DNA of 57,883 bases from Bacteroidota bacterium (GTDB lineage: Bacteria > Bacteroidota > Bacteroidia > Cytophagales > Cyclobacteriaceae): NCBI GenBank assembly GCA_027593175.1, contig JAQCJI010000007.1, positions 1 to 57,883 of the forward strand, read 5' to 3'. The notes under the pieces are model-generated. The model had not been told where the DNA came from. It made no database searches and worked only from the letters and a program-made list of their open reading frames with translations. Made by a program: the position numbers and the translations under genes. Shown in pieces: positions 1-57,883 of the stretch; position 1 is the stretch's first letter, and each line of letters starts with the position of its first letter.

Positions 1-265
1 TGGTTGCAGCTCTAACTTTTTTTGATGCGACCACTTTTGGAAGGTCCTTAATATTATTCCCTTGTTGCGCAATGGTATATTCAATGGAACCTACCATAGA
101 CTCATTTTTTTTAACATAGTTATTAGAAGTTCGCTCCATTCCATCGTTGAGAAGGATAAACTTCTGGAGAATCTGGTTGCTTACCTGGAGGGCCAAAAGG
201 GCCGTCAATACCAGGTACATCATCCCAATCATCCGCTGCCTAGGTGTCTCTTTAACTCCTGCCAT
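1..265 (-). CDS. gldM: GldM, gliding motility / T9SS motor shaft (5' part only)
   Basis: The first 88 codons of a gene that runs off the left edge. It starts at the ATG at 265 and reads MAGVKETPRQRMIGMMYLVL and onward, with a single transmembrane segment at about residues 12-32 and then a soluble periplasmic part. This start and early membrane helix are typical of GldM/PorM (family knowledge), whose large periplasmic domain forms the shaft driven by the GldL ring in the type IX secretion and gliding motor. It begins 31 bp after the gldL stop on the same strand, the usual gldK-L-M order. No stop codon is present in the visible part. The missing C-terminal domains cannot be assessed. Confidence 0.9.
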   Translation of the reverse strand, partial: MAGVKETPRQRMIGMMYLVLTALLALQVSNQILQKFILLNDGMERTSNNYVKKNESMVGSIEYTIAQQGNNIKDLPKVVASKKVRAAT

Positions 266-296
266 GTGTATCTATTTTATGGATATAAGAGATCAA

Positions 297-1067
297 TTAC
301 CCTCTACTGGCAGTAAGCATGCCTCCGTAAATTTTGCTTAGCGCACTTACATTTTGATTCAATTTTACCATCTCCTCCTTAAAGGCCTGGGCTTCATTAC
401 CCACCTCTGTAAAGCTAGACGTGGCGGTAGTCATATTTTTGTAGAAATCCGCACGTGCTTTCTTCTGCTCGGCTGAATCTTGAAGTTCTAATTCGTACAC
501 CGCATTCAAGGCAGCCAAATTCTTCGTTACTGCCTGAATCTTTACTTGGTAGGCTTGCGCATCTTGCGAAGCTGAGGACAATGCCATCAATGCGGATGCA
601 GTCTGAGCATAGGAATCATTCATGCTAGCCAAAGTCTTGGAAGCCATATATACTTGAGCCGCATATTCGGTTGTAGCTACTGCTGCATCTGCAAGATTTC
701 CCATTTTCTCAGCTGAAGACGCCAAATTCTTCATGCCTTTACCCAAACTTTCAATCAACTCTGGGCCAATATTGGCTTGGAGCAGCATGTTGTCCAACTG
801 GACAGCCACCGGATCTCCAGTAACTCGCACTCGTCTTTCCTCTTCCAATTCAGGATACACTTTGCTCCAGTCTACTTCTTTAGGGCCCGGTTCGAAGGAA
901 GAAAGGAAAAAGATAACTGCTTCCACGGATAATCCGATACCAATCATCCAGTTGGCACCTTGCCAATCCAAGATTTTAAACATCGCTCCAAGAATTACAA
1001 TCGATGCACCCATGCCGTAGATTTTTGGCATTACCCTGGAAAAAAAGAAATTGCTGTTAATCGCCAT
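297..1067 (-). CDS. gldL: GldL, proton-driven gliding motility / T9SS motor protein
   Basis: 256 aa. Two N-terminal membrane helices (about residues 16-33 and 38-57) are followed by a long cytoplasmic part that is probably helical and coiled. The second helix carries a glutamate at residue 49 (sequence IGLSVEAVIFFLSSFEP), matching by position the buried glutamate implicated in proton use in Flavobacterium GldL (family knowledge). GldL forms a cytoplasmic-membrane ring around GldM helices and powers T9SS secretion and gliding. It lies between gldK and gldM with gaps of 48 and 31 bp, so co-transcription is likely. Confidence 0.95.
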   Translation of the reverse strand: MAINSNFFFSRVMPKIYGMGASIVILGAMFKILDWQGANWMIGIGLSVEAVIFFLSSFEPGPKEVDWSKVYPELEEERRVRVTGDPVAVQLDNMLLQANIGPELIESLGKGMKNLASSAEKMGNLADAAVATTEYAAQVYMASKTLASMNDSYAQTASALMALSSASQDAQAYQVKIQAVTKNLAALNAVYELELQDSAEQKKARADFYKNMTTATSSFTEVGNEAQAFKEEMVKLNQNVSALSKIYGGMLTASRG

Positions 1068-1115
1068 TTGGAACTAATTTTTGTTGGGTATGAATTTATT
1101 TTTGTGCAAAAGGAA

Positions 1116-2210
1116 TTACTTCCTCATTCGTTTATTAAGCTTTGAATCCATAGCGGCGGATCGACCAATAAAGGTCATCACCGTACGAAATCCAATGTGG
1201 GCTTGGGCCACATCCTGATATTCATAGGTACGGGTCGAAGTTTCCATGTAATGACTTATGTCTTTCCAGCTTCCTCCACGTACAATTTTTTTTGGTTCCT
1301 TTGGATCCAAATAGACTGGATCCAAATCCCAGGTTTCTGATTTAGAAGTAACCTTGTAGGCATCCACCACCCATTCTGCTACATTACCTGACATATTGTA
1401 AAGCCCAAACCCATTAGGAGCAAAAACATCTACAGGGGCAGTATAAGCAAATCCATCATCGATATAATTGCCTCTACCTGGCTTGAAGTTGGCCATTAAA
1501 CAGCCTCTTTTATTCTTAACATACGGTCCCCCCCAAGGATACTTGGAAATTTCTTTCCCTCCTTTAGCTGCATATTCCCATTCAGCCTCAGTAGGCAATC
1601 TGAAAGCAGGCAGATCAAACTCTATGTCATCGTTCGCACGCAAGTGGTAAGATCTCCACTCGCAATATTTCTGCGCTTGGTCATAAGACACTCCAACTAC
1701 TGGATAGGTATCAAAGGCAGGATGATCAAAATAAAATTCCATCAACGGATCACCATAATTGAAAGCATAACTTTTTGTCCAAACAGTGCTATCTGGCTTC
1801 AAATCATTTAAGGTAAAAGTGGGTGCAGCCTTTAGTGTTGTTGGGGTACCTGTATCCAGCTGACCAGATTTGACAGCCTCCAAAAATTGTCTATACTTAT
1901 TGTTGGACACTTCGTACTTATCCATAAAAAATTCAGATATCGTAATCTGTTTATTCAAGGATGCCTGCGTGTAGGAAATATCTTCGTCGGATTGGCCCAT
2001 CCAAAAAGTCCCTGCTTTGATAGGAACCATATCGATAGGAAGATTTTGTTGCCACCTAGTTCTCTTTGCTACGCCCGTTACCTCTCCTTTTCGATTGTCT
2101 TTTTCTCTCGCCATTCCCTTTTTATTGAATAGTCCACAACTTGACAAAAGGGAAATTAGTACAACCCCCACTGCAAGCGATAGAAAAGGAAGTTTTGTTC
2201 TAGTGTTCAT
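1116..2210 (-). CDS. gldK: GldK, gliding motility / T9SS lipoprotein (FGE-sulfatase fold)
   Basis: 364 aa from the ATG at 2210. An in-frame upstream ATG at 2258 would add 16 residues ahead of the signal peptide, so the downstream start is preferred. The N-terminus is a lipoprotein signal with lipobox LLSSC (lipid-modified Cys25). The body is a formylglycine-generating-enzyme/SUMF1-like domain, recognisable by AGTFWMGQSDED, LPTEAEWEYAAKGG, NMSGNVAEWV and VRGGSW. In Bacteroidota, GldK/PorK lipoproteins form a periplasmic ring with GldN under the outer membrane as part of T9SS (family knowledge). First of the gldK-L-M series, downstream of the PorP/SprF gene. Confidence 0.93.
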   Translation of the reverse strand: MNTRTKLPFLSLAVGVVLISLLSSCGLFNKKGMAREKDNRKGEVTGVAKRTRWQQNLPIDMVPIKAGTFWMGQSDEDISYTQASLNKQITISEFFMDKYEVSNNKYRQFLEAVKSGQLDTGTPTTLKAAPTFTLNDLKPDSTVWTKSYAFNYGDPLMEFYFDHPAFDTYPVVGVSYDQAQKYCEWRSYHLRANDDIEFDLPAFRLPTEAEWEYAAKGGKEISKYPWGGPYVKNKRGCLMANFKPGRGNYIDDGFAYTAPVDVFAPNGFGLYNMSGNVAEWVVDAYKVTSKSETWDLDPVYLDPKEPKKIVRGGSWKDISHYMETSTRTYEYQDVAQAHIGFRTVMTFIGRSAAMDSKLNKRMRK

Positions 2211-2382
2211 AAATGACTTTTTAAGAGTATTATCAAATTTTTGGCCAAACTTTATCAATCCATAAAAATTGACTCCGAAAGTTAGCTTATTTCGGGTTAA
2301 TAAAACAAATTAGATAGAGTTTGTAAGCATTTCTCAATTTAATTTAACCGACAATTTACCTAATTGTTGACAAATAAATTGC

Positions 2383-3363
2383 TTAAAATCTAAACCTAGG
2401 TGTCCTTTGAATTACACGGTTAACTGTTTTCGAAACATCTGACAAGGTATAACGCAGCATCAACTCATGGGAAGTAGGTGCTTTTGCATCTTGCCCCCCT
2501 ATTACCAAATCAAAGGCATAACCCAACTTTAAACTATTATCCTTCAATAAACTATAACCTAGAATTAAGGATACCGATTCCTCCCCTCTATAAGCAATCC
2601 CCCCATTCACCTTATTCTGAATTGTTGCAATAACGCTCACTTCGTAGGATAAAGTATGTGTACCTAAAGATTTCAATAAAATACTGGGCTCTATCCGTAG
2701 CTGACCTATAGGACGCATTCGATATCCCATCAACAAATAATTGTGCATTTGAAGCCGATTGGCATAGTTTCCATCTCCAAAATCAAAGGAAGCCTGATTG
2801 ATATGCCTGCCACTCAGTCCTACATAAAAATTACCTCCATCCACAAGTAGCCCCAGGCCCATATCCAACGCCAGCTGCGTCTCCGTACCCGATTGAGGAA
2901 GACTAGGCTCAGGGTTCACAAATTGCAACTCTTCAAAGTCCAAGGTACTATTGGATGCTCCCACGTATCCTCCAAAGCTGAGTTGAGTTCGTTGAATTTT
3001 CTTGTGATAGCTCCCTTGTAGATTTACTTCTAGATTGGAAGTTGCCCCAAGTTGATCATTAACCACAGTAAGTCCATAGCCAAAATTCTTCGCCTTTAAT
3101 CTCCCCTGAAGCGTAATCAATTGGGTGGTAGGTGGAACTCCAGCTCCAGTGGTCGTTGTATAACCTTGCCATTGAGATCGGTGAAATGCAGAAAATTGAT
3201 ACCCCCCATCTTTGCCTGCAAAGGCAGGATTAAGAAAATTACTAGCAGAGAAGTATTGGGTAAACTGCGGGTCTTGCTGCGCAAGGACTGTCCCCGATAC
3301 AAAAAACAATGCCAGAAAACCTGTTGCTCTTAAAAAAATAACCAAGTCACTTTTTCTATTCAT
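2383..3363 (-). CDS. PorP/SprF family type IX secretion outer-membrane protein
   Basis: 326 aa with a cleavable signal peptide ending about VLAQQ. The mature start QDPQFTQYFSASNFLNPAFAG is the hallmark of the PorP/SprF family. The rest has alternating beta-strand character ending in aromatic RFRF, as expected for an outer-membrane barrel. SprF-like proteins help export or anchor gliding adhesins and PorP is needed for T9SS (family knowledge). It is upstream of gldK on the same strand. PorP and SprF cannot be separated from sequence alone, so no gene symbol is given. A CAAATTTA box at 3381-3388 reads on the minus strand as a TAnnTTTG -7 element just upstream, but no clear -33 box is visible. 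Confidence 0.9.
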   Translation of the reverse strand: MNRKSDLVIFLRATGFLALFFVSGTVLAQQDPQFTQYFSASNFLNPAFAGKDGGYQFSAFHRSQWQGYTTTTGAGVPPTTQLITLQGRLKAKNFGYGLTVVNDQLGATSNLEVNLQGSYHKKIQRTQLSFGGYVGASNSTLDFEELQFVNPEPSLPQSGTETQLALDMGLGLLVDGGNFYVGLSGRHINQASFDFGDGNYANRLQMHNYLLMGYRMRPIGQLRIEPSILLKSLGTHTLSYEVSVIATIQNKVNGGIAYRGEESVSLILGYSLLKDNSLKLGYAFDLVIGGQDAKAPTSHELMLRYTLSDVSKTVNRVIQRTPRFRF

Positions 3364-3438
3364 TTTGGCTGCGGAGTTTCCAAATTTAAACTAGTCTTTG
3401 AATTTAAACTGAGAAACCACCGAAAATGATTCTTAGAA

Positions 3439-4212
3439 TTATAAATTATTGGCTTTTTTTATAAATAACTCCAATGCACCAGTCATACTTGGGGCATTTG
3501 GCATGGGCGCCTCGATGTCCAAGATAAGTCCCATGTCACGAACTGCTTGCGCAGTAGTAGGTCCAAAAGCAGCTATCCGTGTTTTCCCTTGAACAAAATC
3601 TGGAAAATTCTGACGCAAAGATTTGATTCCTGATGGACTAAAAAAGGCCAAAATATCGTATTTTACATCTGCCAAATCAGATAAGTCTGCTGCTACGGTA
3701 TGGTAAATGATCGCCTCAGTAAGGGCTATCCCTTGTTTCTCCATGTAGCCAGGAATATCTTCTTTTCGGATATCTGAACAAGGGAAAAGGTATTTTTCAT
3801 TTTTATGCTTTTTGAAGTATTCAAACAGGTCCTCTGCGATCTTGAGGCCTACAAAAAGTTTGCGCTTACGAATCACAATGTACTTCTGAAGGTAGTTAGC
3901 TGTCTGGTCTGAAATGCAGAAATACTTCATTTCGGCAGGCATTTCAATTTTAAAATCCTTGCAGATTGCAAAAAAATGATCGATCGCATTGCGGCTAGTG
4001 AATATGATAGCCGTGTGCTTCAAAATATCTATTTTTTGCTTTCTGAATTCCTTCGGAGGAACTAATTCCACGTTAATAAATTGCCTAAAATCGATCTTCA
4101 ACTTATACTTTTCTGCCAACAGCAAGTAAGGAGAATTTGCTTCAGTTGGTTTAGGTTGAGAAACCAATATGCTTTTTACTAGGGAATAGCGGTCTTTTGT
4201 AGCTAGACTCAT
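3439..4212 (-). CDS. hemD: Uroporphyrinogen-III synthase
   Basis: 257 aa from the ATG at 4212; a TTG eight codons further upstream is possible but unlikely. The protein has the two-lobed HemD pattern: SILVSQPKP, a central IIFTSRNAIDHFF, and the C-terminal AFFSPSGIKSL and RIAAFGPTTAQAV motifs. HemD closes hydroxymethylbilane into uroporphyrinogen III in haem synthesis. It follows a DUF4271 membrane-protein gene by 28 bp on the same strand, so the two are probably one transcript. Confidence 0.9.
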   Translation of the reverse strand: MSLATKDRYSLVKSILVSQPKPTEANSPYLLLAEKYKLKIDFRQFINVELVPPKEFRKQKIDILKHTAIIFTSRNAIDHFFAICKDFKIEMPAEMKYFCISDQTANYLQKYIVIRKRKLFVGLKIAEDLFEYFKKHKNEKYLFPCSDIRKEDIPGYMEKQGIALTEAIIYHTVAADLSDLADVKYDILAFFSPSGIKSLRQNFPDFVQGKTRIAAFGPTTAQAVRDMGLILDIEAPMPNAPSMTGALELFIKKANNL

Positions 4213-4240
4213 ACTGGGAGTTCCGTTTACGTTCAATACA

Positions 4241-5356
4241 TCACTGGATTAGAACCAAAATCCATTTGATCAAAACCAAAAATGGTACTATTTCAGCAAG
4301 GCAAAGGTAAGTAAATAAATGGTATTTTTTAAAACTCAAACGATTCATCATGATTAAGAAGAGTCCAAATACCCCAAATAGGTATATCCAAAAGACCCCC
4401 TTCATGAGTTGAGTAAATACTAATTTTAATACAGAAAAGTCATTAATTACAAAAAAGGTAGTTGCTACTAAAACAAGCGTGAAGCTAAAGGTGATTAATC
4501 GAAGCAAGTAAAAAAAGTGGGCAAACTCAGACTTGCCTAAGTCAAAAAGATACGCCATGAATTTGATCACAGAGAACTTTAATATGGTCAGCATCAAAAG
4601 TAGAAAGGATGCAATTCCCCATAAAAACAAAAGCGAAAAAGCAGTTAAGCCGCCCCAATCTTCAATCCAATCAGGTCTAAAAATGATGATTCCTGTAACC
4701 AAACTCTGAGCCAGTATCATGGAAACCAAAAACAAAAAATATAAAATATCAAAAGAAAATACTTTTTGAAGACCCCCACTTTCAGAAAAATCTTCAGCTT
4801 TAATCACCGATAAGGGTTGCAGTAAAACCCCCAACAAATACGGGTAAATTCGCCTGTAAACAGCTATAAAGGCCAAAATAATGAAAAGCGAACCCACAAT
4901 GAAATCCTTCACGGGCTGGACTACCAGGCGTTTTTCAAGTCCGAAAAATTGGTCCTCCAAACTTGCTAGCTTTTTCTCTTTTTGATTTCTAGCCACCTTT
5001 GTAATAGTCAAATCAAAGTCTCCTAGCCTAATCTTGTCACTGATAACAGTCACTAGCAGACTATCCTTTCCAAATTCTTTCTTAAATAAATCAGTAGGTA
5101 TTAAAAACGTGGTATCGTTTTGAATCAAACCCCACAGCTTCCCATCTACAAATACCGTAGAATTCCTAGGTACCTCAAATTTAAAATAAGATTGGGGAAA
5201 AGAATTTACAGCTAGTTTAACTTGCTTTTGACCTATTGAGCCTACTAAAGACTGCTCAGTAGAACTACTCCACTCCCCTTCGTAATTTTCCAATACCTGT
5301 GCATGTCCCCATCGGGAGACAAAAAAAAGAATGAAAATAAGTGCTATTCTACTCAT
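4241..5356 (-). CDS. DUF4271 domain membrane protein
   Basis: 371 aa from the ATG at 5356. A signal peptide (MSRIALIFILFFVSRWGHAQ) precedes a soluble part of about 120 residues, then a series of hydrophobic helices from about residue 155 to the end. The multi-helix C-terminal half resembles the DUF4271 family of Bacteroidota; its function is unknown. An upstream TTG at 5371 is possible, but a -7-like box (TACCTTTG on the minus strand, 5376-5369) overlaps it, which favours the ATG and a very short leader. The pairing with hemD suggests shared expression, not a proven haem role. Confidence 0.8.
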   Translation of the reverse strand: MSRIALIFILFFVSRWGHAQVLENYEGEWSSSTEQSLVGSIGQKQVKLAVNSFPQSYFKFEVPRNSTVFVDGKLWGLIQNDTTFLIPTDLFKKEFGKDSLLVTVISDKIRLGDFDLTITKVARNQKEKKLASLEDQFFGLEKRLVVQPVKDFIVGSLFIILAFIAVYRRIYPYLLGVLLQPLSVIKAEDFSESGGLQKVFSFDILYFLFLVSMILAQSLVTGIIIFRPDWIEDWGGLTAFSLLFLWGIASFLLLMLTILKFSVIKFMAYLFDLGKSEFAHFFYLLRLITFSFTLVLVATTFFVINDFSVLKLVFTQLMKGVFWIYLFGVFGLFLIMMNRLSFKKYHLFTYLCLAEIVPFLVLIKWILVLIQ

Positions 5357-5588
5357 TGAGCCTTGTTGCAAAGGTACTTGTTAACCCATTGGTCCTCGTA
5401 CAGCCTCAAAAATTTATCCGAGAAATGCCTGCCTGCTGACCAAAATTTTTGTTTCTAACTACAAAACTCAACATTCCTGAGACAGCCTCCAAATGAATTT
5501 TAATCAAAGAGAGAAAAGCGCCCGCATGAAACAAAGTTGATTCACAGTAAGAGTAACAACCGTTATATTTACCCAAGATTCAACTCCT

Positions 5589-6728
5589 ATGGCAGGCCTT
5601 TACATCCATATTCCCTTTTGCAAACAAGCCTGCTACTATTGCGACTTCCATTTTTCCACTAATCTTCAATCTATGGCTTCGGTGGTGGACTGTATTATCC
5701 TAGAGTTGGAACTTCGAAAAGACTATTTAAAAGGGGAAACGGTGAATACGATTTACTTTGGAGGGGGTACCCCTTCTTTGGTACCCACGGAGTTCTTGGA
5801 AAAAATACTAGATCAGATTGCCCGACTGTTTCCTGGAAAAAAGCAAGAGGTCACCTTAGAAGCCAACCCGGATGACCTCAATCCCAAGGCCTTGGCCAAT
5901 TGGAAATCCATAGGTATAGATCGCCTAAGTTTGGGCATTCAAAGTTTCCAAGATGAAATCCTGCAAGCCTACAATCGAGTCCATAATTCTGTTGAGGCAA
6001 AGCAAGCAATCCAACTGGCAAGGGCAGCTGGATTTGAAAAATTTTCGATTGACCTGATTTATGGGTATCCTCACTCAGACCATAGGCTTTGGCATCTAGA
6101 TTTGGAAGAAGCACTTTGCCTTGACCCAGGCCACCTTTCTGCATATTCATTGACCATAGAACCCCAATCTACTTTTGGTAATTGGGCCAAAAAAGGGAAG
6201 TTTAGCCCCGCAAAAGAAGAATTTATTGCCCAACAATTTGAATGGCTGCAAGAGCAATGCGACAAAGCCGGCTATATCCAGTATGAAATTTCCAATTTTA
6301 GTCGCCCAGATCAAGCTGCTCTTCACAACAGCAACTATTGGAAACGCAGCCCCTATCTAGGTATCGGCCCTAGCGCACATTCCTTTGATGGAAGTGCCAG
6401 AGGTTTTAATCCTTCTTCCAATCCTGCTTACCTTAAGGCTCTAACAACTGGCTCGCTCCCCTTTATTATTGAGAATCTAACCACAGAAGAACGTATTAAC
6501 GAGGAGATTCTAACAAGTCTTCGAACCCTTTGGGGATTGGATACTGCAAGTTTGGCAGGCCGCTACCAAGTAGATATTTTAGAGATTAAGCGACATTCTA
6601 TTGCTAAATTAACTGCAATTGGGATGATTTATAACAAAGAGAAAACGCTAACTTTAACCCGCAAAGGTCAGCTGCTCGCAGACAGCATTGCCTCCGAAAT
6701 TTTTCTTGACTCCCATGACCTATCCTAG
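5589..6728 (+). CDS. hemW: HemW, radical SAM haem chaperone
   Basis: 379 aa. It begins MAGLYIHIPFCKQACYYCDF, giving the radical-SAM CxxxCxxC cluster at Cys11, Cys15 and Cys18, followed by YFGGGTPSLVP for SAM binding. The extra cysteine that makes the HemN-type CxxxCxxCxC motif is replaced (Asp19-Phe20), so this is HemW rather than oxygen-independent coproporphyrinogen oxidase. HemW binds haem and delivers it to cytochromes (family knowledge). Length is normal. It overlaps the next gene by 14 bp, indicating translational coupling, and is divergent from the DUF4271-hemD pair across a 232-bp intergenic region. Confidence 0.92.
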   Translation: MAGLYIHIPFCKQACYYCDFHFSTNLQSMASVVDCIILELELRKDYLKGETVNTIYFGGGTPSLVPTEFLEKILDQIARLFPGKKQEVTLEANPDDLNPKALANWKSIGIDRLSLGIQSFQDEILQAYNRVHNSVEAKQAIQLARAAGFEKFSIDLIYGYPHSDHRLWHLDLEEALCLDPGHLSAYSLTIEPQSTFGNWAKKGKFSPAKEEFIAQQFEWLQEQCDKAGYIQYEISNFSRPDQAALHNSNYWKRSPYLGIGPSAHSFDGSARGFNPSSNPAYLKALTTGSLPFIIENLTTEERINEEILTSLRTLWGLDTASLAGRYQVDILEIKRHSIAKLTAIGMIYNKEKTLTLTRKGQLLADSIASEIFLDSHDLS

Positions 6729-7014
6729 AAAAAAGGACGCCACCCCCTTGGCTGATGCCTTCCAAGACTTACTAAAAGCTTATCGTCTTGAAGATACCTA
6801 CCAAGAAAAATTACTGATTTCTTCTTGGCCCACCCTAGTTGGCAAAACTATCGCTGACCGCACGGGTAAAGTGTACATTAAGGACAAAAAACTAGTGGTA
6901 AAAATCACTTCAGGTCCAGTAAAAAAAGAACTTGAGCTAAATAAATCAAAGGTGATCGCCTTGGTCGAATCCCAAGTAGGAAAAGGAATCATAGAGGACA
7001 TAATCTTCCTTTAG
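6715..7014 (+). CDS. DUF721 / DciA-like protein
   Basis: 99 aa from the ATG at 6715, inside the end of hemW. Pattern: DAFQDLLKAYRLEDTYQEKLLISSWPTLVGKTIADRT, then KLVVKITSGPVKKELELNKSKVIALV. This is the DUF721 fold, shared with DciA, the bacterial helicase operator that helps load DnaB. In Bacteroidota the short DUF721 proteins are usually called DciA-like without direct proof. Spacing with hemW suggests coupled translation but not shared function. Confidence 0.8.
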   Translation: MTYPRKKDATPLADAFQDLLKAYRLEDTYQEKLLISSWPTLVGKTIADRTGKVYIKDKKLVVKITSGPVKKELELNKSKVIALVESQVGKGIIEDIIFL

Positions 7015-7107
7015 GGTTTTTGTAAGTTTTAACAGTTCTAACTCATTTCGAGTCGCTTCAGATAGCAGTGCATTGGATGAAATCCTCTATTTTTGAAAGT
7101 TAACTCC

Positions 7108-9162
7108 ATGATGAAGACCAGCACACCTCCTCTTGGCAGAATAAGCCTTTTGTTCGCCATTTTAGTCTGGCTGGCTTTGTTGTTGGTGGACTTGGTTCGG
7201 ATTTTTGGAACGATCAACAATCTAGACTCGGGCATCTCCGAGGAGGTTACCTGGATTTTAGAAATTCTTTTTTCCATATTTGTTTACCTCGTCTACCGCC
7301 ATAATTTTTGGAAAAACAGGCACTCTGATTTTTTGACATTGATTTGGAGAGGAACTTCTACTGGCCTTTTAGCGGCATCTGCAGGCCTCCTAACCGAATT
7401 GATTTACCTGGCCTTTGGGGATAGTAAGATTGGGACCGACCCCTTTTTAAAAAACGTTTTTTACCACATTAATTTTGCTTGGACAAGTGCCTTCTTGATA
7501 TCCACTACATTATTGTGGAAGCATCTGATTCTCTATCAAAAAAATAAACAGGTAGTCAATCAGTGGCAAGCATTTGAGCTTTCCATGTTGGTTGCCTTAT
7601 TTTTTGTATTCTATAACCATAATAATTTTGACTACAGCTTCCTGTTTGGATTGGTCATCCTCCTGGTAATTTCAATCCTCCTTGCGGTCAATTTGAAATG
7701 GATTCCTTATTTAAACTTTAAAGAGAAATGGAAAACATTGCTATTCCTCTTTCTGATTATGCTGTGTGCAGGGGTCTTATTTTATCGAGTCCTTGACTCT
7801 GGAAATGAAGGGCAATTACAAATTAACCTGACCGATAACCTGTTTCTAATTGCCTTGTTTGGGTTTGTATTTACCTACGGCCTATTCAGCTTTTTGGTCA
7901 CCTTATTCAACTTACCAACCTCCTCTGTTTTTGAACAAAAACTAACAGAGGCCATAAATTTTCAAAAGTTAAGTCAGTCCATCCAGCCCGAAGAAAGCGA
8001 AGAACAAGTACTCGATATTTTACTAGATTCCTGTATTAGTGCCTCTTTCTCCGATGGAGCATGGATCGAACTTAATCCAAAAGAACTCTTTCAAGTCAAA
8101 AATCTACTCCGATTTCTGGACGAACCTACCCAAGCAATGCTTACTTCCCTTATCCCACAAGAAAAGCAAAGTTGGGTACACACGAGTCCTGCTGATCTCC
8201 CTCAACCACAAACAATACGGCTTAGCCATGCCAACTACAAGTCCGCTTTACTAGTCCCCTTGTTAATCAACAAATCAATCCTAGCACGGATTGTGCTGAT
8301 CAAAGAGGTGAAAGAAGGCTTCAACAAGGAGATGATAAGTATCATCGGCACCTTTGCCAGACAGGCCTGCATTTCGGTTGAAAACCATCGCTTGCTCAAC
8401 CAAGCCATAGAAAATGAGCGGTACCAAGAGGAACTAAAAATAGCCCAACGCGTTCAAAAAGCCCTTTTACCCCTACACCTTGACCATCCAACATCCTTTG
8501 ATATCTGTGCGTATTCCAATACGGCAGATGAGGTGGGTGGAGATTATTACGACACCTATCAAGTAGATGAAAATCATTTTGTATTCATTATGGGGGATGT
8601 GTCTGGGAAAGGAACCTCAGCAGCCTTTCACATGGCGCAAATGAAGGGCGTATTTCAAAGTTTAATCCAATTGGGCCTTCATCCTGCTGAGTTTATGAAA
8701 AAAGCGAATTCCGCTCTGAGTAAATGCTTGGAGAGAAACCACTTTATTACTGCATCTATCTTTGAAATTGATATTACCCACCACACTTTTTGCCACGCTA
8801 GAGCAGGGCATATTCCTACCTTATGGTACAAGGCATCCGAAAAAACTGCCGAGTTTATTTCCGTAGAAGGCCTTGGTTTGGGGATAGTAAGAAACCTAAC
8901 TTATGAAAACCACGTACAGGAAAAAACATTTGATTACAACTCTGGAGACATTTTGGTTCTCCTCACGGATGGAATACTAGAAGGGAGAAAAGAGACGGGG
9001 GAACAGTTTGGCTATGAACGAATAAAGAAAATAGTAGAAGATCACCATAAAAAATCTCCTGTAAACTTACAGCAGGTAGTACTAGATTCACTTCACCAAT
9101 TTGTGGGAGGGGATGGAATGATTGACGATGATTACTCCCTACTAGTAGTCAAATTCAAATAA
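7108..9162 (+). CDS. Membrane GAF-PP2C (SpoIIE-type) serine phosphatase
   Basis: 684 aa from the ATG at 7108; a TTG five codons upstream is less likely. About seven or eight membrane helices occupy residues 10-270. A GAF-like domain follows (about 285-430), then a short helix (ELKIAQRVQKALLP), then a SpoIIE/RsbU-type PP2C phosphatase (about 464-684). Metal-binding motifs are visible: VGGDYYD, MGDVSGKG, LTDGILEG and a final DDDYSLLVVKF. Such enzymes dephosphorylate a STAS anti-anti-sigma protein. The next two genes are a STAS protein and an RsbW-like kinase, so the three form a partner-switching module. The sensed signal is unknown. Confidence 0.87.
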   Translation: MMKTSTPPLGRISLLFAILVWLALLLVDLVRIFGTINNLDSGISEEVTWILEILFSIFVYLVYRHNFWKNRHSDFLTLIWRGTSTGLLAASAGLLTELIYLAFGDSKIGTDPFLKNVFYHINFAWTSAFLISTTLLWKHLILYQKNKQVVNQWQAFELSMLVALFFVFYNHNNFDYSFLFGLVILLVISILLAVNLKWIPYLNFKEKWKTLLFLFLIMLCAGVLFYRVLDSGNEGQLQINLTDNLFLIALFGFVFTYGLFSFLVTLFNLPTSSVFEQKLTEAINFQKLSQSIQPEESEEQVLDILLDSCISASFSDGAWIELNPKELFQVKNLLRFLDEPTQAMLTSLIPQEKQSWVHTSPADLPQPQTIRLSHANYKSALLVPLLINKSILARIVLIKEVKEGFNKEMISIIGTFARQACISVENHRLLNQAIENERYQEELKIAQRVQKALLPLHLDHPTSFDICAYSNTADEVGGDYYDTYQVDENHFVFIMGDVSGKGTSAAFHMAQMKGVFQSLIQLGLHPAEFMKKANSALSKCLERNHFITASIFEIDITHHTFCHARAGHIPTLWYKASEKTAEFISVEGLGLGIVRNLTYENHVQEKTFDYNSGDILVLLTDGILEGRKETGEQFGYERIKKIVEDHHKKSPVNLQQVVLDSLHQFVGGDGMIDDDYSLLVVKFK

Positions 9163-9182
9163 TCTGATTTAACTAACTAAGC

Positions 9183-9527
9183 ATGCTTCAACTAGAAAAA
9201 ATAAAAGAGGAGAATAGGGACATTTTACGGTTAATTGGAGAGGTAGATGCCAGCAATTCAGTGCTATTGGATCAATCTATGCAGGAAATTCTGCAACAAG
9301 GCGCCACTTTCCTGTTGATTGATGGAAGTCAACTGGGATATATCTCCTCTGCAGGCTTGGGTGTATTCATGTCCTATTTGGATGATTTTTCAGATAGAGG
9401 AATCCGGTTTGCAATTTTTGGCTTGAATGAACAAGTGAGCGAAGTTTTCAAAATTCTTGGGCTGGACCGTTTGATTCAAATTTTCCCAGACAAATCCACT
9501 GCAACCACACTTGCGCATGAGCCATAA
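9183..9527 (+). CDS. STAS-domain anti-sigma factor antagonist (SpoIIAA/RsbV-like)
   Basis: 114 aa, one STAS domain. The diagnostic stretch is DGSQLGYISSAGLGVF; by alignment with SpoIIAA the phosphorylatable serine is Ser56. It starts 20 bp after the phosphatase gene and overlaps the next gene, a HATPase kinase, by 11 bp. The predicted role is to be phosphorylated by that kinase, dephosphorylated by the upstream PP2C protein, and in the unphosphorylated state to sequester the kinase. The downstream sigma factor or other target is not in this window. Confidence 0.85.
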   Translation: MLQLEKIKEENRDILRLIGEVDASNSVLLDQSMQEILQQGATFLLIDGSQLGYISSAGLGVFMSYLDDFSDRGIRFAIFGLNEQVSEVFKILGLDRLIQIFPDKSTATTLAHEP

Positions 9528-9942
9528 GCTAAACTTATCGTGTTGTACATCTGCCTTGGTAGAGCTGCGAAGTTTTTTACAGCTTAGCTTGAAAGACTAT
9601 GGGTTTTCGGAAATGGACAGACACCAGATTACCTTGGCCGTTGAGGAAGTGTGCGCCAACCTAATTATCCACTCTCATGCCTGCAACCCGAAAGAAATAA
9701 TTTATTTGGAAGTTAAAGACTTGGAGAAAAAGTTAGCAATAGAAATTACAGACAAAGGGGATGCTTTTAACTTGTTAGAATACGAAGTTCCCGACCTAAA
9801 CCAAGTTATTGAAGAGAAACGAAAAGGGGGAATTGGGATATTTTTAGTGAAAAAAATCATGGATGAAATTGAATTTGAATCCATAAACGGAGAAAATACG
9901 TGTAGGCTAATTAAAAAATTTCCTACTACTAACATGCCTTAA
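9517..9942 (+). CDS. RsbW/SpoIIAB-like HATPase (anti-sigma factor kinase)
   Basis: 141 aa from the ATG at 9517. It shows the GHKL ATPase boxes: N box AVEEVCANLIIHSH, G1 box DKGDAF, and G2 box KGGIGIFLVKKIMDEI. Small stand-alone proteins of this type phosphorylate a STAS partner on serine and may hold a sigma factor. It overlaps the STAS gene by 11 bp, so equal expression is likely. No ECF or sigma-B-like gene is adjacent, so the output is unknown. Confidence 0.85.
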   Translation: MSHKLNLSCCTSALVELRSFLQLSLKDYGFSEMDRHQITLAVEEVCANLIIHSHACNPKEIIYLEVKDLEKKLAIEITDKGDAFNLLEYEVPDLNQVIEEKRKGGIGIFLVKKIMDEIEFESINGENTCRLIKKFPTTNMP

Positions 9943-10016
9943 TATGGAGGATTGATTTGCAGCATTTTATCTTTATAATTTTTGTATATTTGACCGTTAC
10001 TTTGTTTTTCCTTTCG

Positions 10017-12011
10017 ATGAAAAAAAGAGCCCTCCCGGCGATTCTAGCACTTAGTCTTACTCTTGAGTTAAGTTCTTTTCCTTTTTTGGGTCAAGCCCAA
10101 GAAAAGAAAGAAATTCTGTTAGTCGTTGGTAATGTTTCAATAGACAAAGAGGAGTTTCTACATCTATTAGCGAAGGAAAAAGAGAGTGATAGCGCCGCCA
10201 TTTCATTAACAAGAAAAGAGTTTGAGGAAAATTTTGAATCATTTTTGAACTACAAGCTGAAAGTAATTGAAGCTGAGTCCATTAAGCTAGATAAGTCAGA
10301 AGAGTTTAATTTGGAATTTTCTTCCATCAAAGAATCGTTAGTTGCTCCTTTTTTAATTAAAAACTCAATAGAGGAAGGAGAATTGAAAAAGGTTTATGCG
10401 CGCCTTCAGGAAATTGTACGTGCAAGGCATATTTTGTTTCAATTTCCTTCAAATCCTAGCAATGAAGATAGCATTGCTGTGCTCAAAATGGCCTTAAAAG
10501 TAAAAGCTGAACTTGAAAATGGGGGCGACTTTAGTGCTTTAGCGCTTACCTACTCGGATGATCCTTCTGCAAAAGTGAACAAAGGGGATTTGGGCTATTT
10601 TACTGGTTTACAAATGGTTCAACAATTTGAGGAGGCCGCATACACACTGCCATTTGGAAGTATCTCAGATCCAATTTTGACAGATTTTGGATACCACATT
10701 ATTCAAGTAAATGGCCGTCAAGCCAATCCTGGTGAAGTGCAAGTTTCTCATATCTTGGTACGCTTTGATTTAGGAAATGTGGCCCAAGAGGAAAATGCAA
10801 GAAGAAAAATTTCTGACATCTATGCGGAAATCCAAAAGGAGAGCACCCTTTGGGAAGAAATAGTACAATCTTACTCTGAAGACTCCGTTACTAAATCATT
10901 GGGCGGACTTTTACCTTGGTTTGGTGTCGGTACCATGATCCCTGAATTTGAAATGGCAAGCTTCTCTTTGACAGAAATTGGAGAAGTTTCACCTCCTATC
11001 AAAACCTCTTATGGATACCATATCCTTCGCCTTGAGGAGAAAAGAGGGCTACAGCCGTATGAAGAAGTGGAACAAAGTATTCGATCAAAAATTTTGCGGA
11101 ATTCTAAAACTGAAATGATTCAATCCCAAGTCATTGCGATTCAAAAAGCACGCTTTGGGTTTCAAGAAAATGAATCAGAAATTTCAAAACTTGTTGACGC
11201 AGTAACTGCTACAGATTTGATGGGTTTTGGAACTGCCATTGAAGAAAAAAGCCTCAGCAGTAACGAGCTTTTTAAGGTGAATAGTACTTCCTACTCGGTA
11301 AAAGATCTGTGGAAATTTATGCAATCTGAGGAGATCACACCGAAAGGTGACGGAACTTTCTTAGACCGTTGGTTGAATAAATTTATAGAAGCTACGTTAA
11401 AGAAAACGGAGGAAGGAGATTTAGAAAAAAATAACAAAGACTACCAAATGCTTCTAAAGGAATATAGCGATGGGATACTGCTTTTCTCTTTAACCAACCA
11501 AGAAGTATGGCAAAAAGGCTTGAATGATACCTTAGGTCAACAGGAGTTCTTCGCAAAAAATATTCAAAACTACCAGTGGAAAATTAGAGTTCAGGCCTAC
11601 CTCACAAAGGTTAATGATGCCTCTAAACTAGAAAATGCACGTAAATCCCTTCAAAATAAAGGATTCAATCCAGACAGTTTTGCTGCATTTGAAGCAGATT
11701 ACCGGGCCAATTATCCCAATGCATATGCCACAGAGTCCGGAACTTTTGAATACGAAGAGCATCCCATACTCTCAAGAGTAGATCTAAATAAGCCATATCA
11801 AGAGTTAGAAGTCGAAGGGGTGTCTTATGTTTTGGTAGTGGGGAAAGTCTACCCTCCAGGGCCTAGAAAATTTGAAGAGGCCCGCGGATTAGTCATCCGA
11901 GATTTCCAAGCATTTCTCGACCAAGCGCTTACGAAAAGATTAAAAGAAAAATATCCCGTTCAAATCAATTCTGGGGTAAAAGAAAAGGCTTTTGAGGATT
12001 TGACTAATTAA
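10017..12011 (+). CDS. Periplasmic peptidylprolyl isomerase with two parvulin domains
   Basis: 664 aa from the ATG at 10017, chosen because it begins a clear signal peptide (MKKRALPAILALSLTLELSS to about GQAQ). An N-terminal chaperone-like helical part is followed by two parvulin domains, about residues 133-227 (ARHILFQF to YHIIQV) and 238-336 (VQVSHILVRF to YHILRL), then about 330 residues without a recognised domain. It probably folds or escorts outer-membrane proteins in the periplasm, as SurA and PpiD do. A -7-like TATATTTG at 9985-9992 sits just upstream with TTTG at 9956-9959 (25-bp spacer, rather long). It is followed by a second, SurA-like gene 36 bp downstream. Confidence 0.87.
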   Translation: MKKRALPAILALSLTLELSSFPFLGQAQEKKEILLVVGNVSIDKEEFLHLLAKEKESDSAAISLTRKEFEENFESFLNYKLKVIEAESIKLDKSEEFNLEFSSIKESLVAPFLIKNSIEEGELKKVYARLQEIVRARHILFQFPSNPSNEDSIAVLKMALKVKAELENGGDFSALALTYSDDPSAKVNKGDLGYFTGLQMVQQFEEAAYTLPFGSISDPILTDFGYHIIQVNGRQANPGEVQVSHILVRFDLGNVAQEENARRKISDIYAEIQKESTLWEEIVQSYSEDSVTKSLGGLLPWFGVGTMIPEFEMASFSLTEIGEVSPPIKTSYGYHILRLEEKRGLQPYEEVEQSIRSKILRNSKTEMIQSQVIAIQKARFGFQENESEISKLVDAVTATDLMGFGTAIEEKSLSSNELFKVNSTSYSVKDLWKFMQSEEITPKGDGTFLDRWLNKFIEATLKKTEEGDLEKNNKDYQMLLKEYSDGILLFSLTNQEVWQKGLNDTLGQQEFFAKNIQNYQWKIRVQAYLTKVNDASKLENARKSLQNKGFNPDSFAAFEADYRANYPNAYATESGTFEYEEHPILSRVDLNKPYQELEVEGVSYVLVVGKVYPPGPRKFEEARGLVIRDFQAFLDQALTKRLKEKYPVQINSGVKEKAFEDLTN

Positions 12012-12047
12012 TTCCTCCTATTCGGATTTCCCGAAAAATAAAAAACT

Positions 12048-13409
12048 ATGAAATTGTTAAACCAACTTCTTCCGAGTCTACTTGCATTCTGGATCTTGGG
12101 ACAAGCTCAAGCCCAAGAAACTGCCACAGGGCAGGTGGTGGATAAAATCGTCTCCAAAGTAGACAACAATATTATTTTGGAGTCAGAGGTTCAAAAGTCC
12201 TACCTAGAAGCCCTCTCCCAAGCCCAGCAAGGTATCGAAGCCCCCACCCGATGTATGGTATTTGAAAGCTTACTAATTAATAAGCTTATGGTGGCCAAAG
12301 CTGAGGTAGATTCCGTCATTATCACAGATGCAGAAGTGCTGGTGGAGACCAATAATAGATTTAGTATGGTCATGCAGGAATTCGGCGGAGACGAAGCGAT
12401 GCTAGCTGAAATGTATGGGAAGACCGCCGAACAATTGAAAGCAGAGTTAGAAGAAGTCATGAGAGAACAACTTATCGTGCGGAAAATGCGGAAAACCATC
12501 ACCGATGGTATAACTGTTTCCCCAGCAGAAGTCCGTGAATTTTATCTCAGTATTCCTAAAGACTCACTACCCTTGTTTACCTCCGAAGCTACAGTTGGTC
12601 AGATAGTCCGAAAGCCTGAAACCAATCCTAAGGTAAGAGAAGAAATCATTGCGCAGCTTCAGCAATTTAAGGAAACGATCTCGAGTGGAAAGTCCACCTT
12701 TGCTGAGTTAGCTGAAACCTATTCGGAAGATCCCGGATCAGCGGCACAAGGGGGAGATCTAGGCTTTTTTAGAAGAGGTGAGCTGGCACCAGAATACGAG
12801 ACCACCGCATTGGGACTTCGCCCAGGTGAAATATCAGATCCCATCGAAACCCAATTTGGGTTTCACATGATCCAACTCCTAGAGATCAAAGGTCCTAACT
12901 TTAATACGCGACACATTCTACGAATTCCAAAGGCATCCGAAGAAGATATACTAAAAGCTGAACGCTACTTGGATAGCTTAAAAAAGGAAGTTTTAGCTGG
13001 GAAAATTGATTTTTCAAAAGCTGCCAAGGTATATTCTCAAGACAGAGCTACTTCGGATGCAGGAGGATTTTTTACCGATCCAGCCACTAATTCCAATAGG
13101 CTTTCGCTTCGCACCTTAGAAGACCCAGTACTTTACTTTACAATCGATACCATGAAGATTGGGGATATTACACCCCCTATCCGATTTGAAGATCCTAGAG
13201 AAGGAATTAAGGTTCGTGTCCTTTTTTACAAAGCAAGGTACCCTGCACATAAGGCAAACCTAGAAGATGACTACGAGAAATTGAAGGCGGCCACCTTACG
13301 AAGAAAAGAGGATGAGGTGCTGAGCAAATGGTTTGTCACAGCCAAAGAAGATATTTTCATTGACATCGACCCTAGCTACGATCGGTGCGATGCCCTAAAA
13401 GAAAAGTAA
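12048..13409 (+). CDS. SurA-like periplasmic chaperone / peptidylprolyl isomerase
   Basis: 453 aa with a signal peptide cleaved near AQAQ. The N-terminal SurA segment (VVDKIVSKVDNNIILESEVQKSY) is typical of SurA. Two parvulin domains follow: about residues 179-273 (VGQIVRKPE to FHMIQLLE) and about 283-395 (NTRHILRIPK onward). SurA escorts unfolded outer-membrane proteins to BamA, which is also encoded in this window. It forms a pair with the preceding parvulin gene and is closed by a good intrinsic terminator. Confidence 0.87.
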   Translation: MKLLNQLLPSLLAFWILGQAQAQETATGQVVDKIVSKVDNNIILESEVQKSYLEALSQAQQGIEAPTRCMVFESLLINKLMVAKAEVDSVIITDAEVLVETNNRFSMVMQEFGGDEAMLAEMYGKTAEQLKAELEEVMREQLIVRKMRKTITDGITVSPAEVREFYLSIPKDSLPLFTSEATVGQIVRKPETNPKVREEIIAQLQQFKETISSGKSTFAELAETYSEDPGSAAQGGDLGFFRRGELAPEYETTALGLRPGEISDPIETQFGFHMIQLLEIKGPNFNTRHILRIPKASEEDILKAERYLDSLKKEVLAGKIDFSKAAKVYSQDRATSDAGGFFTDPATNSNRLSLRTLEDPVLYFTIDTMKIGDITPPIRFEDPREGIKVRVLFYKARYPAHKANLEDDYEKLKAATLRRKEDEVLSKWFVTAKEDIFIDIDPSYDRCDALKEK

Positions 13410-13412
13410 ATT

Positions 13413-13440
13413 AAAACCTCGGTAACTAGCGAGGTTTTTT
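13413..13440 (+). terminator. Intrinsic terminator after the SurA-like gene
   Basis: AAAACCTCG at 13413-13421 pairs perfectly with CGAGGTTTT at 13430-13438 around an 8-nt loop, and the T-run continues. It lies 4 bp after the SurA-like stop codon. Confidence 0.85.
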
Positions 13441-13525
13441 CTTCAACCCACCACTTGCACCACTTTTTTGGACTCATACATCAAGAGAGGCCTGCACTTT
13501 TAAGAAGAGAGTAAGACAAGCAAAA

Positions 13526-15325
13526 TTAGTATCTGCTTTCTTCAACGGATTCATTGAACTGGGTTTGCTTTTCAAAAAGTGTGGCATAGACTCCTTTTTG
13601 AGACATTAAGGAAGCATGATCTCCACGCTCTACAATACGCCCCTCATCCAGTACGATGATTTGGTCGGCAAGCTTGGCAGATGACACCCGGTGGGAGATG
13701 ATGATGGAAGTACGATTTTCCATGATCTTTTTGAGAGAATTTAAAATGGTATTCTCCGTCTTGGTGTCAACCGCAGAAAGGCAATCATCCAAAATCAAAA
13801 TCTTCGGCTCTTTCACAATCGCCCGTGCAATAGATACCCGCTGCTTTTGTCCTCCAGATAGCGTAATCCCACGTTCCCCTAGTAATGTGTCAAAGCCCTT
13901 GGGAAAATCTAAGATATTTTGATAAACATCTGCATCTTTAGCTGCTTGCGTTACAAGTTTTAAACTTGGGTTATCTAGTCCAAAGGCAATGTTATTTGAG
14001 ATAGTATCGGAAAAAAGAAACACATCTTGTGGTACCACACCAATCTGGCTGCGCAAGCTCGCCAATGCATACTGTTGAATCGGTCTATTATCTACTAGTA
14101 TCTCCCCTGAAGTAGGATCATACATCCGCATAAGCAAGTTGGCGAGCGTAGATTTACCTGAACCAGTCGTACCAATGATACCTAAGGTTTGGCCAGCTTC
14201 AATTGAAAAGGAAATATCCTGCAAGGCCTGTATTCCAGAGTCAGGATAGACAAAAGAAAGGTGATTTACCTGGATTGTTCCTTCAAGAGTAGCTTTGAGG
14301 TTTTCAACAGATACCAAATCAGTTTTCTGATCCAACAATTCATTGATTCGCCTTTGGGAAACCTCTGCTCGTTGAACAATGCTTGTAACCCATCCTAGAG
14401 AAGCTACAGGCCAGGTCAACATGTTGACATAGAGAATAAATTCGGCAATGACTCCATAACCAATCTCTCCTTGAATGACCTTCATACCTCCTACATACAC
14501 AGTGATGATGGTAGATATCCCGACAAGGGCCATAATTAATGGGAAAAACAAAGCATTCACTCGAGTCAATTCAATGGACTGATGCTTGTACTCTTCACTT
14601 GCTTTGGTAAACTCACTAGCAGAATCCTGTTCCCTAACAAAGGCCTTCAAGACTCGAATCCCTGAAAAGGCTTCTTGCACAAAGGTGCTCAACTGAGAAA
14701 GGCTGTGCTGAATTTTTTCAGACCGTAGATTAATTAAATTGTTCACATAATAAATACTCAAAGAAAGTATCGGCAGCGGCAATAGAGAATAGAGGGGAAG
14801 CTCCAAGTTGACCGAAATCATATAAGAAATCACCAAAGGAAACAAGATCAAGAGGTTGAGTCCATACATGATTGCTGGCCCCAGGTACATGCGCACTCGA
14901 CTTATGTCTTCTGAAATTCGAGCCATCAAATCTCCAGTGCTATTTTTTCTGTAAAAACTCAAGGGTAGAAATTGAAAATGTTCAAAAAGTTCATTCTTCA
15001 TGTCATACTCAATTTTTCTCGACATGATGATGATCGTTTGCCGGATTAAAAAGAGGAAAAAACCTCGGAGCAAGGCCATGACCAAAATCAAAATTCCAAA
15101 AATAAAGACCGATTCTAAAAAATATTCCCGCGCCAAGTCTCCTATTCCACCCTTATTGAGGGGAGCGAAAAGCGCATAACTCTCAACCACATAATCTATG
15201 GCAATTCGAACTAATTGAGCAGGAATAATTACGAAAATATTGGATATAACCGTAAAGAGTATTCCTAAAGACAAAAATCCCTTGTATTTGATTAAGTATT
15301 TATTAATTCTCCAAAGCTCCTTCAC
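13526..15325 (-). CDS. ABC transporter, fused permease/ATPase (MsbA/MdlB-like)
   Basis: 599 aa: six membrane helices in residues 1-330, then an ATPase domain. Walker A GTTGSGKST is near residue 385, signature LSGGQKQRV near 490, Walker B ILILDDCLSAVD near 510, and the switch histidine in IIISHRVSS. This is a half-size exporter that works as a dimer. Relatives move lipids (MsbA) or drugs, and the substrate cannot be told from sequence. It is convergent with the SurA-like gene and divergent from the dehydrogenase gene. Confidence 0.88.
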   Translation of the reverse strand: MKELWRINKYLIKYKGFLSLGILFTVISNIFVIIPAQLVRIAIDYVVESYALFAPLNKGGIGDLAREYFLESVFIFGILILVMALLRGFFLFLIRQTIIIMSRKIEYDMKNELFEHFQFLPLSFYRKNSTGDLMARISEDISRVRMYLGPAIMYGLNLLILFPLVISYMISVNLELPLYSLLPLPILSLSIYYVNNLINLRSEKIQHSLSQLSTFVQEAFSGIRVLKAFVREQDSASEFTKASEEYKHQSIELTRVNALFFPLIMALVGISTIITVYVGGMKVIQGEIGYGVIAEFILYVNMLTWPVASLGWVTSIVQRAEVSQRRINELLDQKTDLVSVENLKATLEGTIQVNHLSFVYPDSGIQALQDISFSIEAGQTLGIIGTTGSGKSTLANLLMRMYDPTSGEILVDNRPIQQYALASLRSQIGVVPQDVFLFSDTISNNIAFGLDNPSLKLVTQAAKDADVYQNILDFPKGFDTLLGERGITLSGGQKQRVSIARAIVKEPKILILDDCLSAVDTKTENTILNSLKKIMENRTSIIISHRVSSAKLADQIIVLDEGRIVERGDHASLMSQKGVYATLFEKQTQFNESVEESRY

Positions 15326-15380
15326 GAAATAAATTCTTATTTTTTAATGATACTCGCGTATAAAATTTGGTGATGTAAAA

Positions 15381-15410
15381 TTTGTAAGCTCATAAAAGTA
15401 TTTAATTTTG
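15381..15410 (+). promoter_or_regulatory. Bacteroidota-type promoter of the amino-acid dehydrogenase gene
   Basis: TTTG at 15381-15384, an 18-bp spacer, then TAATTTTG at 15403-15410, matching the Bacteroidota -33 TTTG / -7 TAnnTTTG pattern. The start codon lies about 60 bp further on. Predicted by eye only. Confidence 0.5.
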
Positions 15411-15470
15411 CGCTCACAAGAATTCCGAGTCTTACCCCAAATATAACACATTCTAAAAAGCTATTTTCAG

Positions 15471-16571
15471 ATGTTAGCGATTAATACAACCGAAACTGTA
15501 CATGAGGGCTCTATTTTTGGACAGATCACCACAATGGACCATGAACAGCTGGTCATATGCCAGGACGAAGCTACAGGGCTAAAAGCACTTATAGGAATCC
15601 ACAATACCGTCTTGGGTCCAGCGCTAGGAGGTACCCGCATGTGGCCATATGGCACAGAAGAGGAAGCAATCAAAGATGTATTACGCCTTTCACGAGGGAT
15701 GACCTTCAAAAATTCACTTGCAGGCTTGAATTTTGGAGGTGGTAAAGCAGTTATTTTAGGAGACCCAAGCCTCAAGTCTGAGGCATTTTTACGAAGATTT
15801 GGCAGGTTTATAGAAAGCTTAGGTGGTCGATATGTGACTGCTGGGGATGTCAATATGAAGACTCCCGATATGGAATACATTGCGCTAGAAACTCGCCATG
15901 TGGCGGGTTTACCTAAAAGTAAAGGAGGTGCTGGAGATCCTTCCCCCGTAACTGCCTATGGGGTTTACATGGGGATGAAAGCAGCTGCAAAAAAAGCATT
16001 TGGATCAGACTCCCTTCAAGGAAAGAGAATAGGTGTTCAAGGAGTAGGGAAGGTTGGAAAATACCTCATCAACTACCTTGTTAAAGAAGGTGCAGATATT
16101 TTGATTACGGACATTTTTGAAGATAAACTCAAGGAAGTGGCCGCCGCAACTGGTGCCACGGTAGTGGACAGCAAGGTACTCTATGACCTTCCAATGGATA
16201 TTTATGCTCCCTGCGCCCTAGGTGCTACCATCAACGATCAAACCATTACCCGCTTGACTTGTAAAGTCATTGCGGGCGGGGCCAACAACCAGCTGGAAGA
16301 TGAAGCCAAGCACGGTAAACTCTTGATGGAAAAAGGTATTGTCTACGCCCCTGATTTCTTGATCAATGCTGGCGGTGTGATCAACGTAGGAGCAGAGTAC
16401 TATGGGGAATACCAGGAAGAAGCAGTTTTTACCCAAACTGAAAAAATTTACGACACGTGCTTGTCAATCTTGACCAACTCCGAACAGCAAAATATCCCCG
16501 CTCAACAAGCAGCGATCGAAGCCGCTAAGGCGAGAATAGAAGCAATTGGGAGAATTAAACTGCCATTTTAA
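15471..16571 (+). CDS. Glu/Leu/Phe/Val dehydrogenase (leucine dehydrogenase type)
   Basis: 366 aa. It has the branched-chain dehydrogenase pattern: LGPALGGTRMWPY, RGMTFKNSLAGLNFGGGKAVI with substrate-binding Lys80 and catalytic Lys92, AGDVNM, and the nucleotide-binding loop GVQGVGKVGKYL. It oxidatively deaminates leucine or related amino acids with NAD+ to 2-oxo acids and ammonia. Length and motif spacing are closer to leucine dehydrogenase (about 365 aa) than to glutamate dehydrogenase (above 410 aa). A plausible promoter lies upstream. It appears to be a single-gene unit. Confidence 0.88.
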   Translation: MLAINTTETVHEGSIFGQITTMDHEQLVICQDEATGLKALIGIHNTVLGPALGGTRMWPYGTEEEAIKDVLRLSRGMTFKNSLAGLNFGGGKAVILGDPSLKSEAFLRRFGRFIESLGGRYVTAGDVNMKTPDMEYIALETRHVAGLPKSKGGAGDPSPVTAYGVYMGMKAAAKKAFGSDSLQGKRIGVQGVGKVGKYLINYLVKEGADILITDIFEDKLKEVAAATGATVVDSKVLYDLPMDIYAPCALGATINDQTITRLTCKVIAGGANNQLEDEAKHGKLLMEKGIVYAPDFLINAGGVINVGAEYYGEYQEEAVFTQTEKIYDTCLSILTNSEQQNIPAQQAAIEAAKARIEAIGRIKLPF

Positions 16572-16688
16572 AGCATTTTAACTCAACATTAAGTACCATC
16601 GAGCCTAAGTTTGGTGGTTTTTTGTCCCTTCTTTCATGAGGAGAAGACGCATCTAATTGCTTATATTTGTGGCTTCCTATATCCTAAT

Positions 16689-17873
16689 ATGCTGAACAGA
16701 AGAATCCTTAGAGTCAAAGCATTTCAAAATCTATATGCTTATGAACAGTGCAAAGGATCCAATATTAATATAGCCAAAGACTTTATACGAGAGTCTTTTT
16801 TACCTGATCTCAAGAGCATGGAGGTTCAAGATAAGGCTGCCCTTTACCGAGAAGGGGAGGAAGCTCTCCGGATTTTTGAGCAAAATGTGGAACAAAGTCA
16901 AGAATTACTTCCGACTGAAGTAGGAGTTAGAGTCAAAAAAATTGCTTTGGAAGCTTTAAAACAAGTGCTTGAGGCCAACGAAAAAGACCGGCAGTTTCTG
17001 TTAAAAAACATGGTAGTATCAGCCGAACGAATTCCACAGCTTTATCTCTTGGCTATCGAGCTTCTTCAGGCATTTTCAAAACATGTTGGAAGAGAGGTAG
17101 AAAAAAAGCAGAAGCTAGCAGGAGATACCCCAATTGCCTTTGGAAATGAACTTAATCTAGCCAATAACCAAGTATTGAAACGACTCCGAGAATCCCCAGA
17201 ATACCGGACTGCACTTGGCCGAAATGGGGTGAACCTGGATGAACTCCAATTGGAGATCAAAGAATGGTTCAGAGAATACATCAAACCAGCAGAGCCATAC
17301 CAGAACTATTTATCTATTTCAGCACCTAGCCTGGAGCAAGATTTTGAGTTGGTAGATGAACTTTTGAAAAAAATCATCTTCAAAAATGAGGTAATTCTTA
17401 CTTTTTTCGCAGATAAGGACTTGAACTGGACGGAAAATAAATCCGTAGTAAGAAGTCTAGCAGCTAAGGTGTTGAAAAATTCATCCCTTCCCGATACCTC
17501 AATGGTAGAGCCCCTTCCAGAAATTGCGATGAATTGGGAGGAAGACAAAGAGTTTTTTGAAAATATTTTTAACTTCACCATTGCTAATGACGTAATTAGC
17601 AAAGTACTTATCTCTGAAAAAACAAAAAATTGGGATATTGAGCGCTTTGCTTTCACTGATAGAGTGATCATCTCTATGGCACTTGCAGAAATGATTCATT
17701 TCCCAAGCATCCCTGTGAAAGTAACGATCAACGAGTACATTGACATTTCAAAAACATACAGTACCCCAAAAAGTAAGCAATTTATAAATGGTTTGCTGGA
17801 TGTTTTGGCCAAAGAACTAACTGAAAAAGGACAAATCCGCAAGAGTGGCAGAGGTCTTTTGGATAATAAATAA
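16689..17873 (+). CDS. nusB: Transcription antitermination factor NusB (long Bacteroidota form)
   Basis: 394 aa from the ATG at 16689. A TTG 26 codons upstream is rejected because MLNRRILRVKAFQNLYAYEQ is the usual NusB beginning and a -7-like TATATTTG (16662-16669) lies between the two starts. The NusB fold is in the C-terminal part (about 300-390: RFAFTDRVIISMALAEMIHF, VTINEYIDISKTYSTPKSKQFINGLLD). NusB of most bacteria is about 140 aa; the extra 200-odd residues split the N-terminal helix from the core and are common in Bacteroidota. NusB acts with NusE in rRNA antitermination. It leads the run that continues to coaE. Confidence 0.88.
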   Translation: MLNRRILRVKAFQNLYAYEQCKGSNINIAKDFIRESFLPDLKSMEVQDKAALYREGEEALRIFEQNVEQSQELLPTEVGVRVKKIALEALKQVLEANEKDRQFLLKNMVVSAERIPQLYLLAIELLQAFSKHVGREVEKKQKLAGDTPIAFGNELNLANNQVLKRLRESPEYRTALGRNGVNLDELQLEIKEWFREYIKPAEPYQNYLSISAPSLEQDFELVDELLKKIIFKNEVILTFFADKDLNWTENKSVVRSLAAKVLKNSSLPDTSMVEPLPEIAMNWEEDKEFFENIFNFTIANDVISKVLISEKTKNWDIERFAFTDRVIISMALAEMIHFPSIPVKVTINEYIDISKTYSTPKSKQFINGLLDVLAKELTEKGQIRKSGRGLLDNK

Positions 17874-17880
17874 GATCAGA

Positions 17881-18183
17881 ATGGGAAAAATAACAAATAC
17901 ATTACTCGCTTTCGCTTTAGGAGCAGGAGTAGGTGCGGCTTTAGGGATCTTATTTGCTCCCGATACTGGAGCAAATACTCGAGACAAACTTTCCTTTAAG
18001 CTATCCAAGTACAAAAAAGAATTGGAAGACCTAATCAATGAATTGGTGGAAGGAAAAGAAATTCATTTAAATGAGGCGAAAACCGAAGGAAAAAGGGTTG
18101 TCTCTGAAGCAAAAAACAAAGCAGAAGACCTGCTCAACGATGTGAATAAACTAATTGACCAAATAAATCAAGATAAAAACTAA
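17881..18183 (+). CDS. YtxH domain protein
   Basis: 100 aa from the ATG at 17881. An N-terminal glycine-rich membrane helix (LLAFALGAGVGAALGILFAP, with the DTGANTRDKL motif after it) is typical of YtxH. The rest is a charged, heptad-like helix. YtxH proteins are small stress- or envelope-associated proteins of unknown mechanism. It starts 7 bp after nusB. Confidence 0.8.
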   Translation: MGKITNTLLAFALGAGVGAALGILFAPDTGANTRDKLSFKLSKYKKELEDLINELVEGKEIHLNEAKTEGKRVVSEAKNKAEDLLNDVNKLIDQINQDKN

Positions 18184-18184
18184 T

Positions 18185-18724
18185 ATGAAAACAAGACTAC
18201 TCAGCGCCATCGTACTAACTGTGGTATTGCTAACTTCTTGCTCTCAAGGCAAAGACGATCAAGCAGAAAAAATTAATGCTTTAGAAGAAAAAATTGCCGC
18301 TATGGAAGGGTCTAACAGCCCCATTACGGCAGATATGGCCCAAACTGCCACTAATGCAGATCCAAGCACACTAGGATCCTTCCAGTTTAGTGAAATGGAA
18401 TACGACTTTGGAACCATCAACGAAGGTAAAGTGATAGAAAAGATTTTCAACTTCACCAACAATGGACAAGCTCCATTGGTGATTTCCAACATCACCGCCT
18501 CTTGCGGATGTACTAGCCCTGATTGGACCAAAGCACCCGTTCAACCAGGTGAGACTGGATTTGTGAAGGTAGTATTTAACTCTGCTGCTAAATCAGGAGC
18601 TCAATCACCTACAGTAACTATCCAAGCCAACACCAATCCAACGGTCACTCGTCTAAGCTTGAGAGGTAGTGTAACTTCTAAAGCTCCTAGCGGAGCTGCT
18701 GCACCTGGACCATTGAAAAAATAA
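18185..18724 (+). CDS. DUF1573 lipoprotein
   Basis: 179 aa. A lipoprotein signal ends in the lipobox LLTSC (Cys19), followed by a short coiled segment (AEKINALEEKIAAMEG) and a DUF1573 immunoglobulin-like domain: FGTINEGKVIEKIFNFTNNG, ITASCGCTSPDWTKAPVQPGETG. DUF1573 is very common in Bacteroidota as a secreted or lipid-anchored beta-sandwich; its function is unknown. It starts 1 bp after the YtxH stop. Confidence 0.88.
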   Translation: MKTRLLSAIVLTVVLLTSCSQGKDDQAEKINALEEKIAAMEGSNSPITADMAQTATNADPSTLGSFQFSEMEYDFGTINEGKVIEKIFNFTNNGQAPLVISNITASCGCTSPDWTKAPVQPGETGFVKVVFNSAAKSGAQSPTVTIQANTNPTVTRLSLRGSVTSKAPSGAAAPGPLKK

Positions 18725-18727
18725 GCA

Positions 18728-19045
18728 ATGTATACATTCATTCTAGCTCAAGCTTCTGTAGGAAGTAGCGGTATTTTTGGTCAAGTATTTCTATTTGGAT
18801 CGATCATTTTGATCATGTACTTCTTCATGATTCGACCCCAACAGAAAAAACAAAAGGAAACCAAGAAGTTTATCGAAGAAATAAAAAAAGGAGATGAGGT
18901 AGTTACAATTGGAGGCCTCCATGGAAAAGTCTACAGCGTGGAAGGAGATACTGTTATACTGGACCTGGACAAAGGGCTGAAAGTTAAAGTCGAAAAGTCT
19001 GCCATCTCCCTTGAATTCTCGAAGAAACCAAGTTCAACCAAATAA
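18728..19045 (+). CDS. yajC: YajC, Sec translocon accessory subunit
   Basis: 105 aa. One membrane helix (about residues 12-33) ends in YFFMIRPQQKKQKE, the signature of YajC, then EIKKGDEVVTIGGLHGKVYSVEGDTVILDLDKGLKVKVEKSAIS. YajC joins SecDF at the Sec translocon. secD/secF are not here; instead it sits in the nusB-coaE run, a layout I recall from other Bacteroidota. It is followed after 4 bp by a TTG-started ybbR gene. Confidence 0.92.
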   Translation: MYTFILAQASVGSSGIFGQVFLFGSIILIMYFFMIRPQQKKQKETKKFIEEIKKGDEVVTIGGLHGKVYSVEGDTVILDLDKGLKVKVEKSAISLEFSKKPSSTK

Positions 19046-19049
19046 TAAC

Positions 19050-20015
19050 TTGTCTGATACTAAAAAATTCCCTTGGAGAATCCCCAAAAGAAAACTCTCC
19101 AATTTAAAAGTGGTAGTCCTTTGCTTTGCAGCGGCTACCACTTTTTGGGTTTTAAATGCACTCAACAAGGACAATTACAATACAATCGTGGATTATCCAA
19201 TCCAGTGGGAATACGACCAAAAAAATTATACCCCGATAAACCCACTACCGAGCAGCATACAAATTCAAATCTCTGGGAACGGCTGGGACCTACTCCGTAA
19301 ATATTTCAATATCAACGGAACAGCTTATCCCATTCAACTCAATTCCCCAGCAGAGAAAAAATACCTGCTCACCGTCGACCTAAAAAGAGGCTTGGGAGAG
19401 TTTATCACCCCCACCCAACTCGAAAATTTACTAGGGGATACCATCCACTACCAAATCGATCGAATCGTCACCAAGACTCTTAGCCCAGTACTGGACACCT
19501 TGGGATACTCCTTGGACAAAAACATTGCTCTAGAGGGGAAGGTAAACTTTAATCCTGACCAACTAGAAATCACTGGGCCTTCTTCAATTTTAGAAGCTTT
19601 TGAAGGAAAATTTCCGGTGGCATTAAACACTTCAAAAATCAATTCCGGTTTTTCAGGTACGGTCCCTCTAAATGTGGATGAAAGTTTGGCTCAGCTAGTT
19701 CAACTGAAACAAAAGGAAATCCAAGTCAGCTTTTCAGTGCTTTCCTACCTAGAAGGAAATAAAAGGCTGAAAATCAAAAAAGTTTATTTTCCTAACAATG
19801 TTACGCTAATCGATGAGGAACTGATCCCAGTCCTCAGCTATTTGATTGAAGAAGGCAACCTACCTCAACTAAAGGATTTAGAATTTGAGGCAATCCTAGA
19901 CTACAGAAAACGGAATCGAGCAGATAGTACGCTACAAATCGAAGTTAGCCCCAATCCAAAATTTTTGAAAGAAATTCGTATCACCCCTCCGCAGCTTAAG
20001 CTAAGGTATGAGTAA
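19050..20015 (+). CDS. YbbR-domain (CdaR-like) protein
   Basis: 321 aa if translation starts at the TTG at 19050, which lies 4 bp after the yajC stop. No in-frame ATG occurs before the membrane helix, so a TTG start is the best choice. A basic N-terminus (KKFPWRIPKRKLSNLK) precedes one membrane helix (VVVLCFAAATTFWVLNAL), then repeated YbbR-type beta units outside the membrane (PLPSSIQIQISGNGWDLL; YSLDKNIALEGKVNFNPDQLEITGPSSIL). In Firmicutes YbbR/CdaR modulates a diadenylate cyclase; no cyclase gene is nearby, so the role is open. It overlaps coaE by 8 bp. Confidence 0.78.
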   Translation: MSDTKKFPWRIPKRKLSNLKVVVLCFAAATTFWVLNALNKDNYNTIVDYPIQWEYDQKNYTPINPLPSSIQIQISGNGWDLLRKYFNINGTAYPIQLNSPAEKKYLLTVDLKRGLGEFITPTQLENLLGDTIHYQIDRIVTKTLSPVLDTLGYSLDKNIALEGKVNFNPDQLEITGPSSILEAFEGKFPVALNTSKINSGFSGTVPLNVDESLAQLVQLKQKEIQVSFSVLSYLEGNKRLKIKKVYFPNNVTLIDEELIPVLSYLIEEGNLPQLKDLEFEAILDYRKRNRADSTLQIEVSPNPKFLKEIRITPPQLKLRYE

Positions 20016-20622
20016 AGCGAGACCCTTGCTAGTAGGCATTACCGGAGGAATCGGCTCTGGAAAATCCACCGTCTGTAAATTATTTTCCATTATAGGGATT
20101 CCTGTATATACCGCAGATGATCGAGCCAAGTGGCTCATGGCTCATGAAGCCGAACTTCGAAACCAAATTTCCGCAACTTTTGGAGCTGCTGCTTATTCTT
20201 CTACCGGAGAGCTCAATCGTGTTTTCCTCGCGGAATCCATTTTTCCCTATCCCAAAAAAATAGCCGAATTAAATGCGCTGGTGCACCCTGCTGTAAGTAA
20301 AGATTTTAAAGAATGGAGAGCTGCACATACTGCTCCCTACCTTATAAAAGAAGCTGCACTCCTCTTTGAAACAGGAGCGGCAAAAGAGCTTGACTATGTG
20401 ATCAATGTCAGCTCGCCCCTACGAGTTCGCATGGCTCGTGTTCTCCTTCGCGACCCTCATCGCTCGGAAGAACAAGTCAACCAAATCATTAACCAGCAAC
20501 TTCCTGACGAAGAAAAAAATGAGTTAGCAGATTTTTGCATCAAAAACACGGACAACAAACTCCTTCTTCCCCAAGTATTGCAGGTACATGCGCAACTACT
20601 TTCATCCTCATCAACTGCTTGA
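20008..20622 (+). CDS. coaE: Dephospho-CoA kinase
   Basis: 204 aa. The P-loop GITGGIGSGKST is at residues 10-21, then VYTADDRAKWLM for dephospho-CoA binding, LVHPAVSKDF, and the lid-like RVLLRDPHRSEEQVNQIINQQ. It phosphorylates dephospho-CoA at the 3' hydroxyl, the last step of coenzyme A synthesis. It overlaps the ybbR gene by 8 bp and ends the nusB operon, before a bidirectional terminator. Confidence 0.93.
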   Translation: MSKARPLLVGITGGIGSGKSTVCKLFSIIGIPVYTADDRAKWLMAHEAELRNQISATFGAAAYSSTGELNRVFLAESIFPYPKKIAELNALVHPAVSKDFKEWRAAHTAPYLIKEAALLFETGAAKELDYVINVSSPLRVRMARVLLRDPHRSEEQVNQIINQQLPDEEKNELADFCIKNTDNKLLLPQVLQVHAQLLSSSSTA

Positions 20623-20657
20623 CCCTTTCCTGGTAAAGACTCCCTTCTTTTCTTAAA

Positions 20658-20690
20658 CCAAAAAACAGCACCTGCAGCGGTGTTTTTTGG
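20658..20690. terminator. Bidirectional terminator between coaE and serS
   Basis: CCAAAAAACA at 20658-20667 pairs with TGTTTTTTGG at 20681-20690, with additional CACC/GGTG pairing possible inside. A/T tracts on both sides allow termination of coaE on the plus strand and serS on the minus strand. Confidence 0.75.
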
Positions 20691-20734
20691 TGAATTAGAT
20701 GAATGGATTTTTATCCCAAAAGCTCAGCTATTCT

Positions 20735-22006
20735 TTAAATATGGTCAAAGCCTAAGTAGGAATGCAATACTTTCGGCATTCGGATCCTATCAAACTCCTG
20801 ATTATTCTCTAAAATAGACGCTACAATTCGAGGCAAGGCTAGGGCACTTCCGTTTAGGGTATGGGCAAGCTGCGATTTTTTATCCTCTCCCTTGAATCTT
20901 AGCTTAAGCCGGTTCGCTTGATATGTTTCAAAATTTGATACCGAACTAACTTCCAACCAGCGCTCTTGTGCTGCCGAGTATACTTCCATGTCGTAGGTCA
21001 TCGCTGAAGTAAAACCCATATCCCCTCCACAAAGGCGAAGCACTCGATAGGGCAGTTCCAACTTCTGTAACAAGCCTTGTACGTAGGCACTCATCTGCTC
21101 CAGAGTCTCATAGGAATTATCTGGATGTGTTATTTGGACGATTTCCACTTTGTCAAACTGATGCAATCTATTTAAACCCCGAACATGTGCCCCCCAAGAA
21201 CCTGCTTCCCTTCTAAAGCAGGGTGTATAGCCCACATTTTTTATAGGGAGGTCGGATACATTTACTAGTACATCACGGTATAGATTGGTAATAGGTACCT
21301 CTGCAGTCGGAATAAGGAAAAGCTTGTCTTCACTGACATAATACATCTGCCCTTCTTTATCCGGAAGCTGCCCTGTGCCATATCCAGAATCTTCATTAAC
21401 TAAGATGGGTGGTTGTATCTCCAAATATCCTGCCGCCAAGGCCTGATCTAAGAAATAATTAATCAAAGCGCGCTGCAACCAAGCTCCTTTCCCTTTATAA
21501 ACGGGAAACCCTGCTCCAGCTATTTTTATTCCCAAATCAAAATCAATAATGTCGTATTTCTTAATTAACTCCCAGTGGGGTAATTTACTTTCCTCTAAGT
21601 TTGGGATCTCTCCATATGTAAAGAGTATCACGTTATCTTCAGCAGATTTTCCAGGGGGTACTGCTTCATGAGGCACATTTGGAAGCGTATAAAGTAGGGC
21701 TTTTAACTCTTCTTCTGCCTGGTCATGTTGCTCCTCTAATTCTTTAATCTGAGTCTTCAAAAGCGCTGATCGATCTCGAACTGCTGTGGCTTCCACAGTT
21801 TTACCCTCCTTCATCAAGATTCCGATTTCCTTCGAAATCGTATTTGCCTCTGCCTGTAACTGATCCCGCTGCGTTTGGGAGAACTTTCTTAATTCATCCA
21901 AAGCCAACACCTGTTGTAAGGTATCATCTGCATGCACTTGGTTTCTTTTTTTGAGACCAAGGAGTACTTGGTCGTAATGATCGCGGATATGTTGTACTAA
22001 AAGCAT
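20735..22006 (-). CDS. serS: Seryl-tRNA synthetase
   Basis: 423 aa, normal length. An N-terminal coiled-coil arm (about residues 25-100, rich in E, K, Q) precedes the class II core: motif 2 PCFRREAGSWG with GLNRLHQFDKVEI, and motif 3 LNGSALALPRIVASILENNQ. It charges tRNA-Ser with serine. The start MLLVQHIRDHYDQV is the usual SerS beginning. A -7-like box (TATCTTTG on the minus strand, 22037-22030) is visible just upstream, in the short gap after the lipoprotein gene. Confidence 0.95.
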   Translation of the reverse strand: MLLVQHIRDHYDQVLLGLKKRNQVHADDTLQQVLALDELRKFSQTQRDQLQAEANTISKEIGILMKEGKTVEATAVRDRSALLKTQIKELEEQHDQAEEELKALLYTLPNVPHEAVPPGKSAEDNVILFTYGEIPNLEESKLPHWELIKKYDIIDFDLGIKIAGAGFPVYKGKGAWLQRALINYFLDQALAAGYLEIQPPILVNEDSGYGTGQLPDKEGQMYYVSEDKLFLIPTAEVPITNLYRDVLVNVSDLPIKNVGYTPCFRREAGSWGAHVRGLNRLHQFDKVEIVQITHPDNSYETLEQMSAYVQGLLQKLELPYRVLRLCGGDMGFTSAMTYDMEVYSAAQERWLEVSSVSNFETYQANRLKLRFKGEDKKSQLAHTLNGSALALPRIVASILENNQEFDRIRMPKVLHSYLGFDHI

Positions 22007-22042
22007 GGTACACTAGAGATTTAATCGTCCAAAGATAAGGAC

Positions 22043-22813
22043 TTATCGGACATAGATGGTCTTCATACTGCTGGAGAAAGGCCCTTCCAACTCTTTGTTA
22101 GTTATCCGTAGTAGCTGCACTTTTACTTGGTAGTCCCCAATAGGAAGATTCTCAATCCGCAGGGGCATCATTTGACTCATCTCTGTTTGGTATCCATTGA
22201 TCCAAATTTTGACTTTTAACCCATCCAACTTTAAATCGCCGCCAAGAACCAAAAAGTCTAGAATCAAGTCTTCGCCAAGGGGGATGATTTGTTCACTTCT
22301 AGGTAAATTGATCGCTAAATAGGGCTCTGCAGAATAGGGAAAGGGCCGAGAATCGCCTACTAAAAAGTCTCGATCTAGATAATTACCGAAATTTTTTAGG
22401 GATAACCCTCTTTGATCGACCAAAAAAGCCACGCTTCGGTAAGTTCCCCGAGTAAGTTCCCGCTGAAATATAGGAGCTGAATATCCCTCTGGATCTCCTC
22501 CATTTAGGATCATGGCCAATCGTGGAAATGCAACCCCATTTTTTTTAAGCGAAAAATTTTTGATGTTGAATTCAAAAGGTACCTTTCCTGGCTTGAAAAC
22601 CTGGTTACTCAGCGGAGTATTGAGCTCTAGAATTGCATCTGGAAAAAACGAAAGGGAGTCTAATAGAGTAAAAGTTACTTGGAGTGCGGGAACTTTTGGT
22701 AAAGTGGCAGTGGGAATCTGCTCTTTTGGCGATTCTTTGGTCTCTTTTGGACCTGATGAACAAGAAGTTCCCCATAAACTAACGATCAGTAGGGAAATCT
22801 GGATTTTATTCAT
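22043..22813 (-). CDS. Hypothetical lipoprotein
   Basis: 256 aa, not recognised. The N-terminus MNKIQISLLIVSLWGTSC ends in a lipobox-like GTSC (Cys18), followed by a Lys/Glu/Pro-rich linker. The rest is beta-rich with NTPLSNQVFKPGKVPFEFNIKNF, MILNGGDPEGYSAP and a late LPIGDYQVKVQLL that resembles an Ig-like or Big-type fold. It is probably anchored in the envelope facing the periplasm or surface. It lies upstream of serS on the same strand (37-bp gap) and is divergent from the oxygenase gene. Confidence 0.65.
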   Translation of the reverse strand: MNKIQISLLIVSLWGTSCSSGPKETKESPKEQIPTATLPKVPALQVTFTLLDSLSFFPDAILELNTPLSNQVFKPGKVPFEFNIKNFSLKKNGVAFPRLAMILNGGDPEGYSAPIFQRELTRGTYRSVAFLVDQRGLSLKNFGNYLDRDFLVGDSRPFPYSAEPYLAINLPRSEQIIPLGEDLILDFLVLGGDLKLDGLKVKIWINGYQTEMSQMMPLRIENLPIGDYQVKVQLLRITNKELEGPFSSSMKTIYVR

Positions 22814-22889
22814 GGAATCACATCAATTGAGGTTAAAGATATTTATTTTTGAAGAATTTAAAGGAAGTACTACCTAATCTACCGCATCT

Positions 22890-23867
22890 ATGGAAATTTT
22901 GTTCGATGTAATTCCGAGTTTGGATTTAGCCGATTTCACAGCTGGCCATCCTGAAAAAAAGGCCGAGTTTATTCGCAAGCTTGGAGAAGCCTACCAAAAT
23001 ATTGGATTTGTCGCTATTAAGAACCACGGGTTGAGCAAGGAGCTTCAAGATCGCCTTTATTCATCCATTACTACCTTTTTCACACTACCCGATGCGGTAA
23101 AATCTCAGTATGAAAAACCAGAAATCGGCTACCAAAGAGGCTATACAGGAAAAGGGAAAGAGCATGCCAAAGGAAGAAATACAGGAGACTTGAAAGAATT
23201 TTATCACGTTGGGCAAGACTTAGCGGCTATTCCAGACACCGATCCCATTAAATCTGAGTATCCAGCAAATTGTTGGCCGCAAGAGATTCCCCAATTCAAG
23301 GAAGATGCTTTAGAAGCATACCGGACTTTGGAAAATGTAGGACGGCAAATGCTGCGTGCCATTGCCATAAATTTAGGCTTGGAGGAAGATTATTTTGAAA
23401 AAAAGGTGATTCATGGCAATTCCATCCTTCGTCAAATTCATTATTTCCCAATAAAAAATCCTGAGGAAGTTCCTGCCGATGCGGTAAGAGCCGCTGAGCA
23501 TGGTGATATCAACTTGATCACCCTGCTCATGGGTGCTAGTGCAGATGGACTCCAAGTGCTCCGTCGGGATGGAAAGTGGATTCCAATCACAGCCTTGCCT
23601 GACCAGTTGGTCGTCAATGTAGGGGACATGTTGGAGCGTCTGACCAACAAAAAGTTAAAATCTACCATTCATCGGGTAGTCAACCCAGCTCGAGAAAAGA
23701 TGCACACGAGCAGGTATTCTATCCCTTTCTTCATGCATCCACGGTCTGAGATGGATCTCAGCTGCTTATCCAGCTGTGTTTCGGAAACCTATCCCAAGCA
23801 ATTTACGGATACCAGCGCAGGTGAATTTTTGGAGGAAAGGTTACGTGAACTAGGCCTAAGAAAATAG
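22890..23867 (+). CDS. Isopenicillin N synthase-like 2-oxoglutarate/Fe(II) oxygenase
   Basis: 325 aa. An N-terminal DIOX_N-type part (AYQNIGFVAIKNHGLSKELQDRLYSSITTFFTLP) is followed by the jelly-roll core. The iron triad is visible: HGD in AAEHGDINLITLLM (about residues 203-205) and the distal histidine in STIHRVVNP (about 260); the co-substrate arginine motif is SRYSIPFF. Such enzymes hydroxylate or cyclise small molecules; the substrate is unknown. It is separated from the ChrA gene by a single base, so the two are coupled. Confidence 0.83.
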   Translation: MEILFDVIPSLDLADFTAGHPEKKAEFIRKLGEAYQNIGFVAIKNHGLSKELQDRLYSSITTFFTLPDAVKSQYEKPEIGYQRGYTGKGKEHAKGRNTGDLKEFYHVGQDLAAIPDTDPIKSEYPANCWPQEIPQFKEDALEAYRTLENVGRQMLRAIAINLGLEEDYFEKKVIHGNSILRQIHYFPIKNPEEVPADAVRAAEHGDINLITLLMGASADGLQVLRRDGKWIPITALPDQLVVNVGDMLERLTNKKLKSTIHRVVNPAREKMHTSRYSIPFFMHPRSEMDLSCLSSCVSETYPKQFTDTSAGEFLEERLRELGLRK

Positions 23868-23868
23868 G

Positions 23869-25068
23869 ATGTCTATTCGGGTGGTCCGATATTTGGTCTT
23901 TTTAAAAGATACCCTAACCCTCTCACTGACCGCTTTTGGTGGCCCGCAAGTTCTGCTAGCCATGATTTTAGAGCATATGGTCAAAAAAAGGGGTTACATC
24001 AAGGAGGAGGAACTTTGGGAATTGAATGCGCTCTGCAGCATGCTCCCAGGCCCCTCCTCTACCCAATTAATCTCTGCCATTGGATTTCGAGTTGGGGGCC
24101 CGCGCCTCGCCTACTTGACGCTTTTAGTCTGGATCCTTCCCGCGACAATCTGTATGATCTTAGCAGCTATTCTTATCCACTTTTTACAGGAAAACAGTCC
24201 AAAAGCCCTCCAATTTGCGAAGTTTATTCACCCCATGGCAATTGGCTTTTTGATTTTTGCTGCACAAAAGACCATCACCAAAATGATCAAAACACCTGAA
24301 GCCATCGTGTTGATGCTGCTTTCTGCCTTTGTCTCCTTTTTCTACAGTTCTCCCTACGTTTTTCCAATTATGCTCCTCCTCGGAGGCCTGAGTACCTCTA
24401 TTAAGTATAAAAATCAACCTAAGGTAGACGAGGACAAATCCTTACAAATCAAATGGAGTAATTTCTACTTATGGGGAGGAGTTTTGGCAGTCGCTGCACT
24501 CGCAGGGGCCATTACCCAATCCCAACCCATCTTACTTTTCGAAAATTTTTACCGGAACGGTAGCCTTATTTTTGGAGGGGGACAGGTGTTGATCCCCTAT
24601 TTGTATACTGAATTTGTAGATTTCAAACAGTTCTTGAGCTCCGAAGAATTTCTGACCGGTTATGCCATCTCTCAAGGTATACCAGGACCTACCTTTTCCA
24701 TCTCCTCTTACATTGGAGCACTTTCTATGCGGGAGTTTGGACTAATGGGATTTGTGATGGGAGGACTAATTGCTACAGCAGGAATTTTTCTTCCTGGAAT
24801 CTTTTTAATCTTTTTTGTAATTCGGTTTTGGGACCAACTTAAGTTGTACCGTCCCGTTCGAGCCGCTTTAGAAGGGATCAATGCCGTTTCCTGTGGTATG
24901 TTGATCGCAGCAGCATACCTCCTTTTTGAGCCAATGGGTGCGAATTTCCTACATATATTTTTTATTCTTGCCACTTACTCTCTGCTGCAATTCACTAAAA
25001 TATCCTCTCCCATCATTATAGTAGGAGGTGTTTTATTGGGAATTTTGTTTCAAAACTTCATCGTATAG
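23869..25068 (+). CDS. Chromate transporter ChrA family (two CHR domains)
   Basis: 399 aa, a full-length duplicated CHR protein with about 10-12 membrane helices. CHR motifs occur in both halves: FGGPQVLLAMILEHMVKKRG with PGPSSTQL, and FGGGQVLIPYLYTEFVD with QGIPGPTFSISSYIGAL. The family exports chromate or transports other oxyanions; many members outside chromium-resistant strains have no proven substrate. It lies 1 bp after the oxygenase gene. No chrB or other resistance genes accompany it. Confidence 0.87.
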   Translation: MSIRVVRYLVFLKDTLTLSLTAFGGPQVLLAMILEHMVKKRGYIKEEELWELNALCSMLPGPSSTQLISAIGFRVGGPRLAYLTLLVWILPATICMILAAILIHFLQENSPKALQFAKFIHPMAIGFLIFAAQKTITKMIKTPEAIVLMLLSAFVSFFYSSPYVFPIMLLLGGLSTSIKYKNQPKVDEDKSLQIKWSNFYLWGGVLAVAALAGAITQSQPILLFENFYRNGSLIFGGGQVLIPYLYTEFVDFKQFLSSEEFLTGYAISQGIPGPTFSISSYIGALSMREFGLMGFVMGGLIATAGIFLPGIFLIFFVIRFWDQLKLYRPVRAALEGINAVSCGMLIAAAYLLFEPMGANFLHIFFILATYSLLQFTKISSPIIIVGGVLLGILFQNFIV

Positions 25069-25147
25069 CTCCTCCAAAAGAAAGAAAGGGAACAAGATCG
25101 CCAACAAAAGCGTTTTGTGTTATGAATTGATTTCCTAACTTTCATTC

Positions 25148-25813
25148 ATGCTAGCTGCAGACTTCATCCATCCACTCATTCCATCTATCAAAATTTCTGA
25201 ACCTATCGGTTTGGCCCTGAAGAAAATGGAAGAGCTTGAGTTAACTACGCTACCCGTAGTGGAAGGAGGAGTATTTTTAGGTTTTGTAGAAGATGAAATT
25301 CTCCTTGAGCAGGACCATTTAGATATTCAGATTGCTCAGGTAGAACTGGAATGTGCTTCCTGTTGGGTGTATGCAGACCAGCACCTATATGATGTCCTTA
25401 GGGTGGCTGGAGAGCATCAAACCAAATGGGTCGGAGTGATGGAGCGTGACCAACAGTACCTTGGGGTCGTGCCAACACAGGATGCACTAACTGCTTATGC
25501 TGATAATTTGTCCATTCATTCCCAAGGCAGTGTATTGGTCATCTCCTTGCAGATGAAAGACTTCCAGCTTTCCGAAATTTCCCGGCTTATCGAATCTGAG
25601 AATTCCAAAATTTTAAGTTGCCAACTCTACACTGACCCCTTGGATTCACAGGCCGTGGAAGTCACCCTCAAATTAGATAAGCCAGATAGCCGCCATGTAA
25701 AGGCAACCCTAGTCCGATTTGGCTACCAGGTCATGGATTTCGCTCAAGAAGAAGCTGGACAAAGTGCAGACGAAGAACGCATTGGTAACTTATTGCGGTT
25801 TTTAGACATTTAG
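25148..25813 (+). CDS. CBS-domain protein with ACT-like C-terminus
   Basis: 221 aa. A tandem CBS pair spans about residues 1-130 (FIHPLIPSIKISEPIGLALKKM; LPVVEGGVFLGFVEDE; WVGVMERDQQYLGVVPTQDAL). The last 90 residues resemble an ACT domain (VLVISLQMKDFQLSEISRLIESENSKIL, ending VRFGYQVMDF). It may bind a nucleotide or amino-acid ligand and regulate a partner. It ends 2 bp before nadK, so the two are probably translated from one message, but a link to NAD metabolism is only inferred. Confidence 0.82.
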   Translation: MLAADFIHPLIPSIKISEPIGLALKKMEELELTTLPVVEGGVFLGFVEDEILLEQDHLDIQIAQVELECASCWVYADQHLYDVLRVAGEHQTKWVGVMERDQQYLGVVPTQDALTAYADNLSIHSQGSVLVISLQMKDFQLSEISRLIESENSKILSCQLYTDPLDSQAVEVTLKLDKPDSRHVKATLVRFGYQVMDFAQEEAGQSADEERIGNLLRFLDI

Positions 25814-25815
25814 AA

Positions 25816-26691
25816 ATGAGGGTTGCAATCCATGGATTATCCTTAAGGGCAGAATTTTTGCCCATCCTTCGGAGCCTTTTAGAAAAGCTGCAATCCCTTG
25901 GGGTTTCGATTAGCTTGACAACTATTTTAGATCAACAGCTGCGGCAGCTCAGCCCCACTTACCCTGCTTATCAATTACTCCAGCGTCCAGAAGACTTCGA
26001 TGGTCTAGATTTTTTCCTTTCCATCGGAGGAGATGGTACCTTACTAGACTCGGTCTGTGTGGTCGGTAACAAGGAAATACCAATCCTTGGGCTCAATACC
26101 GGTAGATTAGGATTTCTAGCGACTGTGGCCACGGATAAAATAGAAGAGGCAATAGAAGAATTAGCCAAAGGCAATTACCAAATTGAATCCAGAACACTGC
26201 TATCCTTGACAAGCTCCAAAAAACTTTTTCATGGAGCCAATTTCGCCCTAAATGAATTTACCATCCATAAAAAGGATACTTCTTCGATGATTACGGTTCA
26301 TACCTATATCGATGGCAAGTCCCTCAACTCCTACTGGGCGGATGGCTTAATTGTAGCTACACCCACAGGATCGACTGGCTATTCCTTAAGTTGTGGCGGC
26401 CCTTTGATCACGCCTGGAGCAAAAAATTTTGTAATTACACCCGTAAGCCCACACAATCTGAATGTTCGCCCAATCATCGTATCGGACGAGGTGGAGATTA
26501 GCCTTCAGATTGAAGGCCGTACCGATAAGTTTATGATTTCTTTAGACTCTAGGTCCACCTCTATTTCCTCCGAGGTGAGATTAAGCTTGAAAAAGGAAGC
26601 ATTCTCCGCGAAATTGGTCAAATTGCCAAGCTATCATTTCTTTGACACCTTGCGCCAAAAATTGAATTGGGGTTTGGACTTAAGAAATTGA
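25816..26691 (+). CDS. nadK: NAD kinase
   Basis: 291 aa. The catalytic GGDGTLLDSV is near residue 72, followed by LGLNTGRLGFLA, NEFTIHKKDTSSMI, and DGLIVATPTGSTGYSLSCGGP, all NAD kinase signatures. It phosphorylates NAD+ to NADP+ using ATP. Length is normal. It follows the CBS gene by 2 bp. Confidence 0.95.
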   Translation: MRVAIHGLSLRAEFLPILRSLLEKLQSLGVSISLTTILDQQLRQLSPTYPAYQLLQRPEDFDGLDFFLSIGGDGTLLDSVCVVGNKEIPILGLNTGRLGFLATVATDKIEEAIEELAKGNYQIESRTLLSLTSSKKLFHGANFALNEFTIHKKDTSSMITVHTYIDGKSLNSYWADGLIVATPTGSTGYSLSCGGPLITPGAKNFVITPVSPHNLNVRPIIVSDEVEISLQIEGRTDKFMISLDSRSTSISSEVRLSLKKEAFSAKLVKLPSYHFFDTLRQKLNWGLDLRN

Positions 26692-26781
26692 GTCTACGCA
26701 TTAAAAAGCTTAACAATTATTAACCCGCTAAATACTAGTCCTCGTTTTTTAAACGTTAGTTAGTTCATAACTTGCATCGTC

Positions 26782-27540
26782 TTGAATAAGATCAATTTTA
26801 AGATTTTAAATTCCTTCGTATTAGGTTGTTTCCTAGTATTTAGCCCATTAGGAGTACTTATTGCGCAAAGCTATGAGATAGGGGGTGGTCTAGGAACCGC
26901 TGTCTATTCAGGGGATATTCTTCGAAAAATTGATGCCGGCCAATCAGGCCTTCAAGGAACGTTATTTGGCAGGAGAAATTTTGACAATGTCTGGAGCTTA
27001 AAAGTAGGGCTCAATCTAGCAGAAATTATGGCTGCGGATAGCATCCGGCCCATTGATGCATTGGCCTCACTTCGTCAGGGACATTTTACAGGTCGAATCA
27101 CCGAACTTTCGGCGATCATGGAGTTCAACTTCCTCGATTATGTCAACCATAAGAGTGAGTTTAGGTTTTCCCCCTATGCTTTCTTTGGCATGGGCTATGC
27201 ATTTATGAATGCAGAAGGCCGTTTACATGCCGGCGCACCTGTAGAAAACTACCGAACTAGGACGCTAGTCATCCCTTTTGGGGGAGGACTCAAGTACCTG
27301 CTTACAGATCAGTTCACCTTGGGGATGGAGATGGGGTTTCGCCCCACAACCTCGGACGCCTTGGATCAGTTTGATGGCGCCCTTCCTGCCCTACCGCGGT
27401 ACGAAACTCCCCTAGGACCTGATACAAAAGCGCTTCCTCAAAGCTTGAATTTTGGAAATCCTAATACCAAGGATTGGTATTATTTTCTTGGGCTTACCCT
27501 CAGCTATACCCTCACCAAAGCCAGGTGCTACACCTATTAA
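26782..27540 (+). CDS. DUF6089-like outer-membrane beta-barrel protein
   Basis: 252 aa if initiated at the TTG at 26782; a stop lies seven codons upstream and no ATG/GTG fits, so TTG is required to include the signal peptide (hydrophobic stretch ILNSFVLGCFLVFSPLGVLIAQ). The mature part begins SYEIGGGLGTAVYSGDI, with alternating strands and aromatic residues (FSPYAFFGMGYAFMNAEG, FGGGLKYLLTDQFTLGMEMGFRPTTSD, YFLGLTLSYTL), as in small 8-stranded barrels. DUF6089 genes commonly sit upstream of uppS-bamA in Bacteroidota (recalled, not tested). A surface or assembly role is plausible but unproven. Confidence 0.8.
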   Translation: MNKINFKILNSFVLGCFLVFSPLGVLIAQSYEIGGGLGTAVYSGDILRKIDAGQSGLQGTLFGRRNFDNVWSLKVGLNLAEIMAADSIRPIDALASLRQGHFTGRITELSAIMEFNFLDYVNHKSEFRFSPYAFFGMGYAFMNAEGRLHAGAPVENYRTRTLVIPFGGGLKYLLTDQFTLGMEMGFRPTTSDALDQFDGALPALPRYETPLGPDTKALPQSLNFGNPNTKDWYYFLGLTLSYTLTKARCYTY

Positions 27541-27621
27541 TTAATTGAGCATAGGGGATATTAATTGAAAAAGAAATCCCATTTTTGTAGCTCCAAAAAA
27601 GTAGGTATTCTAGCCGCTGAA

Positions 27622-28359
27622 ATGAAGGGAAATATAGACCGAAGCAACTTACCAAATCACCTCGCCATCATTATGGATGGTAACGGGCGCTGGGCGAAAA
27701 AGAAAGGGGCCATGCGGATATTTGGTCATAGAAATGCTATCCAGGCAGTGCGCGAATCGATTGAAGGTGCGGTAGAGCTGGGGATTCAGCACCTTACCCT
27801 ATTTTCTTTTTCTACAGAAAATTGGTCTCGCCCCCAAGAAGAAATTCAAGCACTGATGGAATTGCTCGTGCAAACTATCACTTCTGAGCTATCCCTAATG
27901 ATGAAAAATAATATCCGATTAAGCACCATCGGAGATATAAAAAGTTTACCAACCTCTGCTTACGAAAAATTGACAGAGGTAATGCACCAAACTTCCACCA
28001 ATACGGGGCTTACAGTACATTTGGCCTTAAGCTACAGTGGACAATGGGAACTTACACGGGCAACCCAACGCATTGCTCAAAAAGTCTCTGAAGGCAAATT
28101 ACGCCCAGAGGAAATTACCCAAGTTACCCTAGCGGATCACTTGGACACCGCAGGAATCCCAGATCCAGAACTGATGATTCGTACTAGCGGTGAGTTTAGA
28201 ATTAGTAATTTCTTACTCTGGCAACTGGCATACACCGAATTGTATTTTACCGAGGTGTTATGGCCTGATTTTAGAAAAGAACACCTGTTTGCTGCGATTG
28301 AAGATTACCAAAAGAGAGAAAGAAGGTTTGGAAAAACCGGTGAGCAAGTTAAACCCTAA
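27622..28359 (+). CDS. uppS: Isoprenyl transferase (undecaprenyl diphosphate synthase)
   Basis: 245 aa from the ATG at 27622; a TTG 19 codons upstream would only add a basic tail. The catalytic motif is LAIIMDGNGRWAKKK with Asp19. FGHRNAIQAVRE, FSFSTENWSRP and PELMIRTSGEFRISNFLLWQLAYTELYFT complete the family pattern. It condenses isopentenyl diphosphate into the C55 lipid carrier used for peptidoglycan and O-antigen. It precedes bamA by 6 bp. Confidence 0.94.
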   Translation: MKGNIDRSNLPNHLAIIMDGNGRWAKKKGAMRIFGHRNAIQAVRESIEGAVELGIQHLTLFSFSTENWSRPQEEIQALMELLVQTITSELSLMMKNNIRLSTIGDIKSLPTSAYEKLTEVMHQTSTNTGLTVHLALSYSGQWELTRATQRIAQKVSEGKLRPEEITQVTLADHLDTAGIPDPELMIRTSGEFRISNFLLWQLAYTELYFTEVLWPDFRKEHLFAAIEDYQKRERRFGKTGEQVKP

Positions 28360-28365
28360 GTGTTA

Positions 28366-31062
28366 ATGAAAAGAAGTATACTCCTCCTGTTTTGTTTGAT
28401 TTGGTCGGCAAGTACTATAGCACAAATCCGTTTGGGCCAAAGTCGCTATGCCTCCTCCAAGCCAGTCAACATTCTGGAATTGAACTATGCAAAGGCACAA
28501 AAATTTAGAATCGCAGAGATTAAAGCGGTAGGGCTTTCTACTCTAGACGAAGTAGCGATCATCTCACTATCAGGCCTGAAAATAGATGACCGCATCGATG
28601 TGCCTGGAGATGCTATTTCTGGAGCACTTAAAAAACTGTGGCGACAAGGCATCATTGGAGATGTTAAAATTTTAGTCACCAAGATTGAAGGTGACGACAT
28701 TTACCTGCTTCTTGACCTTACTGAAAGACCTCGCTTTTCTAGAGTAGAATTTGAAGGCATCAACAAAACCCAAGAGGGCGAACTACGGGACAAGGTAAAC
28801 ATTCGTGGGCGTGTGGTGCGTGATGATGTACTCAACACTGCCAAACGAAATATTGAAAAATATTACCTCGACAAGGGCTACCTCAATACCGAGGTAAAAA
28901 TCATTCAGGATCGTGATACCACCCTTCCCAACAGCGTTAAACTTCGCTTTGACATCGATCCTAAATCCAAGGTAAAAATCAATGAGATTGCTTTTTACGG
29001 GAATGATGAAATCAGCGATCGTGCGCTGAAAGGAAAATTAAAGAAAACGAAGGAACATGCACGAGTAGCTGTCTTTAAAGATATCTACAGCCGTTTGCTT
29101 GATGTAGATGGTGAAAGCCTTACCCGATCGCTACTCTCAAGTCAGTTAGCAACCTCAGAGCAGGTAAACTCCTATATCAACAAAAATTTCAAACTCAATT
29201 TCTTTAATGGATCCAAATACATCCCTAAAGAATACAGAAGTGACAAGGAAAAAGCCATCTCATTCTACAATAGCAAGGGATTTCGAGATGCAAAGATCCT
29301 GGAAGATTCCATCTATAAATTCACTGAAGACAAAATCAATATCGATATCTCACTGGAAGAGGGTAATAAATACTACTACCGGAACATTACATTCACGGGT
29401 AACTATATCCATGACGACGAGGTACTACTTGCCAAGTTGGGCATCCAAAAAGGGGATGCCTACGACAAAGAAAAATTAGATAAGCGACTTAACTATGATC
29501 CTCAAAAAGGGGATGATATCAGTTCCTTGTATCAGGACAATGGCTACTTATTTTTTAACATTGATCCCGTAGAGGTGAATGTAAGTGGAGACTCTATTGA
29601 CCTCGAAATGCGTATTTTCGAAGGCCCTCAAGTGACGGTAAACAGTGTAGGTATCAAAGGCAATGACCGAACCTCTGACCACGTAGTCATGCGTGAAATC
29701 CGTATTCTTCCAGGCCAAAAATTTAACCGAAGCCTATTGGTACGTACCATCCGAGAACTATCTACTTTAGGTTACTTTGACCCAGAAAAAATCAATCCAG
29801 ATCTTCGGCCCAACTTTGAAAGTGCTACCGTTGACATCACCTTTGAGTTGGAAGAGCGTCCTAATGACCAGATTGAGTTGTCTGGGGGCTGGGGAGGATT
29901 CTTCGGGTTTGTGGGTACAGTAGGTCTGATATTCAACAACTTCTCCATCAAGAATATTGGAGATTTCAAAAAGTGGGATCCCCTACCGGTGGGGGATGGG
30001 CAAAAGCTTTCTTTGAGAGTTCAGGCAAATGGCCAAGCCTTTCAAAACTATTCCCTCTCCCTTAGTGAACCTTGGTTTGGAGGTAAAAAACCCAATTCAT
30101 TGAGCTTTGCCTTCAACAACTCCGTTCAACGGCAGGTGGATTATTTTAACCAAAACCCAGATGTTGGGGGATTAGGCTTTTTCAAAATCACAGGGATAAC
30201 ATTAGGACTAGCTAAACGGATCACCTGGCCGGACGATTACTTCAGTATCAGTAACTCGCTTCAATTCCAGAATTACCAGTTCAACCAATTTGGAACCTCT
30301 TTTGGATTAAGCTATCCTACTGGAAACTCAAAAAGTGTGATTTTAAATACAACCGTTTCGAGAAATAACGTGGACAATACCATTTATCCACGTCAAGGGT
30401 CCAACATCATCGCCTCCATGAATTTGACTCCTCCTTATAACTCTTTGAATAAATCACTCAATGAAGAGTCTGGAGATCAGGAAAAATACAAATGGCTCGA
30501 ATACCACAAGTGGATGTTTGATGCCTCCTTCTATACCCCCCTCTTTGGATCTACCAAATTCGTAGCCAGTGCACGAATGCACATGGGCTTCCTAGGTTCC
30601 TATGGAAATAAGATTGGCATCATTCCATTGGAGCGTTTTGTGATGGGTGGAGATGGCATGAACTTTAACAACTTTGCGCTTGGTCAAGAGATTGTAGGCT
30701 TGAGAGGTTACGAAAATCAAACCATCACTCCGGGTAGAAATACACGAGGTACAGCAGATCCCGATCCCTACGGTGGAGTGGTATACAATAAGTATGTGAT
30801 GGAACTTCGATTCCTAGTTTCCCCTAATCCTTCCGCCACCATCTTCATACTCACCTTTGCAGAAGCCGGCAACAACTGGGGAGATTACAAGGATTTCAAC
30901 CCCTATGACCTCAAAAAATCGGCTGGCGTAGGCGCACGAATTTTCATGCCTGCATTTGGTCTATTGGGTGTAGATTGGGGATATGGGTTTGACGCAATTC
31001 CTGGTACTTTACAGCAAAGTGGTCCACAATTTCACTTTACCATTGGGCAACAGTTTAGATAA
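28366..31062 (+). CDS. bamA: BamA, outer-membrane protein assembly factor
   Basis: 898 aa from the ATG at 28366; a GTG two codons upstream is less likely. A signal peptide ends about TIAQ. A long POTRA region (about residues 30-480) is followed by an Omp85 barrel to the C-terminus, with GGWGGFFGFVGTVGL, FSIKNIG, the RFVMGGDGMNF and GLRGYENQ stretch, and a final aromatic FHFTIGQQFR. BamA inserts beta-barrel proteins into the outer membrane. Downstream are two Skp/OmpH genes and elsewhere in the window SurA-like chaperones, which supply its clients. Confidence 0.95.
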   Translation: MKRSILLLFCLIWSASTIAQIRLGQSRYASSKPVNILELNYAKAQKFRIAEIKAVGLSTLDEVAIISLSGLKIDDRIDVPGDAISGALKKLWRQGIIGDVKILVTKIEGDDIYLLLDLTERPRFSRVEFEGINKTQEGELRDKVNIRGRVVRDDVLNTAKRNIEKYYLDKGYLNTEVKIIQDRDTTLPNSVKLRFDIDPKSKVKINEIAFYGNDEISDRALKGKLKKTKEHARVAVFKDIYSRLLDVDGESLTRSLLSSQLATSEQVNSYINKNFKLNFFNGSKYIPKEYRSDKEKAISFYNSKGFRDAKILEDSIYKFTEDKINIDISLEEGNKYYYRNITFTGNYIHDDEVLLAKLGIQKGDAYDKEKLDKRLNYDPQKGDDISSLYQDNGYLFFNIDPVEVNVSGDSIDLEMRIFEGPQVTVNSVGIKGNDRTSDHVVMREIRILPGQKFNRSLLVRTIRELSTLGYFDPEKINPDLRPNFESATVDITFELEERPNDQIELSGGWGGFFGFVGTVGLIFNNFSIKNIGDFKKWDPLPVGDGQKLSLRVQANGQAFQNYSLSLSEPWFGGKKPNSLSFAFNNSVQRQVDYFNQNPDVGGLGFFKITGITLGLAKRITWPDDYFSISNSLQFQNYQFNQFGTSFGLSYPTGNSKSVILNTTVSRNNVDNTIYPRQGSNIIASMNLTPPYNSLNKSLNEESGDQEKYKWLEYHKWMFDASFYTPLFGSTKFVASARMHMGFLGSYGNKIGIIPLERFVMGGDGMNFNNFALGQEIVGLRGYENQTITPGRNTRGTADPDPYGGVVYNKYVMELRFLVSPNPSATIFILTFAEAGNNWGDYKDFNPYDLKKSAGVGARIFMPAFGLLGVDWGYGFDAIPGTLQQSGPQFHFTIGQQFR

Positions 31063-31150
31063 TCTTTTGGAAATCAAATCGTTTGTTAACTTATGTTAGG
31101 AAAAGTCTAAATTTTATTCGCCAGAGCTAATCCGAAAATGTGAAGAACAC

Positions 31151-31681
31151 ATGAATAAATCATTCAAAATTGTACTTTTACTTTTCATTATCCTGTATTC
31201 AGGACCGCTGGCGGCTCAAAAGTTTGGATACATCGATTCTGAATACATTCTAAACAAGCACCCAGACTACAAACTGGTGCAGGACGAACTGAAAAAGCTC
31301 AGTGAGGAATGGAAAAAAGAGGCACAAAATTTGGATCAAGAGATCAAGGAACTATCCGCTCAGCTAAAGGCTGAAGAAGTCCTGCTCACCGAAGAAATGT
31401 ACCAAAAGAGAGTAGAATTAATAAAAGCAAAGCAAAAGGCTTCGCAGCAATTTAATAGTAGGGTATTTGGGATTGATGGAATTTACTATCAAAAGCAGGC
31501 AGAATTACTTCAGCCCTTACAATCCAAAATATACGATGCCATCGAACGGGTATCCCGCAGAAATAACCTTGCTGTGCTTTTTGATAAGGCAGCAGGTCCT
31601 TCTGCAATCATTTACACAGATCCAAGACATGACTATTCTGAGTTTGTCCTGGAAGAGTTAGGAATTGAAGACAACAAATAA
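31151..31681 (+). CDS. OmpH/Skp family periplasmic chaperone (copy 1)
   Basis: 176 aa with a signal peptide ending near PLAAQ. The mature protein starts KFGYIDSEYILNKHPDYK and continues as a long charged coiled-coil (about residues 45-130), the tentacle of Skp-type trimers. It holds unfolded outer-membrane proteins in the periplasm. It comes 88 bp after bamA; a near-consensus promoter (TTTG 31082-31085, TAAATTTT 31108-31115) may give it its own start. Confidence 0.87.
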   Translation: MNKSFKIVLLLFIILYSGPLAAQKFGYIDSEYILNKHPDYKLVQDELKKLSEEWKKEAQNLDQEIKELSAQLKAEEVLLTEEMYQKRVELIKAKQKASQQFNSRVFGIDGIYYQKQAELLQPLQSKIYDAIERVSRRNNLAVLFDKAAGPSAIIYTDPRHDYSEFVLEELGIEDNK

Positions 31682-31693
31682 ATATAAACTAAA

Positions 31694-32242
31694 ATGATGA
31701 AAGTAAATGTTATCCTAGCAACAATGGCCTTGCTATTGGTAGGATTCACCGCCCAAGCTCAAAGCACTATCAAAATCGGGTACACTAGTGTAGAGTTGAT
31801 CATGGATTTGATGCCAGAAATGGAACAAATTGGAGCAGACGTACAAGATTATCAAACACAGCTGCAGACCAACATTCAAACAAAAGCTGCTGACTTCCAA
31901 AAGCAGGTAGAGGCCTACCAAAAGGCGGCTCCTACTATGGCTGAAGCTGCAAGAGCAGCAAAGGAGCAAGAATTGACTAAACTTCGTGACGATCTGCAAA
32001 AGTACGAGCAAGATGCCCAGACATCTTACCAAAGAAAATTGCAAGAGCTTTTGGAGCCCGTGCAAACCAAGGTAATCAATGCCATAAATGCCGTAGCAGC
32101 AGAGAACAACTACACGCACATCCTTGCTGAAACAGCTGGTCAGTCTCCTATTCTCCTTTACACAAAGGAAGAAGATAAATTTACTGAATTGGTCTTGACA
32201 AAGTTGGGTATCCCACTTCCACAGAAACCAGCTCAAAAATAA
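31694..32242 (+). CDS. OmpH/Skp family periplasmic chaperone (copy 2)
   Basis: 182 aa with a signal peptide ending near AQAQ, then STIKIGYTSVELIMDLMPEMEQ and a glutamine- and alanine-rich coiled-coil (about residues 45-125). It is a diverged tandem copy of the preceding gene, 12 bp downstream. Two OmpH genes after bamA are common in Bacteroidota. An intrinsic terminator follows 8 bp after the stop. Confidence 0.88.
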   Translation: MMKVNVILATMALLLVGFTAQAQSTIKIGYTSVELIMDLMPEMEQIGADVQDYQTQLQTNIQTKAADFQKQVEAYQKAAPTMAEAARAAKEQELTKLRDDLQKYEQDAQTSYQRKLQELLEPVQTKVINAINAVAAENNYTHILAETAGQSPILLYTKEEDKFTELVLTKLGIPLPQKPAQK

Positions 32243-32249
32243 GAATTCG

Positions 32250-32274
32250 ACCGGCCCAGGAGGCCGGTTTTTTT
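32250..32274 (+). terminator. Intrinsic terminator after ompH copy 2
   Basis: ACCGGCC at 32250-32256 pairs with GGCCGGT at 32262-32268 around a 5-nt loop, followed by a T-run to 32274. The thioredoxin ATG starts at 32275, directly against the T-run. Confidence 0.88.
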
Positions 32275-32580
32275 ATGACTAAAAAATCTCCCAAAGAAGT
32301 CCTACTGCAAAGTCAAGAACCACTCCTTGTTGACTTTTACGCAGATTGGTGTGGCCCCTGCCAGACATTAGCGCCAGTTCTGGATTGGGTTGTTGCCGAG
32401 CTAGAGGGAAAAGTCACCCTCTTCAAAGTCAATGTGGACAAGTATCCACAGCTTGCGCAACAGTTTGCCATTCGCTCCATTCCTCACCTCATGTTATTCA
32501 AAAGAGGAAAGATCTTATGGAGGAGGGGAGGCTTGCTCACCAGCGCAGAGCTAGTGAAGCAACTCAAAGGATATATCTAA
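32275..32580 (+). CDS. Thioredoxin-family protein
   Basis: 101 aa, no signal peptide, so cytoplasmic. The active site is WCGPC with Cys26 and Cys29, preceded by LLVDFYADWCGPCQTLAPVLDWV. The cis-proline is in IRSIPHLMLFKRG. The length and spacing fit a single thioredoxin domain that reduces disulfides. The ATG directly touches the T-run of the ompH terminator, leaving no room for a leader beyond that hairpin. A compact terminator follows the stop. Confidence 0.87.
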   Translation: MTKKSPKEVLLQSQEPLLVDFYADWCGPCQTLAPVLDWVVAELEGKVTLFKVNVDKYPQLAQQFAIRSIPHLMLFKRGKILWRRGGLLTSAELVKQLKGYI

Positions 32581-32603
32581 AAAAAGGGGCTAAGCCCCTT
32601 TTT
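32581..32603. terminator. Compact bidirectional terminator between trx and rluB
   Basis: AAAAAGGGGC at 32581-32590 and GCCCCTTTTT at 32594-32603 form a perfect stem with a 3-nt TAA loop. It begins right after the thioredoxin stop and abuts the pseudouridine-synthase stop at 32604-32606, so it can serve both genes. Confidence 0.85.
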
Positions 32604-34085
32604 TTAGATATAATATTTCAAACGGATGACTTCTTGTTCGCTTAAGAACCGATAATGGCCTCTCTTCAAATCCTTTTTATCCAGGCCGGCATACATGACT
32701 CGATCCAAGGCTTCTACTTCGTAGCCCAAGTGAGCAAAAATTCGACGGACAATGCGATTTCTTCCGATGTGGATTTCTAATCCAAGAATGTTCCTATCCT
32801 TAGAAAGTACTTGCAAATCATCTACTTTCGCATCCCCATCCTCAAGGGTCAGCCCTTCCAAAATATCTTCCTCATCCTTAGCCGTCAAAGCCTTATTCAA
32901 GGTGACCTGATAAATTTTCTTGATCTCATTCGAAGGGTGAGAAAGCTTGGCTGCAAGTTCCCCATCATTGGTAAATACAAGCAAGCCTGTCGTATTTCTA
33001 TCCAAACGACCTACCGGGAAAATTCGCTCCTCACAAGCATTTTCTACAAGCTTCATGACCGTCTTCCGTTCCATGGGATCTTCGGTAGTGGTGATAAAAT
33101 CCTTAGGCTTATTTAGTAAGACATATACTGGCTTTTCAGGATTGATTTTCTTTCCTTGAAAGACTACGTGATCGGTCTTTTTCACCTTGTAGCCCATCTC
33201 TTTAATCACTTCACCATTGACCACAACAAGGCCTTTTAAGATGAGCTCATCGGCTTCTCTACGGCTACATATGCCCGAGTTGGCCACATACTTGTTGAGA
33301 CGGATAAGATCTTCTGACTCCTTTTTATTCTTTTTTTGAGGAAGACTATCAAAATTATATTCTGGGCGATCAGCGTTCAGCTCTACAAATTTGTTTCTAT
33401 TTTTACCAAATCCACGCTTTTCACCACTAGATTCCGGGCCAAAAGACTTGGTTTCTACTGCATAAACCGGCTGCTGGTCTTTTCCTCTACCTTTATAAAC
33501 TCGCTTTTCCCCAGGTGCTAAACTGGGTTTTTCTGATGAAAAATCTTTTTTAAATCCCTTTTCCTTCCCGTAGCTAGAGCTCTTAGAAAACCCTTCTTTT
33601 TTATCTCCTGATCTGCTCCGCTCTGAATAGGGTTTTTTATCCCTGGATGTAGGATCAAACTTTTTTTCTGACCCATTATCCTTTTTGAATCGAGAGGGCT
33701 TATCACCAAATGGCTTTTTGGAAAAGGAAGAAGACTCTTTGCTTTCCCATTTCTTCGTGGCACCCGATTCTTTACGAGCAAACTTGCTACCAAAGCCTCT
33801 TTTTTCACCCCTATCTTCACCTCCTTTAGGTAAAGAAGAGCGCTCGCTCCGCTCCTCTTGTTGGCCTTTAAAAAATCTACCTTTGGATGAATCCGAAGAA
33901 GATGTCCCCTCTTTTCCTTTTTTGTCGTAGAGCTTCTTGCCCTCACCAAAAGACTTCCCCTTTCCTCGTCCTGTTCCTTCATCCCTTGAATTAGTAGCTC
34001 CACTGTTGGACCTGCTGCCTTTAGAAGTAGCTAGTCCCTTATTTTCATCGCTAAAAAATGGTTTTTTAGGATTATTTTTTTTCAT
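32604..34085 (-). CDS. RluB/RsuA-family pseudouridine synthase with long disordered N-terminus
   Basis: 493 aa. Residues 1 to about 255 are low-complexity and highly charged, rich in Lys, Ser, Gly, Glu, Arg and Phe, with no fold expected. An S4 RNA-binding domain follows (IRLNKYVANSGICSRREADELI), then the catalytic domain with GRLDRNTTGLLVFTNDG (catalytic Asp near residue 362) and GRNRIVRRIFAHLGYEV. It converts a uridine in rRNA to pseudouridine; the RluB subfamily (23S rRNA) is likely from the motif set but not proven. Typical family length is 240-290 aa, so the extension nearly doubles it. Confidence 0.87.
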   Translation of the reverse strand: MKKNNPKKPFFSDENKGLATSKGSRSNSGATNSRDEGTGRGKGKSFGEGKKLYDKKGKEGTSSSDSSKGRFFKGQQEERSERSSLPKGGEDRGEKRGFGSKFARKESGATKKWESKESSSFSKKPFGDKPSRFKKDNGSEKKFDPTSRDKKPYSERSRSGDKKEGFSKSSSYGKEKGFKKDFSSEKPSLAPGEKRVYKGRGKDQQPVYAVETKSFGPESSGEKRGFGKNRNKFVELNADRPEYNFDSLPQKKNKKESEDLIRLNKYVANSGICSRREADELILKGLVVVNGEVIKEMGYKVKKTDHVVFQGKKINPEKPVYVLLNKPKDFITTTEDPMERKTVMKLVENACEERIFPVGRLDRNTTGLLVFTNDGELAAKLSHPSNEIKKIYQVTLNKALTAKDEEDILEGLTLEDGDAKVDDLQVLSKDRNILGLEIHIGRNRIVRRIFAHLGYEVEALDRVMYAGLDKKDLKRGHYRFLSEQEVIRLKYYI

Positions 34086-34207
34086 GATGTTGCAGCATCA
34101 CTGCTGTAGTTTTGTAAACGAATTTGTATTCTGGAGACCAAAGGTGTAAACTGACCACAAAGATACTCGGAAAGGAGCCAATACTGGCCCAATTTTCAAA
34201 ATATTCG

Positions 34208-35029
34208 TTAGGCTTTGGCTTCGTTTTTATAATAATATTCTGTGGCACTTCGAACAGAGCCCTGTGCAAGTAGTAGCTCCTTCGCATTTTCATAGGATAC
34301 ACCGGTTGCTTCCATAATCATCTTGGTACCGCGGTCTATCAACTTCTCATTGGACAGTTGCATATCCACCATCTTATTTCCCTTGACGCGTCCTAGTTTG
34401 ACCATCACTGCTGTAGAGATCATATTGAGCACCAGTTTTTGAGCAGTACCAGATTTCATACGTGTGCTTCCAGTAACAAATTCAGGTCCAACAACCACCT
34501 CAATTGGATAATCAACCGCCTGGCCTAGTAGCGAATCTGGGTTGCACGTAATCCCTGCCGTTAGCAAGCCCATCTCTTTTGCTTTCTTTACGCCTCCCAA
34601 AACATAGGGGGTACTTCCCGAGGCAGCAATACCAATGACCGTATCGTTGGCTGAAAAGCCAAAGGCTTGTATATCTTTCCATGCCTGTTCGAAATCGTCT
34701 TCAGCATGCTCTACCGCTTTCCGAATAGCCGCATCACCTCCTGCAATAAGCCCAATAACCCAATCGTGAGGCACTCCATAGGTAGGAGGGCATTCAGAGG
34801 CATCTAAGATCCCTAATCGCCCACTGGTACCTGCTCCTATATAGATTAGCCGACCCCCTTCACACATTCGAGGTACAATTTTATCAACCAAAGCAGCTAT
34901 TTGCTCCAATTTGTCTTTAACTGCAGGCGCTACATTATGGTCTTCAGCATTGATTTTTTCAACCAATTCTTGGGTGCTCATTTGCTCTAAATTTTCATAA
35001 TTAGAGCTGCTTTCGGTAATTTTTTTCAT
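34208..35029 (-). CDS. murQ: N-acetylmuramic acid 6-phosphate etherase
   Basis: 273 aa. SIS-domain etherase with GAGTSGRLGILDASECPPTYG, IAGGDAAIRKAVEHAEDD and GSTRMKSGTAQKLVLNMIST. It splits the lactyl ether of MurNAc-6-phosphate to GlcNAc-6-phosphate and lactate in cell-wall salvage. Its ATG overlaps the end of the upstream kinase gene by 4 bp, so the two are translationally coupled. A -7-like box lies between murQ and rluB on the same strand. Confidence 0.94.
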   Translation of the reverse strand: MKKITESSSNYENLEQMSTQELVEKINAEDHNVAPAVKDKLEQIAALVDKIVPRMCEGGRLIYIGAGTSGRLGILDASECPPTYGVPHDWVIGLIAGGDAAIRKAVEHAEDDFEQAWKDIQAFGFSANDTVIGIAASGSTPYVLGGVKKAKEMGLLTAGITCNPDSLLGQAVDYPIEVVVGPEFVTGSTRMKSGTAQKLVLNMISTAVMVKLGRVKGNKMVDMQLSNEKLIDRGTKMIMEATGVSYENAKELLLAQGSVRSATEYYYKNEAKA

Positions 35030-35868
35030 CGCATTTCCTGATGATAAAGGGTAAGTCCTGCAATCGGGCTTTCCAAAATCAGGCCCACATGTATGCCCCG
35101 ATCTGTGGCTGCCTTCCGCAAGATGTCCGCATTGTAATACGCGATAGAACCTACAAAGTGAACTGGTTTATTTTGAAAATCCGTGTATTTGCAAACATGC
35201 TTGGTAAAGAAATTTTGAAACGCCTCGTAAAATAAGGCATAGCAATAAGGATCTGATTTGTGTTCGGTAATGAAGCGGCAGAAACTTGCCAAGTACCGAT
35301 TAGGAAAAGGCTTTCGATATACCTGCTCTTGAATCCCATATTGGGAAAGTTGAAAGCGTTCGATTACCTCTAGTCGAATAGAGGAAGGCATCTCCTCATG
35401 AATAAAGTCTTGGAGGAACTTTCTGCCTACATCACTTCCGCTTCCTTCATCTCCAAGGATATAGCCTGCTGCAGGCCGAGAGAAAACTATATTTTTTCCA
35501 TCGTAATCACAGCTATTGGAGCCTGTACCTAAAATACAAGCAATGCCCGTATGATGGCCGCAGGTAGCTTTGGCTGCAGCCAAAAGATCATGGTTAATCT
35601 GAATTTTGGCTTTTAAAAAAATCCCCCGCAGGGCCTGCTGAACTTCAATTTGCTTCTCTGGAGCAGAACATCCTGCCCCATAGTAATAGATCTCTTCAAT
35701 TTCATCGGAGAGATTCAACAAAAATTCCTGTTTCAACTGCTGCGTCATCTCTTCTACGCTCAGGTAATACGGATTAAACCCTATCCCCCGAAATTGACTG
35801 ATTTGACCGTCCTTATGGATTACCCGCCAATCGGTTTTACTTGACCCACTATCTGCTATTAAAATCAT
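35026..35868 (-). CDS. BadF/BadG-type sugar kinase, probably N-acetylmuramate or N-acetylglucosamine kinase
   Basis: 280 aa. ASKHA-fold kinase: LIADSGSSKTDWRV for phosphate binding, CILGTGSNSCDY, and AAGYILGDEGSGSDVGRKFL. Its stop region overlaps the murQ start by 4 bp. In Tannerella, a MurK kinase of this family phosphorylates MurNAc next to murQ (recalled knowledge), so MurNAc kinase is the likely role. GlcNAc kinase is the main alternative. Its start overlaps the end of the cytochrome b5 gene by 20 bp. Confidence 0.83.
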   Translation of the reverse strand: MILIADSGSSKTDWRVIHKDGQISQFRGIGFNPYYLSVEEMTQQLKQEFLLNLSDEIEEIYYYGAGCSAPEKQIEVQQALRGIFLKAKIQINHDLLAAAKATCGHHTGIACILGTGSNSCDYDGKNIVFSRPAAGYILGDEGSGSDVGRKFLQDFIHEEMPSSIRLEVIERFQLSQYGIQEQVYRKPFPNRYLASFCRFITEHKSDPYCYALFYEAFQNFFTKHVCKYTDFQNKPVHFVGSIAYYNADILRKAATDRGIHVGLILESPIAGLTLYHQEMR

Positions 35869-36097
35869 CTGGATGTAAATGGCCTATGGCCTCAAATTTT
35901 TCAAATACTTTTTCGGTATGGGGAGCTTCCCCAAGTTCTGGGGTCAAATCTTGCCCTGCCCAATGTTCGTAATGCCTTCCATTTTTCCACAATTTGGAAT
36001 GGGTTACATCGTAAATAATCCCTTTAAAGGCTACCCAAATTTCTGGTTTATCTTGACCATTCCGCAGCGCTAGTTGCTGCCGGGTGTAGCGATTCAT
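35849..36097 (-). CDS. Small cytochrome b5-domain protein
   Basis: 82 aa from the ATG at 36097, whose A is shared with the upstream TGA (TGATG). Pattern: EIWVAFKGIIYDVTHSKLWKNGRHYEHWAGQDLTPEL then EAPHTEKVFEKFEAIGHL, matching short bacterial cytochrome b5-like haem/steroid-binding proteins. Haem ligand histidines would be among His42, His45 and His60. No signal peptide or membrane anchor, so cytoplasmic. Its electron partner is unknown. It lies between an arginase-like gene and a sugar kinase, both overlapping it. Confidence 0.8.
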   Translation of the reverse strand: MNRYTRQQLALRNGQDKPEIWVAFKGIIYDVTHSKLWKNGRHYEHWAGQDLTPELGEAPHTEKVFEKFEAIGHLHPDDFNSR

Positions 36098-37248
36098 CAA
36101 TAAAGTTTGATTTGTGCAGTAATCCAGCGCTCGGGAATCTCTCCTTGCTGCGCTTGTTGGTAATCCGAATAGCTACAAGGAACAATACTCACTCGCTCGA
36201 ATCGGCTAGCATCATTGTAAGGGATTTCCATCCACCACTTTCCACTGCGTTTACTTTTGTAGAAAACCATGGTATTGGGCTTGGGTTCCATAGAAACCAT
36301 ATATTTTAGGTAGGCAGCACTCTTAAAAGAAAGGCTATCTGTTCTACTGTAAAATCCTTCTATAAAGTACCAGATCATTACAGCCGCCGCCTGGGCAGTC
36401 TTATTATGCATATCGTCGAAATAGGGGTCATACCCATAGATCCCAAATGAGCTCAATTTTTCGTTTGCCCCTGCAAACCAACAAATCTGACTGGCCTCCT
36501 CACCCGATAGTCCAAAGGGTTGTGTATCTACTGCACCTGGCGCAAATGCAGATTGAATCGCGCACAAATCAAAGCTTACTAAATCTGCATCACGAATCAA
36601 AGGCTCAATTTCTTTGAAATTATCCCGCAGCTGTCCCAGCCGTACATTTTCAAAGTAGAGTTTCTCCAAAGCAGCTACCAAAGTAGGATCCACTAAAAAA
36701 CTTTGAAAAGCTATGTGCGTCGAAGAAAATAAGAAATTAGGCTGGTGCAGGATAATCTCTTGGGTATGTCGATCACTCTCTGGTCCTGCCTCTTCCATAT
36801 CGATTTTGGAATCCACAGTAAGTAGCGTGACCAGCTTTTTCAATTTTTGATAGGCCAGATATTGCCCATAATCAAGGTCATGTGAGCCTCCAAAAAAGAT
36901 GGGTAAAATCTGTTGCCTCATTAAATAATCCCCTACCCGACGAATATTTTGATAGGTATCATTGAGGCTTTCCCCAGAGATAAGATCCCCTAAATCCGCA
37001 ATTTGATATGGAATGGGTCCTTTTTTTAGCTTGTATAACTTCTCTCGAATTTCAGAGCTTGCCCTAGCAATGCTTTCAGATCGCTTCGCTCCCCTACTTT
37101 CTTTCAAGCCCACTAGCGCAATTTGAATGCCTTTGAGATCTGGGAAGCCATGGTAGTGAATGGATAACTGATTAAAAAGGGAATTTTCAAGGTAGCCTTT
37201 TTCTAAAAGAGCAGATTCTATAGGATCAAAAAAAGAAGAAATAGTCAT
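36097..37248 (-). CDS. Arginase/formimidoylglutamase-like protein, metal site degenerate
   Basis: 383 aa. The ureohydrolase fold is recognisable: IFFGGSHDLDYGQY (His123), LLTVDSKIDMEE (Asp146, Lys148, Asp150) and LVSFDLCAIQSAFAPG (Asp227, Cys229). In arginase the canonical motifs are GGDHS, DAHxD and SxDxD. Here the ligands for one manganese (His123, Asp146, Asp150, Asp227) remain, but the two specific to the other, His and Asp, are Lys148 and Cys229. It is therefore probably not a normal dinuclear hydrolase. It heads the coupled run that continues to murQ. Activity, if any, is unknown. Confidence 0.8.
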   Translation of the reverse strand: MTISSFFDPIESALLEKGYLENSLFNQLSIHYHGFPDLKGIQIALVGLKESRGAKRSESIARASSEIREKLYKLKKGPIPYQIADLGDLISGESLNDTYQNIRRVGDYLMRQQILPIFFGGSHDLDYGQYLAYQKLKKLVTLLTVDSKIDMEEAGPESDRHTQEIILHQPNFLFSSTHIAFQSFLVDPTLVAALEKLYFENVRLGQLRDNFKEIEPLIRDADLVSFDLCAIQSAFAPGAVDTQPFGLSGEEASQICWFAGANEKLSSFGIYGYDPYFDDMHNKTAQAAAVMIWYFIEGFYSRTDSLSFKSAAYLKYMVSMEPKPNTMVFYKSKRSGKWWMEIPYNDASRFERVSIVPCSYSDYQQAQQGEIPERWITAQIKLY

Positions 37249-37290
37249 GGAAAGTCTTTGGGTTTTTAAAACTAGTCAAAAATTATACCT

Positions 37291-37320
37291 AAAAAAAAAT
37301 CCTGCAGTTGCAGGATTTTT
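37291..37320 (-). terminator. Intrinsic terminator after nqrF
   Basis: An inverted repeat with core ATCCTGC (37299-37305) and GCAGGAT (37310-37316), flanked by an A-run on the left and a T-run on the right. Read on the minus strand it lies 10 bp after the nqrF stop and ends in a T-run, separating nqrF from the arginase-like gene. Confidence 0.82.
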
Positions 37321-37329
37321 TATATCGAC

Positions 37330-38634
37330 TTAACCACCAAAATCGTCAAATCGAATATTTTCATTTGGAATGCCAAAATCATCAAGCAATTTAAGCACCG
37401 CGGTGTTCATTAATGGAGGACCACATAGGTAGTATTCTACCTCATCTGGCTCAGGGTGATTTTTGAGGTAATTTTCAAATAATACCTGATGGATGAATCC
37501 TACATAACCATCTGCTTCCCGATCTTCCAGAGAGGTTTTAATCTTCCAATTATCCTCTGGAAGTGGTTCAGAAAGACCTACGTGAAAGTTGAAATTCTCA
37601 AATTCCTTTTCGATTTCTCTGAAGTGAGGTACATAGAAGAGTTCTTTCTTCGAACGACCCCCATACCAATAGGAAACCTTTCGAGACGTTTTTTCAGTAT
37701 GGAACAAATGAAATATCTGCGCTCGTAGCGGAGCCATACCTGCGCCACCTCCGATATAGATCATTTCCCTTTGGGTTGGATTGATATGGAATTCTCCAAA
37801 AGGTCCTGAGATCATCACTTTATCTCCTGGCTTGCATCCAAATACGTAAGAGGAGCAGACCCCAGGATTGACATCCATCCAACGGTTGTTTGCTCGGTCC
37901 CAAGGCGGAGTTGCAATACGAATCGTTAACATCACGATATTGCCTTCAGCAGGGTGATTGGCCATGGAATACGCTCGAAACAAAGGCTCATCGTTTTTCA
38001 TTACCAAGTTCCACAGTCCGAATTTATCCCAATCGCTTTTGTATACATCGGCAGGGTGGCCCAACTCAGGATGAGGAATGATGTCCATGTCCTTGAAGTT
38101 GACTTTGATTGTTGGAACATCCACCTGGATATATCCACCTGCTTCAAAGTGAAGGATTTCCCCCTCAGGAAGTTTTACTTTAAATTCTTTAATAAACGTG
38201 GAAACATTGTAGTTGGAGATTACCTCACACTCCCACTTTTTGATACCGAAGATTTCTTCAGGAACACGGATTTTCATATCCTGCTTAACTTTCACTTGGC
38301 AAGCCAAACGAATATGTCCCTGCTGCTCCGCACGACTCAAGTGGCCAACTTCCGTAGGCAATACATCCCCACCTCCATCGTCCACGATGCACTTGCACAT
38401 CGCACAGGTACCCCCTCCACCACAGGCAGAAGGAAGAAAGATTTTTTGATTACCTAAGGTGGAAAGCAAGCTAGACCCCGCAGAGGCAATAATTGGGTTG
38501 CTTTCGTCCCCGTTGATGATAATCTTTACATCTCCAGAATTCACCAGTTTAGACTGGGCAAAAAGGAGGATAAATACCAGTAGCAGAATGATCGCAGTAA
38601 ACGCTACAATGGAAGTAATAATTACAGAACCCAT
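37330..38634 (-). CDS. nqrF: NqrF, Na+-translocating NADH:quinone reductase subunit F
   Basis: 434 aa. One N-terminal membrane helix (about residues 5-27) precedes a 2Fe-2S ferredoxin domain (about 35-125) with [14 protein letters not shown] and the fourth cysteine in LACQVK. A ferredoxin-NADP reductase module follows, with RAYSMAN for [17 protein letters not shown] for NADH, and terminal [10 protein letters not shown]. NqrF takes electrons from NADH into the Nqr complex. No nqrA-E genes are beside it; accD is upstream and an arginase-like gene downstream. A good promoter and terminator bracket it as a single gene. Confidence 0.92.
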
Positions 38635-38683
38635 GAAATCTTATTTTTTTCTTTTTCGTAGGAAAACCCCGTTTTTGGGAGTA

Positions 38684-38717
38684 CAAATATATTTATTAAT
38701 CAGGAATGGACGCCAAA
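38684..38717 (-). promoter_or_regulatory. Bacteroidota-type promoter of nqrF
   Basis: On the minus strand: TTTG (38717-38714), a 22-bp spacer, then TATATTTG (38691-38684), followed by the nqrF ATG 50 bp further. It matches the TTTG / TAnnTTTG consensus. Predicted by eye only. Confidence 0.55.
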
Positions 38718-38770
38718 GATGAACGCAAATTTGGAGGTGATTTCTGACTTCTTACTTGTATTCTAACTGA

Positions 38771-39613
38771 TTAATTACTCAATAGTTTGAGCAAAGTACT
38801 CAGCTTTAATTTCAACAGTCGTCTATCGACAATGAAATCAAGAAAACCGTGTTCCAACACAAATTCGGAACTCTGAAATCCTTTGGGTAAATCTTTGCCG
38901 ATAGTCTCTCGAATTACGCGTGGGCCAGCAAATCCAATCAAGGCTCCTGGTTCAGCAATGTTGAAATCGCCCAACATGGCATAAGATGCAGTGACCCCAC
39001 CTGTAGTAGGGTCGGTAAGTAGGGAGATGTAGGGGATTCCTGCTTTCTCCAGTAGGGTCAGTTTGGCAGAGGTCTTTGCCATTTGCATCAAGGAAAATCC
39101 TGCTTCCATCATTCGCGCCCCTCCTGATTTGGAAATCATTAGGAATGGAATTTTATGCTTCGTGGCATGGTCTATCGCTCGGGCAATTTTTTCTCCTACT
39201 ACCGAACCCATAGAACCTCCAATAAAGTTAAAATCCATGCTTGCGATTACTAGCTCTAAGCCGTTCATTTTGCCATAGGCTACTCTCACGGCATCGTTTA
39301 ATTCGGATTTGCTGATGGTAGCCTCAATTCTAGATGCATAGGATTTGGTATCCACAAAATTCAAAGGATCTCCCGACTTCATCCCCTCGTCTAATTCGGT
39401 AAAGGTATTGTTATCAAAAAGTATTTCGAAATATTCCTTTGAACCAATTTTTACGTGAAAATCATCATTTGGGGATACATAGGCATTATTTTTCAATTCA
39501 CGGGTATGAACGATTATACCGTTAGGGGTCTTAAACCACAGACCATCAGGTGCATCTTTTTTTTCCGCAGTGGACGTTTTAATTCCTTTGTCAGTTCTCT
39601 TAAACCAAGCCAT
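38771..39613 (-). CDS. accD: Acetyl-CoA carboxylase carboxyltransferase subunit beta
   Basis: 280 aa. The beta-subunit pattern is clear: [100 protein letters not shown]. With AccA it moves the carboxyl group from biotin to acetyl-CoA for fatty-acid synthesis. The N-terminal zinc ribbon is altered: where E. coli AccD has two CxxC pairs, this protein has Thr29/Gly32 and Ser47/Asp50, so no zinc would bind. No accA is nearby. Confidence 0.93.
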
Positions 39614-39807
39614 TTAACTAGTTTGAATGTTCTTACGTCACAAAGGTGACAAATTTAGTTTGAAACTCTCATAATTAAAATTTTCTTGGCAACTCCAGTT
39701 TAGAACGAATGCACCATTGATCGAAATTCACTTTTTCTAGGGATTATTTTTTAGTACTTTGAATTTGGTTAATATCCCTCTTCTTACCCACGAACCAGCA
39801 AATAACC

Positions 39808-41442
39808 ATGAGTCTGTCCTTAATCTTACTGATTTCAGCAATTATCCTTTTACTTGCCTATCGGATTTATGGTAAATATGTATACAACAAATTTGGGCTC
39901 AATGATAACCGAAAGGCCCCTTCGCATACCCATCGGGATGGCATAGATTACGAGCCAAGCAAGCCAATTGTAGTGCTCGGCCACCACTTTGCCTCTATAG
40001 CGGGAGCAGGGCCCATTGTGGGGCCAATCATCGCAGTCACTTTTGGTTGGGTCCCAGCGGTGATCTGGATTTTGGTAGGAGGGATTTTCTTTGGTGCCGT
40101 CCATGATTTGGGAAGTATGGCTGCCTCCCTCCGAACTGAAGGAAAATCCATCGGTGTAATTATTCGTAATCAAATCGGGATTAGGGGCAAACAACTATTT
40201 ATTCTCTTCAGTTTTTCCACGCTCATCCTAGTCATCGGAGTCTTTTCAGACATCATCGCAAAAACCTTTGTGGCCAATCCAGGGGTGGGCTCTGCCTCCA
40301 TTCTTTTTATTTTCTTGGCCATCGCTTTTGGATTTGCCAATAAATTGCTGGGCAATAAAACCATAAGCTTTGTACTAATTACCATCGTTGGAGTAGTACT
40401 AATGTACTACTTTGTCTACCTAGGAACCCAGATCCCCTTAGCTTTAACCTACCCCATTTGGGTCGGAGGTTTATTGGTATATGCCTTCATTGCTTCTGTT
40501 ACGCCCGTATCCTTGTTGCTGCAGCCTCGAGATTACCTGAACAGCTTCTTGCTCTATGGCTTAATGATTACCGCAGTGGCTGGGGTTTTCGTTGCAAACC
40601 CTACCATTAAGATGAGTACAGAAGTAAACCTTTCTAGCGAAAGTTTGGGTTACTTCTTCCCTGTTTTGTTTGTAACCATCGCTTGTGGAGCCATTTCTGG
40701 ATTTCACTCCTTGGTAGCTTCTGGTACGACCTCCAAGCAGTTGGACAAGGAAAGTGATGCCAAGCTAGTAGGCTTTGGAGGAATGCTTATCGAATCCTTT
40801 CTAGCCATCATTTCTGTTGGGGCCGTTGTAATCCTGAGTAAGCAAGAATATACTGAGCGCCTTGGTGTAGAAGGACCAGTTGCTCTTTTTTCTACTGGTC
40901 TAGGAGGAATGATTGCTAGTTTGGGTTTACCCGAAACCTTTGCCGTAGGATTTGTGGCCTTGACGGTTTCCGCATTTGCACTGACTACCCTAGATACCTG
41001 CACCCGATTGGCTCGATTTACCTTGAAGGAATACTTTGAAGATATGCCGCAGCCTGCTGCACAAGTGATTGCCAAAAATCGCTACCTATCTACGACCATA
41101 GTCGTCATCCTCTCCGTGCTTTTACTGGCATCAGGAGAGTTTGAAAAGCTATGGCCCATCTTCGGATCTGCCAACCAGCTCCTAGCAGCCCTCGCCTTGC
41201 TAACCATCGGCGTATGGCTAATTAAAAAGAATATCTCCGCTACCTTTGTGACCATCCCCATGTTTTTCATGTTTACGGTTACCCTTGCTTCATTGGGATT
41301 ATTTGCATGGAAAAACTTCCAAGATGAGGGCTATATTCTTGCAGGCATTGCCTCCATTTTGTTTGTGCTGGCCATAGCATTAATTCTTTTGGCCATCCGA
41401 AGTCTAAAAAAAGAGGTCAAAGCACCTAAAGACCCGCATTGA
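39808..41442 (+). CDS. Carbon starvation protein CstA-family transporter
   Basis: 544 aa with about 14-16 membrane helices. The CstA pattern includes YEPSKPIVVLGHHFASIAGAGPIVGPIIA, GAVHDLGSMAASLRTEGKSIG, SGFHSLVASGTTSKQL and LTTLDTCTRLARF. CstA proteins take up peptides or pyruvate under carbon limitation (family knowledge); which substrate applies here is unknown. It is a lone gene. No convincing intrinsic terminator follows; a CCTCG/CGAGG pair around 41441-41480 has no T-run. Confidence 0.88.
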   Translation: MSLSLILLISAIILLLAYRIYGKYVYNKFGLNDNRKAPSHTHRDGIDYEPSKPIVVLGHHFASIAGAGPIVGPIIAVTFGWVPAVIWILVGGIFFGAVHDLGSMAASLRTEGKSIGVIIRNQIGIRGKQLFILFSFSTLILVIGVFSDIIAKTFVANPGVGSASILFIFLAIAFGFANKLLGNKTISFVLITIVGVVLMYYFVYLGTQIPLALTYPIWVGGLLVYAFIASVTPVSLLLQPRDYLNSFLLYGLMITAVAGVFVANPTIKMSTEVNLSSESLGYFFPVLFVTIACGAISGFHSLVASGTTSKQLDKESDAKLVGFGGMLIESFLAIISVGAVVILSKQEYTERLGVEGPVALFSTGLGGMIASLGLPETFAVGFVALTVSAFALTTLDTCTRLARFTLKEYFEDMPQPAAQVIAKNRYLSTTIVVILSVLLLASGEFEKLWPIFGSANQLLAALALLTIGVWLIKKNISATFVTIPMFFMFTVTLASLGLFAWKNFQDEGYILAGIASILFVLAIALILLAIRSLKKEVKAPKDPH

Positions 41443-41484
41443 CCTCGTTAATTCATTATTGCTTTAGTTCAAAAGGCGAGGAAA

Positions 41485-41763
41485 CTAGCTTGGGTATTCG
41501 CTAAGCAAGTCCAAAATTGATGAGGTAATCTGCAAAAGCAGCATCTCCATGTCGGTCGCTTGAAATTCCTCTTGATTGGCCAAGTAAGGAGCATTCAAGG
41601 GTATTTCAAGAATTTGCTCTTCCAGCTGTACTTGCTGCTCCCCATAGATTTGATCCATCCAATTTCGCTCTAGGGATACATTGGCGGAGAGGTACACCGC
41701 ATAGTGTCCAAAGTGAAAGAAGACAAAGCAAAAAAGGAGCGCTATGGCAACTGCGTTTTTCAA
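41485..41763 (-). CDS. Small hypothetical protein with N-terminal signal or membrane helix
   Basis: 92 aa, not recognised. It must start at the TTG at 41763, since a stop lies five codons upstream. A hydrophobic N-terminus (VAIALLFCFVFFHFGHYAVYL) is followed by an acidic, glutamine-rich tail. It may be a small envelope protein. It sits between the convergent cstA gene and another small ORF on the same strand. Codon use looks ordinary, but reality of the gene is uncertain. Confidence 0.42.
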   Translation of the reverse strand: MKNAVAIALLFCFVFFHFGHYAVYLSANVSLERNWMDQIYGEQQVQLEEQILEIPLNAPYLANQEEFQATDMEMLLLQITSSILDLLSEYPS

Positions 41764-41843
41764 TTCGGAGATTGTTTAACCAAAAATTGAAAGAAATGCG
41801 GTGAAAAACAATGCTAGGCCACAAGTTTCTCCCTAAAGGAGTC

Positions 41844-42038
41844 CTACCCAATAATCTGACACACAAAACTCAATCCCAAAAAGATTAGCGTGACAGTACC
41901 ATAAAACTGAATGACCTTCAGTCGATTAAATCGGGCCATAAACCAGAGTACCAGCACTGGGCGAACTAACCCTATGGTCAACAAGGCAGCAGCACACAAC
42001 GCTAAGCCTAGAAAAAGTAGATGAAGTCCTTCTAGCAT
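41844..42038 (-). CDS. Small two-helix membrane protein, hypothetical
   Basis: 64 aa from an ATG. Two membrane helices (LLFLGLALCAAALLTIGLV and IQFYGTVTLIFLGLSFVCQ) are joined by a basic loop, RPVLVLWFMARFNRLKV. The pattern GLxRPxxVLxWxxxxxRxKVxxxYG resembles small conserved membrane proteins I have seen in other bacteria, but I cannot name a family. It lies directly downstream of the infB terminator, on the same strand, 80 bp ahead of the other small ORF. Confidence 0.5.
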   Translation of the reverse strand: MLEGLHLLFLGLALCAAALLTIGLVRPVLVLWFMARFNRLKVIQFYGTVTLIFLGLSFVCQIIG

Positions 42039-42051
42039 GCCCTAAAACTAA

Positions 42052-42079
42052 AAAAGGAATGGTGATTGCCATTCCTTTT
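42052..42079 (-). terminator. Intrinsic terminator of the rimP-nusA-infB operon
   Basis: AAAAGGAATGG at 42052-42062 pairs perfectly with CCATTCCTTTT at 42069-42079 around a 6-nt loop. On the minus strand it lies about 20 bp after the infB stop and ends in a T-run. Confidence 0.87.
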
Positions 42080-42099
42080 AGAGTACTCTTTTTTCAATC

Positions 42100-44874
42100 T
42101 TATTTCTTAATCTTGATTTCTTGCATTTCATATCCTTCAATGGTATCGTCGATTTCGATATTGTTGTAGTTTTTGATAGAAATACCACACTCGTAACCAG
42201 CTTTAACCTCAGAAACATCATCCTTGAAGCGCTTTAGCTGATCGATCTCACCTTCATAGATAACAATACCGGCTCGAATGATACGGATTTTATTTTTTCT
42301 AGTAATAAATCCATCCGTGACATAAGATCCTGCAACCGTACCCACTTTCGTGATTTTAAACACTTCACGAACGGTGATATTACCCGTAATAACTTCTTCA
42401 TATTCTGGCTCCAACATTCCTTCGATCGCATCTTTGATTTGATTGATCGCATCATAAATGATGGAATAGTGGCGGATCTCAATCTCTTCTTGTTCTGCTA
42501 GCTTTTTCGCATTGGAAGACGGACGAACCTGGAATCCAATGATAATCGCATCCGCGGCTGAAGCTAGAAGTACATCCGATTCGGAAATCTGACCCACCCC
42601 TTTGTGTATGATGCTTACCTTCACCTCATCCTTAGAAAGCTTGAGCAAGGAATCAGAAAGTGCTTCGACCGAACCGTCCACGTCACCTTTGATAATGATG
42701 TTGAGTTCCTTGAAACTTCCGATAGCCAGTCGACGACCGATTTCGTCCAAGGTAATGTGCTTTTTGGTACGCAAGCTTTGTTCGCGCTGGATTTGCTCTC
42801 TAGAATTTGCAATCTCTCTAGCCTCCCGTTCTGTATCGAATACCTTGATGGTATCTCCTGCCTGAGGAGCACCACCCAATCCCAATACCTGAACTGGAGT
42901 AGAAGGACCTGCTTCTTTCAATTTTTTTCCTTTGTGGTCAAACATCGCTTTCACACGACCGTAATGCTGTCCAGCGAGCATGACATCTCCAATTCTCAGG
43001 GTCCCTGCCTGTACCATTATGGTGGATACATACCCTCTACCCTTATCTAAGGAGGCTTCAATTACAGACCCTAACGCATTTTTGTCTGGATTCGCTTTCA
43101 ATTCCAAGATTTCCGATTCAAGCAATACTTTTTCAAGAAGTTCATCTACACCTTGCCCTGTCTTCGCTGAAATTTCTTGAGACTGGTATTTTCCGCCCCA
43201 ATCTTCAACCAATAGGTTCATATTGGCTAACTCTTCCTTGATTTTCTCAGGGCGAGCATTGGGTTTATCCATCTTATTGATGGCAAAAATCATGGGTACA
43301 CCAGCTACTTGAGCATGGTTGATGGCTTCCTTGGTTTGAGGCATGATGCTATCATCCGCAGCAATCACAATGATTGCCACGTCTGTGATTTTGGCACCGC
43401 GCGCTCTCATCGCGGTAAAGGCCTCATGACCTGGGGTATCTAGGAAGGCAATTTTATTTCCGTTCTTGGTAATTACATCGTATGCTCCTATGTGCTGAGT
43501 AATCCCTCCAGCTTCTGCTGCAGTCACTTTAGACATACGAATAAAATCTAGCAAAGAGGTTTTACCGTGATCGACATGTCCCATGATGGTGACAATTGGC
43601 GCTCTTTCTTCGAGTTCCTCATCGGTATCTGGTACCTCTTCTTCCATCTCATCTTCGATGGATTTGGTGAATTCAACGTCAAACCCAAACTCATCAGCAA
43701 TGATAGTGATAGCTTCTGCATCTAGCCGTTGGTTGATGGATACAAACATCCCTAGAGACAAGCATGCAGATATAATTTGGTTGACCGAAACATCTAAAAG
43801 TGATGCCAAGTCATTGGCAGAAATAAATTCGGTCACTTTCAAGATTTTTACCTCATCGCCATCGGTTTCTACATTGAGGTCACGTTCGGCACGTTTGTCG
43901 CGTTTAGATTTGGTTTTTCCACCTGGCTTATTGCCTTGAAGCCTAGCAAGGGTTTGCTTGATTTGATCTTGGATTTCCTTTGGGGTTGGCTCCGCCTTTT
44001 GAATACGCTGCTGCGGGCTGCCGCCTGCTGGACGTGGCTGACCAGATCTATTTGGCTGGATAGGTCTTCCACTTCTTTGGTCCTGAGGACGATTTGGTGC
44101 ACCTGGAACTTGTCTTGCAGGATTTGGTGCACCTGGCTTGCTGTCAATACGTTTTCTAGGACGTTTCTTATCTTTCCCTCTCTCATCGGAAGAAGCTACA
44201 GGCCCTCCTTTTTTCTTAGTTTTATCTGAGGGAAGCTCAATTTTACCGAGTACAGTAAGTCCTTTAAGAGAATCTGCTTTTGCAGAGATAATTTTATCTG
44301 GAGCCCCTGCCACTGCTTGGTTTAAGCTTGGCACTTCAACTACCGTAGGCGCAGGGGAAGGAACAGAGGCAAGGAGAGTTGGAACTGAATCAGAAACCGA
44401 ATCTGGCTTTTTTTCTTCTTGCTTAGGTGCTGGACTTGGTTTCGATTGAGGGGTCGGCAGCGGTTTTGCTGGCTTTTTGTCAAGGTCCACCTTGCCTAAA
44501 ATGCGAATTCCCTCCAATTTAGGTACTTCAGGAGCTGCTTTTTCTACAACTGGCTCTGGAGCTTTAACAACAGGGGTAGAGGAAATTTTTAGCTCAGGAA
44601 TAGGCTCTACGGCTTTTTCCTGCTTCGGCAGATCCTGCTCCGATGCTACAGGCTCATGACGCTTTCCGATGGAAAGGTGAGAGGCCTCTTCTTTTTCAAG
44701 AGCAAAGGACTTGAATTCCTTTTCTAACATGGACACTTGGTCCAAAGTGATTTTAGAATTAGGATTATTCTCCACCTCATAGCCCTTTTTAGCCAAGGAC
44801 TCAACAATGGTTGACGTACCCACGTTGAGTTTTCTGGCTATCTGGCCTAATCGCATCATTTTTTCTTCTGACAT
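42100..44874 (-). CDS. infB: Translation initiation factor IF-2
   Basis: 924 aa from the ATG at 44874. IF2_N-type motif [25 protein letters not shown] at the start, then a long low-complexity Pro/Lys/Ala/Ser-rich linker (about residues 70-330), a second N-domain, and the GTPase core from about 425: [41 protein letters not shown]. Domains II-IV end in [28 protein letters not shown]. It brings initiator tRNA to the 30S subunit. It is the last gene of the rimP-nusA-infB operon. Confidence 0.95.
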
Positions 44875-44935
44875 AAGCAAAAACCTCTTTCGAAATCTTA
44901 AGTAAAATTAAGTTAATCCTCGGGGTTAAAGCCCC

Positions 44936-46180
44936 TTATTGGTCAAATTCTGTTCTAAGAATTCGGAAAATTTCGTCGATGGTCACTTCTTCCAACTCCG
45001 TTCTGCGAATCAAATCTTCCTTACTTAGTACCAACACACTCTTTGCAGTATCTAGGCCAGTCTTTTTAAGTTCATCAATAATCCATTGATCGATCTCATC
45101 CGAGAACTCATTCAAGTCCACATCTTCTTCTTCGTGATCGTTCAACTCACGGAACACATCGATTTCGTAGCCCACCAATCGGCTTGCTAGTTTAATGTTA
45201 AAGCCCCCTTTTCCAATGGCTAATGAAACCTGATCTGGCTTCAAAAAAACAGAAATTCGTTTGGACTCCTTATTGATGGATAGAGAGGAAACTTTTGCTG
45301 GGCTCAAGGCACGGGATACATACAGATCTAAATTCTCCGTGAAATTGATCACGTCAATATTTTCATTCTGTAGTTCACGCACCACTGCATGAATTCGAGA
45401 TCCTTTCATCCCCACGCAAGCACCTACTGGATCGATACGGTCATCATAAGATTCTACCGCTACTTTGGCGCGCTCCCCTGGCTCTCGGACCACCTTAACA
45501 ATAGTGATCAAACCATCATAGACCTCTGGCACCTCATTTTCAAAAAGTCTTTCCAAGAAAACGGGAGATGTACGAGACAAAATCACTTTGGGATTTCCAT
45601 TGGTCATGTCTACACTATGAACAATTGATTTTACGGAATCTCCTTTTCTAAACCGATCCTTGGAGATTTGTTCGCCCTTGGGTAGGATCAACTCATTGCC
45701 TTCGTTGTCGATCATAAGAATTTCACGTCCTAAAATCTGATAAACTTCGGCTGAAATTATTTCTCCTACCTGCTCCTCGTATTTGCTAAATAGAATATCT
45801 TTTTCAAGGTCCTTAATACGCTGGATCAGGGTTTGACGTGCCATTTGAACTGCCCGTCTTCCGAATTCTTCCAGTTCTATTTTTTCAAAGACCTCTTCAC
45901 CTACTTCAAAGTCAGGTTCAATTTTTTTGGCATCGGAAAGGCTAATTTTATCAAAGTCCCAGATATCCTCTGAATTATCATCTACAATTTCTCGAATTCT
46001 GAAAATTTCCAAATCTCCTTTGTCAGCATTGATAGTCACATCAAAATTCTCGTCCGATTCAAACTTCTTGCGAATCATCGCTCTAAATACATCTTCCAGA
46101 ATGCGGATCATAGTTGGACGATCGACATTTTTAGATATCGCAAACTCTGCGAAGGATTCAATTAAGATTTTTGCATCCAT
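44936..46180 (-). CDS. nusA: Transcription termination/antitermination factor NusA
   Basis: 414 aa. N-terminal RNA-polymerase-binding domain (AEFAISKNVDRPTMIRILEDVFRAMIRKKF), then an S1 domain, and KH domains with GACVGMKGSRIHAVVREL and SLAIGKGGFNIKLASRLVG. A short C-terminal helix-hairpin region remains, but the acidic repeats of E. coli NusA are absent, as in many Bacteroidota. It lies 5 bp after rimP and 61 bp before infB. Confidence 0.94.
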   Translation of the reverse strand: MDAKILIESFAEFAISKNVDRPTMIRILEDVFRAMIRKKFESDENFDVTINADKGDLEIFRIREIVDDNSEDIWDFDKISLSDAKKIEPDFEVGEEVFEKIELEEFGRRAVQMARQTLIQRIKDLEKDILFSKYEEQVGEIISAEVYQILGREILMIDNEGNELILPKGEQISKDRFRKGDSVKSIVHSVDMTNGNPKVILSRTSPVFLERLFENEVPEVYDGLITIVKVVREPGERAKVAVESYDDRIDPVGACVGMKGSRIHAVVRELQNENIDVINFTENLDLYVSRALSPAKVSSLSINKESKRISVFLKPDQVSLAIGKGGFNIKLASRLVGYEIDVFRELNDHEEEDVDLNEFSDEIDQWIIDELKKTGLDTAKSVLVLSKEDLIRRTELEEVTIDEIFRILRTEFDQ

Positions 46181-46185
46181 TGGTA

Positions 46186-46659
46186 TTAGTTAAAAGATAC
46201 TTGTACGATAGATTTTTTTATTTCATTGGAGGAGATACTACGCTCCTCTTCGACACTTTTTTTACCTTTTTCTTTTTTGGTAACCATCAACTTAATCCCC
46301 TGCTCTTCAACTTCCTTTAATTTTCCCAGCACTTCTTCCCCAGTGAGTAGGTAGGCCTTAAGAGATCGCCCTACATTCTTAAGGTACTGTCGTTTTTCTG
46401 TAAGGGGATAATCCAAACCAGGTGAAGATACCTCAAGAGTGTATGCTTCCTCCAAAATTGCATTAGTCTCCATTTCTCCCGCCAAAGCCCTACTAAGTGA
46501 TGCGCAAGAAGCGATAGTCATCCCTTGATCGGCATCTACCAAAATGAGAATCTTTGTTTTGTCAACAACTCGTTCGATCTTCACCTCCACAATAAAATGT
46601 GTTGCATCGGGAAGGTGCTTTTCGACTAGGTCTAGGATCACATGCTTTAGGTCACTCAT
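46186..46659 (-). CDS. rimP: Ribosome maturation factor RimP
   Basis: 157 aa. RimP pattern: LVEKHLPDATHFIVEVKIER, ILVDADQGMTIASCASLSRALAGEME, TLEVSSPGLDYPLTEKRQYLKNVGRSLKAYL. It helps mature the 30S subunit. It opens the rimP-nusA-infB operon, conserved across bacteria. A strong promoter-like pair and a perfect leader hairpin lie just upstream. Confidence 0.94.
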   Translation of the reverse strand: MSDLKHVILDLVEKHLPDATHFIVEVKIERVVDKTKILILVDADQGMTIASCASLSRALAGEMETNAILEEAYTLEVSSPGLDYPLTEKRQYLKNVGRSLKAYLLTGEEVLGKLKEVEEQGIKLMVTKKEKGKKSVEEERSISSNEIKKSIVQVSFN

Positions 46660-46675
46660 ACACTAGGATAATGAA

Positions 46676-46697
46676 AGAGGGGACTGTTGTCCCCTCT
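46676..46697 (-). promoter_or_regulatory. Perfect hairpin in the rimP-nusA-infB leader
   Basis: AGAGGGGAC at 46676-46684 pairs with GTCCCCTCT at 46689-46697, 9 bp without mismatch around a TGTT loop. It lies between the predicted promoter and the rimP start codon, 17 nt before the ATG. No T-run follows, so it is not a classic terminator. It could slow translation, protect the message, or bind a protein of the operon. Confidence 0.55.
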
Positions 46698-46717
46698 AGA
46701 AACTTTAGAATACCGCA

Positions 46718-46750
46718 CAAAAGTAATGGAAAGATTGACGAAATACAAAA
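46718..46750 (-). promoter_or_regulatory. Bacteroidota-type promoter of rimP-nusA-infB
   Basis: On the minus strand: TTTTG (46750-46746), a 20-bp spacer, TACTTTTG (46725-46718). This is the best match in the window to the Bacteroidota sigma consensus TTTG / TAnnTTTG, and the spacing is right. The rimP ATG lies 58 bp downstream. Confidence 0.65.
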
Positions 46751-46978
46751 CAGGTCATAGAATGCTCCTAATTTTTACTTAAATTCAAATCATTGCTTTG
46801 GCAAATTTACTTTAAACAACAATCCGCTTTCAATTCTATCCGTCCAAAACAAAAAATCTCCTTTCTCTCTGTTTTATCGATTTAAGGTAATATTTTTGTT
46901 GCTTCTTGGGCAAAAAGATAGTGAATAAGAACTATCCTAAACATTCATTGCCAAGTTCAAAGTCAAAAAAAATTAAGA

Positions 46979-48007
46979 ATGGGACTATTTGATTTTTTCT
47001 CAAGTGATATCGCCATTGATTTGGGTACCGCAAATACCCTCATCATCCATAAAGATAAAATAGTGGTAGATGAGCCATCAATCATTGCCATTGACAAAAC
47101 CAACAATCGCGTATTGGCTGTGGGAAGAGAGGCAATGAATATGCACGAAAAAACTCATGAAAACATCAAGACCATACGCCCTCTGAAAGACGGAGTGATT
47201 GCAGACTTCTATGCTGCAGAACAAATGATCCGTGGATTAATAAAAATGATCCCTGGACAGAAAAAAGGCCTGTTTCCGCAGTCCCATAAGATGGTAATTT
47301 GTATCCCCTCTGGCATCACCGAAGTAGAGAAAAGAGCAGTGCGCGACTCTGCCGAGCATGCGGGGGCCAAGGAGGTATACATGATTTATGAACCAATAGC
47401 AGCAGCCATAGGAATCGGTATTGATATTGAAAAACCAATGGGATCCATGATCGTGGACATTGGAGGCGGTACCACAGAAATTGCACTTATCGCTTTGTCT
47501 GGGATAGTTGCTGACCAGTCTATCCGTATAGCAGGGGATACCTTTACCAAGGATATCTTGGACTACATGAGAAGACAGCACAACCTATTAATCGGCGAGC
47601 GTACTGCGGAGAAGGTGAAAATTGCTATTGGCTCTGCGCTTACTGAATTGGATGACGCGCCAGATGATTACGAGATTCGAGGGCGAGATTTGATGACTGG
47701 AATTCCAAAAGTAATCAAGGTATCCTATTCTGAAATTGCTTTTGCATTGGATAAATCAGTTTCCAAAATTGAGGAAGCAGTATTGAAAGCATTGGAAATC
47801 GCTCCACCCGAATTATCAGCAGATATTTACGATAATGGCATTCATCTCACTGGTGGTGGTGCGTTATTGAAAGGACTAGATAAGCGTATGCACCAAAAAA
47901 CGAAGCTTCCTATTCACATTGCAGAAGATCCCTTAAGAGCCGTTGTTCGTGGTACGGGCACTGCGCTTAAAAATATTCAAAACTTCCGAACCGTTCTGAT
48001 GACCTAA
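46979..48007 (+). CDS. mreB: Rod-shape-determining protein MreB
   Basis: 342 aa, actin-like ATPase. DIAIDLGTANTLIIHKDKIV, RPLKDGVIADFYAAEQMIRGLI, PSGITEVEKRAVRDSAEHAGAKEVYMIYEPIAAAIG, MIVDIGGGTTEIALIALSGIV and HLTGGGALLKGLDKRM are all MreB signatures. It forms membrane-bound filaments that direct lateral wall synthesis. It heads a full mreBCD-mrdA-rodA set. Confidence 0.97.
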   Translation: MGLFDFFSSDIAIDLGTANTLIIHKDKIVVDEPSIIAIDKTNNRVLAVGREAMNMHEKTHENIKTIRPLKDGVIADFYAAEQMIRGLIKMIPGQKKGLFPQSHKMVICIPSGITEVEKRAVRDSAEHAGAKEVYMIYEPIAAAIGIGIDIEKPMGSMIVDIGGGTTEIALIALSGIVADQSIRIAGDTFTKDILDYMRRQHNLLIGERTAEKVKIAIGSALTELDDAPDDYEIRGRDLMTGIPKVIKVSYSEIAFALDKSVSKIEEAVLKALEIAPPELSADIYDNGIHLTGGGALLKGLDKRMHQKTKLPIHIAEDPLRAVVRGTGTALKNIQNFRTVLMT

Positions 48008-48014
48008 TTTTTGA

Positions 48015-48854
48015 ATGCTACGCATCTTTCAGTTCCTTTACCAAATACGTTCATTTTTACTTTTCGCGTTGCTAGAGTTTTTGGCGGTTTGGATGATCGT
48101 CTCAAATAATTCTCCCCAAGGTGCTGCATTATTTAATACTTCAAATAAATTAATTGGAGATGCTCTCCAAAAGCAGGCAGATGTAGTCCAGTTTTTCTCT
48201 TTGGCAGATGCCAATGTAGAACTAATTTCAGAGAATGCTCTTTTAAGACAGCAACTATTGGGCCTTCAAGTAACACCAGACAGCCTACCTTTGGCAATTG
48301 ATTCGACCTTGAAAGCCAACTTTGAATTCAAGGGAGCTCGGGTAATCGCAAACTCCTTGCGTTTTTCTCAAAATTACCTCACCCTTAATAAAGGGGCGGA
48401 AGATGGCATCAAGCCTGGCATGGGTATTTTTAACTCTCAAGGGGTAGTAGGAAGGGTCAAATCTGTGTCAGAAAATTATGCAGTTGCATTTTCAATGCTG
48501 AATACCGGCCTACTAATTTCTGCCAAAATCAAATCCTTGGATGTTTTCGGGTCTGTTCAGTGGGATGGTGGTAATGCCTCTGAAGTACAGCTACTTTATG
48601 TGCCTCGACATGTAAAAGCGAATAAAGGGGATACCATTATCACTTCAGGCTTCAACGCTGTATTCCCAGAAGGAATCCTGATCGGACAACTTTCAAAAGT
48701 AGAAGTCAATAAAAAAGATCCCAATTATTTAGCACTTACTATAAAACTAAGCACTGATTTTAGTAAATTAACCTACGTCTATTTGGTGGAAAATATCCAA
48801 TTTCAAGAGATAGACTCGCTTTACCGCCAATCCGATTTGACTAATGAATATTAG
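48015..48854 (+). CDS. mreC: Rod-shape-determining protein MreC
   Basis: 279 aa. An N-terminal membrane helix (SFLLFALLEFLAVWMIV) and short coiled segment lead to the MreC beta domain: ARVIANSLRFSQNYLTLNKGAEDGIKPGMGIFNSQGVVGRVKSVSENYA, KGDTIITSGFNAVFPEGILIGQLSKV. MreC links MreB to PBP2 outside the membrane. It starts 7 bp after mreB and overlaps mreD by 11 bp. Confidence 0.94.
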   Translation: MLRIFQFLYQIRSFLLFALLEFLAVWMIVSNNSPQGAALFNTSNKLIGDALQKQADVVQFFSLADANVELISENALLRQQLLGLQVTPDSLPLAIDSTLKANFEFKGARVIANSLRFSQNYLTLNKGAEDGIKPGMGIFNSQGVVGRVKSVSENYAVAFSMLNTGLLISAKIKSLDVFGSVQWDGGNASEVQLLYVPRHVKANKGDTIITSGFNAVFPEGILIGQLSKVEVNKKDPNYLALTIKLSTDFSKLTYVYLVENIQFQEIDSLYRQSDLTNEY

Positions 48855-49368
48855 AAACATGATATCGTACAGCTTATTGATTCTGGTTTTAGGATTGGTT
48901 CAGATTCTATTTCTAAAAAATCTTGCTGTCTTTGGGCATGCCTTTGGGTTTTTGTATCTTCTTGGTGTATTAATTTTACCAAGTACCATTCGTACCATTC
49001 CGTTGATGTTGATTGCATTTTGCCTTGGATTTGTCTTGGATATATTCTTTGAAACAATTGGTATGCATACGGCTGCTGCAACTTTGTTTGCATTTCTGAA
49101 GCCCATTTGGCTCAAAGCCGCTAGCCCTACTGGAGGCTTTGATGAAGCGGAAGAGCCCAGCCTCGGCCAGATAGGATTTGGACGCTACATTAGCTACGCC
49201 TTCCCACTCCTATTTGTGTATTCCCTTGCTTTTTTTGTTGCAGACCAATTGGGGACTGGCAGATTTTTTGGAATACTGAGCAAAAGCTTCTTTTCCGCGC
49301 TATTCACGCTGCTACTTACCCTTGTGGTGCAGTTGCTATTCTTCAGTCGTAAACGAGGTATCTCATGA
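48844..49368 (+). CDS. mreD: Rod-shape-determining protein MreD
   Basis: 174 aa, five or so membrane helices. Its identity rests mainly on position between mreC and mrdA (overlaps of 11 bp and 4 bp) and on size and hydrophobicity. MreD is poorly conserved in sequence, but FVLDIFFETIGMHTAAATLFAFLKP matches the usual late GxHxAA region. Confidence 0.88.
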   Translation: MNIRNMISYSLLILVLGLVQILFLKNLAVFGHAFGFLYLLGVLILPSTIRTIPLMLIAFCLGFVLDIFFETIGMHTAAATLFAFLKPIWLKAASPTGGFDEAEEPSLGQIGFGRYISYAFPLLFVYSLAFFVADQLGTGRFFGILSKSFFSALFTLLLTLVVQLLFFSRKRGIS

Positions 49369-51164
49369 GAGACCAACGTCCTACCGTCATCCTTTTAGTC
49401 ATTTTTTTATTAAGTGGAATCTTGCTTGTCAAGCTATTTGCCATCCAAGTTCTAGATGACAGCTTCCTAAAAAGAGCAGAAAGTAATGCTATCCAACGAA
49501 TCGTCGATCACCCTTACCGAGGATTGGTCTATGATCGTTCGGGAAAATTGATGGTATTCAACAACCCAATCTTTGATTTGATGGTTGTCCCCCGTGAATT
49601 CCAAGTAGGCGATACGGCCAAATTTTGCGAGCTCTTTAGAATCAGTAAAGAGCAGCTAATCGAAGGATATGCTGCAGCAAAAAGCTACTCCAAAGTAAAG
49701 CCGTCCCCACTGATCAAGCAGCTCTCCACAACCGATTTTGCTCGTATTCAAGATTTTTTGGTGGACTATCCGGGATTATTTATTCTTACCCGATCCGTCA
49801 GGTCTTATCCTACTCCTACCGCTGCACATGCCTTGGGCTATATTGGAGAGATTAGTGGGGTGCAACTGGAAAAGGATACGGTAGAGTATTATGCCCAAGG
49901 AGATTATGTAGGATTAAGTGGCCTGGAAAAATTCTATGAAAAAGAAATGCGAGGGAAAAAGGGAGTGAAGTACAAGATGGTCAATGTCCTTGGAGTGGAC
50001 AAAGGGCCATTTAAGGAAGGAGAATACGACACCATATCCATCGCGGGCAAAAACCTTATTTCCACTATTGACCTAGATTTACAGCGTTACGGAGAGTTGC
50101 TAATGAATGGTAAAACAGGTTCTGTGGTAGCAATTGAACCCAAAACTGGAGAGATTTTGGCCATGATTTCAGCTCCATTTTATGACCCAAATCAACTGAC
50201 CGGAGCTGAGTTTGGCAAAACTTACAAAAATCTAAATAAAGACAATTCTAAGCCACTATTTAATAGACCCATCATGGCTACCTATCCTCCTGGGTCTATC
50301 TTCAAGATCGTGCAGAGCTTAATTGGACTGCAGGAAGGCGTCTTAACCCCAAATACCACTTTTGGATGCAATCGGTCCTTGGTTGCCTGCCACAACCATC
50401 CCAATCCAGTTAATTTGTTTGGAGCCATTCAGAATTCTTGCAATCCTTACTACCACCAAGCTTTTCGTCAGATAATCAACCGAGAGGTATCCTCCAACAC
50501 CTTTAAAGACACCGAAATCGGATTGAATGCCTGGCGAGAAAGTGTTTTGAAATTTGGATTGGGTAGTCCCCTAGGTATAGATATGAGCGGGGAAAAGGGG
50601 GGAGACATCCCCTCCAGCAAGTTGTATGACCGCATCTACGGCGTAGGACATTGGAAATACTCCACCATCTATTCACTATCCATAGGCCAAGGGGAAATGC
50701 AAGTGACCCCGCTTCAGATGGCCAATCTAGCAGCTATATTCGCAAATAAAGGATTTTACTATACCCCACATCTAGTCAAAGCCATCGATGGGGATCCTGA
50801 AAAAATACCAGCTAAATTCCGACAAAAAATTTCAGTGGGTATTGATGTCCGCCACTTTGATCTTATTCAGGATGCCATGGTAGAAGCCATCTACGGGACT
50901 GCCGCCCGCGCAGTTATAGCCGACTTGGTAATCGCTGGAAAAACAGGGACTGCACAAAACCCACATGGAGAGGACCACTCCGTCTTTATCGCCTTTGCTC
51001 CGAAGGATAATCCAAAAATTGCCATTGCGGTCTATGTAGAAAATGCAGGATGGGGAGGTAGGGCCGCTGCAAGTACTGCATCCTTGATGATTGAGAAATA
51101 TATACGAAGAACTATCGCCCGCCCTGATTTACAAGAATATGTGATCGCAGGCAATTTCAAATAA
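49365..51164 (+). CDS. mrdA: Penicillin-binding protein 2 (elongation transpeptidase)
   Basis: 599 aa. One N-terminal membrane helix (ILLVIFLLSGILLVKLFAIQ), a PBP dimerisation domain, and a transpeptidase domain with SxxK in YPPGSIFKIV, SxN in IQNSCNPYYHQAF, and KTG in IAGKTGTAQNPHGEDHSVF. It cross-links peptidoglycan during elongation with RodA. It overlaps mreD by 4 bp and touches rodA with no gap. Confidence 0.95.
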   Translation: MRDQRPTVILLVIFLLSGILLVKLFAIQVLDDSFLKRAESNAIQRIVDHPYRGLVYDRSGKLMVFNNPIFDLMVVPREFQVGDTAKFCELFRISKEQLIEGYAAAKSYSKVKPSPLIKQLSTTDFARIQDFLVDYPGLFILTRSVRSYPTPTAAHALGYIGEISGVQLEKDTVEYYAQGDYVGLSGLEKFYEKEMRGKKGVKYKMVNVLGVDKGPFKEGEYDTISIAGKNLISTIDLDLQRYGELLMNGKTGSVVAIEPKTGEILAMISAPFYDPNQLTGAEFGKTYKNLNKDNSKPLFNRPIMATYPPGSIFKIVQSLIGLQEGVLTPNTTFGCNRSLVACHNHPNPVNLFGAIQNSCNPYYHQAFRQIINREVSSNTFKDTEIGLNAWRESVLKFGLGSPLGIDMSGEKGGDIPSSKLYDRIYGVGHWKYSTIYSLSIGQGEMQVTPLQMANLAAIFANKGFYYTPHLVKAIDGDPEKIPAKFRQKISVGIDVRHFDLIQDAMVEAIYGTAARAVIADLVIAGKTGTAQNPHGEDHSVFIAFAPKDNPKIAIAVYVENAGWGGRAAASTASLMIEKYIRRTIARPDLQEYVIAGNFK

Positions 51165-52439
51165 ATGAAAGAATCCGAGGTTCAAATCAATCGAGTCGAC
51201 TGGATCGCAGTTTCCATCTACTTTGCATTGGTCATCATAGGCTGGTTCAACATCTATGCAGTCATTTACGACAGCCAGGTGGAAAAGAGCATCTTCGATT
51301 TTTCTATCAGCTCAGGAAAGCAGCTAGTTTGGATTGGTACGGCCATCGGCCTGATCACTTTGATTATGGTGGCAGATTACCGCTTTTTCGAAAATCTATC
51401 CTTAGTCATTTACCTTATATTCCTTCTGATCCTTATAGTAACCCCAATTTTTGGGAAGGAAGTCAATGGACAAATTCTATCTATAGGCGTAGGGGAGTTC
51501 CGCATTCAACCAGGTGAATTTGCAAAATTTGCTACTGCCTTAGCCTTAGCCAAGGTAATGGAACGGCCTACTTTTGACTTGAGCAAACGAAACTACCAAG
51601 CAATTGCTTTTGGAGTTCTTTTGATTCCAATAGCCTTGATCTTGATGCAGCCCGATACAGGTACCGCCATGGTATACTTTTCTTTGCTAATCATGTTTTA
51701 CAGAGAGGGGCTTCCCCAATGGTACTATGGATTGGGTATTGGATCGGTCAGCATCACACTACTTGCCTTGGGCATAGACAATAATATTTACTTGACGGCA
51801 GTGATCATCTTGGTCGTGGGTGGATTGATTTATTTGGGTAAAAAATCTTGGCAGCGAATACTAGCCTTCTCCTTAATCGGGATTGGACTGATTGCCTACA
51901 TTTACTCTATCGATTTTGTAGTTTCTAAGCTCCCTCCTCACCAGCAAAATCGAGTTATGGTTCTCTTCAATCCAGATATCGATCCACTGGGCGTAGGATG
52001 GAATGTAACCCAGTCTAAAATCGCTATTGGATCTGGAGGCTTTTTTGGAAAGGGATACCTCGAAGGAACTCAAACTAAGTTTGACTTTGTCCCCGAGCAA
52101 GATACAGACTTTATCTTTTGTACACTCGGCGAAGAATTTGGTTGGCTGGGAAGTTTGGTTGTGATTGGCTTATTCGTTGGCCTTTTGTATCGCCTAGTGA
52201 TCATGGCGGAACGACAAAAAACTCGATTTTCTAGAATCTATGGATATGGAGTGATCTCTATCCTACTCTTCCACTTTATGATTAATATCGCTATGACCAT
52301 CGGCCTCTTTCCTGTCGTGGGGATCCCTCTCCCTTTTTTCAGTTATGGGGGATCTTCACTTTGGTCCTTTACAGTCTTACTATTTATCTTCATTAAGCTA
52401 GATTCTTCGCGTGCTTCCCAGCTGGGAAGAATAAGCTAA
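51165..52439 (+). CDS. rodA: RodA, SEDS peptidoglycan polymerase
   Basis: 424 aa, about ten membrane helices. SEDS motifs: GQILSIGVGEFRIQPGEFAKFATALALAKVM, LMQPDTGTAMVYF, GWNVTQSKIAIGSGGFFGKGYLEGTQTKFDFVPEQDTDFIF, and GIPLPFFSYGGSSL. It polymerises glycan strands as partner of PBP2. It follows mrdA without a gap and ends the rod-shape operon at a bidirectional terminator. Confidence 0.95.
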   Translation: MKESEVQINRVDWIAVSIYFALVIIGWFNIYAVIYDSQVEKSIFDFSISSGKQLVWIGTAIGLITLIMVADYRFFENLSLVIYLIFLLILIVTPIFGKEVNGQILSIGVGEFRIQPGEFAKFATALALAKVMERPTFDLSKRNYQAIAFGVLLIPIALILMQPDTGTAMVYFSLLIMFYREGLPQWYYGLGIGSVSITLLALGIDNNIYLTAVIILVVGGLIYLGKKSWQRILAFSLIGIGLIAYIYSIDFVVSKLPPHQQNRVMVLFNPDIDPLGVGWNVTQSKIAIGSGGFFGKGYLEGTQTKFDFVPEQDTDFIFCTLGEEFGWLGSLVVIGLFVGLLYRLVIMAERQKTRFSRIYGYGVISILLFHFMINIAMTIGLFPVVGIPLPFFSYGGSSLWSFTVLLFIFIKLDSSRASQLGRIS

Positions 52440-52459
52440 ATATTACGATCAACAGGGGC

Positions 52460-52488
52460 AAAAAAAGAGGCTTTACCACTCTTTTTTT
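52460..52488. terminator. Bidirectional terminator between rodA and the convergent unknown gene
   Basis: AAAAAAAGAG at 52460-52469 pairs with CTCTTTTTTT at 52479-52488 around a 9-nt loop. A/T tracts on each side fit use by rodA (plus) and the 52498-53607 gene (minus). Confidence 0.75.
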
Positions 52489-52497
52489 GAAATAATC

Positions 52498-53607
52498 CTA
52501 ACGTACAAACTTCCGATAGACTTGCTGCATAAATTCAAACACTTCTTCGGATTCAACATCCCAGCCTAGCTCAAACACAAATCGATCATTAATCAGTTCT
52601 ACCGCAGCTTCAAAGGAACTTAGCTCATCCACCGATTTTAAAGCATACCGAAGCAAGTCGGCATTACCATCGAACAATTCTTTAGTAAACATAAAGCGCT
52701 GATTTAAGGCAAGGCTTTCAGCCAGCTCCCCCAAGATCCCTTTCATTACTTTGTAGGTTTCTGTGGCAAACAAAGCCTGCAAATGAGCCGCATCTAATCC
52801 CTTTACACTTGCAGCAACCCCCGAGTAAGTTTCAATTTTTTCTGATCCTTCGGCATACATCTTTTCTTCAGGTAGTTCGTATAGGGCATCTTCTTCATCT
52901 ACTTCTTTTAGTTCAAAATGAGGGGATTCTTCCCCCTGTTCGGCCTCAGGCAATTCTTCTTCACTTTCCTCGATAAGGCTCGTCACTTTACCCCAAAACG
53001 TATCCAAATCAAAAGCTAAGGTATCACCTAAGGTTGCTAATAGCTCTTGCGCAGAATCCAAGTCCCCTTTTAGTGACTGAAAGTTGGCCAAAATAGCCTC
53101 TTGGTAGCTTCCCAATTCTAAACCAATCCCTGCTTTATCAATTAGTCCCGTCACTAGCTTTTCGTTCCACTTGAAGTACTTTTTGTTTTCCTTTAGGTAC
53201 TCACTGATTTTTCCAGCCGGTGCTTTTTCCAGCTCTTTTTGGTAGAAGGTAAGGGGATCTGTAGCCACTCGAATTGCATCTTGCACAGCCTCTCGCAACA
53301 TGCCTTCCAGGTGGCAGCGCTCCACTTTGATTCGTCGCGAAAGCACATTCATAAACTGTGTCAGCGCCTCATGAACCGCAATATCTCGGTAATCAAAATA
53401 GGGACTAGACTTCAACTTGCCCAATTCCTCTTGCCACAATTCAAACAAGCGTTTGATAATGAAAAAATTTACTTGAGCACTTGGAGTCAACTGTGAGATT
53501 TCTTGCCCCGTGATAAATTGTCTAGTGCTAAAAAATTGATCACAAACCAATTCTGCATAGGATTTGGCATATTTTTCTAAATAATTGCCGTTAATTTGAG
53601 CGGTCAT
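52498..53607 (-). CDS. Hypothetical cytoplasmic acidic protein
   Basis: 369 aa, not recognised. No signal peptide or membrane helix. It looks mostly helical. The first 210 residues (for example IIKRLFELWQEELGKLKSSPYFDY) are followed by a strongly acidic, probably disordered linker (about 212-255, rich in Glu) and a helical C-terminal part of about 110 residues (LQALFATETYKVMKGILGELAESLALNQRFMFTKELF). It is divergent from the ferredoxin gene with only 33 bp between starts, so their promoters overlap. A regulatory or scaffold role is possible but nothing proves it. Confidence 0.72.
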   Translation of the reverse strand: MTAQINGNYLEKYAKSYAELVCDQFFSTRQFITGQEISQLTPSAQVNFFIIKRLFELWQEELGKLKSSPYFDYRDIAVHEALTQFMNVLSRRIKVERCHLEGMLREAVQDAIRVATDPLTFYQKELEKAPAGKISEYLKENKKYFKWNEKLVTGLIDKAGIGLELGSYQEAILANFQSLKGDLDSAQELLATLGDTLAFDLDTFWGKVTSLIEESEEELPEAEQGEESPHFELKEVDEEDALYELPEEKMYAEGSEKIETYSGVAASVKGLDAAHLQALFATETYKVMKGILGELAESLALNQRFMFTKELFDGNADLLRYALKSVDELSSFEAAVELINDRFVFELGWDVESEEVFEFMQQVYRKFVR

Positions 53608-53640
53608 AGGATGGTATTGTTTTCAAAAACAAACAAAGGA

Positions 53641-53966
53641 ATGGTTCAAATAAGAATTCAAAATCTAGGAAATAGATCTATTGAATCAAAAGACAGGGCA
53701 TGTAAAGTTATCGAATTAATTCATGAAAATGGAATAGATTGGATGCATGCTTGTGGTAAAAAAGGAAGATGTACCACCTGTAAAATGAGTATGGTGGACG
53801 GCCAAAAAATTTGAGCTCAGAAACAGCACAGGAACTCCATTTCAGAGACCTCAAAATGCTCCTTCCGAATGAACGACTTGCCTGTCAGGCGCATTTACTC
53901 CAAGGGGTATTGACCATCCGAGTACCTGATTCAACTAAATTTCCCCATTTGACCTATACTAAATAA
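53641..53966 (+). pseudogene. 2Fe-2S ferredoxin gene interrupted by a frameshift
   Basis: From the ATG at 53641 frame 1 reads MVQIRIQNLGNRSIESKDR and on through HACGKKGRCTTCKMSMVDGQK, then meets TGA at 53812-53814. Shifting by -1 at the A6 run (53804-53809) restores the reading NLSSETAQELHF, LLPNERLACQAHLLQGVLTIRVPDSTKFPHL, ending at a TAA at 53966. Together these make a complete plant-type ferredoxin: three cluster cysteines lie before the shift, the fourth (LACQ) after it. Frame 1 alone could not hold the cluster. One missing A (A7 to A6) explains it. It is either a sequence error, a recent pseudogene, or slippage-dependent. It ends 2 bp before tdk. Confidence 0.85.
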
Positions 53967-53968
53967 GT

Positions 53969-54553
53969 ATGTTTATTGAACCCTCACCCATCAGTAGAAA
54001 AAATTCAGAGCAAAAGGGTCAGATAGAAGTGATCTGTGGCTCTATGTTTTCGGGGAAAACGGAAGAATTGATTCGCAGACTGACTCGAGCACGGCTGGCC
54101 AAGCAGCAGGTGGAAATCTTCAAGCCCTCTGTAGATACGCGGTATCACGATACCCATGTGGTTTCACACAACGAAACGAGCATCCGATCTACACCCGTTG
54201 ACTTCGCAGAAGATATCCTTTTATTGAGTGGAACTTGTGATGTAGTTGGAATTGATGAGACCCAATTTTTTGATGAAGGGATTGTGCGCGTCGTACAGCT
54301 ACTTGCTAACCAGGGGAAGCGCGTAATCTTGGCAGGCCTTGATATGGATTTTGAAGGCAAACCCTTTGATCCGATGCCCAAACTGATGGCCATTGCCGAA
54401 TACGTGACCAAAGTAAATGCCATCTGCATGAAATGTGGGGATTTGGCAGCTTTCTCGTATCGTCTTTCCGCTGCCAAGGAAAAAGTGATACTTGGGGAAA
54501 AGGACAGTTACGAAGCCCGCTGCAGAAAGTGCTTCCATGAAGAACAGAGTTAA
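53969..54553 (+). CDS. tdk: Thymidine kinase
   Basis: 194 aa. P-loop [21 protein letters not shown] near residue 24, then [26 protein letters not shown] and [26 protein letters not shown], with zinc-binding cysteines in [11 protein letters not shown] and [10 protein letters not shown] type II (TK1-like) enzyme that phosphorylates thymidine for salvage. Starts 2 bp after the ferredoxin remnant and 11 bp before recO. Confidence 0.95.
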
Positions 54554-54564
54554 GGGGAAAAGAT

Positions 54565-55254
54565 ATGCTTAAAAAAACGGCAGGGATTGTATTAAGCCAT
54601 ATCAAATACAAGGATAGCAGCATCATTGTGCGCATTTTTACCAGAGACCTTGGCCTAAAAGGATACCTAGTCGATGGGGTGAGAAGCTTGGGCAAAGGAA
54701 GTAAAATCGCACTATACCAACCACTCACACTGCTTGATCTGGTGGTCTATGACAAAGAAAATTCGGGGTTACAACGAATCTCTGAAGCAAAAATAAAGTA
54801 TCCCCAACGGCATATCCCCTTTGATATGGCCCGAACAAGCCTAGCACTATTTAGCACAGAGATAATCAGTAGAAGCATTCTGGAGGGATACCAAAATGAA
54901 GACCTCTTTGACTTTTTGAATGAAAGCATATCTCACTTAGACAGCCTGGAAACCAATTTGTCCCATTTCCCACTCGTCTTCCTACTTGAAAATGCAAGGC
55001 ATTTGGGCTTTGCCCCTGAGCTGGCTGAAGGGTTTTTGGCAGAAAGCGTACACCATCCCTTTAGTCCAGAAGAAATTAGCCTTATCCTTCCTTACCTGAA
55101 AGACCTGCTTGACAATACCTACCATCCTTCAACGACTTTGTCTCTCCCTCTTCGCAGAAAACTCCTAGACCACTTGGTGGAATTTCATGCACAACACCTT
55201 TCCCATCCTCGTCCACTAAAATCACTTTCCATCATCCGACAGCTAATCGGCTGA
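54565..55254 (+). CDS. recO: DNA repair protein RecO
   Basis: 229 aa. N-terminal OB fold typical of RecO: TAGIVLSHIKYKDSSIIVRIFTRDLGLKGYLVDGVR, then a helical C-terminal domain (ALFSTEIISRSIL; FPLVFLLENARHLGFAPE). The zinc-binding cysteines of some RecO proteins are absent. RecO loads RecA with RecF/RecR. It follows tdk by 11 bp. Confidence 0.87.
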   Translation: MLKKTAGIVLSHIKYKDSSIIVRIFTRDLGLKGYLVDGVRSLGKGSKIALYQPLTLLDLVVYDKENSGLQRISEAKIKYPQRHIPFDMARTSLALFSTEIISRSILEGYQNEDLFDFLNESISHLDSLETNLSHFPLVFLLENARHLGFAPELAEGFLAESVHHPFSPEEISLILPYLKDLLDNTYHPSTTLSLPLRRKLLDHLVEFHAQHLSHPRPLKSLSIIRQLIG

Positions 55255-55455
55255 ATCCTATTCAGGTGATTCGATTCCTGAGGAAAAGAAAAATTTGTTT
55301 AATCCAACTTCAACAAGTAATATTGCATTCAATACGTGAATAAAGCATTCAGCTCACTTTGGCTTGAATTTTTCCTGCAGATCTTTTTAGCATAGAAAAT
55401 TATTCACGATCCCAAAACTACATTTTACCGATCCTAATTATTTCATCCCCTCTTT

Positions 55456-57249
55456 ATGTACAACATAGAAGACCTCAGAATCAGACTTTTATCTGAATTG
55501 AAGGAGATTGCTGAGGAAATTGGAGTGAAAAATTCCAAATCTTTGAAAAAAGATGAACTGGTGTATGCCATTCTTGACCAACAAGCCCTCATACCCGAAC
55601 AAGCACTCCCAAAGAAAAAATCATCGGTGGTAGAGACCGGTTCCTTGGTGGAAGAAACAAGTGAAGTTTTTACCCCTATTTTCACACCAAATCCCGAAGA
55701 ACCAACAGGTTTCAAATCTAAATTCAGAAGACAAAACGTCACTGAAATTCCATCCCTTAGCCCCTCCACTTCAGCTGAAGAAAATCAAACAGCTCCGAGA
55801 GAGGAACGAGCGCCAAAACCATTTGTAAAACTTGCCAAAGAATTTACCCCCAGAAATGAGCGAAGAGCTTCCCAAGGTGATTCTTCCGAGGAGCCCAAAC
55901 CGTTTAAACCGCGCAAGCATTCGTTTGATGAGGATCCATTAATTGTAGCTGGACACGAAACGGGGATAGAAGTAGCCCAACAGCAGGCTGACCAAGAGGA
56001 GGAAAATCCTTACCGAGTAGAGTCAGAACTTCCAAGACGCAAAAATTTCAATTCGCCAGAAGAAGCCCCTATTCCTGCAGTGGAAACAATACCAGGTAAT
56101 GTCCGCAAAAAACCATTCATCAGTCCAAGAGAGTTTGATGGAGTAATTGAAAACGAAGGAGTATTGGAAATCGTCCAAGATGGCTATGCTTTTTTGCGCT
56201 CCTTGGACTACAATTACCTAGCCTCTCCCGATGATATATACGTTTCTCCAAGTCAAATCAAACACTTCGGTTTGAAAACTGGTGACCATATCAAGGGTTC
56301 TATTCGCCCACCCAAGGAAGGAGAAAAATACTTTGCACTCCTCAAAATCACAACGGTAAATGGAAAAACCACAGACGAAATTAGAGACCGAGTACCATTT
56401 GAATACTTAACACCTCTTTTTCCAGAGGAACGCTTAAACTTATCTACTAAAGTGGATGGCTATTCTACCCGTATCCTAGACTTGTTTGCTCCTATTGGAA
56501 AGGGACAGCGCGGGATGATTGTAGCACAACCGAAAACAGGTAAGACAGTACTTTTGCAGCAAATTGCAAACGCGATTACTCAAAACCATCCTGAGGTACA
56601 CCTCATGATCTTATTGATTGATGAGCGCCCAGAAGAAGTGACCGACATGGCACGATCTGTCAATGCAGAAGTCATCTCTTCTACTTTTGATGAGCAAGCC
56701 GAACGCCATGTAAAAGTAGCCAACATCGTACTTGAAAAAGCAAAACGAATGGTAGAAGTCGGTCACGATGTTGTGATCCTCTTGGATTCCATCACCCGAT
56801 TGGCAAGAGCACACAATACCGTGGTACCTAGCTCAGGCAAAATCCTCTCTGGTGGGGTGGATGCCAATGCCCTACACAAGCCTAAGCGCTTCTTTGGTGC
56901 GGCACGAAATGTAGAAAATGGCGGTTCCTTGACCATCATCGCAACTGCCTTGGTGGAAACTGGTTCAAAAATGGACGAAGTAATCTTTGAAGAATTCAAA
57001 GGCACGGGCAACATGGAATTGGCTTTGGATCGTAAACTTTCCAACAGAAGAATTTATCCTGCAATTGATGTACTCAGCTCAGGAACTCGTCGAGAGGACC
57101 TGTTGATGGATAAAGAAGAAATGCAACGCGTCTGGATTTTACGTAAACTGATGAGCGACATGACCTCCCAAGAGTCCATGGAATTCCTCTTGCAAAGAAT
57201 GAAAGGTACGCGAGACAATGCGGAATTTTTGATTAGCATGAATAGCTAA
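55456..57249 (+). CDS. rho: Transcription termination factor Rho
   Basis: 597 aa. An N-terminal SAP-like Rho_N helix pair ([41 protein letters not shown]) is followed by a long disordered, charged insert (about residues 45-230), the RNA-binding CSD ([30 protein letters not shown]) and a hexameric ATPase with Walker [11 protein letters not shown] near residue 358, [17 protein letters not shown], and [15 protein letters not shown]. The insert makes it longer than the roughly 420-aa E. coli protein, as is usual in Bacteroidota. It ends at a strong terminator. Confidence 0.95.
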
Positions 57250-57272
57250 TTCCTTTCAAGTGTTGACTCACT

Positions 57273-57306
57273 AAAAAGGGGGCTTCTGTTGAAGCCCCCT
57301 TTTTTT
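57273..57306 (+). terminator. Intrinsic terminator after rho
   Basis: A perfect stem with core GGGGGCTTC (57278-57286) and GAAGCCCCC (57291-57299), TGTT loop, flanked by A and T tracts. It lies 24 bp after the rho stop. Confidence 0.9.
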
Positions 57307-57607
57307 AGGTAGTATAAATATATGCCATTAAGCTGCTTAGAGCTTTAGTAGTCTTCTTTCTTCCGGAGATTTTTTAGTTCCTTTACTCCAAGGAAGAAAG
57401 AAGTACTCGTTCCTATTAAATTTAGTATACTCAATCAGGCAAACTAAAAGTAGCCCCTTCCAATTCAATCGCAAATACCGAGATTAGCACTGTTCCCACG
57501 ATTTTAAGCTATTTTTTTCTTAGGGCAGCCCTCTCTTCCTGAGAAATAAATATCCGTACCGGATGAAAGTAATAGCAGTAAAATATATCAACCTTATTTC
57601 CCTATAC
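57307..57607. other. Gene-free stretch with an imperfect long hairpin
   Basis: About 300 bp with no credible ORF. It contains a long inverted repeat at 57347-57407: CTTCTTTCTTCC (57353-57364) pairs perfectly with GGAAGAAAGAAG (57392-57403), inner GGAG (57365-57368) pairs with CTCC (57386-57389), and outer AGTA pairs with TACT. It is not followed by a T-run. No promoter consensus is evident near it. The function is unknown; an untranslated RNA is possible. Confidence 0.4.
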
Positions 57608-57636
57608 AAAAAAAACAGCCAATTGGCTGTTTTTTT
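57608..57636. terminator. Palindromic terminator downstream of the tRNA-like RNA
   Basis: A perfect palindrome: seven A, CAGCCAA, TTGGCTG, seven T (57609-57636). Read on the minus strand it comes 4 nt after the tRNA-like discriminator base and ends in a long T-run, so it can end that transcript. It would also work on the plus strand. Confidence 0.8.
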
Positions 57637-57640
57637 CATG

Positions 57641-57778
57641 CTGTAGGGGAAGGATTCGAACCTCCACGCGGCAGTTAGGCGTGAGCTTTGAAACACGCTT
57701 TATCCAGTTCCGATCCTAAGGACCGGAATCCCCACCCCCGAGATAGGAGGGCTTGTCTGCCAATTTCAACACCCTACA
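57641..57778 (-). tRNA. tRNA-like RNA with leucine-type D arm and a very long variable region (identity uncertain)
   Basis: On the minus strand a 137-nt tRNA-like body runs from 57778 to 57642, with discriminator G at 57641. The acceptor is a perfect 7-bp stem TGTAGGG/CCCTACA. After TG comes a D arm with TTG/CAA stem and loop AAATTGGCAGA, typical of tRNA-Leu. One G later is a 5-bp stem CCCTC/GGGGG (one U-G pair) with a 7-nt loop CTATCTC; the U33 position is correct, giving anticodon AUC, which is not a leucine anticodon. The T arm is GGAGG-TTCGAAT-CCTTC. Between anticodon and T arms lie about 69 nt, versus 12-20 in normal tRNA-Leu, including a 9-bp hairpin and a GCGTG/CACGC pair. CCA is not encoded. 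A terminator follows. It could be a degenerate tRNA, or a functional tRNA-like RNA. Confidence 0.5.
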
Positions 57779-57883
57779 AGGTAGATTCAAAGTATATTTT
57801 AGCTTTTTCTAGCAATTGTAACAATGGCAAAAGCAAATATAAAAAAAAAGGTTTTAAATTAAAATTATTTTAATGTTTTATTA

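Follow-up and report, generated by a model that had tools for sequence, protein, structure and literature searches.

The window analysed here, a stretch of DNA of 57,883 nucleotides, carries on its minus strand a 137-nt tRNA-like RNA of a family that is widespread among the Bacteroidia and also occurs in several phages. The RNA gene was found in 169 of the 241 genomes sampled from the host's order, often in several copies, and also phage-borne. Our preferred explanation, to which we give slightly less than an even chance, is that the RNA is a non-decoding "pseudo-tRNA" regulator, processed as a tRNA, with its output set by an Lrp/AsnC factor that is encoded divergently in many relatives. If this is true, a regulator was made by removing a tRNA from translation. 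Through the link to Lrp, this question could be put to a direct test in environmental genera that grow in culture (Dyadobacter, Chitinophaga, and Algoriphagus).

ARAGORN called no tRNA at the element in the window, nor did it call the RNA in the other stretches searched. An Rfam search of 56500–57883 (E ≤ 10), a kind of check that the earlier note on this DNA had asked for, gave no match to tRNA (RF00005) or tmRNA (RF00023), and the RNA family had no Rfam match in any stretch searched. Because the RNA went undetected by both tools in these stretches, annotation based on tRNA searches likely overlooks it. None of the titles and abstract openings surveyed, a set outside which subscription papers and preprints fell, described the family. 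In one of the searched stretches (L151, 633–700, plus strand) a Flavo-1 RNA (RF01705) scored 40.7 bits, slightly below its cut-off of 42.

The RNA in the window, its fold and its covariation

The RNA (positions 1 to 72) lies at 57642–57778 on the minus strand, from which its fold was read and to which all of the following features belong. The covariance model R1, which was built from 47 sequences, matched 57639–57778 with 149.4 bits. G73 and C74, read from the sequence, are at 57641 and 57640. The 5' strand of the acceptor stem (57772–57778) pairs perfectly over 7 bp with the 3' strand (57642–57648). The D arm (57753–57769) has 3 bp and the 11-nt loop AAATTGGCAGA, which contains GG, and the T arm (57649–57665) has 5 bp and the loop TTCGAAT; both assignments come from the sequence and the unit census described below. 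Between them the anticodon-like arm (57735–57751) has 5 bp and the 7-nt loop CUAUCUC, with A34 in place of the G34 found in most relatives. This is the same set of canonical tRNA arms that the earlier note had described.

The variable region of 69 nt, placed at 57666–57734, forms a branched arm in the family model, and the 9-bp hairpin and the GCGUG/CACGC pairing that had been reported for it were both located. The 9-bp hairpin, V2 (57708–57728), is a lineage-variable insert that many relatives lack. The second hairpin, V3 (GCGTG...CACGC, 57679–57698), has two basal pairs that covary, and is flanked by the internal-loop strands GATAAA (57699–57704; an AYAAA-like strand in 285 of 288 units) and CTAAC (57674–57678; CYAAS in 276 of 288). 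In the window copy, one of the four positions of the variable-arm stem shared by the family is unpaired (GGGG vs CCGC).

A predicted Bacteroidota-type promoter box, TATATTTG, is found at 57834–57841, 55 nt upstream of the RNA, and the palindromic terminator-like hairpin with a T run that had been noticed behind the RNA was read at 57608–57636. Upstream of the RNA 105 nt remain before the contig end, and the gene toward which the RNA reads is rho (55456–57249, plus strand). By eye, the segment 57500–57600 resembles the region past the terminator at locus L034 in which a long ORF, AsmA-like by eye, starts; in the window no AsmA-like gene is left there and rho comes next instead. The genome itself, which is 83.5% complete, has one copy of the RNA.

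Folding of the window copy as a single sequence was no better than chance (z −1.55; 14 of 200 shuffles folded equally well). In an alignment of 65 distinct order-level sequences, 99.5% of the 1690 cells of a 26-pair model, comprising the cloverleaf and the branched variable arm, were paired, and this fell to 54–64% when the partners were slid. A test for compensatory changes in relatives had been called for; in these 65 sequences 11 pairs had changed on both sides, compared with 6.0 in shuffles, of which 0 of 500 reached as high. The class search supplied a second set of 25 distinct sequences, which includes a few members of the same order; here 98.8% of cells were paired and 15 pairs had changed on both sides. 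Both alignments were fitted to the covariance model and lean toward it. Homologues with broken stems, or no homologues at all, were what the earlier note had said would count against a retained RNA. What we found was an intact 7-of-7 acceptor in 285 of the 289 collected units, and the class-wide conservation with compensatory changes upheld its view that the RNA is retained and not decaying.

Beyond the tRNA core the family has the 4-bp variable-arm stem, an internal loop whose strands, AYAAA and CYAAS, occurred together in 273 of the 288 units, and one more hairpin. The data no more than hint at three additional pairs adjoining this loop, which formed completely in 23 of 59 distinct cases, against an average of 9.0 and a maximum of 19 in shuffles. 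The apical part comes in two kinds, one with the palindrome GAGCTC (97 of 288 units, with 3.4 expected by shuffling) and the other with the 11-mer GGGTTGACCAC (60 of 288); the two were mutually exclusive among the 288 units, and these motif counts are inflated by related copies. Two tmRNA loci contained no complement of the 11-mer, nor of two shorter segments taken from it. Across the units the variable region measured 39–134 nt (median 68) and the whole unit 107–202 nt.

Several copies depart from this plan. The palindrome TCCCGATAGCTATCGGGA was seen within the copies at L092 (1674–1807 and 1854–1987, minus strand), where it takes the place of parts of the D and anticodon arms, and in the variable arms of L021 and L022. 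Mini units consisting of only the acceptor and T arm were seen at L034 (~4140–4310, minus), L129 (6843–6949, plus), L121 (8875–8989, minus), L093 (1918–1975, minus), L094 (952–1010, plus), and L080 (1022–1083, plus).

Distribution, neighbours and viral copies

In blastn searches (E ≤ 0.001, with counts not pruned for matches resembling ordinary tRNAs), a 201-nt query detected the RNA in 70 of the 72 genomes from the same genus, frequently as a pair of copies ~0.5 kb apart, and a 127-nt sister copy detected it in 164 of 196 genomes of the same family, or 75 of 84 genera. With R1, 222 of 241 order genomes had a match at E ≤ 1e-3, and the 169 given above had a best match at E ≤ 1e-15 (counted by hand from the table). 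The stricter cut-off was adopted because the class search gave matches of 80–88 nt, with scores reaching 59 bits, that resemble ordinary type II tRNAs; weak matches were left uncounted in the order and class searches, which removed 53 of the 222 order genomes. Outside the order, a second covariance model, R2, matched 42 of ~283 Bacteroidia genomes in 16 families at E ≤ 1e-15 (hand count). In a phylum sample of 198 genomes whose class make-up was unstated, 23 were positive, and all of the matches listed came from the same class. Named hosts, represented by at least 119 stretches, some of which share a genome, include Algoriphagus, Cyclobacterium, Echinicola, Belliella, Dyadobacter, Chitinophaga, Emticicia, and Saprospiraceae. 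One type A copy had no plasmid match.

A Bacteroidota-type promoter box, TAnnTTTG, preceded the first unit in 167 of 205 cases (24 in shuffles), and the box plus an upstream TTG at the right distance in 88 of 205 (2.4 in shuffles). Units can also be arrayed, as at locus L112, with five tandem copies at a spacing of ~205 bp.

A small ORF divergent from the RNA was present at 17 of 22 loci from the class search, and a divergent Lrp/AsnC ORF at 6 of 23 larger loci. All 23 of the small divergent ORFs tested matched PF01037 and PF13404 (Lrp/AsnC), and these 23 proteins form one family, 50–75% identical to the L112 copy. Among the matches listed for the 119 named-genome stretches, the Lrp/AsnC gene was divergent in 47, some of them from genomes named Cyclobacteriaceae, the window's own family, with its start 122–309 bp upstream (median 176); 60 lacked this neighbour, and another 12 did not extend far enough for a decision. 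Without exception, the Lrp matches listed for these stretches (tblastn, 1e-15) were divergent to the RNA. No Lrp match lay beside the RNA in the genus and family loci L001–L096 (tblastn, 1e-15), and Lrp was not seen beside it in the window's genus. In the window's own genome the Lrp orthologue is on another contig, 72 nt from its start.

Other neighbours vary. SufB lies beyond Lrp at L116 and L117. In Algoriphagus the RNA adjoins the gene of an RluD-type pseudouridine synthase and an ORF of great length, AsmA-like by eye, which had no Pfam match, and at three other family loci it adjoins an FtsX/MacB gene. Lrp was kept in all six Cyclobacteriaceae genomes tested (L285–L289 and L291), and divergent from it in all six was a different small-RNA-like unit with GTTATATTTGGGTTTAT and a terminator. 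Because GTTATATTTGGGTTTAT resembles the trailer behind the rluD-side copies, it suggests that those copies may derive from an Lrp-side ancestor. Among nine RNA-negative genomes of the class, one (G515) had a full-scoring Lrp, four had weaker relatives, and four had none at 1e-30. The RNA paired with the Lrp mRNA no more than shuffled sequences did (71 loci).

A pattern scan of IMG/VR gave 23 viral contigs with the RNA, 22 of them as full matches (90.9–123.4 bits) and one cut; four query copies had no match among the named phages of INPHARED. Of ten proteins tested from the viral stretches, nine matched PHROGs, with portal protein, DNA polymerase, primase/helicase, and RNA ligase among them. 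ARAGORN, run on 18 of the 23 stretches, called tRNA genes in 10 and none in 8. In seven of the ten tRNA-bearing stretches, five of which are close relatives, the RNA sits 3–7 nt from its tRNA neighbours, with tRNA-Ser on one side; in the other three the nearest tRNA gene is 677 nt (L338), 91 nt (L350), or 622 nt (L359) away. With spacings of 3–7 nt in an array, only tRNA enzymes would be expected to generate the ends of the RNA.

Some phage stretches contain 17 tRNA-like units in total, with 12 distinct interiors, some nearly alike (L340, 5130–8251, minus; L341, 4332–5973, plus; L356, L357, and L358). They have a near-constant shell (AGTCAGGTGGCG... / ...ACAGGTTCGAATCCTGTCCTGACTA) around interiors of 28–98 nt, and look like tRNA shells with varied cargo.

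Identity elements and possible roles

In elongator tRNAs, U33 and a purine at position 37 flank a fixed anticodon. Position counts for the RNA were made on 288 distinct units. One of the 289 collected, at L040 (4209–4336, plus strand), was dropped: this recombinant-looking copy has five acceptor pairs and A73, and its 3' end, CCTGTTCCCGCTACA, resembles that of a tRNA-Met(cat) gene, as though recombined. Four short R1 matches were left out of both the census and the second model. The units were collected through D- and T-arm motifs, and counts for the D and T loops are biased by this; the same anticodon loop was present in 178 units collected without a loop pattern.

The results showed the following: The acceptor is nearly invariant, with U1-A72 in 287 of 288 units, G2-C71 in all 288, R4-Y69 in 286, and G73-C74 in all 287 units with flank sequence. 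A15 was found in 288 units and U48 in 272. U35 and C36 were present in 287, whereas position 34 was G in 268, A in 8, C in 6, and T in 6. Position 33 was T in 269, G in 18, and C in 1, and position 37 was T in 285, G in 3, and never A. Thus the anticodon AUC reported in the earlier note is correct for the window copy and is restricted to it and a few others; most copies have GUC. The RNA has the cloverleaf with a 7-bp acceptor, the T arm, and the 7-nt loop of an elongator tRNA, and it lacks that tRNA's constant U33, purine 37, and fixed anticodon. Because position 33 is not always U, all four bases occur at 34, and 37 is restricted to U and G, the RNA is predicted to be non-decoding.

By alignment to 33 tRNA sequences of a complete congener, the closest ordinary tRNA was Leu(gag), with a score of 15.9, followed by Leu(taa) with 12.3 and Ser(tga) with 8.9; this agrees with the D arm having been described as tRNA-Leu-like. 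The core features recognised by LeuRS (A15-U48, G18G19, and A20a, in numbering assigned here) are mostly kept. The determinant of bacterial Leu identity is A73, according to PMC9976931, and none of the 287 units has it. Because A73 is lost, the RNA is predicted not to be leucylated.

These observations can be joined to the divergent Lrp/AsnC gene in the regulator that we prefer. The RNA would be transcribed and then matured at both ends by tRNA enzymes; we infer that the transcript is probably cut by RNase P and the 3' tRNA nuclease and then given CCA. The near-invariant U1-A72, G2-C71, and G73-C74, together with the 3–7 nt spacing in the phage arrays, imply such recruitment by tRNA-processing enzymes, one of the possibilities raised in the earlier note. 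Its anticodon loop would keep the RNA out of decoding, and it would instead occupy a tRNA-binding protein, with LeuRS or SerRS as a first guess, made from the identity determinants only. The Lrp/AsnC factor would set the output of the RNA; because a tRNA-binding protein would be occupied without feeding decoding, Lrp could in this way tune amino-acid use. In its fullest form, which is more speculative and which we consider rather unlikely, this would be a wholly new two-gene control of amino acids, in which Lrp/AsnC is paired with a divergent pseudo-tRNA, matured just as a tRNA is but barred from decoding and leucylation, that occupies an aminoacyl-tRNA synthetase, and large Bacteroidota phages have captured the RNA in their tRNA arrays, keeping host translation under their own control.

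The strongest competitor, itself unlikely, is that the RNA is charged, most probably with serine, for which no contact to the anticodon is needed, and serves as an amino-acid donor in some process other than ordinary decoding. The bacterial Ser determinants listed in Table 1 of PMC9976931 are G73, C72, G2-C71, R4-Y69, C11-G24, a large variable region, and G30-C40. The RNA has G73, G2-C71, and the long variable arm, and has R4-Y69 in nearly all units; the same review adds that replacing A73 with G73 can convert Leu identity to Ser. Position 72 is A, but C72 seems dispensable in the genus, where three tRNA-Ser genes have A1-U72. Charging with serine is opposed by 11-24 and 30-40, which are U-A and U-G in most copies, and no enzyme that would use a charged donor RNA was recognised among the neighbour proteins tested by Pfam.

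It is improbable that the RNA serves as a decoy that diverts phage defence or toxins that cut tRNAs. Phages do carry it, inside or outside tRNA arrays; however, many chromosomal copies are Lrp-linked, the RNA is present in most of the order genomes searched, and the Pfam tests recognised no defence gene among the neighbour proteins.

We also assign a low probability to the idea that a 3' trailer is the regulatory element and that the tRNA-like part merely serves it as a shell for processing and stability. A trailer, GGTTATTTTGGGTTTATTGTTAATTGACTAAA, followed by a terminator, lies 3' of the RNA at L017, L058, L122, and others, nearly unchanged across genera of Cyclobacteriaceae; its core was matched in 72 of 289 three-prime flanks (≤3 mismatches), and trailer and terminator persist behind the mini units of L034, L121, and L129, whose tRNA-like part is reduced to the acceptor and the T arm. 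The Dyadobacter copies have another conserved trailer. But the GGTTATTTTGGGTTTATTGTTAATTGACTAAA-like trailer is missing from the window copy and from most of the last units compared from other lineages, although a few of these carry a conserved trailer of another kind, and conservation extends to the interior of the tRNA-like part.

That the RNA truly decodes, as a tRNA with an unusual anticodon (NUC, in the Asp or Glu box), is very improbable, and this "odd tRNA" proved the weakest of the three options that the earlier note had offered, the others being a regulator and an RNA recruited by processing enzymes. The 7-nt loop, the intact tertiary elements, the nearly constant U35 and C36, and the G73 and C38 shared with tRNA-Asp all fit decoding. 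They are outweighed by the four bases found at position 34, the non-U base at 33 in 19 of 288 units, and the absence of A at 37. Of the tRNA-Asp determinants (G73, G34, U35, C36, C38, and G10), the window copy departs in having A34 and U10. Ordinary tRNA-Asp genes are present in its own genome (two), in 6 of 6 other genomes searched, and in three phage stretches (L341, L349, and L359), which rules out the RNA as a substitute for a missing tRNA-Asp.

Finally, although ARAGORN did not find the RNA and its single fold was not significant, a decayed tRNA or a chance structure has almost no probability left, being ruled out by the class-wide conservation and the covariation in the sets of 65 and 25 sequences.

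Comparison with known systems

The closest known counterpart of the RNA is the tRNA-Leu (GAG) of the same genus, with which it shares the D-arm sequence, the type II layout, the T arm, A15, U48 (in the 272 units noted above), and G18G19. It differs from this tRNA in having G73 instead of A73, an acceptor with U1-A72 and G2-C71, an anticodon loop that is mostly C[U/G]NUC[U/G]C, and its own branched variable region of 39–134 nt.

With tmRNA (SsrA) the RNA has in common tRNA-like ends within a longer RNA, and the two occur together in the phage array L359, a stretch with 21 tRNA genes, a tmRNA call at 543–885 on the minus strand (tag GEYAIAA), and the RNA at 4075–4228. In contrast to tmRNA, the RNA has a complete anticodon arm and units of 107–202 nt, and no consistent tmRNA-like reading frame was seen by eye in the variable arms of several copies. 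All 12 of 12 genomes have a tmRNA of their own elsewhere and RF00023 did not match at the element, and identity with tmRNA is rejected.

YrlA and other bacterial Y RNAs are non-coding RNAs that mimic the D and T arms of tRNA and have Ro60 as their partner. Unlike them, the RNA has a full acceptor stem and anticodon arm; Ro60 (TROVE, PF05731) was found in 0 of 71 genomes of the genus, and a Y RNA is likewise rejected. The 3' external-transcribed-spacer sRNAs of tRNA operons are similar to the RNA in the conserved trailer that lies behind some of its copies, but the window copy has no such trailer.

In allo-tRNAs and tRNA-Sec the acceptor-T composition is 8/4, 9/3, or 8/5, whereas the RNA has a 7/5 stack in the 65-sequence model, a 5-bp anticodon stem, and a much larger variable arm. 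The type II structure, the long variable arm, and G73 are shared with it by both, according to PMC7609411. We conclude that the RNA would act like a tRNA mimic, yet lacks a defining feature of every known family tested.
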